Origin: Rhizobium subbaraonis
Lineage (GTDB): Bacteria > Pseudomonadota > Alphaproteobacteria > Rhizobiales > Rhizobiaceae
Reading direction: 5' to 3'
DNA length: 64,000 nucleotides
NCBI RefSeq assembly: GCF_900220975.1
Contig: NZ_OBQD01000010.1
Span: forward strand, 1 to 64,000
The translations under genes were made by a program, and so were the position numbers. Shown piece after piece: positions 1-64,000 of this stretch; within the stretch, counting starts at the first letter, position 1, and each line of letters starts with the position of its first letter. Under the pieces are notes generated by a model, which was not told the origin of the DNA, ran no database searches, and was given only the letters and a program-made list of their open reading frames with translations.

Positions 1-146
1 GCCGCGACAGGCGGCTTCCGGCTCTTGCCGGTCTGATGCGCGAAATAGGCGACCGCGCCGCACTCCGCGCAGGTGATCTGCAGCGCCTTCGCGCGCCGCC
101 CGCCGGCCTCGATCGTGGCTTCCGGAAAGGTGCGGCCGATGCTCAT
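1..146 (-). CDS. Small Cys-rich phage protein, partial (C-terminus beyond window)
   Basis: Reading leftward from an ATG at 146, at least 48 codons are open to the window edge. The start codon overlaps the stop of the methylase gene (143-145) in an ATGA arrangement, the same coupling seen at 1492 and 1737, so it is the next gene of the leftward phage operon. The visible protein has a CAEC pair (C-x2-C) about 30 residues in, followed by basic residues, which suggests half of a zinc ribbon. The second metal-binding half would lie outside the window. No family is recognised, and a function cannot be assigned. Confidence 0.6.
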   Translation of the reverse strand, partial: MSIGRTFPEATIEAGGRRAKALQITCAECGAVAYFAHQTGKSRKPPVA

Positions 147-1492
147 TCCGCCGCCTCGCTTTCCGCAGCGACGGGCATGAAGTCCGGCCAGTACACACGC
201 TTGCAAACCGTCGTGTTGCCGTAGCTTCCGTCAGGCTGCCGTTCCCAGACGAACCATTCGGTGTTCATCTGGCTGCTGGCCTTTTCGCCGTCCCAGCCGT
301 CGCGATGCATCATCGGCAGGCGCCGGGAGAAAGCGTACCTGCGCGCGGGCGGGCACGTTTCCATGATGTAGGTGCGATCCGGGTCCTCGAAGCCGAAGTA
401 GGCATTCGAGTTCAGCAGCAGCGCCATCTTGCGCGGCCGGTGCACCCGCAGGGCGTGGGCAATGAAGGAATTCAGCGCCTCGCCATAAGGCGGGTTCGTC
501 ACGATGTCGTGGCACTCGCCTTCGCCCGGCTTCGTCTCCCGAAAATCGATGACGGCCTGCAGCTCACCGTTCGCATCCGCCGTGCCGTAGTCGACGAGGT
601 CGGAGAGCACGACGGAATAGCCGGCCGCCTCGAGCATGCGGCTGATGGCGCCCCGCCCGCAGGCCGGCTCCAAGACCGTGGGGGAGAATTCTTCCAGCGC
701 CAGCAGCACATGCATCGCCTCGGCGCCCGTCTCGTAGAGATTGTGCCCGCGCTCTTCCTTCGTCGCCGACCGCGTGCCGATCGCAGCCCGCAGCCCGGCG
801 CGCGTGGGGGCGAGACCGGCGGCAACGCGGGCGGCGATGGCCCGCTCGGCGATGCCCGGCGCCTTTTCTTCCGCCGCTACGAGCTTGCGCGCCTCGTGAA
901 TCTCCTGCCGCGTCAGCCCCGCGTCGGCCTGTTTGAAAATGTCCTCACCTGCGACATTTTTCGGCCGGCCTTTTTTCGCCGCGGAACCCGCCTGCTGCGC
1001 GGCGTCATAGGCGCGGGCCAGCTCCATCTTGCACCGCGTTTCCATCAGCAGCGCATCGCCCTGCAGCTGCCGGAATTTCGGCACCAGCGCCCGCGTCGCG
1101 GCGTACTTGGCGGCAAACCGCGCCTCGGCCTGGCTGAGATCATAGGCGCCGTCGGCGATGACGCGTGCCTTCTGGATGTCGCCTTCGTCGAAGAGCCGGG
1201 CCGCCGTCACCAGCATCGAGACAATCTCGACAGAGCCGGTGCGCCGCGGCGCATCCGCCTCCGGCTCGGCGACGACGGCGGGCACTGCGGCAACCGGTTC
1301 CGCCGCCGCCGGCTTCACGGCCTCGGCGGGATACCACACGTCCCCGTCCTTCGGATCGCGGCGCAGCAGCCCCTTGGCGTTCAGCGCCCGGCATTTGATC
1401 CGCTGCCCCTGCGTCTGCGAACGAAAATGGCCGCCCTTGACGGCGGCATCCAGAATGGCGGTCTGGTCGGGGGAAAGCTTCGGCGCGCCCAT
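143..1492 (-). CDS. Phage DNA N6-adenine methyltransferase-like protein
   Basis: About 449 residues. The C-terminal half has a class I SAM-binding motif (VLEPACGRGAISRML) and, about 60 residues later, the catalytic NPPY tetrad (TNPPYGEAL) typical of amino-methyltransferases acting on adenine. The N-terminal 55 residues resemble a winged-helix segment, followed by an Ala/Pro-rich linker and a helical middle region. No restriction endonuclease is adjacent, so it is better read as an orphan phage methylase than half of a restriction-modification system. The start overlaps the upstream stop by ATGA at 1492. Specificity cannot be predicted. The methylase fold is well supported; the DNA substrate is inferred from the motif and phage context. 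Confidence 0.75.
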   Translation of the reverse strand: MGAPKLSPDQTAILDAAVKGGHFRSQTQGQRIKCRALNAKGLLRRDPKDGDVWYPAEAVKPAAAEPVAAVPAVVAEPEADAPRRTGSVEIVSMLVTAARLFDEGDIQKARVIADGAYDLSQAEARFAAKYAATRALVPKFRQLQGDALLMETRCKMELARAYDAAQQAGSAAKKGRPKNVAGEDIFKQADAGLTRQEIHEARKLVAAEEKAPGIAERAIAARVAAGLAPTRAGLRAAIGTRSATKEERGHNLYETGAEAMHVLLALEEFSPTVLEPACGRGAISRMLEAAGYSVVLSDLVDYGTADANGELQAVIDFRETKPGEGECHDIVTNPPYGEALNSFIAHALRVHRPRKMALLLNSNAYFGFEDPDRTYIMETCPPARRYAFSRRLPMMHRDGWDGEKASSQMNTEWFVWERQPDGSYGNTTVCKRVYWPDFMPVAAESEAAE

Positions 1493-1737
1493 CAGTGCGC
1501 ACCCCTCAACTGGGTGAGATAGTCCTCGCCCCGCGCGGTGATCCGCCAGACATCGGCATGCCCGCGCAGGAGCACGAGATATCCGGCCGCGACCGCCTCG
1601 GCGATCGGCTCTTCGTCCTCGACGCTGACGCTGAAAAACGTCTTGTCCGCGCTGGCGCCGGCCCGGCGCACGATGTTGCGCGCACGCAGCGAGATCGGCT
1701 GCAGGATGGTCGAACGGGAGGCAGAGGCGGCCCGCAT
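1492..1737 (-). CDS. Small winged-helix-like phage protein
   Basis: About 81 residues starting at the ATG at 1737, which overlaps the TGA of the gene before it (ATGA); an in-frame start 30 bases further upstream would lie wholly inside that gene and is less likely. The C-terminal part (AEAVAAGYLVLLRGHADVWR, then ITARGEDYL) has the spacing of a winged-helix recognition helix and wing, as often found in short phage proteins. The partners are the cII-like gene upstream and the adenine methylase downstream. No specific family is recognised; DNA binding is an inference from the pattern. Confidence 0.6.
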   Translation of the reverse strand: MRAASASRSTILQPISLRARNIVRRAGASADKTFFSVSVEDEEPIAEAVAAGYLVLLRGHADVWRITARGEDYLTQLRGAH

Positions 1738-2222
1738 CACAGCGCCTCCAGACGGGCCAGCACGCATTCGGCCGCGCGGATGATGCGGCGGATCTGCTGG
1801 CTCAGTTCGCGCCGCTCCATCGCGTCGATCCGGCCATCGGCAAAGGCCGAGCGCGCCATCCGCCAGACGTCGGTCGCCTTGTCCATGATGGCGAGCACGT
1901 CCGCCTCGGCGAGCGGCGCCTCGATCGCGATGCGATCGGCCAGCGGCTCCAGCCGGAAGCCCAGGTGCCGCGCCATCTCCGAAGTGATGATCGGCGAGCC
2001 GGCGCGAAGATCCGCCTCGACGGCGATATCGACCGGGATCAGCGTGGCGCCGTGTTCATGGCTGCCGTCGCCCCGGCGTTCGCCGAGCGTGGCATACTTG
2101 ACCAGCGTGGAAACGCCGACGCGGGTCAGCAGGGCAAACGAGGCCACCCCGCCGCCCAGCCGGTAGCAGGCATCGGTCACGCCCTTGAGGGACAGGATCA
2201 TTTCTTCGGAAATCAGGCGCAC
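1737..2222 (-). CDS. Phage regulatory protein, possibly CII/CP76-like
   Basis: Likely 161 residues from a GTG at 2222, preceded five bases upstream by GGGGTG; earlier in-frame starts at 2252 and 2270 have poorer ribosome sites. Residues near the N-terminus (LKGVTDACYRLGGGVASFAL, then LTRVGVSTLVKYAT) look like the helix-turn-helix of phage CII-type regulators (Phage_CP76): a helix, the GG turn and a recognition helix. The rest is helical. It is the first well-supported gene after the Cro-like gene on the leftward early transcript, a position fitting a lysis/lysogeny or replication regulator. The family assignment is tentative. Confidence 0.6.
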   Translation of the reverse strand: MRLISEEMILSLKGVTDACYRLGGGVASFALLTRVGVSTLVKYATLGERRGDGSHEHGATLIPVDIAVEADLRAGSPIITSEMARHLGFRLEPLADRIAIEAPLAEADVLAIMDKATDVWRMARSAFADGRIDAMERRELSQQIRRIIRAAECVLARLEAL

Positions 2223-2310
2223 GAAAACACCCCGCGAAATGCAAGGAAACATTTGGTTGAAAGGATTCACTGCAGCGCCCGCAATGCGCGCTTAGGGTTG
2301 AGCCGTCAGA

Positions 2311-2562
2311 TCACGTAGGCCCGCATGCCAATCGAGAAGGAAAACGGAAGCGCCCGGCGGGCATCGAGGTCCGCCGTCCGCCGGGCGCCGGCTTCCGCGC
2401 CAAACGCGGGAGCGCACGGAAGAGCAAAGGTTTGGAAAGACGCGCCGGAGCGGCAGGCAACGCCCGCCAGCTCCGGCACGAAGATGCAAGGCGGCTGGGA
2501 GGAGCGCTCCAGAGGGGAACTGCGCCTTGCAGAAATGAGACGTGCGAGAGGGCTGCTTTCAT
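2311..2562 (-). CDS. Doubtful small ORF coupled to the Cro-like gene
   Basis: 83 codons beginning with an ATG at 2562 that overlaps the TGA of the Cro-like gene (ATGA), the same coupling used throughout this phage operon. Against it: the translation is rich in Ser, Arg, Ala and Pro, as expected from an out-of-frame reading of GC-rich DNA, and shows no domain. If it is not a gene, 2271-2558 is simply untranslated leader between the Cro-like gene and the next gene; I see no other feature there. Confidence 0.25.
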   Translation of the reverse strand: MKAALSHVSFLQGAVPLWSAPPSRLASSCRSWRALPAAPARLSKPLLFRALPRLARKPAPGGRRTSMPAGRFRFPSRLACGPT

Positions 2563-2768
2563 TCGGCCGCCTCTTCGAAGACCAAACCATCTTCCCATGG
2601 GAGCTCACGCTCCAACGCGGCTTTTCGGATAGCCCGAATGTCGTCGAGAGATGGCGAAACGCCATTCTCCCAACGCGAGACCGTCGCCTGGGTCACACCG
2701 GCGATTTCAGCCATCTCGGCTTGGGTGACCCTGAACACTTTTGTTCGGATAAGCTTCAACGTGCACAT
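2559..2768 (-). CDS. Cro-like XRE-family repressor
   Basis: 69 residues, nearly all of which is a Cro/CI-type helix-turn-helix: QAEMAEIAGVTQATVSRWEN is the helix-turn-helix with the usual Ala-Gly turn and Ser/Arg/Trp recognition residues. It is divergent from the S24 repressor gene at 2861, with 92 bp of operator-rich DNA between them, so it occupies the place of cro in a lambdoid immunity region. The predicted promoter (-10 at 2775-2780, -35 at 2797-2802) places the transcription start on or next to the ATG at 2766-2768, so the mRNA may be leaderless. Confidence 0.82.
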   Translation of the reverse strand: MCTLKLIRTKVFRVTQAEMAEIAGVTQATVSRWENGVSPSLDDIRAIRKAALERELPWEDGLVFEEAAE

Positions 2769-2774
2769 GCGCGG

Positions 2775-2825
2775 ATAATATGCGCAAACGGATTATCTGC
2801 AAGCGGATTTTATCCGGGAACGGAT
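2775..2825. promoter_or_regulatory. Right operator: three repressor dyads and the leftward (cro) promoter
   Basis: Three 14-bp sites fit ATNCG-N4-CGNAT or differ at one position: 2780-2793 (ATGCG/CGGAT), 2795-2808 (ATCTG/CGGAT) and 2812-2825 (ATCCG/CGGAT, a perfect dyad). They are spaced 15 and 17 bp start to start. On the minus strand a promoter can be read through the first two: -35 TTGCAG (2797-2802), 16-bp spacer, -10 TATTAT (2775-2780), directing the Cro-like gene. Matching sites lie on the far side of the repressor gene, so these are the most likely binding sites of the CI-like and Cro-like proteins. Confidence 0.75.
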
Positions 2826-2860
2826 TTTTCTTCTTCGCCTTCTCGTCTTAGCGTGACGCC

Positions 2861-3499
2861 ATGATCAAGATTGCCGATAAAATCCGCGCGATTATGGCTG
2901 CCACTGGCAAGACACAGATGCAGCTCGCCGAAGAGCTTAACGTTTCGCAGTCAACAGTGAACCGCTGGCTTGGCTCGGCTGAACCGGAAGGACATCGCCG
3001 AGACGCGATCAACGAGCTGTATGAGACGCTCGTCCAAAAGCAGCACGCGACAGATGAGGGAACGGAGATTCCCGTCATGGGCTTCATAGGAGCTGGCGCG
3101 GAAATAATGCCTGAATTCGAGCAGGTGCCGCCGGATGGCATCTCTCACGTGATCGTCCCATTCCCCTTGCCAGCCGAGATGATTGCATTTGAAGTCCGCG
3201 GAGATTCAATGCTTCCAGTCTATAAGGACGGGCATGTAATTGTCTGCTACCGGGAGCAAAAGCGTCCGATTGAGGCCTTCTACGGGGAAGACGCGGCCGT
3301 GAGAACATCCGACGGGCGTCGGTTTATCAAGACGATCATGCGAGGAAACCCAGGCATCAATCTGATGTCGTGGAATGCCGCCCCTATCGAGAACGTGAGC
3401 CTTGAGTGGATAGGTGAAATTTTCGCCACTCTTCCGCGCAACGCGCTAAAGTCGATCGAGCGCAAGGGCGGAATCCAAGGGCGCCTTAAGTTGGCATAG
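2861..3499 (+). CDS. CI-type phage repressor with S24 (LexA-like) autopeptidase domain
   Basis: 212 residues. Residues 5-40 form an XRE helix-turn-helix (TQMQLAEELNVSQSTVNRW). The C-terminal half is an S24 peptidase: Ser116 in RGDSMLP and Lys157 in RFIKTIM form the catalytic dyad, and GFIGAGAE (A78-G79) is a plausible self-cleavage site. This is the architecture of lysogeny repressors that self-cleave when RecA filaments form, so induction by DNA damage is expected. It lies between two clusters of matching operators, as cI does in lambda. A dedicated promoter is not obvious; it must start within 2809-2860, so the dyad at 2812-2825 may control it. Confidence 0.9.
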   Translation: MIKIADKIRAIMAATGKTQMQLAEELNVSQSTVNRWLGSAEPEGHRRDAINELYETLVQKQHATDEGTEIPVMGFIGAGAEIMPEFEQVPPDGISHVIVPFPLPAEMIAFEVRGDSMLPVYKDGHVIVCYREQKRPIEAFYGEDAAVRTSDGRRFIKTIMRGNPGINLMSWNAAPIENVSLEWIGEIFATLPRNALKSIERKGGIQGRLKLA

Positions 3500-3542
3500 C
3501 GCGCCCGGCGCGATATTGGGCACAAAGGAATGCGCAACCGAT

Positions 3543-3593
3543 ATCCGCTTGCGCATTTTTTTATGTTGACGAATATCCGTTTGCGCATATTAT
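3543..3593 (+). promoter_or_regulatory. Second operator cluster and rightward early promoter
   Basis: Two dyads match those on the other side of the repressor gene: 3543-3556 (ATCCG-N4-CGCAT) and 3575-3588 (ATCCG-N4-CGCAT). A 19-bp block at 3575-3593 is the exact reverse complement of 2775-2793. A strong promoter overlaps: -35 TTGACG (3566-3571), 16-bp spacer, -10 TATTAT (3588-3593), with the second operator filling the spacer, so bound repressor would block it. The promoter points at the rightward gene chain beginning at 3693. Half-sites (ATGCG) at 3530-3534 and 3592-3596 flank it. Confidence 0.75.
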
Positions 3594-3692
3594 GCGTCTC
3601 GTTCAGGCCGTGAGCAGGGCCGCCGCGTCTCCTCCTCCCAGGCGGCGGCCCACCCTTCCCGGCCTCATTCACCCCAACAATGGAGAATGACG

Positions 3693-3878
3693 ATGCAGAC
3701 CACACGCACCGCAAAAGAGAAGGCCCGCATTACCGCCATCGCTCGCGACCTCGTCGATATCGGCGACGGCGCGATCGCCAGGGATCTCATCCGCCGCGGC
3801 CACTCCCCGCAAGACATCGAGAAGTTCGGCGAGGAGGCCATGGCCGAGGCCGCCAACATCTTCGCCCGCGCAGCCTGA
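3693..3878 (+). CDS. Small phage protein, first gene of rightward early operon
   Basis: About 61 residues. An ATG at 3687 is possible, but GGAG at 3682-3685 is only one base from it and seven bases from the ATG at 3693, so 3693 is preferred. The protein is helical and charged (basic N-terminus, acidic Ala-rich C-terminus), with no recognised domain and no membrane segment. It is about 100 bp downstream of the operator-controlled promoter and leads the rightward chain. Function unknown. Confidence 0.6.
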   Translation: MQTTRTAKEKARITAIARDLVDIGDGAIARDLIRRGHSPQDIEKFGEEAMAEAANIFARAA

Positions 3879-3893
3879 TCGGAGGCTGCCGCC

Positions 3894-4055
3894 ATGCACC
3901 AGCAACCCCGCGACTACGCCATCCGGCCGCGCAGCGCAGAGCGAGACCTGTCCCGCCTGCGGATCAGAAATCTTGAGATCCAGCGCTTCGCCCTTCTGAC
4001 GGTTGCGGGGCTGCTGGCCTTCGCCCTCACCGGCGTTCTCGTTCTCGGAGCGTGA
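3894..4055 (+). CDS. Phage membrane miniprotein (53 aa)
   Basis: 53 codons from an ATG at 3894 with GGAG at 3881-3884, nine bases upstream. The first ~30 residues are hydrophilic and Arg-rich; the last ~20 (FALLTVAGLLAFALTGVLVL) form one clear membrane helix ending at the C-terminus. The arrangement suggests a single-pass protein with a basic cytoplasmic N-terminus. A second single-pass miniprotein follows four bases after its stop. No family is recognised. Confidence 0.6.
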   Translation: MHQQPRDYAIRPRSAERDLSRLRIRNLEIQRFALLTVAGLLAFALTGVLVLGA

Positions 4056-4059
4056 GCCG

Positions 4060-4236
4060 ATGCGCACACACCGCTTCCCCCATTATCCGATCGAGCGCAT
4101 CGAGGCCGACTGGTCTCGCATCGACAGCCTGATCGCCGCCCGCGCCCGCGCCGACCGCATCAGCAACCGGCTCATGTACCTCTTCCTGCCGACGCTCGTC
4201 GTCGGCCTCTCCATCTTCATCCTCTTCCGGAGCTGA
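4060..4236 (+). CDS. Phage membrane miniprotein (58 aa)
   Basis: 58 codons from the ATG at 4060, four bases after the stop of the preceding gene; an upstream in-frame start at 4003 would overlap that gene heavily and is rejected. A charged, helical N-terminal half (IERIEADWSRIDSLIAARAR) is followed by one C-terminal membrane helix (LMYLFLPTLVVGLSIFILF). It has the same topology as the preceding protein although the sequences differ. Function unknown. Confidence 0.6.
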   Translation: MRTHRFPHYPIERIEADWSRIDSLIAARARADRISNRLMYLFLPTLVVGLSIFILFRS

Positions 4237-4242
4237 AATCCG

Positions 4243-4449
4243 ATGACACACATCACCTCAAGGCTCGATGCCGCCACCGAGGCGCGCCTGCGCCAGGCAG
4301 CCGAGGAACTGGATCGCCGCGTCGAAGATCTTGCCGAGCTGGCGATTGCCGAAGCCGCCGCCGCGTTCTTCGCCAAGCGCGCCGACGACCCTGCCATCGG
4401 CATGGGCGTGCTGCACCCCGTCCTGTTCCCTGCGGAGCTGCACGCATGA
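4243..4449 (+). CDS. Small helical phage protein, possibly ribbon-helix-helix
   Basis: 68 residues. The N-terminus (ITSRLDAATEARLRQAAEEL) has the short strand followed by an amphipathic helix seen in CopG/Arc ribbon-helix-helix proteins, with a second Ala-rich helix after it (LAELAIAEAAAAFFA). The C-terminal ~15 residues are probably unstructured. It starts six bases after the previous stop, and the next gene overlaps its end (ATGA at 4446-4449). A DNA-binding role is a guess from the pattern. Confidence 0.55.
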   Translation: MTHITSRLDAATEARLRQAAEELDRRVEDLAELAIAEAAAAFFAKRADDPAIGMGVLHPVLFPAELHA

Positions 4450-4781
4450 CGAAGACATCCGCAATCCCCTTCGGCGGCCCGAAGCAGATCTATGTTCCCG
4501 CCGCCTACGAGCCCGAGATCCGCAACCGCGTCCTCTCCGGCAAGAGCGTCGCCATGATCGCCGCCGAGCTCGGCGCCGACGAGGCTCGCCTGCGCAGCTA
4601 TGTCGGCACCCGCCTCGAGCGCTGGCGCACCCAGGGCAAGGCACCCGTCAGGCCAGAGGACGGCAAGATCGTCGTCTATCGCAACGTCCGGAGCAACACG
4701 GGCGAACTCGTCATCAAGCCGATCCGCCTTCCCTACGTGACGATGCATGCCCGCATGCTGGAAGCGAGGCGCGGCGCATGA
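4446..4781 (+). CDS. Phage protein with helix-turn-helix-like segment
   Basis: 111 residues, translationally coupled to its neighbours at both ends by ATGA overlaps (4446 and 4778). Residues 24-55 (EIRNRVLSGKSVAMIAAELG, then ADEARLRSYVGTRLERW) look like a homeodomain-type helix-turn-helix of the kind in phage small-terminase or transposase-like proteins. The remainder has no recognised domain. Function unknown. Confidence 0.55.
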   Translation: MTKTSAIPFGGPKQIYVPAAYEPEIRNRVLSGKSVAMIAAELGADEARLRSYVGTRLERWRTQGKAPVRPEDGKIVVYRNVRSNTGELVIKPIRLPYVTMHARMLEARRGA

Positions 4782-5530
4782 TTCTCGTTCCCGAATTGAA
4801 GACGATCATCATTCTCGTGCCGCGCACCGGCTCCGGCTCGCTGCGGCGGGCGATAGCCGCGCGCTATCCCCGCTCGATCCTTCTCTATCGCCACATGGAG
4901 GCCGATGGCGTCCCGGCGGGTTATGACCGCTGGCAGAAGGTCGGCATCGTCCGTCAGCCGGTCGAGCGCCTGTGGAGCCTGTACAAGTTCCTGCGGACCT
5001 TCGCTGGCGACCACGATTCCGCCTATGTCGAGGCCATGCGCAAGAGTGTAGCGATGCCCTTCGACGAGTGGATCGTCGAGAATCGTGTGCCTTTCACGAC
5101 GCCGTACGATTCCGCTGGCTACGGCCGGTTCTGGCCGGAATACACCGTTCGCCACCCGATGGCGGAAAATCGCAAGAGCCAGTTCATGTATCTGCGCCCC
5201 GATCTCGGCACGGATATCATGCAGTTCGACGATCTCGATGCCGTTTCGCGTCGGTTCGATATCGAACTCCCCCAGCACAACCGCACCGATGACACGTCCG
5301 CGCCAGAACTGTCTGCCGCAGCGCAGGACTATTGCGAGCGCGTCTTTGCCTGGGACTTCGCTGCGACCATGGTCGCGCGCCTCCCCAAGCTCACCGCCGC
5401 CTTTCGCGCGGCCGGCGCCGCGCTCGCTCGGGGCGGTCACATGCCAGCAATTGGTGACGGCGCCCCGGCGCCAAGCAGCCGGCACTACGACCGCGACGGT
5501 TATTGCGACAATCCGGCGAGGGGCTACTGA
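4778..5530 (+). CDS. Sulfotransferase-like protein in prophage
   Basis: 250 residues. Near the N-terminus, IIILVPRTGSGSLRRAI matches the 5'-phosphosulfate loop of PAPS-dependent sulfotransferases (a P-loop-like R/K-T-G-S/G-S sequence), and VGIVRQPVERLWSLYKF matches the 3'-phosphate-binding segment (the VRDPVER-x-S-x-Y pattern). These are the two cofactor motifs of the sulfotransferase family 2 fold. The acceptor is unknown; a cell-surface glycan or a phage component are options. Both ends are coupled to neighbours (ATGA at 4778, overlap at 5530). The fold is likely; actual activity is inferred. An enzyme of small-molecule or glycan modification is unusual among phage early genes. Confidence 0.7.
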   Translation: MILVPELKTIIILVPRTGSGSLRRAIAARYPRSILLYRHMEADGVPAGYDRWQKVGIVRQPVERLWSLYKFLRTFAGDHDSAYVEAMRKSVAMPFDEWIVENRVPFTTPYDSAGYGRFWPEYTVRHPMAENRKSQFMYLRPDLGTDIMQFDDLDAVSRRFDIELPQHNRTDDTSAPELSAAAQDYCERVFAWDFAATMVARLPKLTAAFRAAGAALARGGHMPAIGDGAPAPSSRHYDRDGYCDNPARGY

Positions 5531-5688
5531 TGACCGAAACGCTCCCCACCTTCCGCGTTCACTTTCACGACGGCACCAGCATGGACATTGAGGCCGGTAA
5601 CAGCCTGATTGCCGAGGCCCGCGCCCGCAAAGAACGCCCCGGCAGCTTCGTGAAGAAGATCAAGCTCGTTCGGGAGGTCCGCTCGTGA
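5530..5688 (+). CDS. Small phage protein (52 aa)
   Basis: 52 codons from an ATG at 5530 that shares one base with the stop of the sulfotransferase gene. The sequence looks like a short beta-rich fold (FRVHFHDGTSMDIEA) followed by a basic helix ending in KKIKLVREV. The next gene begins with a GTG overlapping its stop. No recognised domain. Confidence 0.55.
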   Translation: MTETLPTFRVHFHDGTSMDIEAGNSLIAEARARKERPGSFVKKIKLVREVRS

Positions 5689-5909
5689 GCCAGCTCCTGC
5701 TGGAAGTCCAGCACGACGTCGCCCGCCACATGGACGAGATCCTGTCGCACTTCAAACCGGGCGCGCTGATCACCGTCCTCGTCCGCACGCCCGGCAATGA
5801 TCGCGCCGACTTCTGCATGACGAGCGACACCATCGATGATGCCATCGCCCTTCTCGCTCGCCGGAAGGTAGCCGCAGCCAATGAGGAAAACAATGATGCA
5901 GGTCAGTGA
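5685..5909 (+). CDS. Small phage protein (74 aa, GTG start)
   Basis: 74 residues from a GTG at 5685 overlapping the previous TGA (GTGA). A GTG here is supported by the overlap pattern and by the lack of an in-frame ATG before the conserved-looking N-terminus SQLLLEVQHDVARHMDEIL. It is mixed alpha/beta and contains one cysteine. Its end overlaps the start of the following gene by about 17 bases. Function unknown. Confidence 0.55.
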   Translation: MSQLLLEVQHDVARHMDEILSHFKPGALITVLVRTPGNDRADFCMTSDTIDDAIALLARRKVAAANEENNDAGQ

Positions 5910-6939
5910 GAGGACAATCGAGGACGTGCGCGAGGCATTAAGGCACGAGCCGATCAGCGCATACCCCGATTTCGTAGCAGCCGTTTCGGCGGCGCTGGAC
6001 GATAGGGAAACCCTCCCCGTGGAGCTGGACGGCGTTGCCGATGCTATCGCCTACGGCAAGGGCGTCTGGCGCAGCTGCTCCGGATGCCACGAGACTAACG
6101 AAGGAGTGCCGCTTGGCCCTTATAGCAGCATCCTCAAGTGCCACCTCGGCGGCGGTTGCTTTGAGTGCGGCGGCGTCGGCGCAATCTGGGATACGACCGA
6201 CTATGAGGAGATGGGGCGATTCCTTTCTGGTGAAGCCCTCGCCACCTCCCCGGCATCGTCGGGGGTGGAGGGGGAGAGATGCCCGATCTGCGCCGAGGCC
6301 TTCAAGCCCACCGATCTATGCGCCTCCGACATAGAAATGGGCACGTGCCACGCCGCATGCCTTGAAGGATCACCGGTCGTTGATCTTGAAACCGGCGAAC
6401 CCAGCGACGGGCCGATCAGCACATACCGTTTCGACGAAGACGCACCCGCAGCACCAACGGCGATTGATAGCATCGCGACCGAAGGCCCTTGGCAATGGTG
6501 GGCCGGCAGCACCGAGGAGTGGTGCACGGTCGGCCCCGAGGCCAGCCGGGAGGCGATCATTCAGGCCGCCATCAACGACTGCCTTGGCGAGGGCGAGGAT
6601 GATGTCGGCGCCTGGACGCTCAATTTCCACATCGTCGAGGCGCGCCAAGACCCGCTTCGGCTCGCGGACTGGATCGAAAGCGATCGACTGATTGAGCGCG
6701 CAGAGGACAACGTCGCCGACAGCGATCGCGCCGCCGGCGAGTATGACGACGGCCCATTCTTCAGGGTCGCCCCCGAAATCGAGAAGGATCTCGAGGAGCG
6801 CATCAAGCGCGCCTGCGACGAATGGCAGCTTGCCAACGGCCTCACCTTCACGTGTCGGACCTTCAGCCACACGCGCAACGACGAGGACGTCGTCGTCGAT
6901 CACCCCAACGCGACATCCGAGGGTCCGGTCGATGTCTAA
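5893..6939 (+). CDS. Cys-rich phage protein of unknown function
   Basis: About 348 residues from the ATG at 5893, chosen because GAGG at 5883-5886 sits six bases upstream (ATGs at 5881 and 5896 are alternatives). Two Cys clusters suggest zinc sites: CSGC with a later GGGCFEC near residues 60-95, and CPICAEAF followed by C and C/H residues near 130-160. The C-terminal half is acidic and carries no obvious enzyme motif. A GC-rich stretch at 6245-6275 that looks palindromic lies inside the reading frame. No family is recognised. Confidence 0.6.
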   Translation: MMQVSERTIEDVREALRHEPISAYPDFVAAVSAALDDRETLPVELDGVADAIAYGKGVWRSCSGCHETNEGVPLGPYSSILKCHLGGGCFECGGVGAIWDTTDYEEMGRFLSGEALATSPASSGVEGERCPICAEAFKPTDLCASDIEMGTCHAACLEGSPVVDLETGEPSDGPISTYRFDEDAPAAPTAIDSIATEGPWQWWAGSTEEWCTVGPEASREAIIQAAINDCLGEGEDDVGAWTLNFHIVEARQDPLRLADWIESDRLIERAEDNVADSDRAAGEYDDGPFFRVAPEIEKDLEERIKRACDEWQLANGLTFTCRTFSHTRNDEDVVVDHPNATSEGPVDV

Positions 6940-7378
6940 TGCAAACCCCAGCGTCAATCGCTATCTCAAAGATAAGGCTATGGACCATATCGACCATGCG
7001 CTGGGCCGCCCGGTCGAGCCACTGGCCCCCACTTTCCGGAACCACTTCGCGACTGACGCGACCGGACAGCAAGCCGCGGACTTTTTCGCATCTCCTTACT
7101 GGGAGCCGGCCGGCCGTACAGGCGACATGGCTTTCTTCGCTGTGAACGAGGAGGGACGCCGCGCACTTTCCGCCCACCTGAAGGCGATCGGCGATCCGCA
7201 CCGACCCTACGCCGTCACCTATGAAGGCACGACCTCGATCGTCCCGGCCAAGTCTGCAAGCGCAGCGAAGTACGCCCTCTATCTCCAGATCAGCGACTGC
7301 TTCTGCGATCTCCGCTTCCGTGACTTCGTCGGGAAAACCCGAGCCGTCCTCGCCGCCAGGAGCAACGTCTATGGCTGA
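6932..7378 (+). CDS. Hypothetical phage protein
   Basis: 148 residues from an ATG at 6932 overlapping the end of the preceding gene by eight bases. The C-terminal part (YAVTYEGTTSIVPAKSASAA, then KYALYLQISDCFCDLRFRDF) resembles the small alpha/beta phage proteins that accompany Gp37/Gp68 genes. Its stop overlaps the start of the DUF5131 gene at 7371. No domain could be named with confidence. Confidence 0.6.
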   Translation: MSNANPSVNRYLKDKAMDHIDHALGRPVEPLAPTFRNHFATDATGQQAADFFASPYWEPAGRTGDMAFFAVNEEGRRALSAHLKAIGDPHRPYAVTYEGTTSIVPAKSASAAKYALYLQISDCFCDLRFRDFVGKTRAVLAARSNVYG

Positions 7379-8288
7379 CAACACCAAGATCGAATGGACC
7401 GACGCCACCTGGAACCCGATCACCGGCTGTTCCATCGTCTCCCCCGGCTGCACCAATTGCTACGCCATGAAGCTCGCCGGCACGCGCCTTCGCCATCACC
7501 CGAGCCGCACCGGCCTGACGAAGGACAGCAAGGCCGGCCCCGTCTGGACCGGCGAAGTCCGCTTCAACCGCGAATGGCTGGACCAGCCCCTGCGCTGGAA
7601 ACGCCCGCGCATGATCTTCGTCTGCGCCCATGGCGATCTCTTCGCCGAAGGCGTGCCCGACGAATGGATTGACCAGATCTTCGCCGTGATGGCGCTCTGC
7701 CCGCAGCACACCTTCCAGGTGCTGACGAAGCGGCCGGAGCGCATGCGGGGATATCTCTACGGCGACAGTGCACGCCAGAGAGTGGCATGGGCGGAAGCGG
7801 CGTGCGCGATGAACCGCTTTGCTCCGGATTGGCGGAATGAAGACATCCACGGCAGACATCGTAGTCTCGTAATGGCCGCAGGAATGGAATGGCCACTGCC
7901 AAATGTCTGGCTCGGCGCATCGGTCGAGGATCAGAAGCGCGCGGATGAGCGCCTGCCCCTCCTGCGCGAGACACCGGCGCAAGTCCGCTGGACGTCCGCA
8001 GAACCCTTGCTCGGGTCGCTCGACCTGTCCCGCCACATAGACATACTCGACTGGGTCGTCGTCGGAGGAGAGAGCGGCCACGGCGCCCGGCCGATGCAGC
8101 CGGAATGGGCCGAGAGCCTGCGCGACCAGTGCGCCGCAGCCGGCGTACCCTTCCTGTTCAAGCAGTGGGGATCGCACAAGCAGACGTCCGACTGCAACGG
8201 CCGCTACATGATCCCGGCCACCAAGAAGGAAGCCGGCCGCCTGCTGGATGGCATCGAGCACAACGGTTTCCCCGAGGTGCGCCGATGA
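7371..8288 (+). CDS. Phage Gp37/Gp68 family protein (DUF5131)
   Basis: 305 residues. The N-terminus is diagnostic of the phage Gp37/Gp68 family: KIEWTDATWNPITGC, then SPGCTNCYAM, followed by RMIFVCAHGDLFAE, FQVLTKRPERM and the C-terminal VVVGGESGHGARP and PFLFKQWG blocks. The conserved C-x2-C-Y suggests a metal or Fe-S site and a distant radical-SAM-like TIM barrel. It is common in phages and mobile elements of Proteobacteria; its biochemical role is not established. The gene overlaps both neighbours. Confidence 0.9.
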   Translation: MADNTKIEWTDATWNPITGCSIVSPGCTNCYAMKLAGTRLRHHPSRTGLTKDSKAGPVWTGEVRFNREWLDQPLRWKRPRMIFVCAHGDLFAEGVPDEWIDQIFAVMALCPQHTFQVLTKRPERMRGYLYGDSARQRVAWAEAACAMNRFAPDWRNEDIHGRHRSLVMAAGMEWPLPNVWLGASVEDQKRADERLPLLRETPAQVRWTSAEPLLGSLDLSRHIDILDWVVVGGESGHGARPMQPEWAESLRDQCAAAGVPFLFKQWGSHKQTSDCNGRYMIPATKKEAGRLLDGIEHNGFPEVRR

Positions 8289-8530
8289 CGACGGAGAAGC
8301 ATCACATCCTGACGCCGCACCAGCAGGAGATCGCCGCCGCCATCTGCGCCGTTCTCAATGGCTGCGAGCACGTAGACGCTTTCGCCGCAATCATCAGCGT
8401 TTCCGCCGCAACGATCAATAACCGCGCCGCCAACCGCGCCGAGGCGCTGTTTGTCGCCGAAGCGCTCGCCGACGACCTGGTCGCCATCGTCGAGGCCGGA
8501 CAGGACGGCTTGCTGGAGATGGCCCCATGA
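8285..8530 (+). CDS. Small phage protein (81 aa)
   Basis: 81 residues, ATG at 8285 overlapping the preceding TGA (ATGA). The middle is predominantly helical and Ala-rich (AAIISVSAATINNRAANRAE), and the end is acidic. There is no membrane segment, signal or recognised motif. The next gene starts four bases before its end. Confidence 0.5.
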   Translation: MTTEKHHILTPHQQEIAAAICAVLNGCEHVDAFAAIISVSAATINNRAANRAEALFVAEALADDLVAIVEAGQDGLLEMAP

Positions 8531-8715
8531 ACCGCATCCTCCGCGTCTTTCTGCGACCAATATATTCCCCCTCCGATCTTTTCTGCTACGGGCTCGCCTA
8601 TGGCCTTTATCAGGAGCACGGTCTCGCCGCGTGCGCCCTTGGCCTGTCGATCTGGATCATCATCAAGTCCTGCCTCACTGTCTACCTTGCCAAGGGAGGA
8701 ACGCTTGACGATTGA
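8527..8715 (+). CDS. Small phage membrane protein (62 aa)
   Basis: 62 residues with two hydrophobic segments: a short one near residues 15-30 and a clear membrane helix (LAACALGLSIWIIIKSCLTV) near 32-52. It is coupled to the upstream gene by ATGA at 8527, and its end contains the ribosome site and TTG start of the next gene. Function unknown; it is the third membrane miniprotein in this operon. Confidence 0.55.
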   Translation: MNRILRVFLRPIYSPSDLFCYGLAYGLYQEHGLAACALGLSIWIIIKSCLTVYLAKGGTLDD

Positions 8716-8911
8716 AGCCCTCGACCGCGAGCGCCAGGTTTGCTGCGACGGCTGCCCCGCCTCCTATCCGAACACCTATGGCGCCGATGACTTCGACGTG
8801 ATGATAGCCGACGCCAAGGCCGCAGGCTGGCACATCACCCGCCGCGCCGGCAAGTGGCTGCACTTCTGCGCAGACTGCAAGCCCGACCAGATGCGAGGGG
8901 CGCTGCTATGA
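8705..8911 (+). CDS. Zinc-ribbon-like phage protein (TTG start)
   Basis: 68 residues from a TTG at 8705. The start is set by a strong ribosome site, AGGGAGG at 8693-8699, five bases upstream; no ATG is available before the conserved region. Two Cys pairs, CCDGCP near residue 12 and CADC near residue 58, could form one treble-clef or zinc-ribbon site (C-x2-C ... C-x2-C). The segment between them (IADAKAAGWHITRRAGKWLHF) resembles small phage zinc proteins. It is coupled to the next gene by ATGA. Confidence 0.6.
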   Translation: MTIEALDRERQVCCDGCPASYPNTYGADDFDVMIADAKAAGWHITRRAGKWLHFCADCKPDQMRGALL

Positions 8912-9210
8912 CCGACGATCCCATCGACTTCGATATCGTCGTGACGCGGAAGCCCCAGCCGGAGCGCGAGATCCTGTTCGTCTGCCTTCTTTGTGAGAAG
9001 GAGATCGAAACACCAACGCGCTGGCAACGCGCATCGTTTCGCCCCCACGAGCGCGAGCCCATCTGCAGCGCATGCACGAGGCGATGGGGCTCGGTCTCAA
9101 ACAGCGGCCCCGTCTTCAACCGCCAGAACTATCACACGCTGAGGCAGTTCTCGGCGATCACCAATTGCCTGACCTGGGAGATCCAGAATGGAAACCGGAG
9201 ATATCGGTAG
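8908..9210 (+). CDS. Cys-rich phage protein
   Basis: About 100 residues from the ATG at 8908 (ATGA overlap with the gene before). Two Cys pairs, VCLLCEKEI near residue 26 and ICSACTRRW near residue 53, make a probable four-Cys zinc site. An aromatic/basic C-terminus follows. Its end overlaps the beginning of the gene at 9188 by 23 bases. No family is recognised. Confidence 0.55.
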   Translation: MTDDPIDFDIVVTRKPQPEREILFVCLLCEKEIETPTRWQRASFRPHEREPICSACTRRWGSVSNSGPVFNRQNYHTLRQFSAITNCLTWEIQNGNRRYR

Positions 9211-9421
9211 CGCCTTCGACGTGCCCGCGATCATTCGCGGGCTGCATCAGGATCTCGTCGAGCTCCGCATGGGCGGGATCACGGTCACGGAGGCGAAAGT
9301 TCGCGCGGAGATCGCCAAGCAGATCTTCAGCGGGCTCCGCCTCGTTGTCCAGACGCAGCGTTATCTCTCGGAGAAGGCAAAGACGGTCCCGGCGATCGAA
9401 GGTGGCGAGGTGCAGTCGTGA
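9188..9421 (+). CDS. Small phage protein (77 aa)
   Basis: 77 residues, mostly helical: VPAIIRGLHQDLVELRMGGI followed by a second helix VRAEIAKQIFSGLRLVVQTQ. It has no membrane segment, cysteines or recognised motif. The following short ORF begins with a GTG overlapping its TGA. Confidence 0.5.
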   Translation: METGDIGSAFDVPAIIRGLHQDLVELRMGGITVTEAKVRAEIAKQIFSGLRLVVQTQRYLSEKAKTVPAIEGGEVQS

Positions 9422-9501
9422 CCGATCGACCGATTCTCTTCTCCGCCCCCATGGGCTGCGCGCTACGGGCGGAATTTGACAGATGGAGGAAGCGGAAATG
9501 A
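9418..9501 (+). CDS. 27-codon ORF, apparent remnant of a phage ASCH-like protein
   Basis: A GTG at 9418 overlaps the previous stop (GTGA) and opens 27 codons; the next gene's ATG overlaps its TGA at 9499. The first dozen residues, TDRPILFSAPM, are the opening block I associate with phage ASCH-domain proteins that normally continue with a KTQTRR-type motif over more than 100 residues. Here the reading becomes unrelated after residue 12 and stops. It is either a decayed remnant still kept in the overlap chain or a real minipeptide. Confidence 0.35.
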   Translation: MTDRPILFSAPMGCALRAEFDRWRKRK

Positions 9502-9716
9502 GCCGTCGCCCTCCCGTCGTCACGGAAAAGCAGATCCGCGAAGGCATGGCCACGCTTGCACGCATCATGCAGGAGCATCCGAACGGAGAGAAGTTCTGGC
9601 CGCTGTTCGAGCGTCTGGAACGCGAACTTGCCCTATGCCAGAGCAAGAAGTCCCGCCTTGCCGCAGCACTGGCATTCACGCAAGAATCGACGGATCGTAG
9701 CGAAGCGCGATTTTAA
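9498..9716 (+). CDS. Small phage protein, last gene of the rightward operon in view
   Basis: 72 residues from the ATG at 9498; GGAGG at 9485-9489 is eight bases upstream, which favours it over the ATG at 9483. Mostly helical (EKQIREGMATLARIMQEHPN, then EKFWPLFERLERELALCQSK), with a coiled-coil flavour. Its 3' end overlaps the 3' end of the convergent integrase gene by 41 bases, so the operon and the integrase converge here. Confidence 0.55.
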   Translation: MSRRPPVVTEKQIREGMATLARIMQEHPNGEKFWPLFERLERELALCQSKKSRLAAALAFTQESTDRSEARF

Positions 9717-11022
9717 GCATCTTGTCGCGGCGCCAGGACAGCGCGCCGCCGTCGCCATACTCCGGCCGGTCGGTGTCATGGCCCAAGATGCGCCGGCGGA
9801 ATTCGTCATCGAAGCCAGCCTCCAGCATCCGCTTTTCATATGTATGCCGCAGCGAGTAAGCGCGATGATGTTTCGAAGGCAGAAGCTTGCGGTCTTTCAA
9901 ATGCTTCATCACCGCAGCTGAAAAATTGGTTTCCTTGTCCGCATAGCGCGGGAAGCCTTTCGGAGCCAGCTTCATCGCCTCCAGGGATACCCCGACCAGC
10001 GGGATATCGCGCACGCTGTTCTGCGTCTTCACCTTGCGATCCGGACGATAGATGATCTCGAGATAGGGCACCGGCGCATCAAGGTGGATCTGCTCGGGGC
10101 GCAGGTTGCAGATCTCGGACGGCCGGCACCCGGTCTCGATCATCGTCAGCAGGATGAGCTTCGCTTCCCGGTTCAGGTTCTTGAACGCCCCGGCGGAGAG
10201 GAATTTCTCCTCGACGAAGGAAGCGTCGAAGGGCTTGACCTTCAGCCGCAGGGCCTTGGGATTGCTGAAGGACAGGCCGTCGAAGGGGTTCTTGATGTCG
10301 AGCGCGTGGTAGCGCGTATATTCGCGAAAGAGCTTGCGGAGGTCGCCGAAGCGGCGGTTGGCCGTGCTGCCGGACACACCTTCGTTCTCGATCCGGCGCA
10401 TCCACCATCCATGGAACTTGATCGCATCCGCACGCGTGATGTCGAGAAGCGGCTTGTTGCTGACTGCCTCGACGAACCGGTCGACCGCCGTCAACTTCAC
10501 CTTGCGCCAGTTGGCGAGCTGTGCCGGGCTCATTCCCCGCGTCTCGTCCTTCCCGATCTCGTCGAGGTAGGTATCCATGGCGCGGCGCACAGTCAGGGCA
10601 GGAAGCTCCTCACCGCCCAACAGGGCGTCCTGATCGCGAGCCGAAGAGTTCCCCGCGACCGATATCCGCCGCAGGATCTCGGCCGTGTCGCCGCCTTCAG
10701 CGAGATCCGCAACCGCCTTGTATTCGAAGCCGAGGGCTATCGCTCTGGCCTTCGCAGCCTGGTATCGCGCCTGCGATCCGTTGTCCGGATGCTCAAGAGA
10801 CAGCCCCTGCCACAAAAGCTCGTCGGCCCGCTCCAGCGAATCACGGCGAAGCTGCGCAACATCGAGCGAAGAGGTCTTGAGTGAGATCTGGATCGTGCCG
10901 CGCCCGTCGATATGGGCGAAATGCGCCGGCACCCGGCGGACATAATGCCACTTCGCCCCCCGCGCCTTGAGATAGCGCATAGGATCGCGGGCGACCGTCA
11001 GTTGCTTTGCCTTGCGCGCCAC
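9676..11022 (-). CDS. Phage-type tyrosine recombinase (integrase)
   Basis: About 448 residues from a GTG at 11022 preceded by GGAGAGG six bases upstream; ATGs at 11055 and 10980 are alternatives. The N-terminus (YLKARGAKWHYVRRVPAHFA) resembles the DUF6538 arm-type domain of rhizobial integrases, followed by a core-binding domain. Catalytic residues fit: Arg300 (TGCRPSEI), Lys332 (RKVKTQ), Arg392 (YSLRHT), His415 (LGHDTD) and Tyr422 (PEYGDG). The gene start faces a tRNA-Leu 3' end about 120 bp away, the usual site of action. It would catalyse insertion and excision of the element that extends left of this point. Confidence 0.92.
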   Translation of the reverse strand: MARKAKQLTVARDPMRYLKARGAKWHYVRRVPAHFAHIDGRGTIQISLKTSSLDVAQLRRDSLERADELLWQGLSLEHPDNGSQARYQAAKARAIALGFEYKAVADLAEGGDTAEILRRISVAGNSSARDQDALLGGEELPALTVRRAMDTYLDEIGKDETRGMSPAQLANWRKVKLTAVDRFVEAVSNKPLLDITRADAIKFHGWWMRRIENEGVSGSTANRRFGDLRKLFREYTRYHALDIKNPFDGLSFSNPKALRLKVKPFDASFVEEKFLSAGAFKNLNREAKLILLTMIETGCRPSEICNLRPEQIHLDAPVPYLEIIYRPDRKVKTQNSVRDIPLVGVSLEAMKLAPKGFPRYADKETNFSAAVMKHLKDRKLLPSKHHRAYSLRHTYEKRMLEAGFDDEFRRRILGHDTDRPEYGDGGALSWRRDKMLKIALRYDPSILA

Positions 11023-11103
11023 CGCGTGCCTCTCCAAAAGAGCGTTGCGGTGCATTCTGTAGTGCAAATTTTGGGAGGTCGTCAATTCCCCACGAGGGGG
11101 ATG

Positions 11104-11127
11104 ATTGTTTTACGTAGGAAAAACAAT
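11104..11127. repeat. Inverted repeat between integrase and tRNA-Leu
   Basis: Eight-base arms ATTGTTTT (11104-11111) and AAAACAAT (11120-11127) separated by eight bases. Read on the minus strand it follows the tRNA-Leu 3' end by 20 bases and could be its terminator. Alternatively, because the attachment junction should be at the tRNA end, it belongs to the element side and could be an arm site for integrase or excisionase. The sequence cannot distinguish these. Confidence 0.4.
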
Positions 11128-11146
11128 TGCTTGACCAAAAGCCAAA

Positions 11147-11231
11147 TGGTGCGGTCGAGAAGACTCGAACTTCCACGGGTTGCCCCACAGCGACCTCAAC
11201 GCTGCGCGTCTACCAATTCCGCCACGACCGC
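11147..11231 (-). tRNA. tRNA-Leu (anticodon GAG)
   Basis: On the minus strand the 85-nt sequence folds as a class II tRNA: acceptor arms GCGGTCG and CGACCGC followed by an encoded ACCA, D-arm with GGTAGAC, anticodon stem CAGCG/CGCTG enclosing loop TTGAGGT (anticodon GAG, reading CUC), a long variable arm, and a T-arm with GTTCGAG. The 3' end at 11147 faces the integrase, so the tRNA 3' half is the probable attachment site of the prophage. The tRNA is intact, so integration regenerated its end. Confidence 0.93.
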
Positions 11232-11424
11232 ATCGTGGTAGGTGCCGACTTGCGCCGACGGGGGTGCATGTAGCAAAAGCATTTTGGGTGCACAAGGCCA
11301 TTGCGACAGAAATCTGACGAGAAAAACAACAATTTCAACAGACCCTGTGAATGGCTCGTTTCCCCCCTGAAATCCTTGCATCATCCCGCCTATATTGGCA
11401 GAGAAAGGTCGAAGGGATTGCCAT

Positions 11425-12141
11425 ATGCAGCGCGCCGAACTCGAAAAATCCATGCTCGCCGTTCCGGGCTCGCCGCCGATCCGCTGGCGGGTGGAATCGG
11501 GGCTCGTACCCTACGATGTCGCCGTTGAGACAATGGAGCGCGAGGCCGCCTTGATCGCCGCCGGCGAAGCCGACGAACTTGTCTGGCTCGTCGAGCACCC
11601 CCCGCTCTACACAGCCGGCACGAGCGCCGATGCCGCCGATCTCGTCGATCCGAACCGCTTCCCCGTCTTCGATACCGGGCGCGGCGGGGAATACACCTAT
11701 CATGGCCCCGGCCAGCGCGTGGCCTATGTGATGCTGGATCTCAAGCGCCGCCGTCAAGACGTGCGCGCCTTCGTGGCCGCACTGGAGGATGTCGTGATCG
11801 ACGCTCTCGACCAGATGAACGTCCGCGGCGAACGTCGGGAGGATCGTGTCGGGGTCTGGGTCCGCCGCCCGGAACGCCCGCCGCTGCCCGACGGTTCGCC
11901 GGCAGAAGACAAGATCGCGGCGATCGGCATCCGCTTGCGGCGCTGGGTCAGCTTCCACGGTCTCTCGTTGAACGTCGACCCGGATCTCGACCATTTCAGC
12001 GGCATCGTGCCTTGCGGCATCCGCGGCTATGGCGTCACCAGCCTCGTCGATCTCGGCCTGCCGGTGACGATGGACGATGCCGACCTCTGTCTGAAGGCAT
12101 CTTTCGGTAAAATATTCGGCCCCGTGGCGCCGATCGACTGA
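11425..12141 (+). CDS. lipB: Octanoyl-[ACP]:protein octanoyltransferase
   Basis: 238 residues, the usual LipB size. It transfers octanoyl from acyl carrier protein to lipoyl domains, the first step of protein lipoylation; targets would include GcvH encoded at 25885. Signature blocks are present: [20 protein letters not shown], catalytic Lys163 ([10 protein letters not shown]) and catalytic Cys197 (GIVPCGI). The ATG at 11425 is preferred over a TTG at 11395 because an AAGGGA site lies about eight bases upstream. It is a single gene, first on the chromosome side of the integrated element. Confidence 0.93.
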
Positions 12142-12165
12142 TTCCGACTGGGACGCGCGCGGCGA

Positions 12166-13443
12166 TCAGCCGAACAAGCGGTCGCAGGCGTGCACGATCG
12201 CATAACCATGGATGACAACCGCAGCATAGAGGCCGCATCCCGCCAGCAGACGCTGGTTTCCGGTCATCGGCACCAGCGCGTGACGCGGCCGGACACTGCT
12301 GCCGCGACCCAGCATGCTGAGGAGCGTGAACACGGCCAGTCCGGCAACGAGGGCTGGCGCCGGCAGGCCGATGCGCCATCCCACGCAGAGCACGGCCAGA
12401 GCCACGCCGAAACTCGCCATGGCGAGCGTTCGACGCGACGAAAAGACCTGCCGAAGCACCTGGCCGCCATCGAACCGCTGCATTGGCAGCAGGTTCAAGA
12501 GATTGAATGCTCCCAGAATGACGAGAAACACCAGGGCCGGGTTGGCGAACCCCGCCGCCGCGCCCGATGATTGCGCCAGCAGTCGCTCGATCATCACCAC
12601 GAGTGGCACAAGCAGTGCCGAAACCCCTGCCCCCATCAGCGCACAGAACGCGATCTCATAGGTGGAATGGTACGGACGTCCGCCAATCGCGATGCCGCCC
12701 AGAAGCGGAACGAAGATCATCCGCACGCCGCGATGGCCGAACGCCCGGTAGGCGGCCATGTGCCCGAATTCATGCAGGACGATGACCATCGTCAGCATGG
12801 ACGACAGCATCAGCCCGTGGACGTCGAGCCCGAAGAAGGGCCAGAGTAGAAGAGTGGAGAGAACGGCCAGCGATGCCTGCACGACAGGCCGTTCGAAGAG
12901 GCCATTCGGCTCCGATCGCCCCTGGTTCAGCCATTGCTCCAGCGCGCCGATCTCGCGCCGCAGGGCAAAATAGCGGTAGAGCAGGAAAGCGACGCCACGA
13001 TAGCGGTCGCTTTGCTCGACGGTCAACAGACTGCCGCCTGCTGCCGCCGACACCGAGCGCCGCTCCTGGAAGTGTTGCCAGAATGAAGGATCGAGCGCGC
13101 TGTCGTCGACGACGCGGGTCATGAACCCCATGCGGGTTCCCGCATGAGCCGACACATTCTTCACCTCGAGGGTGCGCTCTATCGGCTGCCCCCTCCGGTC
13201 GAGATGGGCAAAGGCCTGCCTGACGCGGCCGGAACCGATACGCTGGCTGGACAGAACGGCGTGGTGCCAGTCGGCATGCGGCCCGAGCGGAAAGACCGCC
13301 GACCAGACCCTCATGGGTTCGGCGTCGAATTTCCGGTGCAGCCGTAGCGTCCGCCGACCGAGCGGGGCTGCCATCAGCAGCCAGACGAGACCGAGATTGA
13401 TCGTTAGCAGGATGATCACGGACAAGGTCGTCGACACGGACAC
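12166..13443 (-). CDS. Membrane M50-family zinc protease with N-terminal SRPBCC-like domain
   Basis: 425 residues. Residues 5-27 form a membrane helix. Residues ~32-175 resemble an SRPBCC/polyketide-cyclase (START-like) fold: LRLHRKFDAEPMRVWSAVFP, a mid-domain GRVRQAF, then LLTVEQSDRYRGVAFLLYRY. The C-terminal half is a site-2-protease-type membrane metalloprotease: HEFGH at 224-228 in a membrane helix, GGIAIGG, and a third zinc ligand Asp325 in NLLPMQRFDGGQ. A lipid- or ligand-binding domain attached to an intramembrane protease suggests ligand-gated or targeted proteolysis, but no substrate is visible. Family is clear for the protease part, moderate for the SRPBCC part. Confidence 0.82.
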   Translation of the reverse strand: MSVSTTLSVIILLTINLGLVWLLMAAPLGRRTLRLHRKFDAEPMRVWSAVFPLGPHADWHHAVLSSQRIGSGRVRQAFAHLDRRGQPIERTLEVKNVSAHAGTRMGFMTRVVDDSALDPSFWQHFQERRSVSAAAGGSLLTVEQSDRYRGVAFLLYRYFALRREIGALEQWLNQGRSEPNGLFERPVVQASLAVLSTLLLWPFFGLDVHGLMLSSMLTMVIVLHEFGHMAAYRAFGHRGVRMIFVPLLGGIAIGGRPYHSTYEIAFCALMGAGVSALLVPLVVMIERLLAQSSGAAAGFANPALVFLVILGAFNLLNLLPMQRFDGGQVLRQVFSSRRTLAMASFGVALAVLCVGWRIGLPAPALVAGLAVFTLLSMLGRGSSVRPRHALVPMTGNQRLLAGCGLYAAVVIHGYAIVHACDRLFG

Positions 13444-13563
13444 GCTCCATTCCGCCCGATTGGCCCGAGATCACGCTATTGCGTAAATCTTAAGAAAGCG
13501 CCGCGCCGGCCATGGCAAAGTGTCGGCCTCGGGGGGCGGTTCTGTGTCGAAACGGTACGGTCG

Positions 13564-14508
13564 TCAACCGGCCGCCGCAGTCTCGCGCGTCCGCGCCGCC
13601 CTCTGTTCGCGCCAGATGATGAAGAGACCGGAGGCGACGATGATGGCGATGCCGACCCATTTCCATGCATTGGGGAAATCGCCGAACAGCGCATAGCCGA
13701 GGATCGTCGCGGAGATGATCTCGAAGTACTGGAACGGCGCCAAAAGCGACAGCGGCGCCAGCCGGAAGGCCCGCACCACGAGCAGATGCGCGTAACCCGA
13801 CAGCGAGCCGAGGATCAGAAGCAGCGTCAACGTAAGCGGCGAATCCGGCAGGGAAACCGCAAAATCCTCGACCCCGCCGAGGTTGCCGACCGCAAGCGCC
13901 GCCGCCATGAACATCATGCCGCCGAATCCGGAAATCGTCTGCATCGTCAGCGGGGAATCGCCTTCGCCGACCGCGCGATTGAGAAACATGTAGATGGCAT
14001 ACAGAAAGGCGCAGGCGACCGGCAGCAGCGAGGTGAAGCCGAAGACGGCGAAGCTCGGCTGGATGACGATCAGCGCGCCGCCGAAACCGACCACGATCGC
14101 AAGCCAGCGCCGCCAGCCGACCCTCTCCCCGAGAAAGATGGCCGACAGCGCCGTCAGGATGAAGGGTTCGACGAAATAGATGGCGAAGACGTCCGCCAGC
14201 GGCATGTATTTCACCGCGATGAAGAAGAGCAGGCTCGCCGCGCCGTGCAACACCCCGCGCAGGATGTTGAGCCAGGGGCGCTTCGCCCGGAAGGCATCCC
14301 GTCCCATGACCGTCAGCAACAGCGGCAGCGTGCAGACGAGCTGGAAGAAGAAGCGGTAGAACGTCACCTGCCCCGGCGACATGCCGCCATAGGTCGACAG
14401 GTATTTGGCGATCGCATCCATGCCCGGCAGGATGAGCATGGCGAACGCCATTAGCCCCATGCCCTGCATGATATGCTGCCTCAAATGATCCGCCGTGGAC
14501 GTCTGCAT
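13564..14508 (-). CDS. EamA/DMT-family transporter
   Basis: About 314 residues with ten hydrophobic helices arranged as two EamA repeats, the drug/metabolite transporter fold. Recognisable parts are VTFYRFFFQLVCTLPLLLTV in the first repeat and FQYFEIISATILGYALFGDF in the second. The ATG at 14508 is preferred because GGAAG lies six bases upstream; 14514 is an alternative. The likely role is export of a small metabolite or amino acid; the substrate cannot be read from sequence. It is divergent from the XRE regulator at 14727, with about 220 bp between the genes. Confidence 0.85.
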   Translation of the reverse strand: MQTSTADHLRQHIMQGMGLMAFAMLILPGMDAIAKYLSTYGGMSPGQVTFYRFFFQLVCTLPLLLTVMGRDAFRAKRPWLNILRGVLHGAASLLFFIAVKYMPLADVFAIYFVEPFILTALSAIFLGERVGWRRWLAIVVGFGGALIVIQPSFAVFGFTSLLPVACAFLYAIYMFLNRAVGEGDSPLTMQTISGFGGMMFMAAALAVGNLGGVEDFAVSLPDSPLTLTLLLILGSLSGYAHLLVVRAFRLAPLSLLAPFQYFEIISATILGYALFGDFPNAWKWVGIAIIVASGLFIIWREQRAARTRETAAAG

Positions 14509-14700
14509 GTGCATCTTCCAGAATTGCTGCCGCAGCCGGCGGCAGCGTCGGTGCGGTCGCAATCGCAGGCCCCCGCTCACTGCGCTCTTCAACAGCACGG
14601 CCCGCCACGTGGTCAAGCCCCGGTTTCGAAGGGCCTTCGTCGGCGCCTGTGCCACGCGCGGCGCAATTGGGGTAGAAAAGCAAGGAGCCGCCCCATAAGC

Positions 14701-14715
14701 TTGTCGTAACGACAA
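14701..14715. promoter_or_regulatory. Perfect inverted repeat, candidate operator of the XRE regulator
   Basis: TTGTCG-TAA-CGACAA is a perfect 6-3-6 inverted repeat ending 11 bases before the ATG of the XRE gene and directly abutting its ribosome site (GGAGG at 14717-14721). The position fits repression of its own gene, and possibly of the divergent transporter. Binding is an inference from symmetry and place. Confidence 0.5.
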
Positions 14716-14726
14716 CGGAGGCCGTC

Positions 14727-15134
14727 ATGGCAAATACCGGCGACGACCGGCCCATTCCCTTTCGTTCCCGCCGCGCCGATGGGGACACGCTCGGCGGCCG
14801 CATCTGGCATGCGCGCGATGCGCTGGACATGTCGCTTGCCGAACTGGCGGCCCGTCTCGGGCTTCCCGAAGACACCGTCGGCAGTTGGGAGCGGGACCAC
14901 GCCGAACCCCGCACGAGCGCGCTTTTCATGCTGGCCGGCGTTCTGGGAGTGTCTCCGTCCTGGCTGATCGCAGGCATTGGCGACGCACCCTCGCCCAACG
15001 ACGAACTGGCCAAGCCATTGCTGGAGCAGTTGAACCAGATCCGCATGCTGCACGAGCAGACCGGCCGCGCGATCGAAGCCCTCGAGGCCGAGATTGCCAG
15101 TCTTGCGATGCGCAGCCGCCACAAGGAAGATTGA
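14727..15134 (+). CDS. XRE-family transcriptional regulator
   Basis: 135 residues. Residues ~27-80 form a Cro/CI helix-turn-helix (LDMSLAELAARLGLPEDTVG, then SWERDHAEPRTSALFMLAGV), with the typical Asp/Thr/Trp recognition pattern and a following dimer helix (LGVSPSWLIAGIGD). The C-terminal ~45 residues are a coiled-coil helix. The gene has a GGAGG ribosome site five bases upstream. A perfect inverted repeat just before it suggests autoregulation. Its targets are unknown; the flanking transporter (divergent) and the class III ADH gene downstream are the nearest candidates. Confidence 0.85.
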   Translation: MANTGDDRPIPFRSRRADGDTLGGRIWHARDALDMSLAELAARLGLPEDTVGSWERDHAEPRTSALFMLAGVLGVSPSWLIAGIGDAPSPNDELAKPLLEQLNQIRMLHEQTGRAIEALEAEIASLAMRSRHKED

Positions 15135-15216
15135 TCAATATCGGGCTTGAGTAGCCGTCTGCGCTCTGCAATGGTCCGCGCCCGAGAGATTCCATCGTCA
15201 TATAAGGAGAAAAATC

Positions 15217-16344
15217 ATGGACGTACGTGCAGCCGTCGCCGTTCAGGCAGGCAAGCCGCTGGAAATCATGACCGTACAGCTGGAAGGCCCGCGGGCCGGC
15301 GAGGTGCTGATCGAGGTCAAGGCCACCGGCATCTGCCACACCGATGACTTCACCCTGTCCGGCGCCGATCCCGAAGGCCTGTTTCCGGCGATCCTCGGCC
15401 ATGAAGGCGCAGGCGTCGTCGTCGATGTCGGCCCCGGCGTCACCTCGCTAAAGAAGGGCGACCACGTCATTCCGCTCTACACGCCGGAATGCCGCGAGTG
15501 CTATTCCTGCCTGTCGCGCAAGACCAACCTCTGCACCTCGATCCGCGCCACGCAGGGCCAAGGCCTGATGCCCGACGGCACTTCGCGCTTCTCAATCGGC
15601 AAGGACAAAATCCACCACTACATGGGCTGCTCCACCTTCGCCAACTACACGGTGCTGCCCGAGATCGCGCTCGCCAAGGTCAACCCGGACGCGCCCTTCG
15701 ACAAGATCTGCTACATCGGCTGCGGTGTCACGACCGGCGTCGGCGCCGTCATCAACACCGCCAAGGTCGAGATCGGCTCCACGGCGATCGTCTTCGGCCT
15801 CGGCGGCATCGGCCTGAACGTGCTGCAGGGCCTGCGGCTTGCCGGCGCCGACATGATCATCGGCGTCGACATCAATCCGGACCGCAAGGCATGGGGCGAG
15901 AAGTTCGGCATGACGCACTTCGTCAATCCGAAGGAAGTCGGCGAAGACATCGTGCCCTATCTCGTCAACATGACGAAGCGCAATGGCGACCTCATCGGCG
16001 GCGCCGACTACACATTCGACTGCACCGGCAACACCAAGGTCATGCGCCAGGCGCTCGAAGCCAGCCATCGCGGCTGGGGCAAATCGGTCATCATCGGCGT
16101 CGCCGGCGCCGGCCAGGAAATCTCGACGCGCCCGTTCCAGCTGGTCACCGGCCGCAACTGGATGGGCACGGCCTTTGGTGGGGCACGCGGCCGCACCGAC
16201 GTGCCGAAGATCGTCGACTGGTACATGGAGGGCAAGATCCAGATTGATCCCATGATCACCCACACCATGCCGCTCGAAGACATCAACAACGGCTTCGAAC
16301 TGATGCACAAGGGCGAAAGCATCCGTGGGGTCGTCGTCTATTGA
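15217..16344 (+). CDS. frmA: S-(hydroxymethyl)glutathione dehydrogenase / class III alcohol dehydrogenase
   Basis: 375 residues, full length for class III ADH. It oxidises S-hydroxymethylglutathione, formed spontaneously from formaldehyde and glutathione, to S-formylglutathione using NAD+. Catalytic zinc ligands are in GICHTDDF and GHEGAGVV; four structural-zinc Cys are in TPECRECYSCLSRKTNLC; the nucleotide site is GLGGIGLNVLQG, followed by VDINPDRK. AAGGAG is eight bases before the ATG. The partner hydrolase for S-formylglutathione is at 17953, so the two enzymes form a formaldehyde detoxification pathway separated by three small genes. Confidence 0.95.
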   Translation: MDVRAAVAVQAGKPLEIMTVQLEGPRAGEVLIEVKATGICHTDDFTLSGADPEGLFPAILGHEGAGVVVDVGPGVTSLKKGDHVIPLYTPECRECYSCLSRKTNLCTSIRATQGQGLMPDGTSRFSIGKDKIHHYMGCSTFANYTVLPEIALAKVNPDAPFDKICYIGCGVTTGVGAVINTAKVEIGSTAIVFGLGGIGLNVLQGLRLAGADMIIGVDINPDRKAWGEKFGMTHFVNPKEVGEDIVPYLVNMTKRNGDLIGGADYTFDCTGNTKVMRQALEASHRGWGKSVIIGVAGAGQEISTRPFQLVTGRNWMGTAFGGARGRTDVPKIVDWYMEGKIQIDPMITHTMPLEDINNGFELMHKGESIRGVVVY

Positions 16345-16802
16345 CGGCCACCCTGCCCTATACGGTCGACGTGCGGAGGCTCGACGCGTTCTCCGCACGC
16401 GAACTCTATGCCATGCTGAAAATGCGGGTGGACGTCTTCGTCGTCGAGCAGAATTGCCCCTATCCCGAGCTCGACGGCAATGATCCGGACTGCCTGCATC
16501 TGCGCCTGCTGGACGGGGAAGAGCTCCTTGCCTGCGCGCGCCTGTGGCGGCCGACGCCGGACGCCCATCCTCGCATCGGCCGTGTCGCCGTCTCGCCCGA
16601 CCACAGGGGAAAACGGCTCGGCGAAGCCCTGATGCGCGAGGCCATCGCGGAGTGCCAGAAGGCCTATCCGAACGAGACGATCGAGCTGTCTGCCCAGAGC
16701 CATCTCCAGCGCTTCTACGCCTCCTTCGGCTTCGAGCCGATTTCCGCGGAATACCTTGAAGACGGCATCCCGCATGTGGACATGTTGAGGCCTGTTCAGT
16801 GA
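16341..16802 (+). CDS. ElaA-like GNAT acetyltransferase
   Basis: 153 residues, TTG start at 16341 overlapping the TGA of the dehydrogenase gene. Typical ElaA features are LYAMLKMRVDVFVVEQNCPY near the N-terminus, then the acetyl-CoA motif RVAVSPDHRGKRLGEALM and the C-terminal LQRFYASFGFEPIS. The substrate is unknown, as for the family. The TTG is accepted because the overlap pattern continues and no ATG occurs before the conserved region. Confidence 0.85.
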   Translation: MTATLPYTVDVRRLDAFSARELYAMLKMRVDVFVVEQNCPYPELDGNDPDCLHLRLLDGEELLACARLWRPTPDAHPRIGRVAVSPDHRGKRLGEALMREAIAECQKAYPNETIELSAQSHLQRFYASFGFEPISAEYLEDGIPHVDMLRPVQ

Positions 16803-17272
16803 TTTACGTCGATGCAGATGCCTGCCCGGTGAAGCCGGAAATTCTCAAGGTCGCCGAACGCCACGGCCTGGCCGTGACGCTCGTCGCCAACTCCGGCTTG
16901 CGGCCCTCGCGCGATCCGATGGTGAAGAACGTCATCGTCTCGGGAAGCTTCGATGCGGCCGACGACTGGATCGTCGATCACGTACAGGCTGGCGACATCG
17001 TCGTGACCGCCGATGTTCCGCTCGCGGGGCGCTGTGTGGCCAAGGACGCGCTCGTGACCGGGCCTACCGGACGGCTTTTCGACAAGGCCAACATCGGCAT
17101 GGCGACTGCCATGCGCGACCTCGGCCAGCACCTGCGCGAAACCGGCGAGAGCAAGGGCTACAACGCCGCCTTCTCGCCGCGCGACCGTTCGGCCTTCCTC
17201 GAGACGCTGGAACGGCTGTGCCGCCGCGCCAAGTCCGCCCAAGGCGGCAGCCAGGAAACCGGCCAGCCATGA
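16799..17272 (+). CDS. YaiI/YqxD family protein (DUF188)
   Basis: 157 residues with the full family pattern: MIYVDADACPVKPEI at the start, LVANSGLRPSRDP, VVTADVPLAGRCVAKDALV, and the RDRSAFLETLERL tail. The Asp-rich start is PIN-like, so a nuclease or RNA-binding role has been suspected for the family, but none is proven. It starts with GTG at 16799 overlapping the previous stop and is followed by the ATGA-coupled DUF1345 gene. Confidence 0.9.
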   Translation: MIYVDADACPVKPEILKVAERHGLAVTLVANSGLRPSRDPMVKNVIVSGSFDAADDWIVDHVQAGDIVVTADVPLAGRCVAKDALVTGPTGRLFDKANIGMATAMRDLGQHLRETGESKGYNAAFSPRDRSAFLETLERLCRRAKSAQGGSQETGQP

Positions 17273-17929
17273 GCCCGCCGCCCGTCTCCCCGACCGCACG
17301 CGGACGCCACCGCCCCTTCTACATAGCCGCGATCGCCGCACTCATCGTCCTGCCGGCAGCACTCTGGCTGCATGCGGTGATCGCCCCACAACTCGGCGCG
17401 ATCACCTTCTTCACCCTGTACCTGGCCCTGATCGCGCACCGCCTGCCCTTTCTGACCGGCGCCTATCTGCGCAACCATGCGCTGGACAGCGACGCGCCGG
17501 CTCCCATCATCCTTGCGGTGACTATCGGCGCCTTCGCCATCTCGCTTGCCTCCCTCTTCGTCGTTCTCAACGAGGCCGGCGCGGTCGATCCGCTGGATGT
17601 CGGCATCCTTCGCTTCGGTGGTGCTCGGCTGGTTCACCATCCACACCATGGCGTCCGTCCATTACGCGCACATGTACTGGCGCCCGCATGGCGGCAGGAA
17701 GCTGGAGCCGGTGCAGCGCGGCTTCGATTTTCCGCAGACCGATTCGCCCGGCATCTACGATTTTCTCTATTTCGGCTTCGTCGTCGGCATGACGGCCCAA
17801 ACCTCGGACGTCGCCATTACCACGACCGAGATGCGCAAGCTCAACGTCGTGCACGCGATCGTTTCCTTCTTCTTCAACACCGTGCTGGTCGCGGCCGCAG
17901 TCAATGCGGCCGTCGCACTCGCCTCGTGA
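17269..17929 (+). pseudogene. DUF1345 membrane protein gene with a frameshift
   Basis: The ATG at 17269 overlaps the previous stop (ATGA), and the frame encodes the first half of a DUF1345 membrane protein (helices near residues 17-60 and 80-100, to VLNEAGAVDPLDVGI). From about 17605 the homologous sequence continues in the +1 frame (ASVVLGWFTIHTMASVHYAH, GLDFP-like GFDFP, GIYDFLYFGFVVGMTAQTSD, ending at 17929). The break, at GGCATCC near 17602-17608, fits a loss of two bases from a GGC-ATC-GCC-TTC type reading. It is either a true mutation or a sequence error; both halves otherwise look intact. Confidence 0.8.
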
Positions 17930-17952
17930 CTACCCAACATTTCGGAGTTCCC

Positions 17953-18786
17953 ATGAAAGTCCTTTCCCAGAATCAGGCCTTCGGCGGCATGCAGGGCGTC
18001 TTCGCCCACGATGCGCTTTCCACCAATTGCGAGATGACGTTCGCCGTCTTCGTTCCGCCGAAAGCGATCAAGGAACCCTGCCCGGTCCTCTGGTATCTCT
18101 CCGGGCTGACCTGCACGCATGCCAACGTCATGGAGAAGGGCGAGTATCGCCGCATGGCCGCCGAACTTGGCCTGATCGTCGTCTGCCCCGATACCAGCCC
18201 GCGCGGCAATGACGTCCCCGATGAACTGACCAACTGGCAGATGGGCAAGGGCGCCGGCTTCTACCTCGACGCCACCGAGAAGCCCTGGGCCGAACACTAC
18301 CAGATGTACACCTACATCACCGAGGAACTGCCGGCATTCGTGGCTCAGCATTTCCGTGTCGACATGGACCGGCAGGGCATCTTCGGCCATTCCATGGGCG
18401 GGCACGGCGCCATGACGATCGCGCTGAAGCATCCCGACCGCTTCAAGAGCTGCTCGGCCTTCGCCCCGATCGTCCAGCCCTCGACTGCCGACTGGTCCTC
18501 CGGTTCCTTCGAAAAATATCTTGGCGCCGACCGGGCGGCCTGGCGGCAGTACGACGCCTGCGCACTGGTCGAGGACGGAGCCCGTTTCCCGGAATTCCTG
18601 ATCGATCAGGGCAAGGCGGACGGATTCCTGGAAAACGGACTGCGCCCCTGGCTGTTCGAGGAGGCGATCCAGGGCACCGACATCGGCCTGACGCTGCGCA
18701 TGCACGAGCGCTACGACCATTCCTACTACTTCATCTCAACCTTTATGGACGATCACCTCAAGTGGCACGCCGCCCGTCTTGCGTGA
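17953..18786 (+). CDS. fghA: S-formylglutathione hydrolase
   Basis: 277 residues, an esterase D-type alpha/beta hydrolase. Seen: VLWYLSGLTCTHANVMEKGE (oxyanion region), nucleophile Ser in GHSMGGHGAM, acidic residue region QGKADGFL, and catalytic His in ERYDHSYYF. It hydrolyses S-formylglutathione to formate and glutathione, the second step after the dehydrogenase at 15217. The start at 17953 has GGAG eight bases before it. A GTG or other start further upstream would fall in the frameshifted gene. Confidence 0.95.
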   Translation: MKVLSQNQAFGGMQGVFAHDALSTNCEMTFAVFVPPKAIKEPCPVLWYLSGLTCTHANVMEKGEYRRMAAELGLIVVCPDTSPRGNDVPDELTNWQMGKGAGFYLDATEKPWAEHYQMYTYITEELPAFVAQHFRVDMDRQGIFGHSMGGHGAMTIALKHPDRFKSCSAFAPIVQPSTADWSSGSFEKYLGADRAAWRQYDACALVEDGARFPEFLIDQGKADGFLENGLRPWLFEEAIQGTDIGLTLRMHERYDHSYYFISTFMDDHLKWHAARLA

Positions 18787-18886
18787 GGCGGCTGCGGCAC
18801 CTTGACGGAAAGCCATGGCGCCCGCGCATGACCGCATTGCGCGGACGCCTCTTGCCATTCGACACCCGGATGGCGATATAGACGGC

Positions 18887-18970
18887 CAGCAGACGGCTGC
18901 TGCCTCAACGTCGAAGGCGTTGCGGTGACGATCGCGGGGACGGCCCCGCTCCTTTCAAACGGAGCAGGAC
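18887..18970 (+). ncRNA. Guanidine-II (mini-ykkC) riboswitch
   Basis: Two stem-loops with the ACGR tetraloop that defines this class: CAGCAG-ACGG-CTGCTG (18887-18902) and GCGGGG-ACGG-CCCCGC (18934-18949), joined by a 31-nt linker. The RNA precedes the SMR gene at 18971. The ribosome site GGAG (18961-18964) can pair, as GGAGC, with GCTCC (18948-18952), whose first two bases also belong to the second hairpin. Ligand-stabilised hairpin 2 would therefore free the ribosome site, giving translation ON with guanidine. Pairing is seen in the sequence; the ligand follows from the known class. Confidence 0.9.
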
Positions 18971-19285
18971 ATGTCCTGGACATTGCTCGTACTCGCCGGC
19001 CTCTTCGAAATCGGCTGGGCCATCGGCCTCAAATATACTGAAGGCTTTACCAGGCCTCTTCCCACCGCCCTGACAGTTGCCGCCATGATCGTCAGCATCG
19101 TGCTGCTCGGCCTCGCCGTCCGCAACCTGCCGATGGGCACCGCCTATGCGGTGTGGACCGGCATCGGCACGGTCGGCACCGTCATCCTCGGCATCGTACT
19201 CTTTGCCGAGCCGGTGACGGCGATCCGTCTCGGCTGCATCGCCCTCATTGTCACCGGCATCATGGGACTGAAGTTCGCAGCCTGA
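18971..19285 (+). CDS. sugE: SugE/Gdx-type small multidrug resistance exporter (guanidinium)
   Basis: 104 residues with four membrane helices and the SMR-family glutamate in the first helix ([19 protein letters not shown]). The pattern [20 protein letters not shown] is typical of the SugE/Gdx branch, whose members export guanidinium in exchange for protons. The guanidine-II riboswitch directly upstream supports that substrate over quaternary ammonium compounds. Dual-topology dimers are usual in the family. Confidence 0.92.
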
Positions 19286-19297
19286 CGGTCCAGTCTC

Positions 19298-19690
19298 TCA
19301 GCTTCGCCGGTTGTCTAACGCGAAAGCGCCCGGCCCGGCGAAGACCAGATAAAGGAAAATGAAGCAGAAGGAGATCGCGGCGTCGCCGCGATTGTTCACC
19401 GGCCAGAAGTCCGCCGGCATGTGCGCGACGAAATAGGCAACCGCCATAAAGCCGCACAACACGAAGGCGACCGGACGGGTGAACAGGCCGATCAGCAGCA
19501 GACCACCGCCGACGATTTCCAGCACGCCCGCAACCCCGATCAGGTTCATCAGGTCCCCGAACGGCTGGGCCGCTGGCGGAAAATTGAAGAATTTCTGCGT
19601 GCCGTGCTCGATGAACTGCAGCGCCGTCATGATGCGCAACGCCGCCAGCGCTTGCGGCTGATAGAGGGAAAGGCGTTTCGAAATCGTCAT
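19298..19690 (-). CDS. DoxX family membrane protein
   Basis: 130 residues with four hydrophobic helices. Family marks are ALRIMTALQFIEHGTQKFFN near the start, GVLEIVGGGLLLIGLFTRPV in the middle and AYFVAHMPADFWPVNNRGDA near the end. The ATG at 19690 has GGGAGG five bases upstream. Proteins of this type are inner-membrane proteins linked to redox or thiosulfate metabolism in some species; the specific role here is unknown. It converges with the SugE gene, with a 12-bp gap. Confidence 0.88.
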   Translation of the reverse strand: MTISKRLSLYQPQALAALRIMTALQFIEHGTQKFFNFPPAAQPFGDLMNLIGVAGVLEIVGGGLLLIGLFTRPVAFVLCGFMAVAYFVAHMPADFWPVNNRGDAAISFCFIFLYLVFAGPGAFALDNRRS

Positions 19691-19846
19691 GCTCACCTCC
19701 CTGCGCGGATGGCACCGCCAGAAGGCGAATTATCCCGCCTTCACTGGGGAGCGATCAAGAGCGAAAGAGACAGCCATGCCGAGCGGCGCCCCGCCCTCCG
19801 ACGTGCCCAAGCTGTAATAAGCAGGTCGCCTCTTGTCGAGATCTGC

Positions 19847-20524
19847 TCAGTTGCAGCGCGTCGTCGCGGTGACGACGCAGGGTGCCGGCACCGCGCCGGC
19901 ATTCGCATTGGCTTCCGTCTTCGGCTTGCGCACGCGCGGGCGCACCGTCAGCGCCGCCTCGCTCGGAATGATGACCGGCTCGCTCGCGGCTGCGGCAGGC
20001 TTTTTCGGAGACGTCGACGCGGCGGCCTTCGAAGAGGCCGTCCGATGCGGACGCTGAGCCTTGGCCGGACGGTTGCGTGCCACCGGTGCCGCCCTGACCG
20101 GCGCAAGGCTGTAGGCGATTGCCACGCGCTGCGCGATCGCGTTGGCCAGCGCGCGGTCGGCGGCCTTGTTGCCTGTCATGAAGCTGTTGACCGTAAAGCG
20201 TTCGCTCGAAACAGGCGCGCCCGAGCCGTCCCTCAGCACGACGGTGACGTCCGCCGAGTTGCGGCCGACCTGCGCACCGCCGCCACGAACCTCGTTCGAC
20301 AGTCGAACGTCCATCACGACCCGCGGCACGGCAACCGGCCGGCGCGTCGATCTAGCGGCGCGCTGCAGTTGCTGTGCAGTGAGCTTCCTGACGACCGGCG
20401 AAACGGAAGCGTCGGCTGCCACGGAAACCTTGCGGATATCCTTCAGCGTTTCGGCGTGGGCGGTAGCGGAAAATACGAGCATCGCCAGCGCGGCGAACGA
20501 TGCACGAAGGAAGGGCATCAGCAT
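19847..20524 (-). CDS. Secreted protein with basic, Pro/Ala-rich C-terminus
   Basis: About 225 residues from ATG 20524 (20518 is possible; neither has a clear ribosome site). Residues 1-24 (MPFLRASFAALAMLVFSATA) form a signal peptide ending AHA. A folded domain follows (VVMDVRLSNEVRGGGAQVGR ... VTVVLRDGSGAPVSSERFTV), then a Lys/Arg/Pro/Ala-rich tail. I do not recognise the family. It is likely periplasmic. The 320 bases upstream (20525-20844) contain no convincing gene; this gene's promoter must lie there, but I could not assign one. Confidence 0.65.
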   Translation of the reverse strand: MLMPFLRASFAALAMLVFSATAHAETLKDIRKVSVAADASVSPVVRKLTAQQLQRAARSTRRPVAVPRVVMDVRLSNEVRGGGAQVGRNSADVTVVLRDGSGAPVSSERFTVNSFMTGNKAADRALANAIAQRVAIAYSLAPVRAAPVARNRPAKAQRPHRTASSKAAASTSPKKPAAAASEPVIIPSEAALTVRPRVRKPKTEANANAGAVPAPCVVTATTRCN

Positions 20525-20844
20525 GAAAATTGCATCCGAATGCTGCAGCATTTCCTGGAAAGGGTAAAGCGGCCTATCCATCGAAAATGCATAAATACAA
20601 AGCTTTTGAACGTTGCCAGCGAACCCGTCTTCACCGGAAATGCTCTGGATCAGGCGCAGCTTACGACGAATCGTCCGCCCCATGCCTTTGCACGGATGGC
20701 GATGCCGGTGCAATCGCGCCGGGCGTCACCATTCGGCAGAAAACCCTAAAAATGGGTGAATCGTATCGCCGACGATCAAACTGCGGCGAAATGCGGGCCA
20801 CGGAATGCGGCGGGAACAGCTGCTCCCGTCGCCGCCGGCGCCGC

Positions 20845-21633
20845 TCAGCGCGCCTTCAACGCCTCGAAGACGGTTGCTGCGACCTGCATTTCCTGCCAGC
20901 GGGCCTCGCGCCTGCGAAACGCTTCCTCGTCCGTGCCCCAATGTTCGATCTGCCAGTCTTCATCGACATGGGCGAGCTTCCAGGCCGTCTCGGCATCGAG
21001 GCGACCATAGGCAAAGGCGAGCGCCAGAAGCGCCGATCCGGTCAGCGTCGTCACCGTATGGATACAGGCGATCTCCAGCGGTGAGGTGAACCTCGCAAGT
21101 GCCGCCGCAAAGGCGGCGATCGCCGGGGCCGGCTGCTCCTGATGGATCACGCCCTCGGCGAGAATGAAGCGTGCGCCAAAGGTATCTGCGGCCCAGGCCA
21201 GCACCGGATCCCAGCTCAGGCGCTGGATTTCCACCAGCCGTTCCGGGCCGTCGGCGCGGTAGCAGATCATGTCCGTTCCGGCAAAGCGGACCATTTCCTC
21301 GATCACGGCGTCGCGGTTGTCGGCGACACCGTCGAGCGCGGTGTTGACGAGCCGCGTGACCGGCATCTTCGCAGCATCGACCTCTTCGGCCTGCGCGTCC
21401 CATTCGTTCTTCAGATATTCCGCCAGCGCCGCCGTCTCAACCGCGAGCGCCCGCTTGGCCGGCGTGCGCACGACACGCCCGTCGAGCTGGACGGCATAGC
21501 CGTCGTCCGTCAGGGCCACGACCACGTCCTTGTAGAACCGTTTCGGCAGCGGTCGCTTCATCTGGATCTGCGCCCGTCGCACCGGATCGGGATCGCTCAT
21601 TGCATTGGAAAGGTCTGAGAGAATGTCACGCAT
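20845..21633 (-). CDS. ATP12 family F1-ATPase assembly chaperone
   Basis: About 262 residues. The pattern is that of ATP12 proteins: RRFYKDV-type start (KRFYKDVVVALTDDGYAVQL), LDGRVVRTPAKRALAV, MPVTRLVNTALDGV, YRADGPERLVEIQ, and the C-terminal EDWQIEHWGTDEEAFRRREA. ATP12 binds the F1 alpha subunit during ATP synthase assembly, and alphaproteobacteria carry it as mitochondria do. The ATG at 21633 overlaps the end of the HAD gene by eight bases, so it belongs to an operon with the HAD hydrolase and rluC. Confidence 0.92.
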   Translation of the reverse strand: MRDILSDLSNAMSDPDPVRRAQIQMKRPLPKRFYKDVVVALTDDGYAVQLDGRVVRTPAKRALAVETAALAEYLKNEWDAQAEEVDAAKMPVTRLVNTALDGVADNRDAVIEEMVRFAGTDMICYRADGPERLVEIQRLSWDPVLAWAADTFGARFILAEGVIHQEQPAPAIAAFAAALARFTSPLEIACIHTVTTLTGSALLALAFAYGRLDAETAWKLAHVDEDWQIEHWGTDEEAFRRREARWQEMQVAATVFEALKAR

Positions 21634-22291
21634 CAGCAAGTTCCAGCCATTCGAGAAGTTCGGCCGGCTCCCTTAGAATATGGTCCGCACCCGCCTCGAC
21701 GAGCTCGGGCACGCTGGCATAGCCCCAGGCGACGCCAACGGCCTGCGCACCGGCGGCCTTTGCCATCTGCATATCGTAAATCGCATCGCCGATGACAACC
21801 GTGCGCGCAGCATCGATGCCCGCTTCGGTGCAGCATTCGGCAACCATGGCCGGATGCGGCTTCGAGGGGCAGTCGTCCGCCGTGCGCGAGACGAAGAAGG
21901 TCTTTTCGAAGCCGTGCGTCAGCCGGATCGAATCGAGCCCGCGCCGCGACTTGCCAGTCACAGCCCCCAGCAGCATGTCGTCCTGCCGCTCCAGCCGGCG
22001 GATCAGCGGTTCGATGCCGGGAAAGAGCGGCTCCTGGAAGCCGGCCTCGGATCGCACGCCCATGAAAATCTTCTTGTAGTGCGCCGTCATCGCCACGGCC
22101 TCCTCGTCGACATGGCTCTTGCCGTGCAGACGGGCGATGGCGATGTCGAGCGTGAGCCCGATGATACTCTTGGTCGCGGCCAGTTCCACCCGCTCGTAGC
22201 CGAAATCGGCAAACGTTCGCGCCATAACCTCGTGGATCAGCTTCGCGCTGTCGACCAGCGTGCCGTCGCAATCGAAGAGGACAAGCCGCAT
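21626..22291 (-). CDS. HAD-superfamily hydrolase, phosphoglycolate phosphatase-like
   Basis: 221 residues. The nucleophile motif is FDCDGTLVDS at residues 6-15; motif II is AVTGKSRRG and motif III/IV is KPHPAMV with VVIGDAIYDM. The last motif has Ala where Thr or Ser is common in GDT-x2-D, without loss of the acidic residues. A helical cap (residues 16-90) places it in subgroup IA with phosphoglycolate phosphatases. Substrate not known. The ATG overlaps the stop of rluC at 22291 and its end overlaps the ATP12 gene. Confidence 0.88.
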   Translation of the reverse strand: MRLVLFDCDGTLVDSAKLIHEVMARTFADFGYERVELAATKSIIGLTLDIAIARLHGKSHVDEEAVAMTAHYKKIFMGVRSEAGFQEPLFPGIEPLIRRLERQDDMLLGAVTGKSRRGLDSIRLTHGFEKTFFVSRTADDCPSKPHPAMVAECCTEAGIDAARTVVIGDAIYDMQMAKAAGAQAVGVAWGYASVPELVEAGADHILREPAELLEWLELADA

Positions 22292-23283
22292 CAGTCTTCC
22301 TCTTCCGCTGCGTTCTTGTCGAAACCGAAGACGTTCCAGGTCTGCACCATGTGCGGCGGCAGCGGCGCGGTCACGCGCAGCCGCCCGCCCGAGGGGTGCG
22401 GAATGTCGATGTGGCGGGCATGCAGGTGCAGCCGGTTCTGCACGCCACCCGGAAAGGTCCAGTTGGTGTCCGCATCGAAATATTTCGGGTCGCCGATGAT
22501 CGGGTGGCCGATATGGGCGGCATGGACGCGGAGCTGGTGGGTACGGCCCGTATAGGGTTCCATCTCCAGCCAGGCGAAATTCTGCCCGGCCTGTTCGAGG
22601 ATGCGGTAGTAGGAAACGGCGTGGTCGGCTCCGTCCTCGCCATGCTTGGCGATACGCATGCGATCGCCGTCGGGCGTCTGCTCTTTCACCAGCCAGGTGG
22701 AGATCTTGTCCTCGCGCTTGCGCGGCACGCCCTTGACGATGGCCCAGTAGGTCTTCTTGGTATCGCGCTCGCGGAACGCCGCCGTCAGCTTCTGCGCCGC
22801 ACCGCGCGTCCGCGCGATGACGAGCACACCGGAGGTATCGCGGTCGAGCCGGTGCACGAGCCGCGGCTTCTCGCCCTTCTGGCTCGTCCAGGCCTCCAGC
22901 ATCTTGTCGATATGCCGCGTCACGCCCGACCCGCCCTGCACGGCAATACCGGCGGGCTTGTTCAGAACGAACACCTTGTCGTCCTCATGCAGGAGCATGC
23001 GCGACAGCAGCTCGCCGTCGGGGGAATGCTTCAGGTCCCGGCCGCCGATCGGCCCGGCCTTGATTTCCTTCGCATCCACGTTCATTGGCGGCACGCGCAC
23101 GGTCTGGCCCGGCTGGACGCGCATGTCGGTCTTGGCGCGGCCGCCATCGACGCGCACCTGCCCGGATCGCAAAAGCTTCTGCAGCTGGCCGAAGCCCAGT
23201 CCGGGATAGTGGACCTTGAACCACCGGTCGAGCCGCATGCCCGCCTCGTCGTGGTCCACCTGCCTGTGTTCGATACCTGCCAT
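22291..23283 (-). CDS. rluC: 23S rRNA pseudouridine synthase, RluC/RluD-type
   Basis: 330 residues. An S4 RNA-binding domain at the N-terminus (MRLDRWFKVHYPGLGFGQLQ, then KLLRSGQVRVDG) is followed by the RluA-type catalytic domain with the signature RLVHRLDRDTSGVLVIART (catalytic Asp in HRLDRDTSG), then GRTHQLRVHAAHIGHPIIGD. The ATG at 23283 has an AGAAGG site six bases upstream and skips 27 unsupported codons. It pseudouridylates 23S rRNA; the branch looks RluC-like, but the exact position is an inference. It is the first gene of a three-gene operon with the HAD and ATP12 genes (ATGA overlap at 22291). Confidence 0.9.
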   Translation of the reverse strand: MAGIEHRQVDHDEAGMRLDRWFKVHYPGLGFGQLQKLLRSGQVRVDGGRAKTDMRVQPGQTVRVPPMNVDAKEIKAGPIGGRDLKHSPDGELLSRMLLHEDDKVFVLNKPAGIAVQGGSGVTRHIDKMLEAWTSQKGEKPRLVHRLDRDTSGVLVIARTRGAAQKLTAAFRERDTKKTYWAIVKGVPRKREDKISTWLVKEQTPDGDRMRIAKHGEDGADHAVSYYRILEQAGQNFAWLEMEPYTGRTHQLRVHAAHIGHPIIGDPKYFDADTNWTFPGGVQNRLHLHARHIDIPHPSGGRLRVTAPLPPHMVQTWNVFGFDKNAAEEED

Positions 23284-23397
23284 CTTCGCCTTCTCTCGGT
23301 AAGCGCCGTGCTTTAGCGCATAACCGGGAAAAGCGAAAACGGTTTTCCACACCCGCTCATCCATGCGCCATGCGGCGCCGCCAGTTTGGCAACGGGG

Positions 23398-23634
23398 TCA
23401 GAACGCCCGGAAGGTCAGCGTCGTGAGCGAGCGCACGATACCCGGGATCGTCGCGATGTGATCGTTGATGAACTTGCCGATGTCCTCTTCGCTCTCGACA
23501 TAGATCTTGAGCAGGAGGTCATAGTCGCCGCTGGTCGAATAGAGTTCCGAGATCAGTTCGGTGGCGTAAAGGGCATCGGCGACCTCGTAGGTCTTTCCGG
23601 GGGCGCATTGCAGCTGCACGAAGATCGGCTTCAT
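23398..23634 (-). CDS. Stand-alone Lrp/AsnC ligand-binding (RAM) domain protein
   Basis: 78 residues, consisting only of the effector-binding alpha/beta domain of Lrp/AsnC regulators (CAPGKTYEVADALYATELIS, GDYDLLLKIYVESEEDIGKF, then the final strand SLTTLTF). There is no DNA-binding domain. Such stand-alone proteins exist in many rhizobia and are thought to bind amino acids or oligomerise with full Lrp-type regulators. No adjacent Lrp gene is visible, and the role is open. The gene is single, with about 230 empty bases on the upstream side (23635-23868). Confidence 0.85.
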   Translation of the reverse strand: MKPIFVQLQCAPGKTYEVADALYATELISELYSTSGDYDLLLKIYVESEEDIGKFINDHIATIPGIVRSLTTLTFRAF

Positions 23635-23868
23635 CGGACCACTCCGCCGCCTATCGGCGGCACCTTGTCAACCCGGCCCCGACGCAGGGCCTTCGGCGGC
23701 TTTATGACGGAGATCGCACGGATGGCGCAAGAGGGCGGTGTGCTTTTGCCGCAGGCGCCGGGCGGCCAATCGTTAAAACTTGCCTAAATCTCGACGGCCG
23801 GTCTTAGCGACCGGGAAATCCGTTCGGGCTAATGAAGCAGGATTGCACAAAAGGTATTGCCGAACGCC

Positions 23869-24153
23869 ATGACACAGATCATCTCCGTTTCCCCCAGCAC
23901 CGCAGCCTATGCGGCACAAGCTTACAAGACCACGCCTCGATCCGCGACCGCCCTTGAGCAGGAGGTCGCCAACGCAGCAGAGACGGCAAAGGCAGACAAC
24001 GACCGGCTGAAAGCGGAGCGCCTGGCGATCAAGTCGACGTCCCTGGATCTGGCTCTCCTCACCATGCAGCGACGCCGCGAGACCAATCCGGAATTGGTGG
24101 CACGGCTTTATGCCGAAAATGCCGAAGAGGAAGAGGCTGGCGAGGACCGCTGA
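23869..24153 (+). CDS. Hypothetical alphaproteobacterial protein
   Basis: About 94 residues from the ATG at 23869 (a TTG at 23857 is an alternative). Mostly helical: a Ser/Thr/Ala-rich start, then a charged helix (LEQEVANAAETAKADNDRLK) and a second one containing LLTMQRRRETNPELVARLYA, with an acidic end. There is no signal peptide or membrane segment and no recognised domain. It is a single gene just before the glycine riboswitch region. Confidence 0.6.
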   Translation: MTQIISVSPSTAAYAAQAYKTTPRSATALEQEVANAAETAKADNDRLKAERLAIKSTSLDLALLTMQRRRETNPELVARLYAENAEEEEAGEDR

Positions 24154-24338
24154 GGCGCAACTACCGCAATCATCCCCCGTCGAAATCAGCCGCCTGTATC
24201 GCCCCGGTATCGTCCGGGGCATTCTTGCTTTCGGGCTCCGTTCGACAGCCGCATGATCGAGGGCGACAAATAATTGTCCATGGACGACGCTACACTCTTG
24301 CCAAATCGTCGGGCGCGCCGTTATGTGGCGAAGACCTC

Positions 24339-24489
24339 GCTGGGAGAAACCGGTTTCGAACCGGTGCCGAAGGAGCAACCGCCCCGGAAACTCTCAGGCA
24401 AAAGGACCAGCAAGGTGCCGACAGGACTCTGGAGAGAGGCGCTCACGCGCCCGCCGAAGGGATAACAATCTCAGGCGACAAGGACAGAG
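24339..24489 (+). ncRNA. Tandem glycine riboswitch
   Basis: Two consecutive glycine aptamers. Aptamer 1: P1 pairs GCTGG (24339-24343) with CCAGC (24407-24411) around the conserved GCCGAAGGAGCAA and ACTCTCAGGCAAAAGGACC. Aptamer 2: P1 pairs CTCTG (24427-24431) with CAGAG (24485-24489) around GCCGAAGGGATAACAATCTC and CAGGCGACAAGGAC. Only about 15 bases separate them, as usual for the cooperative tandem form. It precedes gcvT, gcvH and gcvP and should switch the glycine cleavage system on when glycine is abundant. The second aptamer is somewhat divergent. Confidence 0.93.
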
Positions 24490-24504
24490 GGGGCTCATAA
24501 GAAC

Positions 24505-24543
24505 GGCGCGAAAGCGCCAGAGATGGGCCGGCGCGCGAGCGCC
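24505..24543 (+). other. Two near-identical GNRA hairpins between riboswitch and gcvT
   Basis: GGCGC-GAAA-GCGCC (24505-24518) and GGCGC-GCGA-GCGCC (24530-24543) share the same five-base stem and each has a GNRA tetraloop; both are followed by AGA. The stems can also pair with each other in alternative ways (first left arm with second right arm). They occupy the place of the expression platform, just before the ribosome site GGAGG (24552-24556), so they probably take part in the switching. No T-tract is present, so simple termination is unlikely. Confidence 0.55.
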
Positions 24544-24562
24544 AGAAGACTGGAGGGCGGCT

Positions 24563-25702
24563 TTGAACGTCGCGTCTGACCTCAAGAAAACCCCGCTGCA
24601 CGACCTCAACGTCTCGCTCGGCGCACGCATGGTGCCGTTTGCAGGCTACGAGATGCCGGTGCAGTTTCCCGCAGGCGTGCTTAAGGAGCACCTGCATACC
24701 CGGGCTGCGGCAGGCCTCTTCGACGTGTCGCACATGGGCCAAGTGATCGTCCGCGCGCGCTCCGGCGACAATGCCGACGCGGCGCACGCGCTGGAAAGCC
24801 TTGTACCGGTCGATGTCGCAGGCCTGCCCGAAGGCCGCCAGCGCTATGCGCTGTTTACCGGCGAAGACGGCGGCATTCTCGACGACCTGATGATCGCCAA
24901 CCGTGGCGACCACTTCTTCGTCGTCGTCAACGCCGCCTGCAAGGATGCCGATTTCGCGCACCTGCAGAAGCATCTCAGCGATACCTGCGAGGTGACGATG
25001 CTTTCCGACCGTGCGCTGATTGCCCTGCAGGGGCCGCGCGCGGAAGCGGTGCTTTCCGAACTCTGGGCCGACATCGCCGGCATGCGCTTCATGGACGTGC
25101 GCGCCTGCGACCTGCACGATGCCGACTGCATCGTCTCGCGCTCCGGCTACACGGGCGAAGACGGATTCGAGATCTCGATCCCCGCGGACAAGGCCGAAAA
25201 GGTCTGTCGCCACCTCCTCGACCATCCCGACGTCCTGCCGATCGGTCTCGGCGCCCGCGATTCGCTGCGGCTGGAAGCCGGCCTCTGCCTCTACGGCAAC
25301 GACATCGACACGACGACGACACCGGTAGAGGCGGCCCTCGAATGGGCAATCCAGAAGGTGCGCCGCAGCGGCGGCGATCGCGCCGGCGGTTTCCCGGGCG
25401 CGGATGCCATCCTCGGCCAGTTCGCCTCCGGCGCCACCCGACGCCGCGTCGGTCTCAAGGTCGACGGCAAAGCCCCGGTCCGCCCTCCGGCCAGGCTCTA
25501 TTCGGACGCAGACGGCAAGGCCGAGGTCGGCCACGTCACCTCCGGCGGATTCGGTCCCAGCATCGAGGCACCCGTTGCGATGGGCTACGTGCCGGTTGCG
25601 CTCTCGGCGCCGGGAACGCGGCTGTTCGCCGAGGTACGCGGCAAGTACCTGCCCGTCACCGTCGCCGTCCTGCCCTTTGTCCCCAACACTTTCAAGCGCT
25701 GA
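24563..25702 (+). CDS. gcvT: Glycine cleavage system T protein (aminomethyltransferase)
   Basis: 379 residues from a TTG at 24563, preceded at six bases by GGAGG (24552-24556); no ATG or GTG occurs upstream of the conserved start, and the reading in this frame before it runs through the riboswitch. Family blocks include [52 protein letters not shown], and [14 protein letters not shown] (folate-binding region). T protein takes the aminomethyl group from lipoyl-GcvH and forms methylene-tetrahydrofolate and ammonia. It is the first of three genes under the glycine riboswitch; gcvH follows after 182 bases filled largely by a repeat element. Confidence 0.94.
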
Positions 25703-25728
25703 CCGATGATTGCCATCGCATTCCGATC

Positions 25729-25840
25729 GCCCCTCACCCTGACCCTCTCCCCGCAGGCGGGGAGAGGGAACGGAAAGGGGCGTGCCCAGCCACCTTCGCC
25801 TCGCCCGCGGGGAAAAGGTCCCGGCAGGGGGATGAGGGGC
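25729..25840. repeat. Palindromic intergenic repeat (RPE/RIME-like) between gcvT and gcvH
   Basis: A 112-bp element bounded by the inverted ends GCCCCTCA (25729-25736) and TGAGGGGC (25833-25840). Inside, CCCTCTCCCCGC (25743-25754) pairs perfectly with GCGGGGAGAGGG (25757-25768) over a 2-base loop, and a second imperfect palindrome lies near 25792-25820. The layout and the CTCCCC-GGGGAG core match the abundant intergenic palindromes of rhizobial genomes. Transcribed within the gcv operon, the 12-bp hairpin may affect mRNA stability. A related piece is at 42030-42073. Confidence 0.8.
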
Positions 25841-25884
25841 AACCGCACAGTTTCACAAACAGACTTTCCCAGAGAGGAACCGAG

Positions 25885-26247
25885 ATGTTGAAATTCACCG
25901 CAGAACACGAGTGGCTCAAGATCGATGGCGGCGTCGCCACGGTCGGCATCACCACCCACGCTGCCGAGCAGCTTGGCGATCTCGTCTTTGTCGAACTGCC
26001 CGAGGTCGGCTCTAGCTTCGACAAGGGCGGCGACGCCGCCACCGTCGAGAGCGTCAAGGCCGCCTCCGACGTCTACAGCCCGCTCGACGGGGAGATCGTC
26101 GAGGTCAACCAGGCGATCGTCGACGACCCCTCCCTTGTCAACAGCGACCCGCAGGGCGCCGGCTGGTTCTTCAAGCTGAAGCTAAAGAACACGGCCGATG
26201 CCGAGGCTCTTCTGGACGAGGCCGCCTACAAGGAGCTCGTCGGCTGA
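25885..26247 (+). CDS. gcvH: Glycine cleavage system H protein
   Basis: 120 residues. It is a lipoyl-domain protein carrying the aminomethyl intermediate between P and T proteins. The lipoylated lysine is in ESVKAASD ([14 protein letters not shown]) at about residue 60; the flanking [11 protein letters not shown] and GEIVEVN segments are typical. The AGAGAGG site lies eight to ten bases before the ATG at 25885. It overlaps gcvP at 26247. Lipoylation would rely on the LipB encoded at 11425 and a LipA outside this window. Confidence 0.95.
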
Positions 26248-29108
26248 TGAACCTGCCCAAGGACTTCACCTTCACCGATTACCAGCCCTACGACTTCGCC
26301 AACCGCCGCCACATCGGCCCCTCGCCGGCCGAGATGGAGGCGATGCTGAAGGTGATCGGCTATGACAGCCTGGACGCGCTGATCGACGACACGGTGCCGG
26401 AGTCGATCCGCCAGACGACGCCGCTCCAATGGGGCGCACCGATGTCCGAACGCGAAGCGCTTGACAAGCTGCGGGAGACCGCCAACAGGAACCGCAAGCT
26501 CGTCTCGCTGATCGGCCAAGGCTACTACGGCACCATCACCCCGCCGGTGATCCAGCGCAACATCCTGGAAAACCCGGCCTGGTATACGGCCTACACGCCC
26601 TACCAGCCCGAGATCAGCCAGGGCCGGCTCGAGGCGCTGCTCAACTACCAGACCATGGTCTGCGACCTGACCGGCCTCGACATCGCCAACGCCTCGCTTC
26701 TCGATGAAGCGACGGCTGCAGCGGAAGCCATGGCCATGGCAGAGCGCGTTTCGAAATCGAAGGCGACCGCCTTCTTCGTCGACGAAAACTGCCATCCGCA
26801 GACGATCGCTCTGCTCAAGACCCGCTCCGAGCCGCTCGGCTGGACGATCGTGGTCGGCAATCCCTTCGAGGATCTGGTTCCGGCCGAGGTGTTCGGCGCG
26901 ATCTTCCAGTATCCCGGCACGTTTGGCCACGTGCATGATTTCACCGGCGTCATCGCCGACCTGCATGCGGCCGGCGCGATCGCCGTCGTCGCGGCCGACC
27001 CGCTGGCGCTGGCGCTGCTGAAGTCGCCCGGCGACATGGACGCCGACATCGCCATCGGCACAACCCAGCGCTTCGGCGTACCCGTCGGCTATGGCGGTCC
27101 GCACGCGGCCTACATGGCGGTCAAGGACGCCTACAAGCGCAACATGCCCGGCCGCCTCGTCGGCGTCTCGGTCGATGTACGCGGCAACCGCGCCTACCGC
27201 CTGTCGCTGCAGACCCGCGAACAGCACATCCGCCGCGAGAAGGCGACGTCGAACATCTGCACCGCCCAGGTGCTCCTCGCCGTCATGGCCTCGATGTATG
27301 CTGTCTTCCACGGACCGCAGGGCATCAAGGCTATCGCCCAGCAGGTCCACCGCAAGGCCGTGCTGCTGGCCAAGGGGCTGGAGAAGCTCGGCTATAGCGT
27401 CGAGCCGGACGTCTTCTTCGACACGATCACCGTCCATGTCGGCAAGTTGCAGGGCATCATCCTCAAGACTGCGGTCGCCGAAGAGGTCAACCTGCGCCAG
27501 ATCGGCGACGATCGCATCGGCATCAGCCTGGACGAGCGCTCGCGCCCGGTCACGCTGGAAGCCGTCTGGCGCGCCTTCGGCGGCGACTTCAAGGTATCTG
27601 ACTTCGAAGCCGACTACCGCCTCCCGGAAGGTTTGCTGCGCACGAGCGCTTACCTGACGCACCCGATCTTCCACATGAACCGCGCCGAAAGCGAGATGAC
27701 CCGCTACATCCGCCGCCTCGCCGACCGCGACCTGGCGCTCGACCGCTCAATGATCCCGCTCGGCTCCTGCACGATGAAGCTGAACGCGACCGCCGAAATG
27801 CTGCCGATCACCTGGCCGGAATTCTCCGAGATTCACCCTTTCGCCCCGGCCGACCAGGCCGAAGGTTACAGGGAACTGATCGACGACCTCTCCGCCAAGC
27901 TATGCGCCGTCACCGGCTACGACGCGGTCTCCATGCAGCCGAACTCGGGCGCGCAGGGCGAATACGCCGGCCTGCTGACGATCCGCGACTACCACATCGC
28001 CAACGGCAACCCGCATCGCGACGTCTGCCTGATCCCGACCTCCGCGCACGGCACCAACCCGGCCTCGGCGCAGATGGCCGGCATGAAGGTCGTTGTCGTC
28101 AAGGTCGGCGACGACGGCGACATTGACATGGATGATTTCCGTGCGAAAGCAGAGCAGTACGCGGAAAATCTCTCGTGCTGCATGATCACCTATCCTTCCA
28201 CGCACGGCGTCTTCGAAGAAAACGTGCGCGAGGTCTGCGAGATCGTCCACAGGCACGGCGGCCAGGTCTATCTCGACGGCGCCAACATGAACGCCATGGT
28301 CGGGCTCGCCCGCCCCGGCGACATCGGCTCCGACGTCAGCCACCTGAACCTGCACAAGACCTTCTGCATTCCGCATGGCGGCGGCGGCCCGGGCATGGGT
28401 CCGATCGGCGTGAAGGCGCATCTGGCGCCCTTCCTCCCGAAGGATCCGCGCACCGCCGAAGCCGGCGCGGTCTCCGCGGCACCCTTTGGTTCGGCCTCGA
28501 TCCTGCCGATCTCCTGGAGCTACTGCCTGATGATGGGCGGCGAAGGGCTGACGCAGGCGACGAAGGTGGCGATCCTCAACGCCAACTACATCGCCGCCCG
28601 GCTGAAAGGCGCCTATGACGTGCTCTACAAGTCGGCGAAGGGCCGGGTCGCACACGAGTGCATCGTCGACACGCGCCCGCTGGTCGACAGCGCCGGCGTG
28701 ACGGTTGACGACGTGGCCAAACGCCTCATCGACTGCGGCTTCCATGCACCGACCATGAGCTGGCCCGTGGCAGGCACGCTGATGATCGAGCCGACCGAAT
28801 CCGAGACCAAGGCCGAGCTCGACCGCTTCTGCGATGCGATGCTAGCGATCCGCGAGGAAGCCCGCGCCATCGAGGACGGCCGGATGGACAAGCTCAACAA
28901 CCCGCTGAAGAACGCCCCGCATACGGTGGAAGACCTCGTCGGCGAATGGGATCGCCCCTATTCGCGAGAGCAGGCCTGCTACCCGCCCGGTGCCTTCCGC
29001 GTCGACAAGTACTGGTCGCCGGTCAACCGCGTCGACAACGTCTACGGCGACCGCAACCTCGTCTGCTCCTGCCCGCCGCTGGAGAGCTACGCGGAAGCGG
29101 CGGAGTAA
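26247..29108 (+). CDS. gcvP: Glycine dehydrogenase (decarboxylating), P protein
   Basis: 953 residues, a single-chain P protein with both halves of the duplicated fold. It decarboxylates glycine with PLP and passes the aminomethyl group to lipoyl-GcvH. The PLP-binding lysine is in [20 protein letters not shown] in the second half; the N-terminal half begins with [18 protein letters not shown] and contains [11 protein letters not shown]. The ATG shares one base with the gcvH stop. It ends the riboswitch-controlled operon, and no clear terminator is visible in the 146 bases that follow. Confidence 0.96.
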
Positions 29109-29254
29109 TCTGGATATCGCAGCAATTGACCTCGGTCTGCGGGCCGGGGTCAGCCCCCCTCCCGGCATCCATCGCCAAAGCCATCGATCTTTTTCGGGCG
29201 TCGGCCGCAGCCGGCAGTTGCGCCGTCCGGGCACCAAAAAGGTCCGCTCCGCTC

Positions 29255-31084
29255 CTACCCACGGGGCAGCACAACGATGAAACGGGCCCCGTCTCTGTAG
29301 GACGTATCGAGCGCCACGGTGCCGGAATGGCTTTCGACGATCCGCTGCGCCAGCGCAAGGCCGATGCCCGTCCCGTCATAGACCCTCTCGTCCTGATGCA
29401 GACGCTGGAACAGCCCGAAAACCGCTTCGGCGTGCTTCGGATCGATCCCGATGCCGTCATCCTCTACAACGATACGCACACTGTCTGCCGTCCCTTCCCC
29501 ATAGATCCTGACGGTAGGCTTTGAATCCCGGCGCCGATATTTGATGGCATTGCCGATCAGGTTCTGCATCAGGCGGCGCAGCAATTCGGGGTCGCCCCTC
29601 ACGGGGGGAAGAGCTTTGGCTTCGATCGTCGCACCCGCCTCCCGGATATGCCCCTCCAGCAACGACAGGGCGTCCGCAACGACCGCGTCGAGCGACACGG
29701 ATTTTACGTGCCGGATCTGGTAGGCGATCTGCGCATATTCCAGAAGGCGATCGACCAGCTTCTGCATCCGGAACGCGGCCCGCCGCATATAGGCGGCGTG
29801 CGTCGCAAGATCATCCAGTTGGCCGCGCTCGATGTCATCCAGTATCATCTCGGCAAAGGAGGCAATGTGGCGGATCGGGGACTTCAGGTCGTGGGAGACG
29901 GTCGCTGCGAACTGGTTCAGCGCCTCGTTCTTGCGCTGCAATTCCCGCGCCTGTTCGGTCAGACGCTCATGCTGGCGCTTCAACTCGGTCACGTCGCGAC
30001 CGGCGCCGACAAACTCCGTCGGCAGACCGTTCTCGAAACTGGCCGTTGCAGTCCACAATAACCAACGTTCCTCGCCCGCAGCATTGCGGATTGCAAGCTC
30101 CACCGTCGCAAGGGGATTGTCGGGCGTCAGCCGTTCTAGCTCGTCAATGACCGGTTGCTCGGTAGAAACCAGGTCCATCACATGCGTGCCGACGAGCTTC
30201 TCGGGCGTCGAGCCGTAAAACGTAGCGTAGTGCTCGTTGCAGAAGCGGATCACCATATCCTTATCGGTCCGGACGATCAGGTCCGGGAGAAGCTCTAGGA
30301 GCTTCGTATGCTGCCTGTTCCTGGTTTCAAGCTCATGCTCGATCGCCTTGAGATCGGTGATATCGATTCTCAGGCCGACAACCTCGCCGCTGTCCATCAC
30401 GTGGCTCTCGGACCGTATCCAACGACCATCGGCACGTTGAACCGTGTGGACCTGTCCGTCCTCACCGCGATGGTCCCTGAGCCGGGACTGGATCATGGCC
30501 TCCGCCTCCGGCGTTCCCGGCACAATGCCCCGGTAGATGCCGGCGCCGACATTGGCGCGGATTATGCTCTCGACCGTTGCCCCGACGCGAACGGCATCCT
30601 TCGCCGCTCCACACCCATCACGAAAAGCGCGGTTGAAGACCAGGATCTTCTCGTCCCGATCGAAGATCGCGACCCCCTCGGGAATGGTGTCCAGGGCGGA
30701 ATAGATGCGGCTGCCGAGCAGAACCTGCTCGCCGTGGCTTCCCCCCGTCAAAAGGCTCCTCAGCAGAAGCGCATAGCCTGCCTCGCCGTCGGTGCTTCTG
30801 ATGGAGATCACATGTGCGGACGCCTCGAAGTCCGATTCGTCCGCCCGGTTGAAGCGAAGGGTGTGGCTGTGCGCCCGGCCCGCGACCGCATAGCCCTGCA
30901 ACCTGGGCACAAGGTCGGCTTGTCCGAGAACCGCAGCAAGCGGTTCGCTGCCGTCCCCCTTCCACCCGAGCGCCCTGCGTGCCGCATCGTTCAGGAAGAA
31001 GCCGGTGCCTGCGGCATCCGTCAGGATTACCGGAAACGGCATCGATTCGTAGAGCGATTCTGAAAAGTCCTGCGGCGATTGCAT
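29255..31084 (-). CDS. Soluble PAS-domain sensor histidine kinase
   Basis: About 609 residues from ATG 31084; start not certain, as a GGGAGG site sits 15 bases upstream. No membrane segments are seen, so it is cytoplasmic. Three PAS-like domains occupy roughly residues 10-100, 115-230 and 250-370 (for example VILTDAAGTGFFLNDAARRA and LVGTHVMDLVSTEQPVIDEL). The kinase core follows: His398 in VSHDLKSPIRHI, N-box NLIGNAIKYR, G1 VEDDGIGID, G2 GTGIGLALAQRI. The kinase region resembles bacteriophytochrome-type kinases, but no GAF/PHY module is present. No response regulator is adjacent, so the partner and signal are unknown. Confidence 0.85.
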   Translation of the reverse strand: MQSPQDFSESLYESMPFPVILTDAAGTGFFLNDAARRALGWKGDGSEPLAAVLGQADLVPRLQGYAVAGRAHSHTLRFNRADESDFEASAHVISIRSTDGEAGYALLLRSLLTGGSHGEQVLLGSRIYSALDTIPEGVAIFDRDEKILVFNRAFRDGCGAAKDAVRVGATVESIIRANVGAGIYRGIVPGTPEAEAMIQSRLRDHRGEDGQVHTVQRADGRWIRSESHVMDSGEVVGLRIDITDLKAIEHELETRNRQHTKLLELLPDLIVRTDKDMVIRFCNEHYATFYGSTPEKLVGTHVMDLVSTEQPVIDELERLTPDNPLATVELAIRNAAGEERWLLWTATASFENGLPTEFVGAGRDVTELKRQHERLTEQARELQRKNEALNQFAATVSHDLKSPIRHIASFAEMILDDIERGQLDDLATHAAYMRRAAFRMQKLVDRLLEYAQIAYQIRHVKSVSLDAVVADALSLLEGHIREAGATIEAKALPPVRGDPELLRRLMQNLIGNAIKYRRRDSKPTVRIYGEGTADSVRIVVEDDGIGIDPKHAEAVFGLFQRLHQDERVYDGTGIGLALAQRIVESHSGTVALDTSYRDGARFIVVLPRG

Positions 31085-31275
31085 GTCGGTGAACGCCACC
31101 TCCCGGGAGCATAGGCCGATCTTTCCAATGGTCGCGCGGCCGACAGCCCGACACCCATTGCTCGGCAATACCGTCAAGTATCAACGCGGATTGAAAATGA
31201 ATGCAAGCAAAGCGTGCCGGAAGAAGCGATCGGCCGCTCAAAAGACCTTACGCAAGTGTCTGCAGAGGTCCCTGC

Positions 31276-31668
31276 TTATCCGACGCGAACGGTGGGCGCA
31301 CCGGCAGCAGCCAGAGCTGCGAGGTCTGCCGGCTTCAGCTCGACGGATTCACCGCAACCGCAAGCAGACGTCTGGTTCGGATTGTTGAAGGTAAAGCCGG
31401 AACGGAGCTTCGTCACCTCGAAATCCATCTGTGTGCCCAGCAGGTAGAGGACCGCTTCCGGGGCAATCCAGACACGGGCACCGGCGTGCTCGACAAGGTC
31501 GTCCTTCTCGTTCGGCGCTGTCACGAGGTCGACGGAATATTCCATTCCGGCGCAACCGCCCTTCTTGACGCCGACGCGAATGCCCTTGGCATCGTCGCCT
31601 GCATTGTCCACGATCGCCTTCACGCGATCGGCGGCGGCATCGGTAAGCGTCATCACTGCAAAGGCCAT
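31276..31668 (-). CDS. sufA: A-type Fe-S carrier SufA
   Basis: 130 residues of the HesB/IscA/SufA family. The three cysteines that bind the cluster or iron are Cys39 (KKGGCAGMEY) and Cys103/Cys105 (ACGCGES). It accepts clusters from the SufBCD scaffold and delivers them to apoproteins. It is the last gene of the suf operon. Unlike the others it is separated from the gene before it by about 130 bases, which hold a perfect inverted repeat (31752-31766), so it may have an additional promoter. Confidence 0.93.
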   Translation of the reverse strand: MAFAVMTLTDAAADRVKAIVDNAGDDAKGIRVGVKKGGCAGMEYSVDLVTAPNEKDDLVEHAGARVWIAPEAVLYLLGTQMDFEVTKLRSGFTFNNPNQTSACGCGESVELKPADLAALAAAGAPTVRVG

Positions 31669-31751
31669 CGGCCAGTTCTCCTTCGCCAGCCGGGTTCAAG
31701 GCCCGGCGGTTCCGAAACAAATGTAGAGGCGGTCGCCTGCGGGATCAATAG

Positions 31752-31766
31752 TTTGACACTGTCAAA
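31752..31766. promoter_or_regulatory. Perfect inverted repeat upstream of sufA
   Basis: TTTGACA-C-TGTCAAA, a perfect 7-1-7 dyad in the 131-base gap between sufT and sufA. Both strands contain a TTGACA hexamer, so it could contain a -35 element, but I found no convincing -10 at the right distance on the minus strand. It could be an operator for an iron- or redox-responsive regulator acting on sufA alone, or a coincidence. Symmetry is seen; function is inferred. Confidence 0.4.
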
Positions 31767-31799
31767 GTCACGGGGGCGCCTCACCCTTCGGCAACGCGG

Positions 31800-32180
31800 T
31801 CAGTACCAGCCGACCGCCACCTGCGCCTCTTCCGACATGCGGTCCGGCGTCCACGGCGGATCGAATACCATCTTCACCTCGACGCCAGAGACGCCTTCGA
31901 CGGCGCCGACCGCATTCTCGACCCAGCCCGGCATTTCGCCTGCCACCGGGCACCCCGGCGCGGTCAGCGTCATGTCGATCTTGACCATGCGGTCGTCTTC
32001 GATGTCGATCTTGTAGATCAGGCCGAGTTCGAAGATGTCGGCGGGAATTTCGGGATCGTAGACCGTCTTCAGGGCCGAGATGATATCGTCGCTGAGGCGC
32101 GCCAGCTCATCTCCGGGGATTGCCGAATTGACGATCCCGTCTCGGGCATCGGTCTTGTCTTCGGTGGCATCGATAGACAT
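31800..32180 (-). CDS. sufT: SufT/MIP18-family (DUF59) Fe-S assembly protein, sufX position
   Basis: 126 residues from ATG 32180 (GAGGAG site seven bases upstream). The DUF59/PaaD-like core is ISALKTVYDPEIPADIFELG, then LIYKIDIEDDRMVKIDMTLT and APGCPVAGEMPGWVENAV, with the conserved Cys in TAPGCP. SufT proteins help maturation of Fe-S proteins under high demand. It lies between sufS and sufA, the slot called sufX in the agrobacterial operon. Confidence 0.9.
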   Translation of the reverse strand: MSIDATEDKTDARDGIVNSAIPGDELARLSDDIISALKTVYDPEIPADIFELGLIYKIDIEDDRMVKIDMTLTAPGCPVAGEMPGWVENAVGAVEGVSGVEVKMVFDPPWTPDRMSEEAQVAVGWY

Positions 32181-32190
32181 TTCGAACTCC

Positions 32191-33432
32191 TCAGGCGAAG
32201 AACTTGCGGGCATGGTCGAGCGCATCGGCCAGAACATCGACCTCGGCGCGGGTGTTGTACATGCCGAACGATGCGCGGCATGTGGAGGTCACGCCAAAGC
32301 GTTTCAAGAGCGGCTGGGCGCAATGGGTACCGGCGCGGACGGCGACACCTGCCCGGTCGATCACCATCGACACGTCATGGGCATGGATACCCTCCAGCTC
32401 GAAGGAGAAGATCGAGCCCTTGCCGGGCGCGGTCCCGAACATCTTCAGGGAATTGATGGACGACAGGCGTTCGTGAGCGTAGGCCGAAAGGTCCGCCTCG
32501 TGCGCCGAGATCGCCGCACGCCCGATCTTTTCCATGTAGTCGAGCGCGTAGCCGAGCCCGATCGCCTGCACAATCGGCGGCGTGCCGGCCTCGAAGCGGT
32601 GCGGCGGGTCATTGTAGGTGACGATGTCTTCCGTCACTTCCACGATCATCTCACCGCCGCCCTGGAACGGCCGCATCTGGCGTAGCCGCTCCTTCTTGCC
32701 GTACAGCACGCCGATGCCGGAAGGCCCGTAGAGCTTGTGGCCGGTCATCACGTACCAGTCGCAGTCGATGTCCTGCACGTCCACCGGCAGATGCACGGCC
32801 CCTTGCGAACCATCGACCAGCACCGGGATGCCGCGCTCGCGGGCGATCGCGCAGATCTCCTTCACCGGCACGATGGTGCCGAGCGCGTTCGACATGTGCG
32901 TGATCGCGATCAGCTTCGTCTTTTCGGTGAGGCATTTGACGAAGTCCTCGACGTGGAACGCGCCCGTATCGTCCACCGGTGCCCAGACGAGCTTCGCACC
33001 CTGTCGTTCGCGGATGAAATGCCAGGGAACGATGTTGGAATGATGCTCCATGATCGAGATGACGATCTCGTCGCCTTCCCCGATGTTCGGCATGCCATAT
33101 CCGTACGCCACCGTGTTGATCGCCTCTGTCGAGGACTTGGTGAAGACGATATCGTCAACCGAGGGTGCATTCAGGAACCGCCGCACCTTTTCGCGCGCGG
33201 CTTCATAGGCATCGGTTGCCGCGTTCGAGAGGAAATGCAGGCCGCGATGGACGTTCGCATACTCGTTCGAATAGGCATGCGCCACCGCATCGATCACGAC
33301 CTGCGGCTTCTGCGCGGAGGCGCCGTTGTCGAGATAGACCAGCGGCTTGCCGTAGACTTCGCGCGACAGGATCGGAAAATCCCGGCGGATCGCCTCGACG
33401 TCATAGCTGGAAACCGGCTTGATCTGGTTCAT
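32191..33432 (-). CDS. sufS: Cysteine desulfurase SufS
   Basis: 413 residues, type II (SufS-like) cysteine desulfurase with PLP lysine Lys233 in MTGHKLYGPSGIGVLYG and active-site Cys371 in RAGTHCAQPLLKRF, typical of the short SufS loop. It mobilises sulfur from cysteine for cluster building on SufBCD. No SufE gene is in the operon. The ATG at 33432 is the first codon after the sufD stop at 33446 and starts MNQIKPVSSYDVEAIRRDFP, as expected. This is one of two desulfurases in this operon. Confidence 0.95.
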   Translation of the reverse strand: MNQIKPVSSYDVEAIRRDFPILSREVYGKPLVYLDNGASAQKPQVVIDAVAHAYSNEYANVHRGLHFLSNAATDAYEAAREKVRRFLNAPSVDDIVFTKSSTEAINTVAYGYGMPNIGEGDEIVISIMEHHSNIVPWHFIRERQGAKLVWAPVDDTGAFHVEDFVKCLTEKTKLIAITHMSNALGTIVPVKEICAIARERGIPVLVDGSQGAVHLPVDVQDIDCDWYVMTGHKLYGPSGIGVLYGKKERLRQMRPFQGGGEMIVEVTEDIVTYNDPPHRFEAGTPPIVQAIGLGYALDYMEKIGRAAISAHEADLSAYAHERLSSINSLKMFGTAPGKGSIFSFELEGIHAHDVSMVIDRAGVAVRAGTHCAQPLLKRFGVTSTCRASFGMYNTRAEVDVLADALDHARKFFA

Positions 33433-33445
33433 CTCGACAATCCCG

Positions 33446-34720
33446 TCACGCGTGCTTTTCCAGCCAGTCGGAAATGACGCCTTCCAGCGCCTCCACCAGC
33501 GTCTCGTCTTCCAGTTCCTCGACGATCTCGGCGACAAACGCGTTGACCAGCATGGCGCGTGCCTTGTTCTCCGGAACGCCGCGCGCCATCAGGTAGAACA
33601 GCTGCGTGTGGTCGATGTCGATCACCGTCGCACCGTGTCCGCACTGGACGTCGTCGGCGAAGATCTCCAGCTCAGGCTTGGCCGAGAACTCGGCATCGTC
33701 GGAGAGCAGCAGCGTGTTGCAAGACATCTTCGCGTCGGTCTTCTGCGCGTCCTGTGCGACGCGGATCTGCCCCTGGAACACGCCGCGGGCGCGGTCAAGG
33801 ACGACATTGCGGATGACTTCGGTCGAGGTCGTATGCGGAACGTCATGGCCGACGGTAAAGGTCACGTCCGTGTGGCTCTCGCCGCCGAGAAGGTTGATGC
33901 CGCGCAAGGTCAGGTCGGAGCCCTCGCCGGCAACGGCGATATGGATCTCCTGCCGGACGAGCTTGCCGCCGCCATTGATGACATACAGGCGCAGCTTTGC
34001 GTTGGCGCCGAGTTCGGCCTTGAACTGTGCGAGATGCGTATCCGCCTCGCCTTCCGACTGGAAGATGATCCAGGTGACCTCGGCATCGTCTGCCAGCCGC
34101 ATGTCGGTGACGGATGTGACAAGTGCCGCATCCTCGCCGGTCGCCAGATGCCGCTCGATCACCGTTGCCTTGGCGCCGGCACCGAACCGCACCGGAAAGC
34201 GCGTGTTGACCTGGCCGCAATTCTGCACCGACTGGATCTCGATTGGCGCTTCGAAAGCAGCACCCTCGGCAATCTCGACGATCAGGCCGTCGCGCACGAA
34301 CGACCCGTTGATGCGCCCGATGACGTCGTCGGCGTCGCGGGCGACGAGCCCTGCTGCAGCCGATCCGTCAAGCAGCGTATCGGCGTAACTCTTGGCCGTG
34401 ATGCCCTCCGGCAGCAACCGCGTATGCGCCTTGCCGTTGACGACCGAAAGCACCGTGGAGCCCGGCACGATCGGCTCGACCCTCTGGGCGCTGGCGCCGT
34501 GAAGGAATGCCGGCACGGACTTCAGCAGTGCCTTCAGATCCGTATAGTGCCATGCCTCGACGCGACGCGTCGGCAGGCCGGCCTCCTTCAGGTCGCTCAA
34601 CAGCGTATCGCGGGCAAGAAGCGTTGCGCCGTCGCCCGGCAGTTCGCCGACCTGTTCGTTATAGGATTCGACCAGAGCTGCTTCCGCCGCCGTCAGCTTG
34701 ATCCCTGCTTGGATGTTCAT
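33446..34720 (-). CDS. sufD: Fe-S scaffold component SufD
   Basis: 424 residues. It shares the beta-helix core of SufB (for example FPVRFGAGAKATVIERHLAT, and AKMSCNTLLLSDDAEFSAKP, LEIFADDVQCGHGATVID with the conserved His/Cys region) but is shorter and lacks the extended SufB N-terminus. It forms the SufBC2D complex with the neighbouring gene products. The start MNIQAGIKLTAAEAALVESY at 34720 skips 23 leading codons that lack support. Confidence 0.94.
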   Translation of the reverse strand: MNIQAGIKLTAAEAALVESYNEQVGELPGDGATLLARDTLLSDLKEAGLPTRRVEAWHYTDLKALLKSVPAFLHGASAQRVEPIVPGSTVLSVVNGKAHTRLLPEGITAKSYADTLLDGSAAAGLVARDADDVIGRINGSFVRDGLIVEIAEGAAFEAPIEIQSVQNCGQVNTRFPVRFGAGAKATVIERHLATGEDAALVTSVTDMRLADDAEVTWIIFQSEGEADTHLAQFKAELGANAKLRLYVINGGGKLVRQEIHIAVAGEGSDLTLRGINLLGGESHTDVTFTVGHDVPHTTSTEVIRNVVLDRARGVFQGQIRVAQDAQKTDAKMSCNTLLLSDDAEFSAKPELEIFADDVQCGHGATVIDIDHTQLFYLMARGVPENKARAMLVNAFVAEIVEELEDETLVEALEGVISDWLEKHA

Positions 34721-34739
34721 GGATCGCGTCCTTCCCGGC

Positions 34740-35495
34740 TCAGGCGGCTGCCCCGATGATATCGGCATAGCCGTTGGCTTCGAGTTCATGCGCCAGCGTC
34801 TTGTCGCCCGACTTGATCACCTGGCCCTTGTAGAGCACATGCACGGTATCAGGCACGATGTAGTCGAGCAGGCGCTGGTAGTGGGTGATGACGATCACGG
34901 ACCGATCCGGCGCACGCAGCGCGTTGACGCCGTCGGCGACGATCTTCAGCGCGTCGATGTCGAGGCCGGAGTCCGTTTCGTCCAGCACGCAGAGCTTCGG
35001 CTCGAGAAGTGCCATCTGCAGGATTTCGGCGCGCTTCTTTTCGCCGCCGGAAAAACCGACGTTGAGCGGACGGCGCAGCATCTCGGGCGAGATCTGCAGC
35101 TCGGCGGCCGCCTCCTTGACGCGACGCATGAAGTCCGGCGTCGTCAGTTCGTCCTCGCCGCGCGCCTTGCGCTGCTCGTTCATCGCAACCTTGAGGAACT
35201 GCATGGTGGCGACGCCGGGGATTTCGACCGGATATTGGAAGGCCAGGAACACGCCCTTCGCCGCGCGCTCCGCGGGATCGAGCTCGAGGATGCTCTCGCC
35301 GTTGTAGAGAATATCGCCCTCGGTAACCTCGTAGTCCTCGCGGCCGGCAAGAATGTAGGAGAGCGTCGACTTGCCCGAACCGTTCGGCCCCATGATGGCG
35401 GCGACCTCGCCGTCGTTGACGGTCAGGTTCAGCCCACGGATGATCTCGGTGCCGTCCTCGGCGATGCGTGCGTGCAGGTTCTTGATTTCAAGCAT
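34740..35495 (-). CDS. sufC: Fe-S assembly ATPase SufC
   Basis: 251 residues, soluble ABC ATPase. Walker A is GPNGSGKSTLSY, the signature is FSGGEKKRAEILQ, Walker B is LCVLDETDSGLDIDALK and the switch His is VITHYQRLL. The D/E-rich LDETDSGLD loop is specific for SufC. It powers SufBC2D. The ATG at 35495 starts with MLEIKNLHARI; an earlier start at 35576 would run into the next gene. Confidence 0.95.
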   Translation of the reverse strand: MLEIKNLHARIAEDGTEIIRGLNLTVNDGEVAAIMGPNGSGKSTLSYILAGREDYEVTEGDILYNGESILELDPAERAAKGVFLAFQYPVEIPGVATMQFLKVAMNEQRKARGEDELTTPDFMRRVKEAAAELQISPEMLRRPLNVGFSGGEKKRAEILQMALLEPKLCVLDETDSGLDIDALKIVADGVNALRAPDRSVIVITHYQRLLDYIVPDTVHVLYKGQVIKSGDKTLAHELEANGYADIIGAAA

Positions 35496-35505
35496 TTCGT
35501 ATCTC

Positions 35506-35700
35506 TCAATCTTCTTTCTTGCTTCCGAACAGGAAGCGATCACTGGGTTCCAGCCAGAACACAATCGCCAGGACAATTGCGGAAACCAGTCCGATTCCCC
35601 TTGCCCATGACCAACCGGCGATCAGTCCGGCGACGCCGAGGAAAAGACCTAAGACCGAGAGGAAGATGGTCAACACCATCAGCTTCAGCCCGAACGTCAT
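35506..35700 (-). CDS. Small membrane protein between sufB and sufC
   Basis: 64 residues with two membrane helices (MVLTIFLSVLGLFLGVAGLI and GIGLVSAIVLAIVFWLE) and a charged C-terminus (SDRFLFGSKKED). Its stop is 11 bases before the sufC start, and its start lies 31 bases downstream of the sufB stop, so it is embedded in the suf operon. I do not recognise the family. A role linked to Suf is suggested only by position; a membrane partner is not part of the known SufBCD machine. Confidence 0.65.
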   Translation of the reverse strand: MTFGLKLMVLTIFLSVLGLFLGVAGLIAGWSWARGIGLVSAIVLAIVFWLEPSDRFLFGSKKED

Positions 35701-35731
35701 ATTGTCCCTCGACCCTCAAATGTATCTGCGG

Positions 35732-37201
35732 CTAGCCGACCGAGCCTTCCAGCGAGATGCTGATCAGCTTCTGCGCCTCGACGGCGAATTCCATCGGCAG
35801 TTCCTGGATCACTTCCTTGACGAAGCCGTTGACGATCAGCGCGATCGCCGCTTCCTCAGGGATGCCGCGCTGCAGGCAGTAGAACAGCTGGTCCTCGGAG
35901 ATCTTCGAGGTCGTCGCCTCGTGCTCGAACTGGGCCGACGAATTCTTCGCCTCGATATAGGGCACGGTATGCGCGCCGCAGCGGTCACCGATCAGGAGCG
36001 AATCGCACTGGGTGAAGTTGCGCGCGTTCTCCGCCTTCCGGTGGGTCGAGACCTGGCCGCGATAGGTGTTCTGCGAGACGCCGGCGGCAATGCCCTTCGA
36101 GATGATGCGGCTCGACGTGTTCTTGCCGAGGTGGATCATCTTCGTGCCAGAATCGATCTGCTGGTGGCCGTTCGAAACGGCGATCGAGTAGAACTCGCCG
36201 CGCGAACCGTCGCCGCGCAGAACGCAGGACGGATACTTCCAGGTGATCGCCGAACCGGTTTCCACCTGCGTCCAGGAGATCTTCGAATTCTTGCCGCGGC
36301 AATCCCCACGCTTGGTGACGAAGTTGTAGATGCCCCCCTTGCCTTCCTTGTCGCCCGGATACCAGTTCTGGACGGTGGAATACTTGATCTCGGCATCGTC
36401 CATCGCCACGAGCTCGACCACGGCCGCATGCAGCTGGTTCTCGTCGCGCTGCGGCGCGGTGCAGCCCTCGAGGTAGGACACGTAGGCGCCTTCCTCGGCA
36501 ATGATCAGCGTGCGCTCGAACTGGCCGGTGTTCTTCTCGTTGATGCGGAAGTAGGTGGAAAGCTCCATCGGGCAGCGCACGCCCTTCGGAACGAACACGA
36601 ACGAGCCGTCGGTGAACACCGCCGAGTTCAGCGTCGCATAGAAGTTGTCGGTCGTCGGTACGACGGAGCCGAGATACTTCTTCACCAGCTCCGGATACTC
36701 GCGGATCGCCTCGGAGATCGACATGAAGATCACGCCGGCTTTCTTCAGCTCTTCCTTGAAGGTCGTGACGACCGAGACCGAATCGAACACGGCGTCGACG
36801 GCGATCTTCGAGGTCTGCACGCCGGCCAGGATCTCCTGCTCGCGCAGCGGAATGCCGAGCTTCTCGTAGGTCTTCAGAATTTCCGGATCGACGTCGTCGA
36901 TCGACATCGGGCCGCTCTGGTTCTTCGGCGCGGCATAGTAGTAGAGGTCGTTAAAGTCGATCTTCGGATAATCGACGCGCGCCCACGTCGGCTCTTCCAG
37001 CGTCAGCCAGCGGCGATAGGCGTCCAGGCGCCATTCGAGCATCCACTCGGGCTCGCTCTTCTTGGCCGAAATGAAGCGGATGATCTCTTCGGAAAGGCCC
37101 TTCGGCGCCTTTTCCATTTCGATCGTCGTCTCGAATCCGTATTTGTACTGGTCTACGTCAATCTGACGGACCTGGTCGATCGTTTCCTGCACCGCAGGCA
37201 T
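35732..37201 (-). CDS. sufB: Fe-S scaffold protein SufB
   Basis: 489 residues, the long form. It begins [20 protein letters not shown] at 37201 with a GGAG site seven bases upstream (an earlier start at 37246 is not needed). Typical blocks: [100 protein letters not shown]. It is the scaffold on which clusters form, with SufC and SufD. Followed downstream by the small membrane protein and sufC. Confidence 0.96.
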
Positions 37202-37336
37202 CTCGTTCTCCAATCTTTCCGGATCCAAGGTCCGGAAGCTTGTCAACGTCTGGCGGGTTTCCGCCGGTTATGTAGGCGCCAGAAGGGGCTTTTCACACCT
37301 TTTGGCAAGCAAAATCTTGCGCTTTTGCAACTTTCA

Positions 37337-38506
37337 TCAGGCCGCAGCGACACCTTGCCGCCGCCGGCCCGCAATCCTGCCGAACGCTTCGAGAAAGCGC
37401 TCGACATCCGTCTCTGTCGTCGTTGAACCCAGTGAGACGCGCAGCGCCCCGAGCCCCGCATCGAACCCCATGGCCGTCAGCACGTGGCTGGCGCCGACCT
37501 TGCCCGAGGAGCAGGCTGAGCCCGCCGATATCGCAATCCCCTCGAGATCGAAGGCGATCTGTCCGGTCTCGGACTTCAGTCCCGGCAGACTGAAAAAGGT
37601 CGTGTTGCACAGGCGCGAAACGTCGCGGCCATGGATGATCACGTCGCCTGCCAGCTCGGTCATCCGCGCTTCCATCCCGTCGCGCAGGCGTAAAATCGCA
37701 GCCGTGCGCTCCTCCAGCCCGCCTGTCGCCTCGCGCGCCGCTGCGGCAAAACCGGCGATGGCCGTCGCATTCTCGGTACCGGAGCGATGACCCTTTTCCT
37801 GCCCGCCGCCATGGATGAGCACTTTCGGCATCAGCACCTCGCCGCGCGAGACGAGCGCACCGGCGCCCTTCGGTCCGGAGAGCTTGTGCGCCGAGAGGAT
37901 CATGAAGTCGGCATCGAGTTCGATGATCGACAGCGGCAACCGGCCCGCGGCCTGCACGGCATCGACCACGAATATGCCGCCGGCCTTATGGACGATATCC
38001 GCAGCCTGCCGCACCGGCTGCACGATACCGGTTTCGTTGTTGGCCAGCATGATGGCGACCATCGGCAGCCCCGCGGCCCTATCGTGGGCTTCGAGAAGAG
38101 CCTTCAGCGCGTCCAGATCGACGAGACCGGCCGGCGTGACGGGAATTTCGGTGACGTTTTCCCGATCGAAACGCCCACCCTCGCGCACGGCCGGATGTTC
38201 GATTGCCGAGACATAGAGCCTGCCGACCGAAAGAGGTGTCCGTCCCATGCGGAAATCGGGGGTCAGGACCATGTTGGCGGCCTCGGTCGCGCCGCTGGTG
38301 AAGATCACATGCGCGGGTTCCGCACCGACCAGCGCCGCAACGTCACGGCGCGCACCGTCGATCAGCGCGCGCACCGCCCGCCCCTCGCCATGCACAGACG
38401 AGGGATTGCCCTGCAGGTCGAGCGCGGACAGGACAGACTCGCGCGCCGCAGCCGAAAGCGGCGCGGTCGCGTTCCAGTCCAGATATGTCCTCTTCCGTCC
38501 AGACAT
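37337..38506 (-). CDS. sufS2: Cysteine desulfurase, NifS/IscS-type (sufS2 position)
   Basis: 389 residues, type I (NifS/IscS-like) desulfurase. PLP lysine Lys208 is in ILSAHKLSGPKGAGA, and the active Cys332 sits in an extended loop, SAGSACSSGKVGAS. It is the first gene of the suf operon, 135 bases ahead of sufB. The order matches the sufS2BCDS1XA operon described for Agrobacterium. Two desulfurases of different types in one operon may serve different demands; IscU and HscBA are not present here. Confidence 0.93.
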   Translation of the reverse strand: MSGRKRTYLDWNATAPLSAAARESVLSALDLQGNPSSVHGEGRAVRALIDGARRDVAALVGAEPAHVIFTSGATEAANMVLTPDFRMGRTPLSVGRLYVSAIEHPAVREGGRFDRENVTEIPVTPAGLVDLDALKALLEAHDRAAGLPMVAIMLANNETGIVQPVRQAADIVHKAGGIFVVDAVQAAGRLPLSIIELDADFMILSAHKLSGPKGAGALVSRGEVLMPKVLIHGGGQEKGHRSGTENATAIAGFAAAAREATGGLEERTAAILRLRDGMEARMTELAGDVIIHGRDVSRLCNTTFFSLPGLKSETGQIAFDLEGIAISAGSACSSGKVGASHVLTAMGFDAGLGALRVSLGSTTTETDVERFLEAFGRIAGRRRQGVAAA

Positions 38507-38620
38507 GATCGCAAATCAGCTCCAATGTGCTCCTATGGCAGCGCGGCGAGCATTTTTCTTGAAATTTCCGCCGGGCTTGCCGTAAGAGACGAACCTCGAT
38601 ACGCGCATAGCGTAGCAAAG

Positions 38621-38637
38621 TTTCGAATGGTTCTAAA
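38621..38637. promoter_or_regulatory. Irr-type iron control element (ICE) upstream of the suf operon
   Basis: TTTCGAA-TGG-TTCTAAA matches, with one mismatch in 14 fixed positions, the ICE dyad that I know for Irr in rhizobia (TTTAGAA-N3-TTCTAAA). It lies 115 bases before the sufS2 start, in the divergent region with the alpha/beta hydrolase gene (38725). On the minus strand a TTGACG -35 at about 38664-38669 with TAGAAA at -10 places the box just downstream of the promoter. Irr would repress suf at low iron. The match is seen; regulator identity is from family knowledge. Confidence 0.6.
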
Positions 38638-38724
38638 CTAGTTTCTAGAAAAGCTGACTGGTTTCGTCAAGACTTCCAGCGCGGTCGAAACGGTTTTTGA
38701 TCCGCAAAACACGTCGGAGTACGA

Positions 38725-39402
38725 ATGCCCGAAATCATCTTCAACGGACCTGCCGGTCGCCTCGAAGGCCGCTACCAGCCTTCGAAGCAGAAGAACGCCC
38801 CGATCGCGATCATCCTGCACCCGCACCCGCAGTTCGGCGGCACGATGAACAACCAGATCGTCTACCAGCTCTTCTACATGTTCCAGAAGCGCGGCTTCAC
38901 CACGCTGCGCTTCAACTTCCGCGGCATCGGCCGCAGCCAGGGCGAGTTCGATCATGGCGCGGGCGAGCTTTCCGATGCGGCATCCGCGCTCGACTGGGTA
39001 CAGAGCCTGCATCCGGATTCCAAGAGCTGCTGGGTGGCTGGCTACTCCTTCGGCGCCTGGATCGGCATGCAGCTTCTGATGCGCCGGCCGGAGATCGAGG
39101 GCTTCATGTCCATCGCTCCGCAGCCGAACATCTACGACTTCTCCTTCCTCGCCCCCTGCCCGTCCTCCGGCCTGATCATCAACGGCGATGCCGACAAGGT
39201 AGCACCGGAAAAGGACGTCAACGGCCTGGTCGAGAAGCTAAAGGCGCAGAAGGGCATCCTGATCACGCACAAGACCGTGCCCGGCGCCAACCACTTCTTC
39301 AACGGCCAGGTGGAGACACTGATGGCCGAATGCGAGGACTACCTCGATCGCCGCCTCGCCGGCGAACTGACGCCGGAACCGGCTGCAAAGCGCATCCGGT
39401 AA
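38725..39402 (+). CDS. Alpha/beta hydrolase
   Basis: 225 residues, with the alpha/beta hydrolase fold of the group often annotated as dienelactone hydrolase-like: IAIILHPHPQFGGTMNNQIV near the start, FNFRGIGRSQGEFDHGAGEL, nucleophile Ser in the elbow VAGYSFGAWIG, an acid residue in INGDADKVAP and His in VPGANHFFNG. Substrate unknown. It is divergent from the suf operon, and the 218-base gap between them contains the iron box. A hairpin follows at 39435-39464. Confidence 0.88.
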   Translation: MPEIIFNGPAGRLEGRYQPSKQKNAPIAIILHPHPQFGGTMNNQIVYQLFYMFQKRGFTTLRFNFRGIGRSQGEFDHGAGELSDAASALDWVQSLHPDSKSCWVAGYSFGAWIGMQLLMRRPEIEGFMSIAPQPNIYDFSFLAPCPSSGLIINGDADKVAPEKDVNGLVEKLKAQKGILITHKTVPGANHFFNGQVETLMAECEDYLDRRLAGELTPEPAAKRIR

Positions 39403-39434
39403 TCCCACGCCGCCCGCCGATCCGGGCACACCGC

Positions 39435-39464
39435 CACCATCCTCGGGGTTGTCCCGGGATGGTG
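39435..39464. terminator. Hairpin between hydrolase gene and anmK, possible bidirectional terminator
   Basis: CACCATCCTCGGG (39435-39447) pairs with CCCGGGATGGTG (39453-39464) with one extra T in the left arm and a short loop. It sits between the convergent ends of the hydrolase gene (39402) and anmK (39536). On the plus strand it is followed by only a short ACTTT tract, so termination would be weak or factor-dependent. Convergent placement favours a terminator over a repeat. Confidence 0.45.
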
Positions 39465-39535
39465 CACTTTAGGAGACCGAGCCGCCCCACCGGGCCATCT
39501 GCAAGGGGAAGGAGGCGGGAGCGATCCTGAGGCGC

Positions 39536-40660
39536 TCAGTCCGGCACAGCCAGCACACCTCCGGTAATCGCTGTCCCCACCCCTGTCGTCCCCGGAAAGG
39601 TCAGCGGCAACCCGTCAAGCGAGCGCACCGCGAGATAGGCCCATGCCTCCGCTTCCATGCTGTCGCCGTTCAGGTCCACAGCTTCCGCCGGCATCACCTG
39701 CGCACCTTGCGCCGCGGCGAGTTCTTCCAGGTCGCCCATGATGACGCGGTTCAGCCGGCCGCCACCGCAGACGATATAGGTCTTCGGCATCTGCGGCAGG
39801 TGCCCCGCGGACTTCAGGATCGCAGCAGCCGTGACGTGAGCCAGCGTCCGCGCGCCATCCTCCAGCGAAGCGTCCGGGCCGGTCGGGGGCGAAAAATCGT
39901 TTCGGTCGAGCGACCTGCGCTCTGGCGCGGCGAAAAACGGATGGTCGAGATAGCGTGCGGCAAGGGCCGCGAGCACCCGCCCCTCGCTCGCGATCATCCC
40001 GCCCTGGTCGAAGGGGATGCCGGCCTGCACCTCCACCCACTGGTCGATCAGCGTATTGCCCGGCCCGCTGTCGAAGGCAGCGATCTCGCCGTCGGGCCCG
40101 ACATAGGTGAGGTTGGAAATTCCCCCGATATTGACGAAAACGACCGGAAAGGCGCAAACCGCCGCCAGGTTGCGGGCCAGAGCCGCATGATAAACCGGAA
40201 TGAGCGGCGCGCCCTGCCCGCCGTGGGCCATGTCGTTCGCTCGCATGTCGTAGACGACGGCGATACCGGTCTGGCGCGAGAGCAGCGCCCCGTCGCCGAT
40301 CTGCACCGTCAGCCGCTGGTCCGGGCGGTGTAGCACCGTCTGACCGTGAAAGCCGACGACGTCGATATCGCCTGCTGCCAGCCCGTTCTCCGAAAGGAAC
40401 GCCGACACGGCCTCCGCGTGGCGAAGCGTCAGTTCCCGTTCGAGCGCGGCGAGATCGCCCGGCCGGTCATCGCGCCGGGTGATCGCCTTCGCACTTTCGA
40501 GCGCCGCCTGCAACCGCCTGCGGAAGGCGGGATCGTAGGCAAACCCTCTCGCCGGCCCGCGCCCGACCATGTCGGCGCCGTCCGTCCGCAAAAGCGCCAC
40601 GTCGATGCCGTCCATGCTGGTGCCGCTCATCAGCCCGATCGCCGTTCGTATCTTTTCCAT
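39536..40660 (-). CDS. anmK: Anhydro-N-acetylmuramic acid kinase
   Basis: 374 residues. Sugar-kinase fold with the family start [16 protein letters not shown], then [52 protein letters not shown] and [12 protein letters not shown]. It phosphorylates 1,6-anhydro-MurNAc released during cell-wall recycling, opening the anhydro ring. It is divergent from tyrS with a 100-bp gap. No other recycling genes are adjacent. Confidence 0.95.
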
Positions 40661-40760
40661 GCCGAAATCCCGGAATCACTTTTGGAGTGATTATGCGCAA
40701 AAACAGTGCTAGATGCCGCGCCATTCGTTCACATGAGCTCCCCTACAAGAGAGAAGACCA

Positions 40761-42014
40761 ATGTCGGGTTTCAAGTCAGATTTCCTTCGCACGCTAAGCG
40801 AGCGCGGCTTCATCCACCAGATTTCGGATGAGACCGGCCTCGACGACCTGCTCTGCAAGGAAACCGTGACGGCCTATATCGGCTTCGACCCGACAGCACC
40901 CAGCCTGCATGCCGGAGGCCTGATCCAGATCATGATGCTGCACTGGCTGCAGCAGACCGGTCACCGTGCCATTTCGCTGATGGGCGGTGGCACCGGAATG
41001 GTTGGCGACCCCTCCTTCAAGGACGAGGCGCGCCAGTTGATGACGCCGGATACGATCGCCGGCAACATCGCCGGGATCAAGAAGGTCTTCTCCAACTACC
41101 TGACCTACGGCGACGGCCCGAAGGACGCGCTGATGATCAACAATGCCGACTGGCTGCTCGGCATCAACTACCTGGAATTCCTGCGCGACGTCGGCCGCCA
41201 CTTCTCGGTCAACCGCATGCTGTCCTTCGACAGCGTCAAGATGCGCCTCGACCGCGAGCAGTCGCTGTCCTTCCTCGAATTCAACTACATGATCCTGCAG
41301 GCCTACGACTTCGTCGAGCTGAACCAGCGCTACGGCACGCGCCTTCAGATGGGCGGTTCCGACCAGTGGGGCAACATCGTCAACGGCATCGATCTCGGCC
41401 ACCGCATGGGCACGCCGCAGCTCTACGCGCTGACCTCGCCGCTGCTGACCACTGCGTCGGGCGCCAAGATGGGCAAGTCGCTCTCCGGTGCCGTCTGGCT
41501 GAACCCGGAGATGCTGTCGGCCTATGACTTCTGGCAGTACTGGCGCAACACCGAGGACGCCGACGTCACCCGCTTCCTAAAGCTCTACACGACCCTGCCC
41601 ATGGACGAGATCGCGCGCCTGTCGGCGCTTGGCGGCTCGGAGATCAACGAGGTGAAGAAAATCCTGGCGACGGAGATCACCGCGATGCTGCATGGCCGGG
41701 AGAACGCCGAACAGGCAGCCGAGACGGCGCGCAAGACGTTCGAAGAAGGCGCGCTGGCCGAAAACTTGCCGTCGATCGAGGTCGCGAAGGGCGAGCTGGA
41801 AAGCGGTCTCGGCCTGCTCGCGCTGATCGTGCGCGCCGGCCTGGCATCCTCGAACGGCGAAGCACGCCGGCATGTCCAGGGCGGCGCCGTCCGCATCAAC
41901 GACAAGGCCGTCAGTGACGAACGCATGTCCATTGGCAGCGGCGAAATCACCGCCGACGGCGTCATCAAGCTCTCGCTCGGCAAGAAGAAGCACATTCTGG
42001 TGCGGCCGGCCTGA
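40761..42014 (+). CDS. tyrS: Tyrosyl-tRNA synthetase
   Basis: 417 residues, the usual size. Class I motifs: the HIGH-like [15 protein letters not shown], the tyrosine-pocket [14 protein letters not shown], the KMSKS-type [13 protein letters not shown], and a C-terminal S4-type RNA-binding domain ([20 protein letters not shown]). It charges tRNA-Tyr. It is a single gene followed by a palindromic repeat at 42030. Confidence 0.96.
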
Positions 42015-42029
42015 GGCGGCCCGGTCTTT

Positions 42030-42073
42030 CCTTCTCCCCTCGGGGAGAAGGTGGCCAAGACGGCGGGATGAGG
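42030..42073. repeat. Short palindromic repeat after tyrS, related to the gcv element
   Basis: CCTTCTCCCC (42030-42039) pairs perfectly with GGGGAGAAGG (42042-42051) over a two-base loop, followed by a segment ending GGGATGAGG (42065-42073) like the outer end of the element at 25729-25840. It is a truncated or variant copy. It lies 16 bases after the tyrS stop and may also act as its transcription end. No gene is seen in 42015-42189. Confidence 0.65.
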
Positions 42074-42189
42074 CGTACGCCACGTCGGGCGCGCGATTGC
42101 GCTCGCGCCGCTTCGCCATGCCACTTCTCGCCAGCAGGCAGAACGCCACAGGCGAACTGCATCCTGGCGCGATGCGGCGGCCAGTCCAG

Positions 42190-45100
42190 TCAGAACTCGA
42201 AAATGTTGCGGAACACGCCCGGCGCGATGACCGACAGCGGGTTGATCATCAGCCGCGGCTGGTCGAACGGGCCGGTCAGCTTGAAAGTGATGCCGATCAG
42301 CCCTCGATCGCTGCCGTTGCCGAGGATGAAGCCGATTAGCGGAAGTTCGGCAAACAGCCGGTTGAGTCCGTAGGCCGGCATGAAGGTGCCGGTCAGTTCC
42401 ATGTTGTCGTTGGCATCGCGCACCATGCCCTGGAACGTCGCACCGACGGTGTCGCCGCGCACGACGCCGTTTTCGACCCTCAGCGTGCCGTCCTTCGACG
42501 AGACGAAGGCGAAGCCGCGCTCGAACCGCATCGAGCTGGTGTCGATCTCGCTTCGCACCGCCTGATTGAGGCTGCGCCCACCGGCGGGCGTCGTCACGAT
42601 CGAGCGCAGTTTTTCCTCACCCGACAGGGTGAACTTACGGATGTCGAGCGGCCCGCGCCAGCCGCCGTCGGCTCCCGCCTTGAGCCGCATGTTCAAAAGC
42701 CCGCCTTCCATGTGGCGGTAGAGATTGGCCAGGCGGGCCAACGCGCCCGCGTCGCCCGTTGTCAGTTCCAGCGTGTCCGTGCCCTGCGCATTGGAAAGTT
42801 TCGCAACGAGCGCCTGCCCGCCGCCTGTGACCGCCGATAGATCGAGCGCGGATGTCCGCCTTCCGTTCGTCCCATAGGCGAGCTTGACATTGCCCAGCGT
42901 CTCACCGTTGAAGCCGATGACACGGTCCAGCGCGGCGCGAACCGTTACCGACACCGGCTTTGCACCGCTCTCGGTCCCCGTAGGATCCGCCTTCAGCTTG
43001 GCAAGTACGGGCCGCAGGTCCGCCGAGCTACCGTTGACCTTGACAGCATAGCCGGATTTCACACGGGAAATGTCGAGCGCATAGTCGTCCTGGGCGGACA
43101 GCCTGACCTTGTCGAAGCGGGCAGAGCTCAACGCGCCGCCATTGATCGCCACGTCCCCTGAGACGGAGAACCCGTCGCCGGAAAAGCCGAAATCGGAAAG
43201 ACGCGTCGTCCCCTCCTGACGCTCCAGCGAGAACTGCGCCTTTGCCGGGACGCCGGCCCCCTTCGTCCAGCCGATCCAGGGAAGCGATACGACGCTTCGC
43301 CCGAGATTCGTCTCCACCTTCTCGTGACCATCGTCGCCGAGTGTCACGGCAACATCGAGAGGTCCCTGCAGCAGGTCGTTGAGACCGGGGAAGAGCCGCG
43401 ATCTGTCCGCATCCGATATCGTGCCGGAGACGGAAAGATCGCGCTTCAGCCCGGACGTCGGGCTCACGGGCTCGACGAGAACGATGTCCAGCGGCACGCC
43501 GTCGATCTGCGCCTTCGCCTTGAGGTCGGCCCGGACGGGCGTCACGACGAGATTTCCATCGACATTCGTGATCGTGCGTCCGACGATCGGCTTCTTGACG
43601 TCTACGCCTTGCAGATCGATGTCGGCGATCCATTCCGGCGGCGGCGGCTGCTGGTCGCGCACCAGCCCGAACTTCGCCTTGACGTTGGCCTCAACCGGAC
43701 CCGTGAAGTCCGAAGGCGCGTATGGCGTTCGCTTCAGAACGTCGATCGGCTTGTAGGTGATAAGCTCCGCGATCGCGTCGCCCGCGCCGGCGATGTTCAG
43801 GTCGATCTCGGCCATCAGCGGTTTCTGGTAGGTGTTCGGCAGCGTGAATGTTCCACTGGACAGCGACACCGAGCGACCGGATCCCATATAGGAGGTGCCG
43901 GCCTTGAGCGCGATGTCGACGCGCTCGCCGTTCAGCTGGAAATGGCCGGCAGCGTCCCTGAGTGGCGGGATCTCGCCGGCGATATTGAGGCGCGTATTGG
44001 CGATGTCGAACGATATCATCAGCTCGCCCCGCCCGAGTTCGATGCGTCCGTCCGGCTGCGGCGGCCGGTCTGCGGCCATCGACACCTCGATCCGTCCGTT
44101 CGTCACCGTGCCACCGTAGATGTTGGCGACAACCCATTGGCGCGCGCGCCGCCCGAGCCAGTAGGGCCAGAGTTGCTTGACCGTCGTCGCGTCGAGCCTG
44201 TCGCTGACCATGGCGAAATTCACTTCGGGGCTTTGCCCGCCAAAAGTCAGGCCGAGCGACCCGGCCAGCTGCCCCCGGGGACTGGACACCCCCAACTGAT
44301 CGAATAGCACCTGCTTCGTGTCCGGCAGGATGCGCCCACTGATCTTGGCATCGAAGCGAACGGGCTCCTCGGTCGTATCTTCCGGCGCGCTGACGGCGTT
44401 CTGCACGAGCAGATCGATCGCGTATCCGGCTTGCGCCGGCTGCGCAGCGTTCGGCATGCGATCGAGATCGATCAATCCTCCGGTCAGCGGGAAGGAAGAT
44501 CGTGCGACATGGATCTCGGAATTCCGGATCTCCAACGAGCGGTTTTCATAGTCGTAGTGGACCGAGACCTTGCTCGGCTTAAGGCTTGTTGCAATACCGC
44601 CGAAATAGAGCGCGCCCCCCTGGCTGGAAACGTCGAGCTCGAGTTTCGGATCGACGCCGGTCGTACCCCGCGTTGCCGAAAGCGCGATATCCGCCTGCGC
44701 CTCGAGGCCGGTGCGAAGCTCGCCCGCGGCATTGCGCTGAAGCGTGAACAGGCCGAGCGGAATGCCGGAAACATTGCCTCGAAGCTGGTCATTGTCGCCT
44801 GCGCCATCGGCAACGAGTGCGATGGTTCCCGTTTTTCCGTCCAGCCCGAAACTGCCCTCGATCGCCAGTTCGTCCGCCTCGGAACGGCTGAAGGTCAGTT
44901 GCTCGACGTCGAGCGTGCGCAGCCGTCCCCCGGTTCCCGTCACCGGCAGGGAAAGATTGGTGATACGCACGCGAGACAGCCCGCTGCCTGTGATCATCGA
45001 CTTGAACTGGTCCAGCCGATCGAAAGCCATGCCCTGGTAGCCCGGCAGGGAATCAAGGCGGATCCTGGACAGGTCGATCGGTGGGCCTTTCGGCAGGAGG

Positions 45101-45585
45101 GCGGGATTGAACATCGCCCGATCGATATCGAGGCTGGTCGGAGAAACGCGGCCGGTCATCAGGGCCAGCGGGTCCAGCACGATCAGGACGGCGCCGGCAT
45201 TGGCGACATTCTCTCCGTCGCTGCGCTGGGAGACGGCGACGTTTTCCGCTTTCAGCGCAAGCCCGCCGAGGCCGGAAAAGCGCATCACCGTCTTGGCGAC
45301 GGAGACCTCGTAGTTCGGCCCGACCGCCCGGTTCAGCGCGGCGAGCGCCCGCGAGTTCAGCGGGCCGTCCACCAGTCCGCTCTCCACGGTGGCGACGATA
45401 AGGACGATGAGAAGAAGCGCCACGCCGCCGAATATGGTGAAAAGACGAGCCATCACCGACAGGTGGGTGGGCCGGTCGGTGCAATGCAGGACGACCGGTT
45501 CATGGGCGCGGGCGGACGGAAGGTCGTGCAGGGAAACGATGTCCCCCCGGCCAAACTTCACCTTCTCGCCGCGAATTTCGCTCAT
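42190..45585 (-). CDS. Large AsmA/YhdP-like envelope protein (DUF3971)
   Basis: About 1131 residues from ATG 45585. A short cytoplasmic N-terminus is followed by a single membrane helix near residues 51-73 (FTIFGGVALLLIVLIVATVE); the rest is a long periplasmic region rich in beta strands. The C-terminal AsmA-type block, DTVGATFQGMVRDANDNMEL, TGTFMPAYGLNRLFAELPLI, is characteristic of YhdP/DUF3971 proteins that are thought to bridge the periplasm and move phospholipids to the outer membrane. It is a single gene divergent from bcp. Lipid transport is inferred from the family. Confidence 0.88.
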   Translation of the reverse strand: MSEIRGEKVKFGRGDIVSLHDLPSARAHEPVVLHCTDRPTHLSVMARLFTIFGGVALLLIVLIVATVESGLVDGPLNSRALAALNRAVGPNYEVSVAKTVMRFSGLGGLALKAENVAVSQRSDGENVANAGAVLIVLDPLALMTGRVSPTSLDIDRAMFNPALLPKGPPIDLSRIRLDSLPGYQGMAFDRLDQFKSMITGSGLSRVRITNLSLPVTGTGGRLRTLDVEQLTFSRSEADELAIEGSFGLDGKTGTIALVADGAGDNDQLRGNVSGIPLGLFTLQRNAAGELRTGLEAQADIALSATRGTTGVDPKLELDVSSQGGALYFGGIATSLKPSKVSVHYDYENRSLEIRNSEIHVARSSFPLTGGLIDLDRMPNAAQPAQAGYAIDLLVQNAVSAPEDTTEEPVRFDAKISGRILPDTKQVLFDQLGVSSPRGQLAGSLGLTFGGQSPEVNFAMVSDRLDATTVKQLWPYWLGRRARQWVVANIYGGTVTNGRIEVSMAADRPPQPDGRIELGRGELMISFDIANTRLNIAGEIPPLRDAAGHFQLNGERVDIALKAGTSYMGSGRSVSLSSGTFTLPNTYQKPLMAEIDLNIAGAGDAIAELITYKPIDVLKRTPYAPSDFTGPVEANVKAKFGLVRDQQPPPPEWIADIDLQGVDVKKPIVGRTITNVDGNLVVTPVRADLKAKAQIDGVPLDIVLVEPVSPTSGLKRDLSVSGTISDADRSRLFPGLNDLLQGPLDVAVTLGDDGHEKVETNLGRSVVSLPWIGWTKGAGVPAKAQFSLERQEGTTRLSDFGFSGDGFSVSGDVAINGGALSSARFDKVRLSAQDDYALDISRVKSGYAVKVNGSSADLRPVLAKLKADPTGTESGAKPVSVTVRAALDRVIGFNGETLGNVKLAYGTNGRRTSALDLSAVTGGGQALVAKLSNAQGTDTLELTTGDAGALARLANLYRHMEGGLLNMRLKAGADGGWRGPLDIRKFTLSGEEKLRSIVTTPAGGRSLNQAVRSEIDTSSMRFERGFAFVSSKDGTLRVENGVVRGDTVGATFQGMVRDANDNMELTGTFMPAYGLNRLFAELPLIGFILGNGSDRGLIGITFKLTGPFDQPRLMINPLSVIAPGVFRNIFEF

Positions 45586-45734
45586 GTCGCGGTTGTTCCG
45601 TTCCTCATGTCGGCCCAGGCATCGTCGGCGCGGCAATCGGATCGATTGATTGTGGCTGGACGATTCCCGCAGGGACTATATACCGGGGATTGGTCCCGCA
45701 TGACGCAAAATCCTGTCCAAAGAAAGGAAATACC

Positions 45735-46202
45735 ATGGCAGAATTGTCGGAAGGCAAGCAGGCGCCCGATTTCACGCTACCGGCTGATGGTGGCGGCCAG
45801 GTGGAACTCGCCGGTCTGCGGGGAAAGCCGGTCGTCCTGTTCTTTTACCCAAAGGACGATACGCAGGGCTGCACTGTCGAGAACGTCGCCTTCTCGGCAC
45901 TTTTGGACCAGTTCGAAGCCTCGGGTGCAGCAGTTCTCGGCATCTCGCCCGATCCGGTCAAGAAACATGACCGCTTCAAGGTCAAGCACGACCTGAAGGT
46001 CAGGCTTCTTTCGGACGAGTCCCATCAGGTGCTCGAAGCCTACGGCGTCTGGAAGGAAAAGAGCATGTACGGTCGCAGCTACATGGGCGTGGAGCGCACC
46101 ACCTTCCTCATCGACAAGGATGGCCGCATTGCCCGGATCTGGCCGAAGGTTAAGGTCGACGGCCACGCCGAGGCAGTTCTGGAAGCGGTCAAAGAACTTT
46201 AA
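45735..46202 (+). CDS. bcp: Bcp/PrxQ-type thioredoxin-dependent peroxiredoxin
   Basis: 155 residues. The peroxidatic Cys is in VLFFYPKDDTQGCTVENVAF, near residue 47. No other cysteine occurs in the protein: the position five residues later, where E. coli Bcp has its resolving Cys, is Ala here, so it would work as a 1-Cys type with an external thiol. It reduces hydrogen and organic peroxides. The start at 45735 follows AAAGGAAA; an upstream in-frame GTG or similar is not needed. Confidence 0.93.
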   Translation: MAELSEGKQAPDFTLPADGGGQVELAGLRGKPVVLFFYPKDDTQGCTVENVAFSALLDQFEASGAAVLGISPDPVKKHDRFKVKHDLKVRLLSDESHQVLEAYGVWKEKSMYGRSYMGVERTTFLIDKDGRIARIWPKVKVDGHAEAVLEAVKEL

Positions 46203-46206
46203 AACA

Positions 46207-47052
46207 ATGCCGCATGCAATTGAAATAAAAGAGATGCCAAAGATCGAAAGCCTGCGTGGAGGCGCCACGCAGGCTATCCTTTCCGCCGATCTCGACATCA
46301 AGACCGAACTTGCGCAGGAGACCGCGCGGCGGTGGTTTGCACGCACGCTTTCCGTCCGCTCGCCGCTCGACCCGGCCCTGCCCGAGCGCCCCGGCCGCCC
46401 GGACAAGCCGGAGCTGGTACCGCCGAAAAACATGAAGAAGCGCTCGCTTCACACGCTCAGCGGGCGGATCGCGCTGCTGCATGCGCTGGCGCACATCGAA
46501 CTCAACGCAATCGATCTGGCGCTCGACATCGTCGCCCGGTTCACCACCGAAGGCGTCCCGCATTCCTTCTTCGACGGCTGGATGCAGGTTGCCTTCGATG
46601 AGGCCAAGCACTTCCGGCTGATCCGCGACCGCCTGCGCACGCTGGGTGCCGATTACGGCGACCTGCCCGCCCATGACGGCCTCTGGCAGGCGGCCCACAG
46701 CACACGCAACGATCTCACTGCGCGGCTGGCCGTCGTTCCGCTGATCCTCGAGGCGCGCGGACTGGATGTGACGCCGGTGCTGCAGGAAAAGATGCGGGAG
46801 ACAGGCGACATCGAAAGCGCCGACATCCTCGACATCATCTACAACGACGAGAAGGGGCACGTCGCTGTCGGCGCCAAATGGTTCCGCTTCCTCTGCGCGA
46901 GGGAGAGGAAGGACCCCTCCGCCACGTTCAGGGATCTGGTGCGGGCGAACTTCCGCGGCTCGCTCAAGGCTCCCTTCAACGACGTGGCGCGCGCCGAAGC
47001 CGGGCTGACGCCGTCTTTCTACCGCAGCCTCGTCTCCGTCAGCCAGAGCTAG
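46207..47052 (+). CDS. DUF455 ferritin-like protein
   Basis: 281 residues, five bases after bcp, so probably one transcript. DUF455 proteins are helical and carry a di-metal ferritin-like signature: ALAHIELNAIDLALDI (E and H), DEAKHFRLIRDRL, EARGLDVTP and NDEKGHVAVGAKWF, all seen here. The association with bcp suggests oxidative stress or tRNA-modification type oxygenase chemistry, but the substrate is not known. A second ATG at 46234 is possible. Confidence 0.88.
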   Translation: MPHAIEIKEMPKIESLRGGATQAILSADLDIKTELAQETARRWFARTLSVRSPLDPALPERPGRPDKPELVPPKNMKKRSLHTLSGRIALLHALAHIELNAIDLALDIVARFTTEGVPHSFFDGWMQVAFDEAKHFRLIRDRLRTLGADYGDLPAHDGLWQAAHSTRNDLTARLAVVPLILEARGLDVTPVLQEKMRETGDIESADILDIIYNDEKGHVAVGAKWFRFLCARERKDPSATFRDLVRANFRGSLKAPFNDVARAEAGLTPSFYRSLVSVSQS

Positions 47053-47139
47053 CGTCGCGCCGGCGTCAAGCCTTTGTTAACCTTAACAGTGTGTAATTTC
47101 CGGCAAGTGTGGGACAGACTCATAGGTTGTCGGGGGGTT

Positions 47140-48450
47140 GTGTTGACGGATCGTCCGGAAAATCGCGTTTTCGGCAAACGTGAAAAGCAACACCTTATCA
47201 TCCTGGCGAGCGGCGATCGCGTTCGCCACATGACCGTCCGCCCCTGGATGACGGCCATCGCCTTCTCCGTCGCCGCCATGTTTACCGTCGGCTACCTCGC
47301 AGCGACCTCCTACCTGGTCCTTCGTGACGGGCTGATCGGCGCGACGATGGCGCGGCAGGCGCGGATGCAGCACGACTACGAGGACCGCATTTCCTCGCTG
47401 CGAGCCCAGGTCGACCGGGTCACGAGCCGGCAACTTCTCGACCAGCAGGTCGTCGAGGAAAAGGTCGAAAAGCTCTTCCGGCAGCAACTGGCGCTGAGCG
47501 AGCGCAACGGCAAGCTCGATACGCTTTTGAACCGCGCCGGCAACGCCGGCCTCTCCGACGCGCCCCTGGAAGCCGACCCCGCGCCCGATGGGCAGGCGGC
47601 GCCGGCTTACGGTCGCCAGGCGTCGGCAGGACAGATGGCCATCGACCGGCTGCTCGGACGCGCCGACGGCGGGGCCAAGCAGGCTTCCCTCGCAGCACTT
47701 GCCTACGCAGCACCCTCTGCCGGCACAGGCGAATCGGTCGCCGACCACACCGACCGGATGTTTTCCAAAGTGACACTTTCGCTGAAGGATATCGAACGTC
47801 AGCAATTGTCGCGCATACAGGCGCTGACGGCCGGCGCCGAACAGACTGCGGACGCGATCGAATCGATCCTGAACCGGACCGGCATCGAGGTCGCCGATAC
47901 TGCCGCAGAAACCGCCGACGCTATCGGCGGCCCGTTCGTCGAGCCGGTGGCGACCGACAGTTTCGAACAAACGCTCGGCGGCCTCGACACGGCTCTCAAC
48001 CGGCTCGACCAGATGCGCGAAACAGCCCGCAGGCTGCCCTTCGCCAACCCCTCGCCCGGCAGCCAGATCACCAGCCGCTTCGGCAATCGCACCGATCCCT
48101 TCCTCGGTCGCCTGGCACTGCATGCCGGCATCGACTTCCGCCTGCCGACGGGCAGCGAAGTCCGCGCCACGGGCGCGGGAACGGTGCTGACGGCCGGGCG
48201 CAGCGGTGGCTACGGCATTCTCGTCGAGATCGACCACGGAAACGGCATCGTGACGCGCTACGCACATCTGTCCCGCACGCTCGTCAAGGCGGGCGAGACG
48301 GTCGATACCGGCGATGCCATCGGACTGTCCGGCACGACCGGCCGCTCGACCGGTCCGCACCTTCACTACGAGGTTCGCCGGAACGGCCGCGCAACCGACC
48401 CGGGCCGCTTCCTGTCTGCCGGCATGAAGCTCTCGGATTACATGAATTGA
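47140..48450 (+). CDS. M23 (LytM) family metallopeptidase with membrane anchor and coiled coil
   Basis: About 436 residues. The start is probably the GTG at 47140 or the TTG at 47143, both near GGGGGG (47132-47137); the region upstream to 47074 looks non-coding. Residues ~30-60 have one membrane helix, followed by a coiled coil (VDRVTSRQLLDQQVVEEKVE) and a low-complexity linker. The C-terminal LytM domain has the zinc motifs HAGIDF and HLHYE, and ITSRFGNRTDPF. It is likely periplasmic, acting on peptidoglycan or as an activator of amidases. Single gene, no partner visible. Confidence 0.88.
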   Translation: MLTDRPENRVFGKREKQHLIILASGDRVRHMTVRPWMTAIAFSVAAMFTVGYLAATSYLVLRDGLIGATMARQARMQHDYEDRISSLRAQVDRVTSRQLLDQQVVEEKVEKLFRQQLALSERNGKLDTLLNRAGNAGLSDAPLEADPAPDGQAAPAYGRQASAGQMAIDRLLGRADGGAKQASLAALAYAAPSAGTGESVADHTDRMFSKVTLSLKDIERQQLSRIQALTAGAEQTADAIESILNRTGIEVADTAAETADAIGGPFVEPVATDSFEQTLGGLDTALNRLDQMRETARRLPFANPSPGSQITSRFGNRTDPFLGRLALHAGIDFRLPTGSEVRATGAGTVLTAGRSGGYGILVEIDHGNGIVTRYAHLSRTLVKAGETVDTGDAIGLSGTTGRSTGPHLHYEVRRNGRATDPGRFLSAGMKLSDYMN

Positions 48451-48524
48451 CGGAACAGGACGGGATGCGGCGAGCGCAATTCGCACCCGCTTTACTTGCA
48501 AATCTTCAATAACCGCGCGTTTCC

Positions 48525-48553
48525 TTGACTTTCCGGCGCTTTCAGCATATGTG
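48525..48553 (+). promoter_or_regulatory. Promoter upstream of the DEAD-box helicase gene
   Basis: -35 TTGACT (48525-48530), 17-bp spacer, -10 TATGTG (48548-48553). A GTG that could start the reading frame at 48551 falls inside the -10, so the protein must begin later; the TTG at 48629 is the likely start, giving a leader of about 70 nt. Such a leader fits cold- or RNA-responsive control, but none is shown. Confidence 0.5.
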
Positions 48554-48628
48554 CGCTGCATCCAGCGGCCACGACAAAAGCTGAAACCCCAAGCGTTCGC
48601 CAGAACCGGAACGGAAACAGATTTCCCT

Positions 48629-50149
<1,521 letters not shown>

Positions 50150-50157
50150 CCCGATCC

Positions 50158-50586
50158 ATGCCCGTGCCCGGAATTGACGTGCCCGGCGTCGGCTGCGGGC
50201 TTGCGATCGTGCGCGACGGCAAGGTCTTGCTGTACAGACGCGCGCGCCCACCCGAGCAGGGCCACTGGAGCATCGTCGGCGGGAAGATAGACCACATGGA
50301 GCATTCCTCCACCGCCGCCCGCCGCGAAGCGGCGGAGGAGACCGGTCTCGCCATCGGGCGCATCCAGTTCCTCTGCCATGCCGAGCTTATGACCGAACCG
50401 GACGGCCAGCACTGGGTGTCGTTGATCTATATGACCGACGACATAACCGGGGAGCCGCAAGTGACGGAACCCGACAAGCTTCCTGAATTCGGGTGGTTCT
50501 CGCCGAATGCGCTGCCGGAACCTTTGTCGGCCTTCGCAGCGAAGGCGATTACGGCCCTCGGATCGTCCCGACGCGAACTGGCATAA
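50158..50586 (+). CDS. NUDIX hydrolase
   Basis: 142 residues, eight bases after the helicase gene. The Nudix box is complete: GGKIDHMEHSSTAARREAAE followed by ETGL, fitting G-x5-E-x7-REUXEEXGU. The N-terminus (VGCGLAIVRDGKVLLYRRAR) is the usual beta strand pattern. Substrate not predictable, but the family cleaves nucleoside diphosphate derivatives. Possibly one transcript with the helicase gene. Confidence 0.9.
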   Translation: MPVPGIDVPGVGCGLAIVRDGKVLLYRRARPPEQGHWSIVGGKIDHMEHSSTAARREAAEETGLAIGRIQFLCHAELMTEPDGQHWVSLIYMTDDITGEPQVTEPDKLPEFGWFSPNALPEPLSAFAAKAITALGSSRRELA

Positions 50587-50610
50587 TAGGGCCACTCACC
50601 CGCGGATTGG

Positions 50611-50943
50611 TCAGCGCTTGGACGAATTCGCACGGATTGCCGCTTCCAGCGCCAGCTTCACCCATTCCGCCATAAGGTCCGGATCGTCGAAGGCATCCTC
50701 CGGGATGCTCCAATAAGGCATCCTCAGCGGCGCGCCCGTCTTCTTGCCCGAATAGACCCACTGGCGGCTGCCGGAGAGCTCGAATTCGGGGATCGTCACC
50801 TCGTCGGCCTTCAGCAGCACTTCGCCATCGACCTCGAGGGCGACGATCAGGTCGCCGGCATAGATGCCCTTGCCGCCGAACATGCGCTTGATCGTGACCG
50901 GCCCCAGCGACTGGAACATCTCCTCGATCGCATCATTGTCCAT
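50611..50943 (-). CDS. TfoX N-terminal domain protein
   Basis: 110 residues from ATG 50943 with GGAGG eight bases upstream. It consists of the TfoX_N domain alone (MFQSLGPVTIKRMFGGKGIY, ALEVDGEVLLKADEVTIPEF, GAPLRMPYWSIPEDAFDDPD). Stand-alone TfoX_N proteins are common in Rhizobiales; competence regulation is only known for the two-domain gammaproteobacterial proteins, so the role here is open. It converges with the NUDIX gene. Confidence 0.88.
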   Translation of the reverse strand: MDNDAIEEMFQSLGPVTIKRMFGGKGIYAGDLIVALEVDGEVLLKADEVTIPEFELSGSRQWVYSGKKTGAPLRMPYWSIPEDAFDDPDLMAEWVKLALEAAIRANSSKR

Positions 50944-51053
50944 GCCCAGCACCTCCGCCCGTTCCTTCGCTGCGCGGCGGGACCGCGCCCTCGCCCAATC
51001 GCTCCAAAGGGCAAGGCTTTGAACAAATCCAGATCAAAGCATGTGTCTTCCGC

Positions 51054-52681
<1,628 letters not shown>

Positions 52682-52685
<4 letters not shown>

Positions 52686-53383
52686 GGCTTCGCCTCCGTC
52701 CGCAGGTCGCGCCTGCGGAACGCCTGGATGATGTCCGCCATGATCGCCACGGCGATTTCGGCGGGACTGACCGCGCCGATATCGAGCCCAATCGGCGCGC
52801 TTATACGGTCCAGCAGCTGTTGCGGCGCGCCCGCGGCAAGCAGCCGCTCCACTCGCTTGGCATGCGTCTTCCGGCTACCCAGCGCGCCGACGTAGAAGCA
52901 GCCGCTCTTAAGCGCCTGAAGCAAGGGCAAATCGTCGATCTTCGGATCATGCGTAACCGCCACCAGCGCCGTATAGCGATCGAGCGGGCGAACCTTCAGC
53001 ACGTCCTCGGGCCAGTCCGCGACAAGATCGACGCCGGCGAAGCGCTCCTCGGTGGCAAACGCCGTACGTGGATCGATGACGGACAGGTCATAGCCGGAGA
53101 CTTTTGCCACGACTGCCAGCGCCTGGCTGATGTGCACGGCACCGATGACGACGATGCGGGCGGGCGGCAGATGGACGTTGAGGAAGAAATTTTGACCTTC
53201 AGCCTCAAAGGTGCCTGACTTGCCCGACCGAAACGCCGCTTCGATCGCCGAGCCCAGCGTACCAGCGACCGTATCGCCCTCGCGCACGATCCGGTCGCGC
53301 CCGCCCTCCAGTTCGGTCAAGTGGATCACCGCGCGGCGGGCACGGCGTTCGGCGTTGAGCTTGCGCAGGAGAAGCGGATCCAT
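52682..53383 (-). CDS. XdhC-family protein, C-terminal (Rossmann) part
   Basis: 233 residues from ATG 53383, which overlaps the stop of the preceding XdhC-N gene. It has a nucleotide-binding Rossmann-like fold (ARIVVIGAVHISQALAVVAK, LDRYTALVAVTHDPKIDDLP, YVGALGSRKTHAKRVERLLA, IGLDIGAVSPAEIAVAIMAD), which is XdhC_C. XdhC inserts and protects the sulfurated Mo cofactor in xanthine dehydrogenase-like enzymes. Here the family's two domains are separate genes. Confidence 0.9.
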
Positions 53384-53727
53384 CAGCCGAGCCGCTCCAC
53401 ATAGACGCGGATTCGCCCACCGCAGGAAAGCCCGACCCGCCACGCCGTCTCGTCGGCAACTCCGAATTCCAGCATCTTCGGCTCGCCGCCGCCGATGACG
53501 TCGAGCGCCTCGGTTATGACGGCGCCTTCGACGCAGCCACCCGACACCGAGCCGTGGAAATTCCCCTCGCCGTCGATCACCAGATGGCTGCCCGTCGGGC
53601 GCGGCGCCGAGCCCCAGGTCTCCATGACGGTCGCGATCGCGACGTTGCGCCCCTCGTCCATCCATCTCTCCGCCACCATCAGCGGATCAAGCGTTTCGAC
53701 CCCGTCGCCCATTGCGAACTCCGTCAT
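53383..53727 (-). CDS. XdhC/CoxI family protein, N-terminal part
   Basis: 114 residues with the CoxI/XdhC_N domain: VAERWMDEGRNVAIATVMET, GSAPRPTGSHLVIDGEGNFH, GSVSGGCVEGAVITEALDVI, GLSCGGRIRVYVERLG. Cys residues in SGGCVEG and GLSCGG are those conserved in the family. It works with the next gene (XdhC_C part) for Mo-enzyme maturation. It overlaps both neighbours by four to five bases. Confidence 0.9.
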   Translation of the reverse strand: MTEFAMGDGVETLDPLMVAERWMDEGRNVAIATVMETWGSAPRPTGSHLVIDGEGNFHGSVSGGCVEGAVITEALDVIGGGEPKMLEFGVADETAWRVGLSCGGRIRVYVERLG

Positions 53728-54974
53728 CCCATCGCGGCAAGATAGCGGCGCGGATCGGCGTTCACGCCGCCATCGCCGGACAAAGCCGCCACCAGCTCTG
53801 CCATCGATTCAAGATTGTGTACCGCCCGCAGTTCGTCAACATGCGGCAGCATGGCGCGCACGCCCCGCGCCCGTGCCTCGAAGCCTTCGAAGCGCAGCAG
53901 TGGATTGAGCCAGATCAGCCGCCGGCAGGAGCGGTGTAGCCTGTCGATCTCCGCCTCAAGCGTCTCGATCCCCTCGCGTTCAAGACCGTCGGTGATGAGA
54001 AGCACCATCGCCCCCTGTCCCAGCACGCGCCGCGACCACAAGCGGTTGAAGTCCTTCAGCGTCTCGCCGATGCGCGTTCCCCCCGACCAGTCTTCGACCG
54101 CGCGCGTGCAGTCCTCCACGGCCTCGTCGGGATCGCGATTGCGCATCTGCCGGGAAACATTGGTCAGGCGCGTGCCGAAGAGGAAGGCATGCACGCGCCG
54201 CCGCCTTTCCGCAATCGCATGCAGGAAGTGCAGGAAGATGCGGGTGTACTGGCTCATGGAGCCAGAAATGTCGGCGAGCACGACCAGTGGCGGATGCACC
54301 AGCTTCGGTTCGCGGTAGCGCGGCAGGATCAGGGCTCCACCGGTGCGCATCGCCCGTCGCATCGTCGCGCGGGGATCGACCATGGCCTGCCCCGTGCTCG
54401 GGCGATATCGGCGCGTGCGCACCGCATCCAGCGGCAGGCTGAGATTTGCGATCGCACGTTTGGCCTCGCCCAGCTCGGCCGCCGTCATCTGAGCAAAGTC
54501 CGTCTTCCGCAGAAGCTCGCTGCCGGATGCCGTAAAGCGGGCGTCGACCTCGACGTCAGGCTCGCCCCGCGGCCGTTCCCTCTCCCGCTGGCCGGCGAGC
54601 AAAGCGTCGGCGATGCGCGAGGCCCCCGCCTTCCTCTTTTCCGTCTCCGCGTCGCGCCGCACAGCCGGAGACATCATCGCGATCATCTTCTGCACCAGGT
54701 CGCGCGATCGCCAGAACAGCCGGAACGCCTCGTCGAAGATCGCCTGGTCCTCGTGCCGCGAGACCAGCGTGCAATGAAGCGCGGTATAGAAATCGTCGCG
54801 ATCGCCGATACCGATCGCCTGGACTGCAGCGATGGCGTCGGCGACACCCGCCGGGCCGATGCGCAGCCCGGCCTTGCGCAATGCACGGGCGAAATGGACG
54901 ATGTTGTCGGCCAGCCTGCCGTCGCCAGGACGCATGGGCGGAACGACCAGCCCGTCTGAGGCGCCCGTGTCCAT
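53724..54974 (-). CDS. CoxE-like VWA domain protein
   Basis: 416 residues. Domain order: a helical N-terminus (IVHFARALRKAGLRIGPAGV) with a VWA-CoxE-type fold, then the VWA/MIDAS part starting LVVLADISGSMSQYTRIFLH (DxSxS motif) near residue 235, followed by LLITDGLEREG and LIWLNPLLRF. CoxE pairs with CoxD-type MoxR ATPases to mature CO dehydrogenase-family molybdenum enzymes. The ATG at 54974 is supported because the MoxR gene stops at 54977. An upstream reading of the same frame runs through moxR and is not coding. Confidence 0.9.
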   Translation of the reverse strand: MDTGASDGLVVPPMRPGDGRLADNIVHFARALRKAGLRIGPAGVADAIAAVQAIGIGDRDDFYTALHCTLVSRHEDQAIFDEAFRLFWRSRDLVQKMIAMMSPAVRRDAETEKRKAGASRIADALLAGQRERERPRGEPDVEVDARFTASGSELLRKTDFAQMTAAELGEAKRAIANLSLPLDAVRTRRYRPSTGQAMVDPRATMRRAMRTGGALILPRYREPKLVHPPLVVLADISGSMSQYTRIFLHFLHAIAERRRRVHAFLFGTRLTNVSRQMRNRDPDEAVEDCTRAVEDWSGGTRIGETLKDFNRLWSRRVLGQGAMVLLITDGLEREGIETLEAEIDRLHRSCRRLIWLNPLLRFEGFEARARGVRAMLPHVDELRAVHNLESMAELVAALSGDGGVNADPRRYLAAMG

Positions 54975-54976
54975 GG

Positions 54977-55906
54977 TCAGCCCGTCGCGCGAAGTTCGGA
55001 CCTGACCTCGTCCAGGAGCTTGCGCCCTTCGCCGCCCTCGATCCGGGCTATGTCGTCCTGATACTTCAGAAGCGTGCCGAGCGTGTCGGAAATCGTCTCC
55101 GGGTCGAGTGCGGAGCGATCCAGCTCCGTCAACGCCGTCGCCCAGTCGATCGTTTCGGCCACACCGGGATTCTTGAACAGATCGAAAGTGCGCAACTTCT
55201 GGACATAGGCGACGATCTGGCGCGACAGGGCCTCGTTGCAGCCCGGCACCTTGCGCCGGATGATCTCCAGTTCCTGCTCCGCCAGCGGATAGTCGACCCA
55301 ATGGTAGAGACACCGCCGCTTCAGCGCGTCGTGCACCTCTCGCGTGCGGTTCGTCGTGATGATGACGATCGGCGGCTCCGCCGCCCGGATCGTCCCAAGC
55401 TCCGGCACCGTCACCTGGAAATCGGAAAGCACCTCCAGCAAGAAAGCCTCGAACGCCTCGTCGGTGCGGTCGAGTTCGTCGATCAGGAACACCGGCGCGC
55501 GCCCGTCCGGCGATGATAGCGCCTGCAGGACAGGACGGCGGATGAGGTAACGGTCTGAGAAGATGTCCGCCTCGATGCGTTCCCGGTCGGTGGTGCCCGC
55601 AGCCTCGGCAAGCCGGATTTCCAGCATCTGCGCGGGATAGTTCCACTCGTAGACCGCCGAAGCGATATCCAGCCCCTCATAGCACTGCAGCCGGATCAGC
55701 GGCCGGTCCAGCGCCTTTGCGAGAACCTTGGCGATTTCCGTTTTGCCGACGCCGGCCTCTCCTTCGAGGAACAGCGGTCGCTGCATCTTCAGCGACAGGA
55801 ACAGAACGGTCGCAAGCGACCGCCCGGCAAGGTAGTTGCCGGCGGCGAGCATTTCCTGTGTCTCTTCGATCGATCGGGGAATGCTCCCCTTCTGGCGGGC
55901 TGTCAT
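54977..55906 (-). CDS. MoxR-family AAA+ ATPase (CoxD-like)
   Basis: 309 residues. Walker A is LEGEAGVGKTEIAK, Walker B is VFLIDELDRTDEAFEAFLLE, sensor I is VIITTNRTREVHD, and there is a C-terminal helical lid. MoxR ATPases act as chaperones that insert metals or activate enzymes with their VWA partners; its neighbour is the CoxE-like protein. First gene of the operon, 24 bases downstream of the end of the co-oriented flavin reductase gene. Confidence 0.93.
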   Translation of the reverse strand: MTARQKGSIPRSIEETQEMLAAGNYLAGRSLATVLFLSLKMQRPLFLEGEAGVGKTEIAKVLAKALDRPLIRLQCYEGLDIASAVYEWNYPAQMLEIRLAEAAGTTDRERIEADIFSDRYLIRRPVLQALSSPDGRAPVFLIDELDRTDEAFEAFLLEVLSDFQVTVPELGTIRAAEPPIVIITTNRTREVHDALKRRCLYHWVDYPLAEQELEIIRRKVPGCNEALSRQIVAYVQKLRTFDLFKNPGVAETIDWATALTELDRSALDPETISDTLGTLLKYQDDIARIEGGEGRKLLDEVRSELRATG

Positions 55907-55930
55907 GCTTCCTCCACTTTGGAGGCAAAG

Positions 55931-56425
55931 TTACAGCGAGCGGTAGTCGCGGTCCATATAGATCAGGGCCGGTTTTTGTGGCCCGTACGCGATGCCGAGA
56001 ACCTCGCCGAACAGGATCATGTGGGTCGCCATAACCTTCACCTCGGTCAGGCGGCAATCGAACGACGCCAACGCATCGTTTAGGATCGGCGAGCCGGTGA
56101 CAAGTTCGCCCCACTGCCCCTCGGTGAACCGGTCGCCGGGAATGGTGGGATCGCGACCGGAAAAGATGTTGGCAAGCGCCACCTGATCGGCGGCAAGCGC
56201 GTTGAGAGCGAAATGCCCGCTGCGCCGGAAGATCTCATTGCGCGGATTGGAAACGTTCAGGCAGGCAAGCACCATCGCCGGATTGTCGGATACCGAGCAG
56301 GCGGCGGTAATGGTCACGCCGCGCCTTTCACCCTCGAATGCAGTGGTGACGATCTGGACGTGCCCCGCATAGCGGCTCATGGCATCGCGGTAGAGCGGCG
56401 GATCCAGCATCAGTCGGTCCAACAC
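55931..56425 (-). CDS. Flavin reductase-like protein
   Basis: 164 residues from a GTG at 56425 preceded six bases upstream by GGGAG; the reading further upstream lacks support and starts in AT-rich non-coding DNA. The family fold of FMN-binding split-barrel reductases is seen: YAGHVQIVTTAFEGERRGVT, SDNPAMVLACLNVSNPRNEI, HFALNALAADQVALANIFSG, GDRFTEGQW. It likely supplies reduced flavin to a monooxygenase that is not adjacent. It may be the first gene of the MoxR operon, since its end is only 51 bases before moxR's start... the gap 55907-55930 is 24 bases. Confidence 0.85.
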   Translation of the reverse strand: MLDRLMLDPPLYRDAMSRYAGHVQIVTTAFEGERRGVTITAACSVSDNPAMVLACLNVSNPRNEIFRRSGHFALNALAADQVALANIFSGRDPTIPGDRFTEGQWGELVTGSPILNDALASFDCRLTEVKVMATHMILFGEVLGIAYGPQKPALIYMDRDYRSL

Positions 56426-56611
56426 AACAAACTCCCTTGTTACAAAAGGGGATACATGGAAAGAATAAAAAAATATGTAAGCCCGAAGATGGCGTTTTCC
56501 AATGCCTTTTTGCCTGCACGGCATCGGATTGCGTCGTGCCCCTCGCGCGCCCTTGCGGCCCGGGGCGCTTCATTCCTTCAGTAGTTGCAGCCAGATCGCC
56601 CGGACCCCTTC

Positions 56612-57688
56612 ATGCCACGCCGCCTTCTAGCCCTCGCTACCGCAGTCGTTTTGTTCGCCGGCGAGACCGACGCCGCGGCGCCGAAGATTGCCGTCGTCGC
56701 ACCCGACCAGGGACCGCTCGCAATCCTCGGCGACCAGGTGCGGGCGGGCGCGCGCTTCGCGGCACGGGCAGGCGGCGCCGAACTGGTGGAGATCGGCGAG
56801 GCCTGCACCGAGGGAGGCGACGAGAGCATCGCGTCAGCCATTCGCGCCTCCGGGGCGACGGCGGCGATCGGCTTCCTTTGCAACGAGGACCTGCAGGCTA
56901 CCCTGCCCGCGCTGGCAGACGCCGGCGTCGCAGCGCTCACGCTGTCGGCGCGCTCGGGCGTGCTGATGGAGGACGCCCTGAAAAAGGGCTGGCCGCTGTT
57001 CCGCCTGGCTCCCGCACCGGGCATGGAGGCAGAAGCGGCAACGGACATCATCGTTGCGCATTGGGCGGCCGAACCCTTCGCCCTGATCGACGACGGCACG
57101 ATCCACGCCCGCGAACTGGTCGAGGCGGTTCGCATCAAGCTTGAGGAGAACGGCATGAAGCCGGTCTTCGTCGATACCTATCGTCCCGCCCAGGAGCAGC
57201 AGATTGGCCTGGTGCGCCGACTGGCCAAGGCCGGCGCCACGCGGATCTTCGTCGGCGGCGACCGGGGCGACATGGCGGTCATCCAGCGCGATGCGCGCGC
57301 CGAGGAACTGCCCCTCACCTTCCTCGGCGGCGAAACGATGATGGCGGCCGACGGGCCCGTACCCCTGCCGGAGGGTGCGCAGGCGATCGTCCTGCCGCTC
57401 GACGGCGCCACGAAGGCAAGCGCAGCCCTTGCAGACGAGATGAAGGCGGACGACATCGCCGCGGAAGGCTACGTCCTGCCCGCGCATGCGGCCGTCACGC
57501 TGCTCACGGAAGCCACCGCAGCGTCCGAAAAAGCAGGCGTGCCGTTGATCGAAACGCTTTCCAGCGAGACCTTCCCCACCGTACTCGGCACGATCGGCTT
57601 CGGCGCCGACCATGAACTGCGCACGAACCCCTATCGGCTGATGGAATGGACGGGCAGCCATTTTGTGCCGGTCACGGAGAGCAATTGA
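56612..57688 (+). CDS. Periplasmic binding protein-like lipoprotein or receptor (type 1)
   Basis: 358 residues with a signal peptide (MPRRLLALATAVVLFAGETD, cleaved near AAA). The mature part is a two-lobed type 1 periplasmic fold, Leu/Ile/Val-binding-like: PDQGPLAILGDQVRAGARFA, GDESIASAIRASGATAAIGF, GMKPVFVDTYRPAQEQQIGL, TRIFVGGDRGDMAVIQRDAR. No ABC permease is adjacent, so it may be an orphan receptor or a partner in a distant transporter. The preceding 56426-56611 has no gene. It is five bases ahead of a P1 peptidase gene. Confidence 0.8.
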   Translation: MPRRLLALATAVVLFAGETDAAAPKIAVVAPDQGPLAILGDQVRAGARFAARAGGAELVEIGEACTEGGDESIASAIRASGATAAIGFLCNEDLQATLPALADAGVAALTLSARSGVLMEDALKKGWPLFRLAPAPGMEAEAATDIIVAHWAAEPFALIDDGTIHARELVEAVRIKLEENGMKPVFVDTYRPAQEQQIGLVRRLAKAGATRIFVGGDRGDMAVIQRDARAEELPLTFLGGETMMAADGPVPLPEGAQAIVLPLDGATKASAALADEMKADDIAAEGYVLPAHAAVTLLTEATAASEKAGVPLIETLSSETFPTVLGTIGFGADHELRTNPYRLMEWTGSHFVPVTESN

Positions 57689-57689
57689 G

Positions 57690-58697
57690 ATGAGACCCGG
57701 TCCGCGCAATCTGATCACCGACGTACAGGGCCTTACTGTCGGCAACGCGACGGACGAGAAATTGAAATCCGGCGTCACGGTGATCGTCTGCGAAGAGCCC
57801 GCCGTCGCCGCCGTCCAGGTGCTGGGCGGAGCACCGGGAACGCGCGAGACGGACCTGCTCGACGTCCACAACACCGTGCAGACGATCGACGCGATCTGCC
57901 TTTCCGGCGGTTCCGCCTTCGGGCTCGACGCCGCCTCGGGCGTTCAGGCGGCCCTGCGTGAACAGGGACGCGGCTTCGAAGTCGGCGCCTTCCGGATCCC
58001 GATCGTTCCGGCAGCCATCCTCTTCGACCTGACGAACGGCGGCGACAAGGACTGGGGACGCTATCCGCCCTATCGGGAACTCGGTCACGCGGCCACGTTT
58101 GCTGCTGCGGCCGATTTTGCGATCGGAACGGCGGGCGCAGGCGCAGGCGCCACGACCGCCACCTTCAAAGGCGGCCTCGGTTCGGCATCGACCGTTCTCG
58201 AAAATGGCGTCAGCGTCGGCGCCCTCGTCGCCGTCAACGCGCTCGGCTCGGCAACGGTCGGGAGCAGCCGGCACTTCTGGGCGGCACCGATCGAGGAAAA
58301 TGGCGAATTCGGCGGTCTCGGCCTCCCGGCAGCACTTTCGGACGATGCCCGGCAGATCAGGACGAAGATGAACGCCCCGGCCTCCGGCCTGCAGAACACC
58401 ACCATCGCCGTGATCGCTACCGACGCCGTCCTCACCAAGGCCGAGGCGAAGCGGCTGGCCGTCTCCGCCCATGACGGCTTTGCGCGCGCCCTCTGGCCGG
58501 CGCACACCCCGCTCGACGGCGACCTCGTCTTCGCGATCGCCACTGGTCGTAGCGGCAAGGCCATGACGCTGGAGGATTTCGTTCCGCTGTGCGCCGCCGC
58601 CGCCTCGACGATGGCGCGCGCGATCGCCCGCGGCGTCCATGCGGCAACGCCGTCTGCCGGCGATCTGGTACCGACATGGCAGGAGGCGATACGCTGA
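57690..58697 (+). CDS. P1-family (S58, DmpA-like) peptidase
   Basis: 335 residues, ATG at 57690, one base after the previous stop. Pattern of DmpA/L-aminopeptidase D-Ala-esterase family: RNLITDVQGLTVGNATDEKL, CLSGGSAFGLDAASGVQAAL, PIVPAAILFDLTNGGDKDWG, GTAGAGAGATTATFKGGLGS, VSVGALVAVNALGSATVG, NTTIAVIATDAVLTKAEAKR. Family members are N-terminal nucleophile amidohydrolases that self-cleave; I could not place the cleavage site here. Substrate unknown, peptide or amide. The pairing with the binding-protein gene suggests uptake or processing of an amide compound. Confidence 0.88.
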   Translation: MRPGPRNLITDVQGLTVGNATDEKLKSGVTVIVCEEPAVAAVQVLGGAPGTRETDLLDVHNTVQTIDAICLSGGSAFGLDAASGVQAALREQGRGFEVGAFRIPIVPAAILFDLTNGGDKDWGRYPPYRELGHAATFAAAADFAIGTAGAGAGATTATFKGGLGSASTVLENGVSVGALVAVNALGSATVGSSRHFWAAPIEENGEFGGLGLPAALSDDARQIRTKMNAPASGLQNTTIAVIATDAVLTKAEAKRLAVSAHDGFARALWPAHTPLDGDLVFAIATGRSGKAMTLEDFVPLCAAAASTMARAIARGVHAATPSAGDLVPTWQEAIR

Positions 58698-58791
58698 ACG
58701 TTGACGCGAGCGGCGATCCGGCGTTGTCCGCCGCTGCCGCCGGTGCTATGGGCACGCCAGACCAATCATGACTTGACGCCTGGAGCAGAAC

Positions 58792-59469
58792 ATGACGCCG
58801 CCCATCCGGATCGCCCCCTCCATCCTCGCCGCCGACTATGCCAAGCTGGGCCAGGAAGTGCGCGACGTCGTCGCTGCCGGCGCCGACTGGATCCACCTTG
58901 ACATCATGGATGGACATTTCGTTCCGAACATCTCCTTCGGGCCGGATGTCATCAAGGCGCTGCGCCCGCATACGGACGCCTTCTTCGACTGCCACCTGAT
59001 GATTGCGCCCGCCGATCCCTATCTCGAAGCCTTCGCCAAGGCGGGCTGCGACAGCATCACCGTCCATGCCGAGGCCGGTCCCCACCTCGACCGGTCCATT
59101 CAGGCGATCAGGGCCCTCGGCAAGAAGGCGGGCGTCTCGCTCAATCCGGCCACGCCCGAGGCGGTGCTGGACTACCTCATGGACAAGCTCGACCTCATCC
59201 TCATCATGACCGTCAACCCCGGTTTCGGGGGGCAGAAGTTCATCCCGGCGATGGAAGAGAAGATTGCCCGGGTGCGCAAGATGATCGGCGACCGCCCAAT
59301 CGAGCTTCAGGTGGACGGCGGCATCACCGTGGACACGATCGCACGTCCCGCCGCTGCCGGCGCCAATGTCTTCGTCGCAGGCTCGGCGATCTTCGGTGGC
59401 GGCCATGTTGACGCCTATCGAAAAACAATCGACACTCTGCGCGCAAATGCGGAAAGGGCTCGCGATTGA
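58792..59469 (+). CDS. rpe: Ribulose-phosphate 3-epimerase
   Basis: 225 residues, TIM barrel. Active-site Asp residues are in [16 protein letters not shown] and VDGGI; metal-binding His residues are in HLDIMDGHF and DCHLMI. It interconverts ribulose-5-phosphate and xylulose-5-phosphate in the pentose phosphate and Calvin pathways. Followed by a TTGA-overlapping DUF2259 gene. Confidence 0.95.
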
Positions 59470-60194
59470 GGAAAACCGGAGTATTGGCCGCCTTTGCCGC
59501 CTGCACGATGCTGGCGCCCGCGGCTGCCGTGGCAGGCGATTTCGCGCAGGTTCGGCCGATCGGGTTTTCCGCGGACGGCGGAATTTTCGCCTACGAGGAG
59601 TTCGGAATCCAGGATGGTTCCGGCTCCGCCTACTCCAATATCTACTTCATCGACACCGCCAAGGACGAATACCTGCCGGGTTCTCCGATCCGCGTGCAGG
59701 CGCCGGAAAACGACTCGAGCCTGCGCCGGGTCCGCGCCGAAGCCGCGGCAAAAGCGAGCCCGGCGGTTGCCCATTACAGTCTGAACGAGCATCCCGGCCA
59801 GCTCGTGGCGCTCAATCCCTATAGCGAGGTCGGCCCGGCCGGCGACACGCTTCGATATTATGCCTTTCCCGCAGAGCCGCGTGTTGGCCAGCCATACACG
59901 ATCAAGCTCACCGAAACGCCTGCGCCGGTGCCGGAAATCTGCAGCGGCCTGGTCGAGAAAAGCGTCGGTTTCCGGCTCGAGTTCACCGAGAAAGCCGGAA
60001 AGCCCTCCAATCAATCCGCCTACTCGGAAAACCGCACGCCCCAGAGCCGCGGCTGCCCGACCGGCTACCGCATTGCCGGCGTCGTCACCTACGACGGCGC
60101 GCCGCAGACGATCCATATGGCGCTTGTGATGGTGCTGCGGCTGGGTTTCGAGGGGATGGACGGGCGCTGGCTCGCCGTCCCGCTAAAGCCCTGA
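59466..60194 (+). CDS. Predicted secreted protein (DUF2259)
   Basis: 242 residues from TTG at 59466, which overlaps the rpe stop (TTGA). Residues 1-23 ([20 protein letters not shown]) are a signal peptide ending AVA-G. The mature domain matches DUF2259: [40 protein letters not shown], then [20 protein letters not shown] near the C-terminus, and two Cys residues probably paired (EICSG, RGCPTG). Periplasmic; role unknown. It is followed by a small membrane protein gene. Confidence 0.8.
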
Positions 60195-60196
60195 CC

Positions 60197-60730
60197 ATGG
60201 ACGCGCAGCCCCGGCATATCCGCCTCCGGAATGCCGGCCGCGGTGACCGACTTTCGGTGTCGCTTCCCTCCCGCATCGCCCGCCTATTCGCGGGCGCACT
60301 CGCATGGGGCGGCCTCATGGCATTGTCGGCGTCGATCTCGCTTTACTTTCGCAACGGCTTCGAGACGCTCCATCTGACGGAACTGGTGACGCTTTTCTTT
60401 CTGGGCGGAGCACTGGCCTGGCCGCTTATCGTGCTCATGGCAGGTCTGTTCGCAAGAGGCGCCGCATTGGAAACCCGATTTGCCGCCTGCTTCGTGCTGC
60501 TGGCTCTCGGCACGATCGGCGTGACTGCGCTGCTCTTTGCGATGGACTACCGGGTCTTCTATGCGGAATGGCACGAGCCGGTCCTGTCGAAGATTGGCTT
60601 GAAGCAGCTCTTTGGCACGACCGTGTCCGCCTCCTACCAGTTCGCCGTGCTCGGCATGCGGCTTTATCTGCCGGTCGGTCTGCCCATTCTTGGCGGCGCG
60701 AGCCTGTGGCTGGCCAAAGCGATGCGTTGA
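60197..60730 (+). CDS. Hypothetical four-helix membrane protein
   Basis: 177 residues, two bases after the DUF2259 gene. Basic N-terminal ~25 residues, then four hydrophobic segments, around residues 30-52, 62-85, 94-116 and 147-170 (for example LFAGALAWGGLMALSASISL and FAACFVLLALGTIGVTALLF). No known family. The operon context (rpe, DUF2259) does not suggest a specific function. Confidence 0.6.
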   Translation: MDAQPRHIRLRNAGRGDRLSVSLPSRIARLFAGALAWGGLMALSASISLYFRNGFETLHLTELVTLFFLGGALAWPLIVLMAGLFARGAALETRFAACFVLLALGTIGVTALLFAMDYRVFYAEWHEPVLSKIGLKQLFGTTVSASYQFAVLGMRLYLPVGLPILGGASLWLAKAMR

Positions 60731-60752
60731 GCTTTTCGGCCATTCTTGGTAG

Positions 60753-60770
60753 AGGGGCGCCAACGCCCCT
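60753..60770. other. GC-rich hairpin upstream of purB
   Basis: AGGGGCG-CCAA-CGCCCCT is a perfect seven-base stem with a four-base loop. It lies 21 bases before the purB start and 22 bases after the preceding stop. It has no T-tract (followed by TCCAACG), so it is not a classic terminator. It may end the upstream transcript or act in the purB leader; no purine riboswitch is visible. Confidence 0.35.
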
Positions 60771-60791
60771 TCCAACGAAAGCAGAAAGCCT

Positions 60792-62099
60792 ATGATCCCC
60801 CGCTATTCCCGTCCGGAAATGGTCGCCATCTGGTCGCCCGAAACCAAGTTCCGCATCTGGTTCGAGATCGAGGCGCATGCCTGCGATGCGCTGGCCGAAC
60901 TCGGCGTCATCCCGAAGGAAGCGGCAAAGACGATCTGGGACAAGGGCGGGAAGGCCGTCTTCGACGTGGCCCGTATCGACGAGATCGAGGCCGTCACCAA
61001 GCACGACGTCATCGCCTTCCTGACCCACCTGGCGGAGATCGTCGGTCCGGACGCCCGCTTCGTCCACCAGGGAATGACGTCGTCCGACGTGCTCGACACC
61101 ACCTTGAATATCCAACTCGTGCGCGCCTGCGATATCCTGCTTGCAGGTCTCGACCGTGTTCTCGCCGCGCTCAAGGCTCGCGCCTTCGAGCACAAGGACA
61201 CGGTTCGCATCGGCCGCAGCCACGGGATCCACGCCGAGCCGACCACGATGGGCCTGACGCTCGCCCGCTTCTATGCCGAGATGGACCGCAACCGCGCCCG
61301 CCTCGTCGCGGCCCGTGCTGAAATCGCAACGGGTGCGATTTCCGGCGCCGTCGGCACCTTCGCCAACATCGACCCGCGCGTCGAGGAGCACGTCTGCGCC
61401 GCCCTCGGCCTCGTGCCCGAGCCCGTCTCCACGCAGGTCATCCCGCGCGACCGCCACGCGATGTTCTTCGCAATTCTCGGCGTCATCGCGTCGTCGATCG
61501 AGAACGTCGCCATCGAGATCCGCCACATGCAGCGCACCGAGGTTCTGGAAGCCGAGGAATACTTCTCGCCCGGCCAGAAGGGCTCGTCCGCCATGCCGCA
61601 CAAGCGCAACCCGGTGCTGACCGAGAACCTCACCGGGCTCGCCCGCCTCGTGCGCATGTCCGTCGTTCCGGCAATGGAAAACGTCGCCCTCTGGCACGAG
61701 CGCGACATCAGCCATTCGAGCGTTGAGCGCGCGATCGGCCCCGACACGACCGTGACCCTCGACTTCGCGTTGCACCGGCTGGCCGGCGTCATCGAGAAGC
61801 TCGTGGTCTACCCGGAGAATATGGAGAAGAATCTCAATAAGTTCCGCGGACTTGTTCACTCGCAGCGCGTGCTTCTCGCCCTCACCCAGGCCGGCGTATC
61901 CCGTGAAGACAGCTACCGCCTCGTCCAGCGCAACGCAATGAAGGTGTGGGAAGAGGGCAAGGACTTCCTTGAAGAGCTGCTGGCCGATCAGGAGGTGCGG
62001 GCCGCCCTCTCCGAAGAACAGATCCGCGAAAAGTTCGACCTCGGCTACCACACCAAGCATGTGGACACGATCTTCAAGCGCGTCTTCGGCGAGGCCTGA
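60792..62099 (+). CDS. purB: Adenylosuccinate lyase
   Basis: 435 residues. Fumarase/lyase superfamily with the signature SSAMPHKRNPVLTENL, substrate-binding SHGIHAEPTTMGLTLARFYA and MTSSDVLDTTLNIQ. It catalyses two steps of purine synthesis, releasing fumarate from SAICAR and adenylosuccinate. SAICAR is made by the purC product encoded 640 bases downstream. A terminator follows at 62129. Confidence 0.95.
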   Translation: MIPRYSRPEMVAIWSPETKFRIWFEIEAHACDALAELGVIPKEAAKTIWDKGGKAVFDVARIDEIEAVTKHDVIAFLTHLAEIVGPDARFVHQGMTSSDVLDTTLNIQLVRACDILLAGLDRVLAALKARAFEHKDTVRIGRSHGIHAEPTTMGLTLARFYAEMDRNRARLVAARAEIATGAISGAVGTFANIDPRVEEHVCAALGLVPEPVSTQVIPRDRHAMFFAILGVIASSIENVAIEIRHMQRTEVLEAEEYFSPGQKGSSAMPHKRNPVLTENLTGLARLVRMSVVPAMENVALWHERDISHSSVERAIGPDTTVTLDFALHRLAGVIEKLVVYPENMEKNLNKFRGLVHSQRVLLALTQAGVSREDSYRLVQRNAMKVWEEGKDFLEELLADQEVRAALSEEQIREKFDLGYHTKHVDTIFKRVFGEA

Positions 62100-62128
62100 T
62101 CTGCAGGATCCGCAATCCCGAGAATGAG

Positions 62129-62162
62129 AAAGGGCGCAGCCAAGGCCGCGCCCTTTCTTTTT
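62129..62162 (+). terminator. Rho-independent terminator after purB
   Basis: AAAGGGCGC (62129-62137) pairs with GCGCCCTTT (62148-62156) over a ten-base loop that can itself pair GCC/GGC, followed directly by a T-rich tract (TTTCTTTTT to 62162). It lies 30 bases after the purB stop. The symmetric A/T flanks could also terminate the convergent zeta-subunit gene (ends at 62191). Confidence 0.88.
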
Positions 62163-62190
62163 GGCGTCTCGAAGGAAGTAAGGTCGACCG

Positions 62191-62505
62191 TCAGTCTTTC
62201 TGGAGCTGGTCGATGGCGACGCCGAGAAGCTCGACCATCTGCAGACGGATATCGTCCTCGCTCTTGGCGATACCGGCCGCATCGAAATCGGCCTTGACCT
62301 TGCGCACGACGTCCTCGTGGCCGGCTTCCTCGAAATCGGCCGCCACGACTTCCTTCGCATAGGCCTCGGCATCGCTCTTGCCGAGAAGCTGAGCGGCCCA
62401 GAGACCCAGAAGCTTGTTGCGCCGCGCCTCGGCCCTGAAGCGAAGCTCCTCGTCCTTGGCGAATTTCGCTTCGAAGGCCTTTTCGCGATCTTGCATGGCG
62501 GTCAT
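62191..62505 (-). CDS. F1-ATPase inhibitor zeta subunit (DUF1476)
   Basis: 104 residues, all helical. Typical of DUF1476, the alphaproteobacterial zeta subunit: REKAFEAKFAKDEELRFRAE, RRNKLLGLWAAQLLGKSDAE, AYAKEVVAADFEEAGHEDVV. In Paracoccus the N-terminal part inhibits the F1-ATPase rotor. The start may be 62505 or the in-frame ATG at 62496. It stands apart from the ATP synthase operon. The 231 bases upstream (62506-62736) contain no gene and should hold promoters for this gene and purC. Confidence 0.9.
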   Translation of the reverse strand: MTAMQDREKAFEAKFAKDEELRFRAEARRNKLLGLWAAQLLGKSDAEAYAKEVVAADFEEAGHEDVVRKVKADFDAAGIAKSEDDIRLQMVELLGVAIDQLQKD

Positions 62506-62736
62506 GTCTCGACTCCCGTATATTTGGATCTGTTCCGGTTGGGACTACGATCCATAAATCAAAGCCTGTCGAAAGTGCAATGTGTAGTTTTCAGGCGCAC
62601 GATGCCGATTGCGTGAAGGCCCGGAAATAAGGGGATCGATCGACGGACCGATTGTTAAACTGGTACAATTCGTTTATGGACCCGGGAAGAATTGATATTT
62701 GCGCTACCCAAGGGCGCCAACTACAGAGAAAAATCC

Positions 62737-63501
62737 ATGAACCGTCGCCGCCGTATCTACGAAGGCAAGGCCAAGATTCTCTATGAGGGTCCTGAGCCGG
62801 GCACGCTGATCCAGTTCTTCAAGGACGATGCCACCGCCTTCAACAAGAAGAAGCATGACGTCATCGACGGGAAGGGCGTGCTCAACAATCGCATTTCCGA
62901 ATATCTCTTCACCCATCTGAACAAGATGGGCATCCCGACCCATTTCATCCGCCGCCTCAACATGCGCGAGCAGCTGATCAAGGAAGTCGAGATCATTCCT
63001 CTGGAAGTTGTCGTGCGCAACGTCGCCGCAGGCTCCCTTTCCAAGCGCCTCGGCATCGAGGAAGGCACGGTGCTGCCGCGCTCGATCATCGAGTTCTATT
63101 TCAAGGCCGACAACCTTGAGGATCCGCTTGTTTCAGAAGAGCACATCACCGCCTTCGGCTGGGCAAGCCCCCAGGAACTCGACGACATCATGGCGCTTGC
63201 CATCCGCGTCAACGACTTCCTCTCCGGCCTCTTCCTCGGCGTCGGCATCCAGCTCGTCGATTTCAAGATCGAGTGCGGCCGCCTCTACGAGGGCGACATG
63301 ATGCGGATCATCATCGCCGATGAGATCTCGCCGGACAGCTGCCGCCTGTGGGACGTCAACACTCAGGAGAAGATGGACAAGGACCGCTTCCGCCGCGATA
63401 TGGGCGGACTGCTGGAAGCCTACCAGGAAGTGGCGCGCCGTCTCGGCATCATCAACGAGAACGAGCCGATCCGCGGAACCGGCCCGGTTCTGGTCAAGTA
63501 A
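62737..63501 (+). CDS. purC: Phosphoribosylaminoimidazole-succinocarboxamide synthase
   Basis: 254 residues from the ATG at 62737. SAICAR synthetase: [100 protein letters not shown]. It joins CAIR and aspartate in purine synthesis. First of the cluster with purS, which follows after 66 bases. Confidence 0.95.
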
Positions 63502-63567
63502 ATCAAGGGCGGAACTTTTACCGCCGGGCCTGTGTGGCCATATAGGAAAGCGACTGAAGAGGAACAC

Positions 63568-63810
63568 ATGATCAAGGCACGCGTAACGGTGACGCTGAAG
63601 AACGGCGTTCTCGACCCGCAGGGCAAGGCGATCGAAGGCGCGCTCGGCAGCCTCGGTTTCGACGGCGTAGGCCACGTCCGCCAAGGCAAGGTCTTCGACC
63701 TCGAGCTGCAGACCGCCGACAAGGCAAAGGCGGAAGCCGAGCTGAAGGACATGTGCGAGAAGCTTCTGGCCAACACGGTAATCGAGAATTATACTATCGC
63801 CCTCGCCTGA
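63568..63810 (+). CDS. purS: FGAM synthase subunit PurS
   Basis: 80 residues, a small alpha/beta protein: MIKARVTVTLKNGVLDPQGK, AIEGALGSLGFDGVGHVRQG, KVFDLELQTADKAKAEAELK. PurS, PurL and PurQ form the FGAM synthetase complex in bacteria that split the enzyme; purQ and purL are expected further right. AAGAGGAA is just before the ATG. Confidence 0.95.
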   Translation: MIKARVTVTLKNGVLDPQGKAIEGALGSLGFDGVGHVRQGKVFDLELQTADKAKAEAELKDMCEKLLANTVIENYTIALA

Positions 63811-63829
63811 TGGTTGAAAGAGCGCGCGA

Positions 63830-64000
63830 ATGGCTGAGATCGACGGCACCCTCATCTACGAAATGCTGAAACGCATTCAGACGGACATCGGTACGCTGAA
63901 GGATGGCCAACGCGACCTGCGCCAGGACAATCTCTCGCTTCGAAACCAGATACACACGCTGCAGGGCGACGTGAACAACCTTCGCGGCTCGGTAGCTCAT
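63830..64000 (+). CDS. Coiled-coil protein between purS and purQ, partial
   Basis: Open from the ATG at 63830 to the window end, 57 residues seen. It begins MAEIDGTLIYEMLKRIQTDI and continues as a heptad-rich coiled coil (LRQDNLSLRNQIHTLQGDVN). Rhizobial genomes often carry a short gene of this kind in the pur cluster with a similar start; its role is unknown. The 3' end lies outside. Confidence 0.7.
   Translation, partial: MAEIDGTLIYEMLKRIQTDIGTLKDGQRDLRQDNLSLRNQIHTLQGDVNNLRGSVAH

Follow-up and report, generated by a model that had tools for sequence, protein, structure and literature searches.

A putative lambda-like prophage immunity region in Rhizobium subbaraonis with paired operator dyads on both sides of a CI-type repressor gene

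Results

Gene content of the region

The window, a stretch of 64,000 nucleotides of Rhizobium subbaraonis DNA, carries two divergent regulatory genes near its start. The rightward gene (2861-3499, forward strand) encodes a CI-type repressor of 212 aa with an N-terminal helix-turn-helix domain, whose recognition helix reads QSTVNRW, and a C-terminal Peptidase_S24 domain (E 2.3e-10; 40.6 bits, above the curated cut-off of 23.3). It also matches phrog_4 (E 5.1e-21). Residues G79, S116 and K157 are invariant across 26 repressor sequences, and A78 is almost so; by comparison with LexA and lambda CI, we take A78-G79 to be the cleavage site and S116 and K157 to be the catalytic residues. The leftward gene (2559-2768, reverse strand) encodes a Cro-like protein of 69 aa (HTH_3, E 4.1e-10) with a similar recognition helix, QATVSRW.

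Leftward, cro is followed by a CII-like regulator gene and then by a methyltransferase gene (phrog_799). The CII-like gene is placed at 1737-2270 on the reverse strand, with a provisional start; its part 1737-2219 matches phrog_101, CII-like activator (E 8.6e-15), and scores slightly under the cut-off of 26 bits for the Pfam family Phage_CP76 (E 2.6e-5, 24.6 bits). Further leftward genes and the left end of the prophage are out of view because the window starts at the start of its contig (C55). To the right, a tyrosine integrase gene (9676-11085, reverse strand; Phage_integrase, E 5.1e-9 on 9676-11031) adjoins a tRNA-Leu (GAG) gene, the two together spanning 9676-11231, and this is the probable right end of the prophage. 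A search of the genome for an attachment-site duplicate of 11120-11235 found no full copy besides the segment itself; there were two partial matches, one of 76% over about 77 bases and one of 89% over about 36. The reading frame at 7371-8288 resembles, by eye, the Gp37/Gp68-type gene (p08) of Sinorhizobium phage phi3LM21.

Operator dyads and outward promoters

A sequence-only reading of this DNA had proposed that five copies of a 14-bp operator flank the repressor gene. A scan of the window for the dyad ATNCG-N4-CGNAT finds four of the five as exact matches, none of them assigned a strand. Two lie between the divergent genes, in the region called OR here: the predicted outer operator at 2780-2793, ATGCGCAAACGGAT, falls within the spacer of the leftward promoter PR, and the predicted inner operator at 2812-2825, ATCCGGGAACGGAT, is centred 42.5 bp ahead of the cI start codon. 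The other two lie past the end of cI, in OL, with the predicted inner operator at 3543-3556, ATCCGCTTGCGCAT, and the predicted outer operator at 3575-3588, ATCCGTTTGCGCAT, the latter lying both within the spacer of the rightward promoter PL and within an inverted 19-bp copy. The fifth proposed site, the middle dyad at 2795-2808, has one mismatch and overlaps the PR -35; it is a doubtful operator, given its distribution in relatives (see below). The 19-bp repeat described in that reading is exact: 2775-2793 is the reverse complement of 3575-3593, and no other exact inverted 19-mer with disjoint arms occurs in the 64-kb window.

The window contains one further exact dyad, at 33277-33290. Dyads with at most one mismatch number 38 in the whole window against a shuffle mean of 44, so it is the clustering, rather than the dyad word itself, that is unusual. 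The genome-wide search that the sequence-only reading had suggested as a check gives 130 exact dyads in 6,576,489 bases (18 for the reversed control pattern), which corresponds to 0.016 expected in 809 bp where four are seen. The Poisson probability of at least four, about 3e-9, is post hoc, because the dyad pattern was derived from these very sites; the evidence independent of it is the conservation of the dyads in relatives.

Both outward promoters named in the earlier reading are present as described. PL, TTGACG-16-TATTAT, occupies 3566-3593 on the forward strand and agrees with the consensus at 10 of 12 positions. PR, TTGCAG-16-TATTAT, runs from 2802 to 2775 on the reverse strand, with its -35 at 2797-2802, a 16-bp spacer and its -10 at 2775-2780. 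A promoter consensus scan of 2500-3720 returned PL as its sole hit and did not list PR; with a shuffle mean of 0.5 hits, neither outward promoter stands out by this measure. A similar promoter is found at OL in most relatives.

Site pairs in related loci

We fetched 113 relatives, 33 of them loci from viral contigs and 80 from bacterial genomes (the best 80 of 96). The analysis of site pairs covers 16 non-duplicate loci, the window included, whose repressors carry either the helix QSTVNRW (8) or QATVSRW (8); the named genome loci among them come from Rhizobium, Phyllobacterium, Mesorhizobium and unclassified Rhizobiales. OR dyads were sought solely at -49 +-4 and -82 +-5 from the cI ATG, and at those positions a pair precedes the repressor gene in 16 of 16 loci, each dyad with at most one mismatch. 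OR spacing is 32-33 bp in 15 loci and 28 bp in L042.

An OL pair lies downstream of cI in 15 of the 16 loci. Both sites are exact in 13, and the pair has one mismatch in L009 and two in L004, so that 14 pairs have at most one mismatch; the background for single dyads at that stringency is 57 in 110,885 positions. Chance pairs appear at two mismatches, so in L004 the TTGACG and the -10 are part of the case for OL. The pair falls within 3 kb of cI in 14 loci and about 3.1 kb beyond it in L011; L044 has no OL pair in the 3 kb downstream of cI. Spacing at OL is 31-32 bp, with 34 bp in L042.

The control was a search of the loci for dyad pairs spaced 28-36 bp, with no more than one mismatch summed over both sites. 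Within the 16 loci they occur exclusively at OR and OL, and there are none in the 94 other fetched loci (649,735 bp); when two mismatches are allowed, four pairs appear in 2 of the 94. The duplicate loci L017, L040 and L041 have OR and OL pairs as well. L047, which has a similar helix and an uncertain start, has no such pair anywhere. The loci L060-L117 (58, nearly all Bradyrhizobium by title) entered this pair control only. Many of these Bradyrhizobium genomes carry a gene that matches the repressor, often just in its S24 half.

L015 has an extra OL pair, with three successive dyads 636-708 from the cI start at spacings of 28 and 31 bp, and its duplicate L017 likewise has three downstream dyads.

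Operator words and the recognition helix

Repressors of other types, alike in the S24 half and different in the helix, are flanked by other repeated words, for example ATCCGTCAAACGGAT, ACCCCAAAATGGGG and TGGAATTAAATTC. In a swap test, the OR region of each locus was matched to the 2 kb downstream in the same locus, and the best 16-mer match was set against the best ones downstream in loci of other operator types. Across 36 loci, which include the other repressor types, the own match beat all others in 28. Several of the shared words contain -10 letters besides operator letters. The eight failures are L011, L044, L039, L008, L022, L034, L045 and L056; the OL of L011 falls outside the 2-kb limit, L044 is the locus in which no OL pair was seen in the 3 kb, and in L039 and L008 the own match was equalled or beaten once each. 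The check that downstream copies lie at promoters covered the ATNCG class.

The swap test and a palindrome profile used 35 relatives plus the window, among which some close kin remain (L002/L038, L011/L044, L019/L021). Excluded were near-duplicates, judged by eye (L014, L017, L025, L033, L040, L041, L046, L049), and 12 loci with an unclear repressor start or N-terminus (L018, L028-L032, L047, L053-L055, L058, L059). Operator types and start codons were likewise assigned by eye. The palindrome profile, an unbiased one over the 36 loci aligned at the cI start, gave no clean peak, its best column having a mean of 2.92 of 7 pairs against an overall mean of 1.76; we take this to reflect operator length and centre varying among repressor types.

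Within the ATNCG class, the third base of the half-site differs with the helix. For QSTVNRW it is G in 30 and C in 30 of 60 half-sites, with no A; for QATVSRW it is A in 38, G in 22, T in 3 and C in 1 of 64. These counts are not mutually independent, and Fisher P values computed from them are too small.

Transcript starts

The window cro ATG begins 6 nt past the PR -10, and the distance is 6-9 nt in 16 of 16 loci, with in-frame alternative starts further upstream in L043 and L009. The cro transcript is therefore probably leaderless. On the other side, a weak -10-like hexamer, TAGCGT (2849-2854, forward strand), stands 6 nt before the cI ATG, and we propose it as part of PRM, the repressor's own promoter, which has no good -35. 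Such a hexamer is found 6-7 nt ahead of the cI ATG in 15 of 16 loci by a loose criterion (second base A and sixth base T in a hexamer that starts at -13 to -11) that is likewise satisfied at -39/-38, within the operator, in 14 of 16. Five Shine-Dalgarno-like words, sought at -18 to -5 of cI, were found in none of the 16 loci. With a -10-like hexamer close to the ATG and no Shine-Dalgarno word, the cI transcript is probably leaderless too.

In lambda, OR2 is centred at -42.5 relative to PRM. The centre of the inner OR site in the window has the same position relative to the cI start, which by analogy suggests that this is an activator site for PRM through which the repressor would activate its own synthesis.

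A predicted terminator at OL

An intrinsic cI terminator is predicted at 3527-3562 on the forward strand, with its 3' arm and T-run overlapping the OL inner operator. The segment 3526-3565 folds at -15.3 kcal/mol (z -3.7 against shuffles, a test applied to the window hairpin alone). A hairpin of -8 kcal/mol or better occupies this place in 7 of 14 loci (window, L005, L006, L007, L015, L038, L043); it is near -6 kcal/mol in L003 and L004, and weaker or absent in L002, L009, L010, L039 and L042. A terminator scan missed the 3527-3562 hairpin, whose loop probably exceeds the length that the scan accepts. Its one hit, against a shuffle mean of 1.3, was the OR inner dyad at 2812-2825 with its T-run.

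The repressor-proximal OL site could be a combined operator and terminator, its right half and the T-run after it serving as the 3' arm of the hairpin that ends the repressor transcript. Bound repressor could then alter termination or block polymerase, so that transcripts begun at PRM would run on into the PL operon to an extent set by the repressor level. This would make a second feedback loop, with no counterpart known to us in lambda. What by eye appears to be a separate upstream hairpin with a T-run in L006 counts against a terminator that overlaps the operator, and we regard the read-through loop as rather improbable.

Just past the PL start lies a strong leader hairpin (3617-3651) with a 10-bp stem and no T-run, in a segment (3600-3690) that folds at -42.6 kcal/mol (z -4.2); it is a possible attenuator or antitermination site.

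Discussion

A model of the switch and its alternatives

From the gene order, the sites with their spacing and conservation, the difference in operators between helix types and the S24 residues observed here, we infer a switch of the following kind. Dimers of CI would bind, presumably cooperatively, to a pair of 14-bp operators at either end of the cI gene; the two operators of a pair lie 32 bp from each other, some three helical turns. Bound at the outer operator, which lies between -35 and -10, CI would shut the outward early promoter on either side in the lysogen. PR would drive a leaderless cro message and then the CII-like gene leftward, and PL the rightward early genes. From the inner OR site, 42.5 bp ahead of the start of its leaderless message, the repressor would activate PRM. 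The Cro-like protein, whose helix is similar, would compete with CI for these operators. After DNA damage, RecA-stimulated self-cleavage at Ala78-Gly79 would open both operons. The core of this model, paired operators that silence two outward promoters, we hold to be very likely. The full chain, self-activation included, as the working of a prophage immunity region with relatives in Rhizobium, Neorhizobium, Phyllobacterium and Mesorhizobium, is in our judgement probable. The lambda-like OL/OR logic put forward in the sequence-only reading gains weight from the relatives, where the pairs flank the repressor gene, are absent elsewhere in the loci, and change their words with the helix.

Two alternatives concern the number and use of the OR sites. 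A two-site switch of the phage 16-3 type would do without self-activation: CI would only repress PR and PL, and the repressor promoter would be constitutive and shut by Cro. The annotation of two OL and two OR sites in 16-3 fits such an arrangement, as does the window's repressor promoter, over which the best candidate for a third operator, near -27, has three mismatches. Yet the start of the inner OR dyad is nearly fixed relative to the cI ATG, at -49 or -50 in all 16 loci, whereas that of the outer one ranges between -77 and -83, and a weak -10 without a clear -35 is what an activated promoter would be expected to have; we therefore think a switch without self-activation unlikely. In a three-site OR of the lambda type, otherwise compatible with our model, the middle dyad at 2795-2808 would be a true operator in the window's subgroup. 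It is within one mismatch not only in the window but also in L002 and L038, where chance would give about 0.07-0.17 such cases in 16 loci. Against this, it has at least two mismatches in 13 of 16 loci, the letters kept across loci are the TTGC of the PR -35, and other loci (4 of 16: L005, L009, L038 and L043) carry instead, near -27 from cI, a third site that is exact or one mismatch away; this is where OR3 of lambda lies, over the repressor promoter. With the middle dyad in 3 of 16 loci and the -27 site in 4 of 16, the common unit is two sites per side, and the four exact ones of the five operators first proposed form these pairs; a functional middle site has perhaps the same modest chance as a switch without self-activation.

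Two further alternatives question the assignment of the sites to CI. Were the cluster a chance grouping of a common genomic word, one could point to the abundance of the dyad in the genome (130 against 18 for the reversed pattern), to a pattern chosen after the fact, and to window near-matches that are not in excess; the like placement of the pairs in relatives, together with the absence of any such pair elsewhere in the 16 loci or in the 94 others, makes this hardly credible. Nor do we give much room to sites that serve the Cro-like protein or a host factor and not CI. The recognition helix of Cro is indeed similar to that of CI, but half-sites of QSTVNRW repressors differ in their third base from those of QATVSRW repressors, whereas 14 of the 16 loci have QA[TS]VSRW as the helix of Cro (the exceptions being L003 and L043), and we judge this quite unlikely, if less so than a chance grouping.

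Under the model of paired CI operators, a rhizobial repressor family gains an operator assignment from sequence alone, through a layout that stays the same while the helix and the flanking operators differ together. If this is true, superinfection immunity groups would be predictable from sequence.

Comparison with known systems

Lambda has divergent cI and cro genes, OL and OR around cI, outward early promoters and three sites per operator region; its inner OR site lies at about -42 from the repressor start, and its cI transcript is leaderless. The window shares with lambda the divergent pair with repeated operator-like sites between the genes, a second operator region past cI with the same site sequence and an outward early promoter, an inner OR site at about -42 and, probably, a leaderless cI transcript. 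Its operator regions each have two conserved sites where those of lambda have three, and its operators have another sequence and a wider spacing. In the window only 43 bp separate cI from OL, so no rex genes lie there.

The telomere phages N15, phiKO2 and PY54 have a lambda-like order, as in the window; unlike the window, their prophages are linear plasmids. In PMC4488713, the cI and cro transcripts of PY54 are described as leaderless, and the OL sites of N15 are placed upstream of repA, which differs from the window.

Searches for closer relatives among phages and in the literature gave the following. The best repressor match among phage records, that of Microcystis phage Mwe-Yong1 (48%), was set aside, as it has no annotated cro nearby and a transposase gene close by. 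A solved-structure profile search with query A1 returned nothing at E 0.001. Among the literature matches listed, judged by titles and abstract openings, none was recognised as describing the ATNCG operator family. The sole phage record with similar DNA at the immunity region is that of Sinorhizobium phage phi3LM21 (MF614628), with 76.6% DNA identity over 12% of a 3-kb query, around the CII-like gene. Its order, a methyltransferase gene, two hypothetical genes, a Cro-like gene and a divergent CI gene, is similar to that of the window, but its CI is related to the window CI only through a short weak match in the S24 part (E 5e-4). In the main text of PMC5537653 on phi3LM21, the word 'operator' occurs 0 times.

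The closest annotated system found is phage 16-3 (NC_011103). Its record places OL1, OL2, PL, OR1, OR2, Pc and Pr around the repressor gene in a layout that matches the window, with PL pointing outward along the direction of the repressor gene and Pr divergent, and its repressor combines HTH and Peptidase_S24 domains, like that of the window. Section 2.5 of PMC12429752 likewise gives 16-3 two OL and two OR operators. Since the 16-3 record annotates two sites on each side, the paired-operator layout is not new outside lambda. What the two share is this two-and-two arrangement; a homologous repressor and ACAA operators are lacking in the window. The 16-3 operators, of 12-14 bp, start with ACAA and are spaced 17 bp (OL) and 26 bp (OR), as against 32 bp in the window, and the two repressors have no significant pairwise match (best E 0.068).

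The same section 2.5 (2025) reports that phiLM21-like Sinorhizobium prophages lack the exact operators of lambda and of 16-3, and that preliminary induction of these prophages by UV or mitomycin C failed. It leaves the operators of the phiLM21-like prophages open, and a search for paired dyads of the kind described here is a direct way to look for them.
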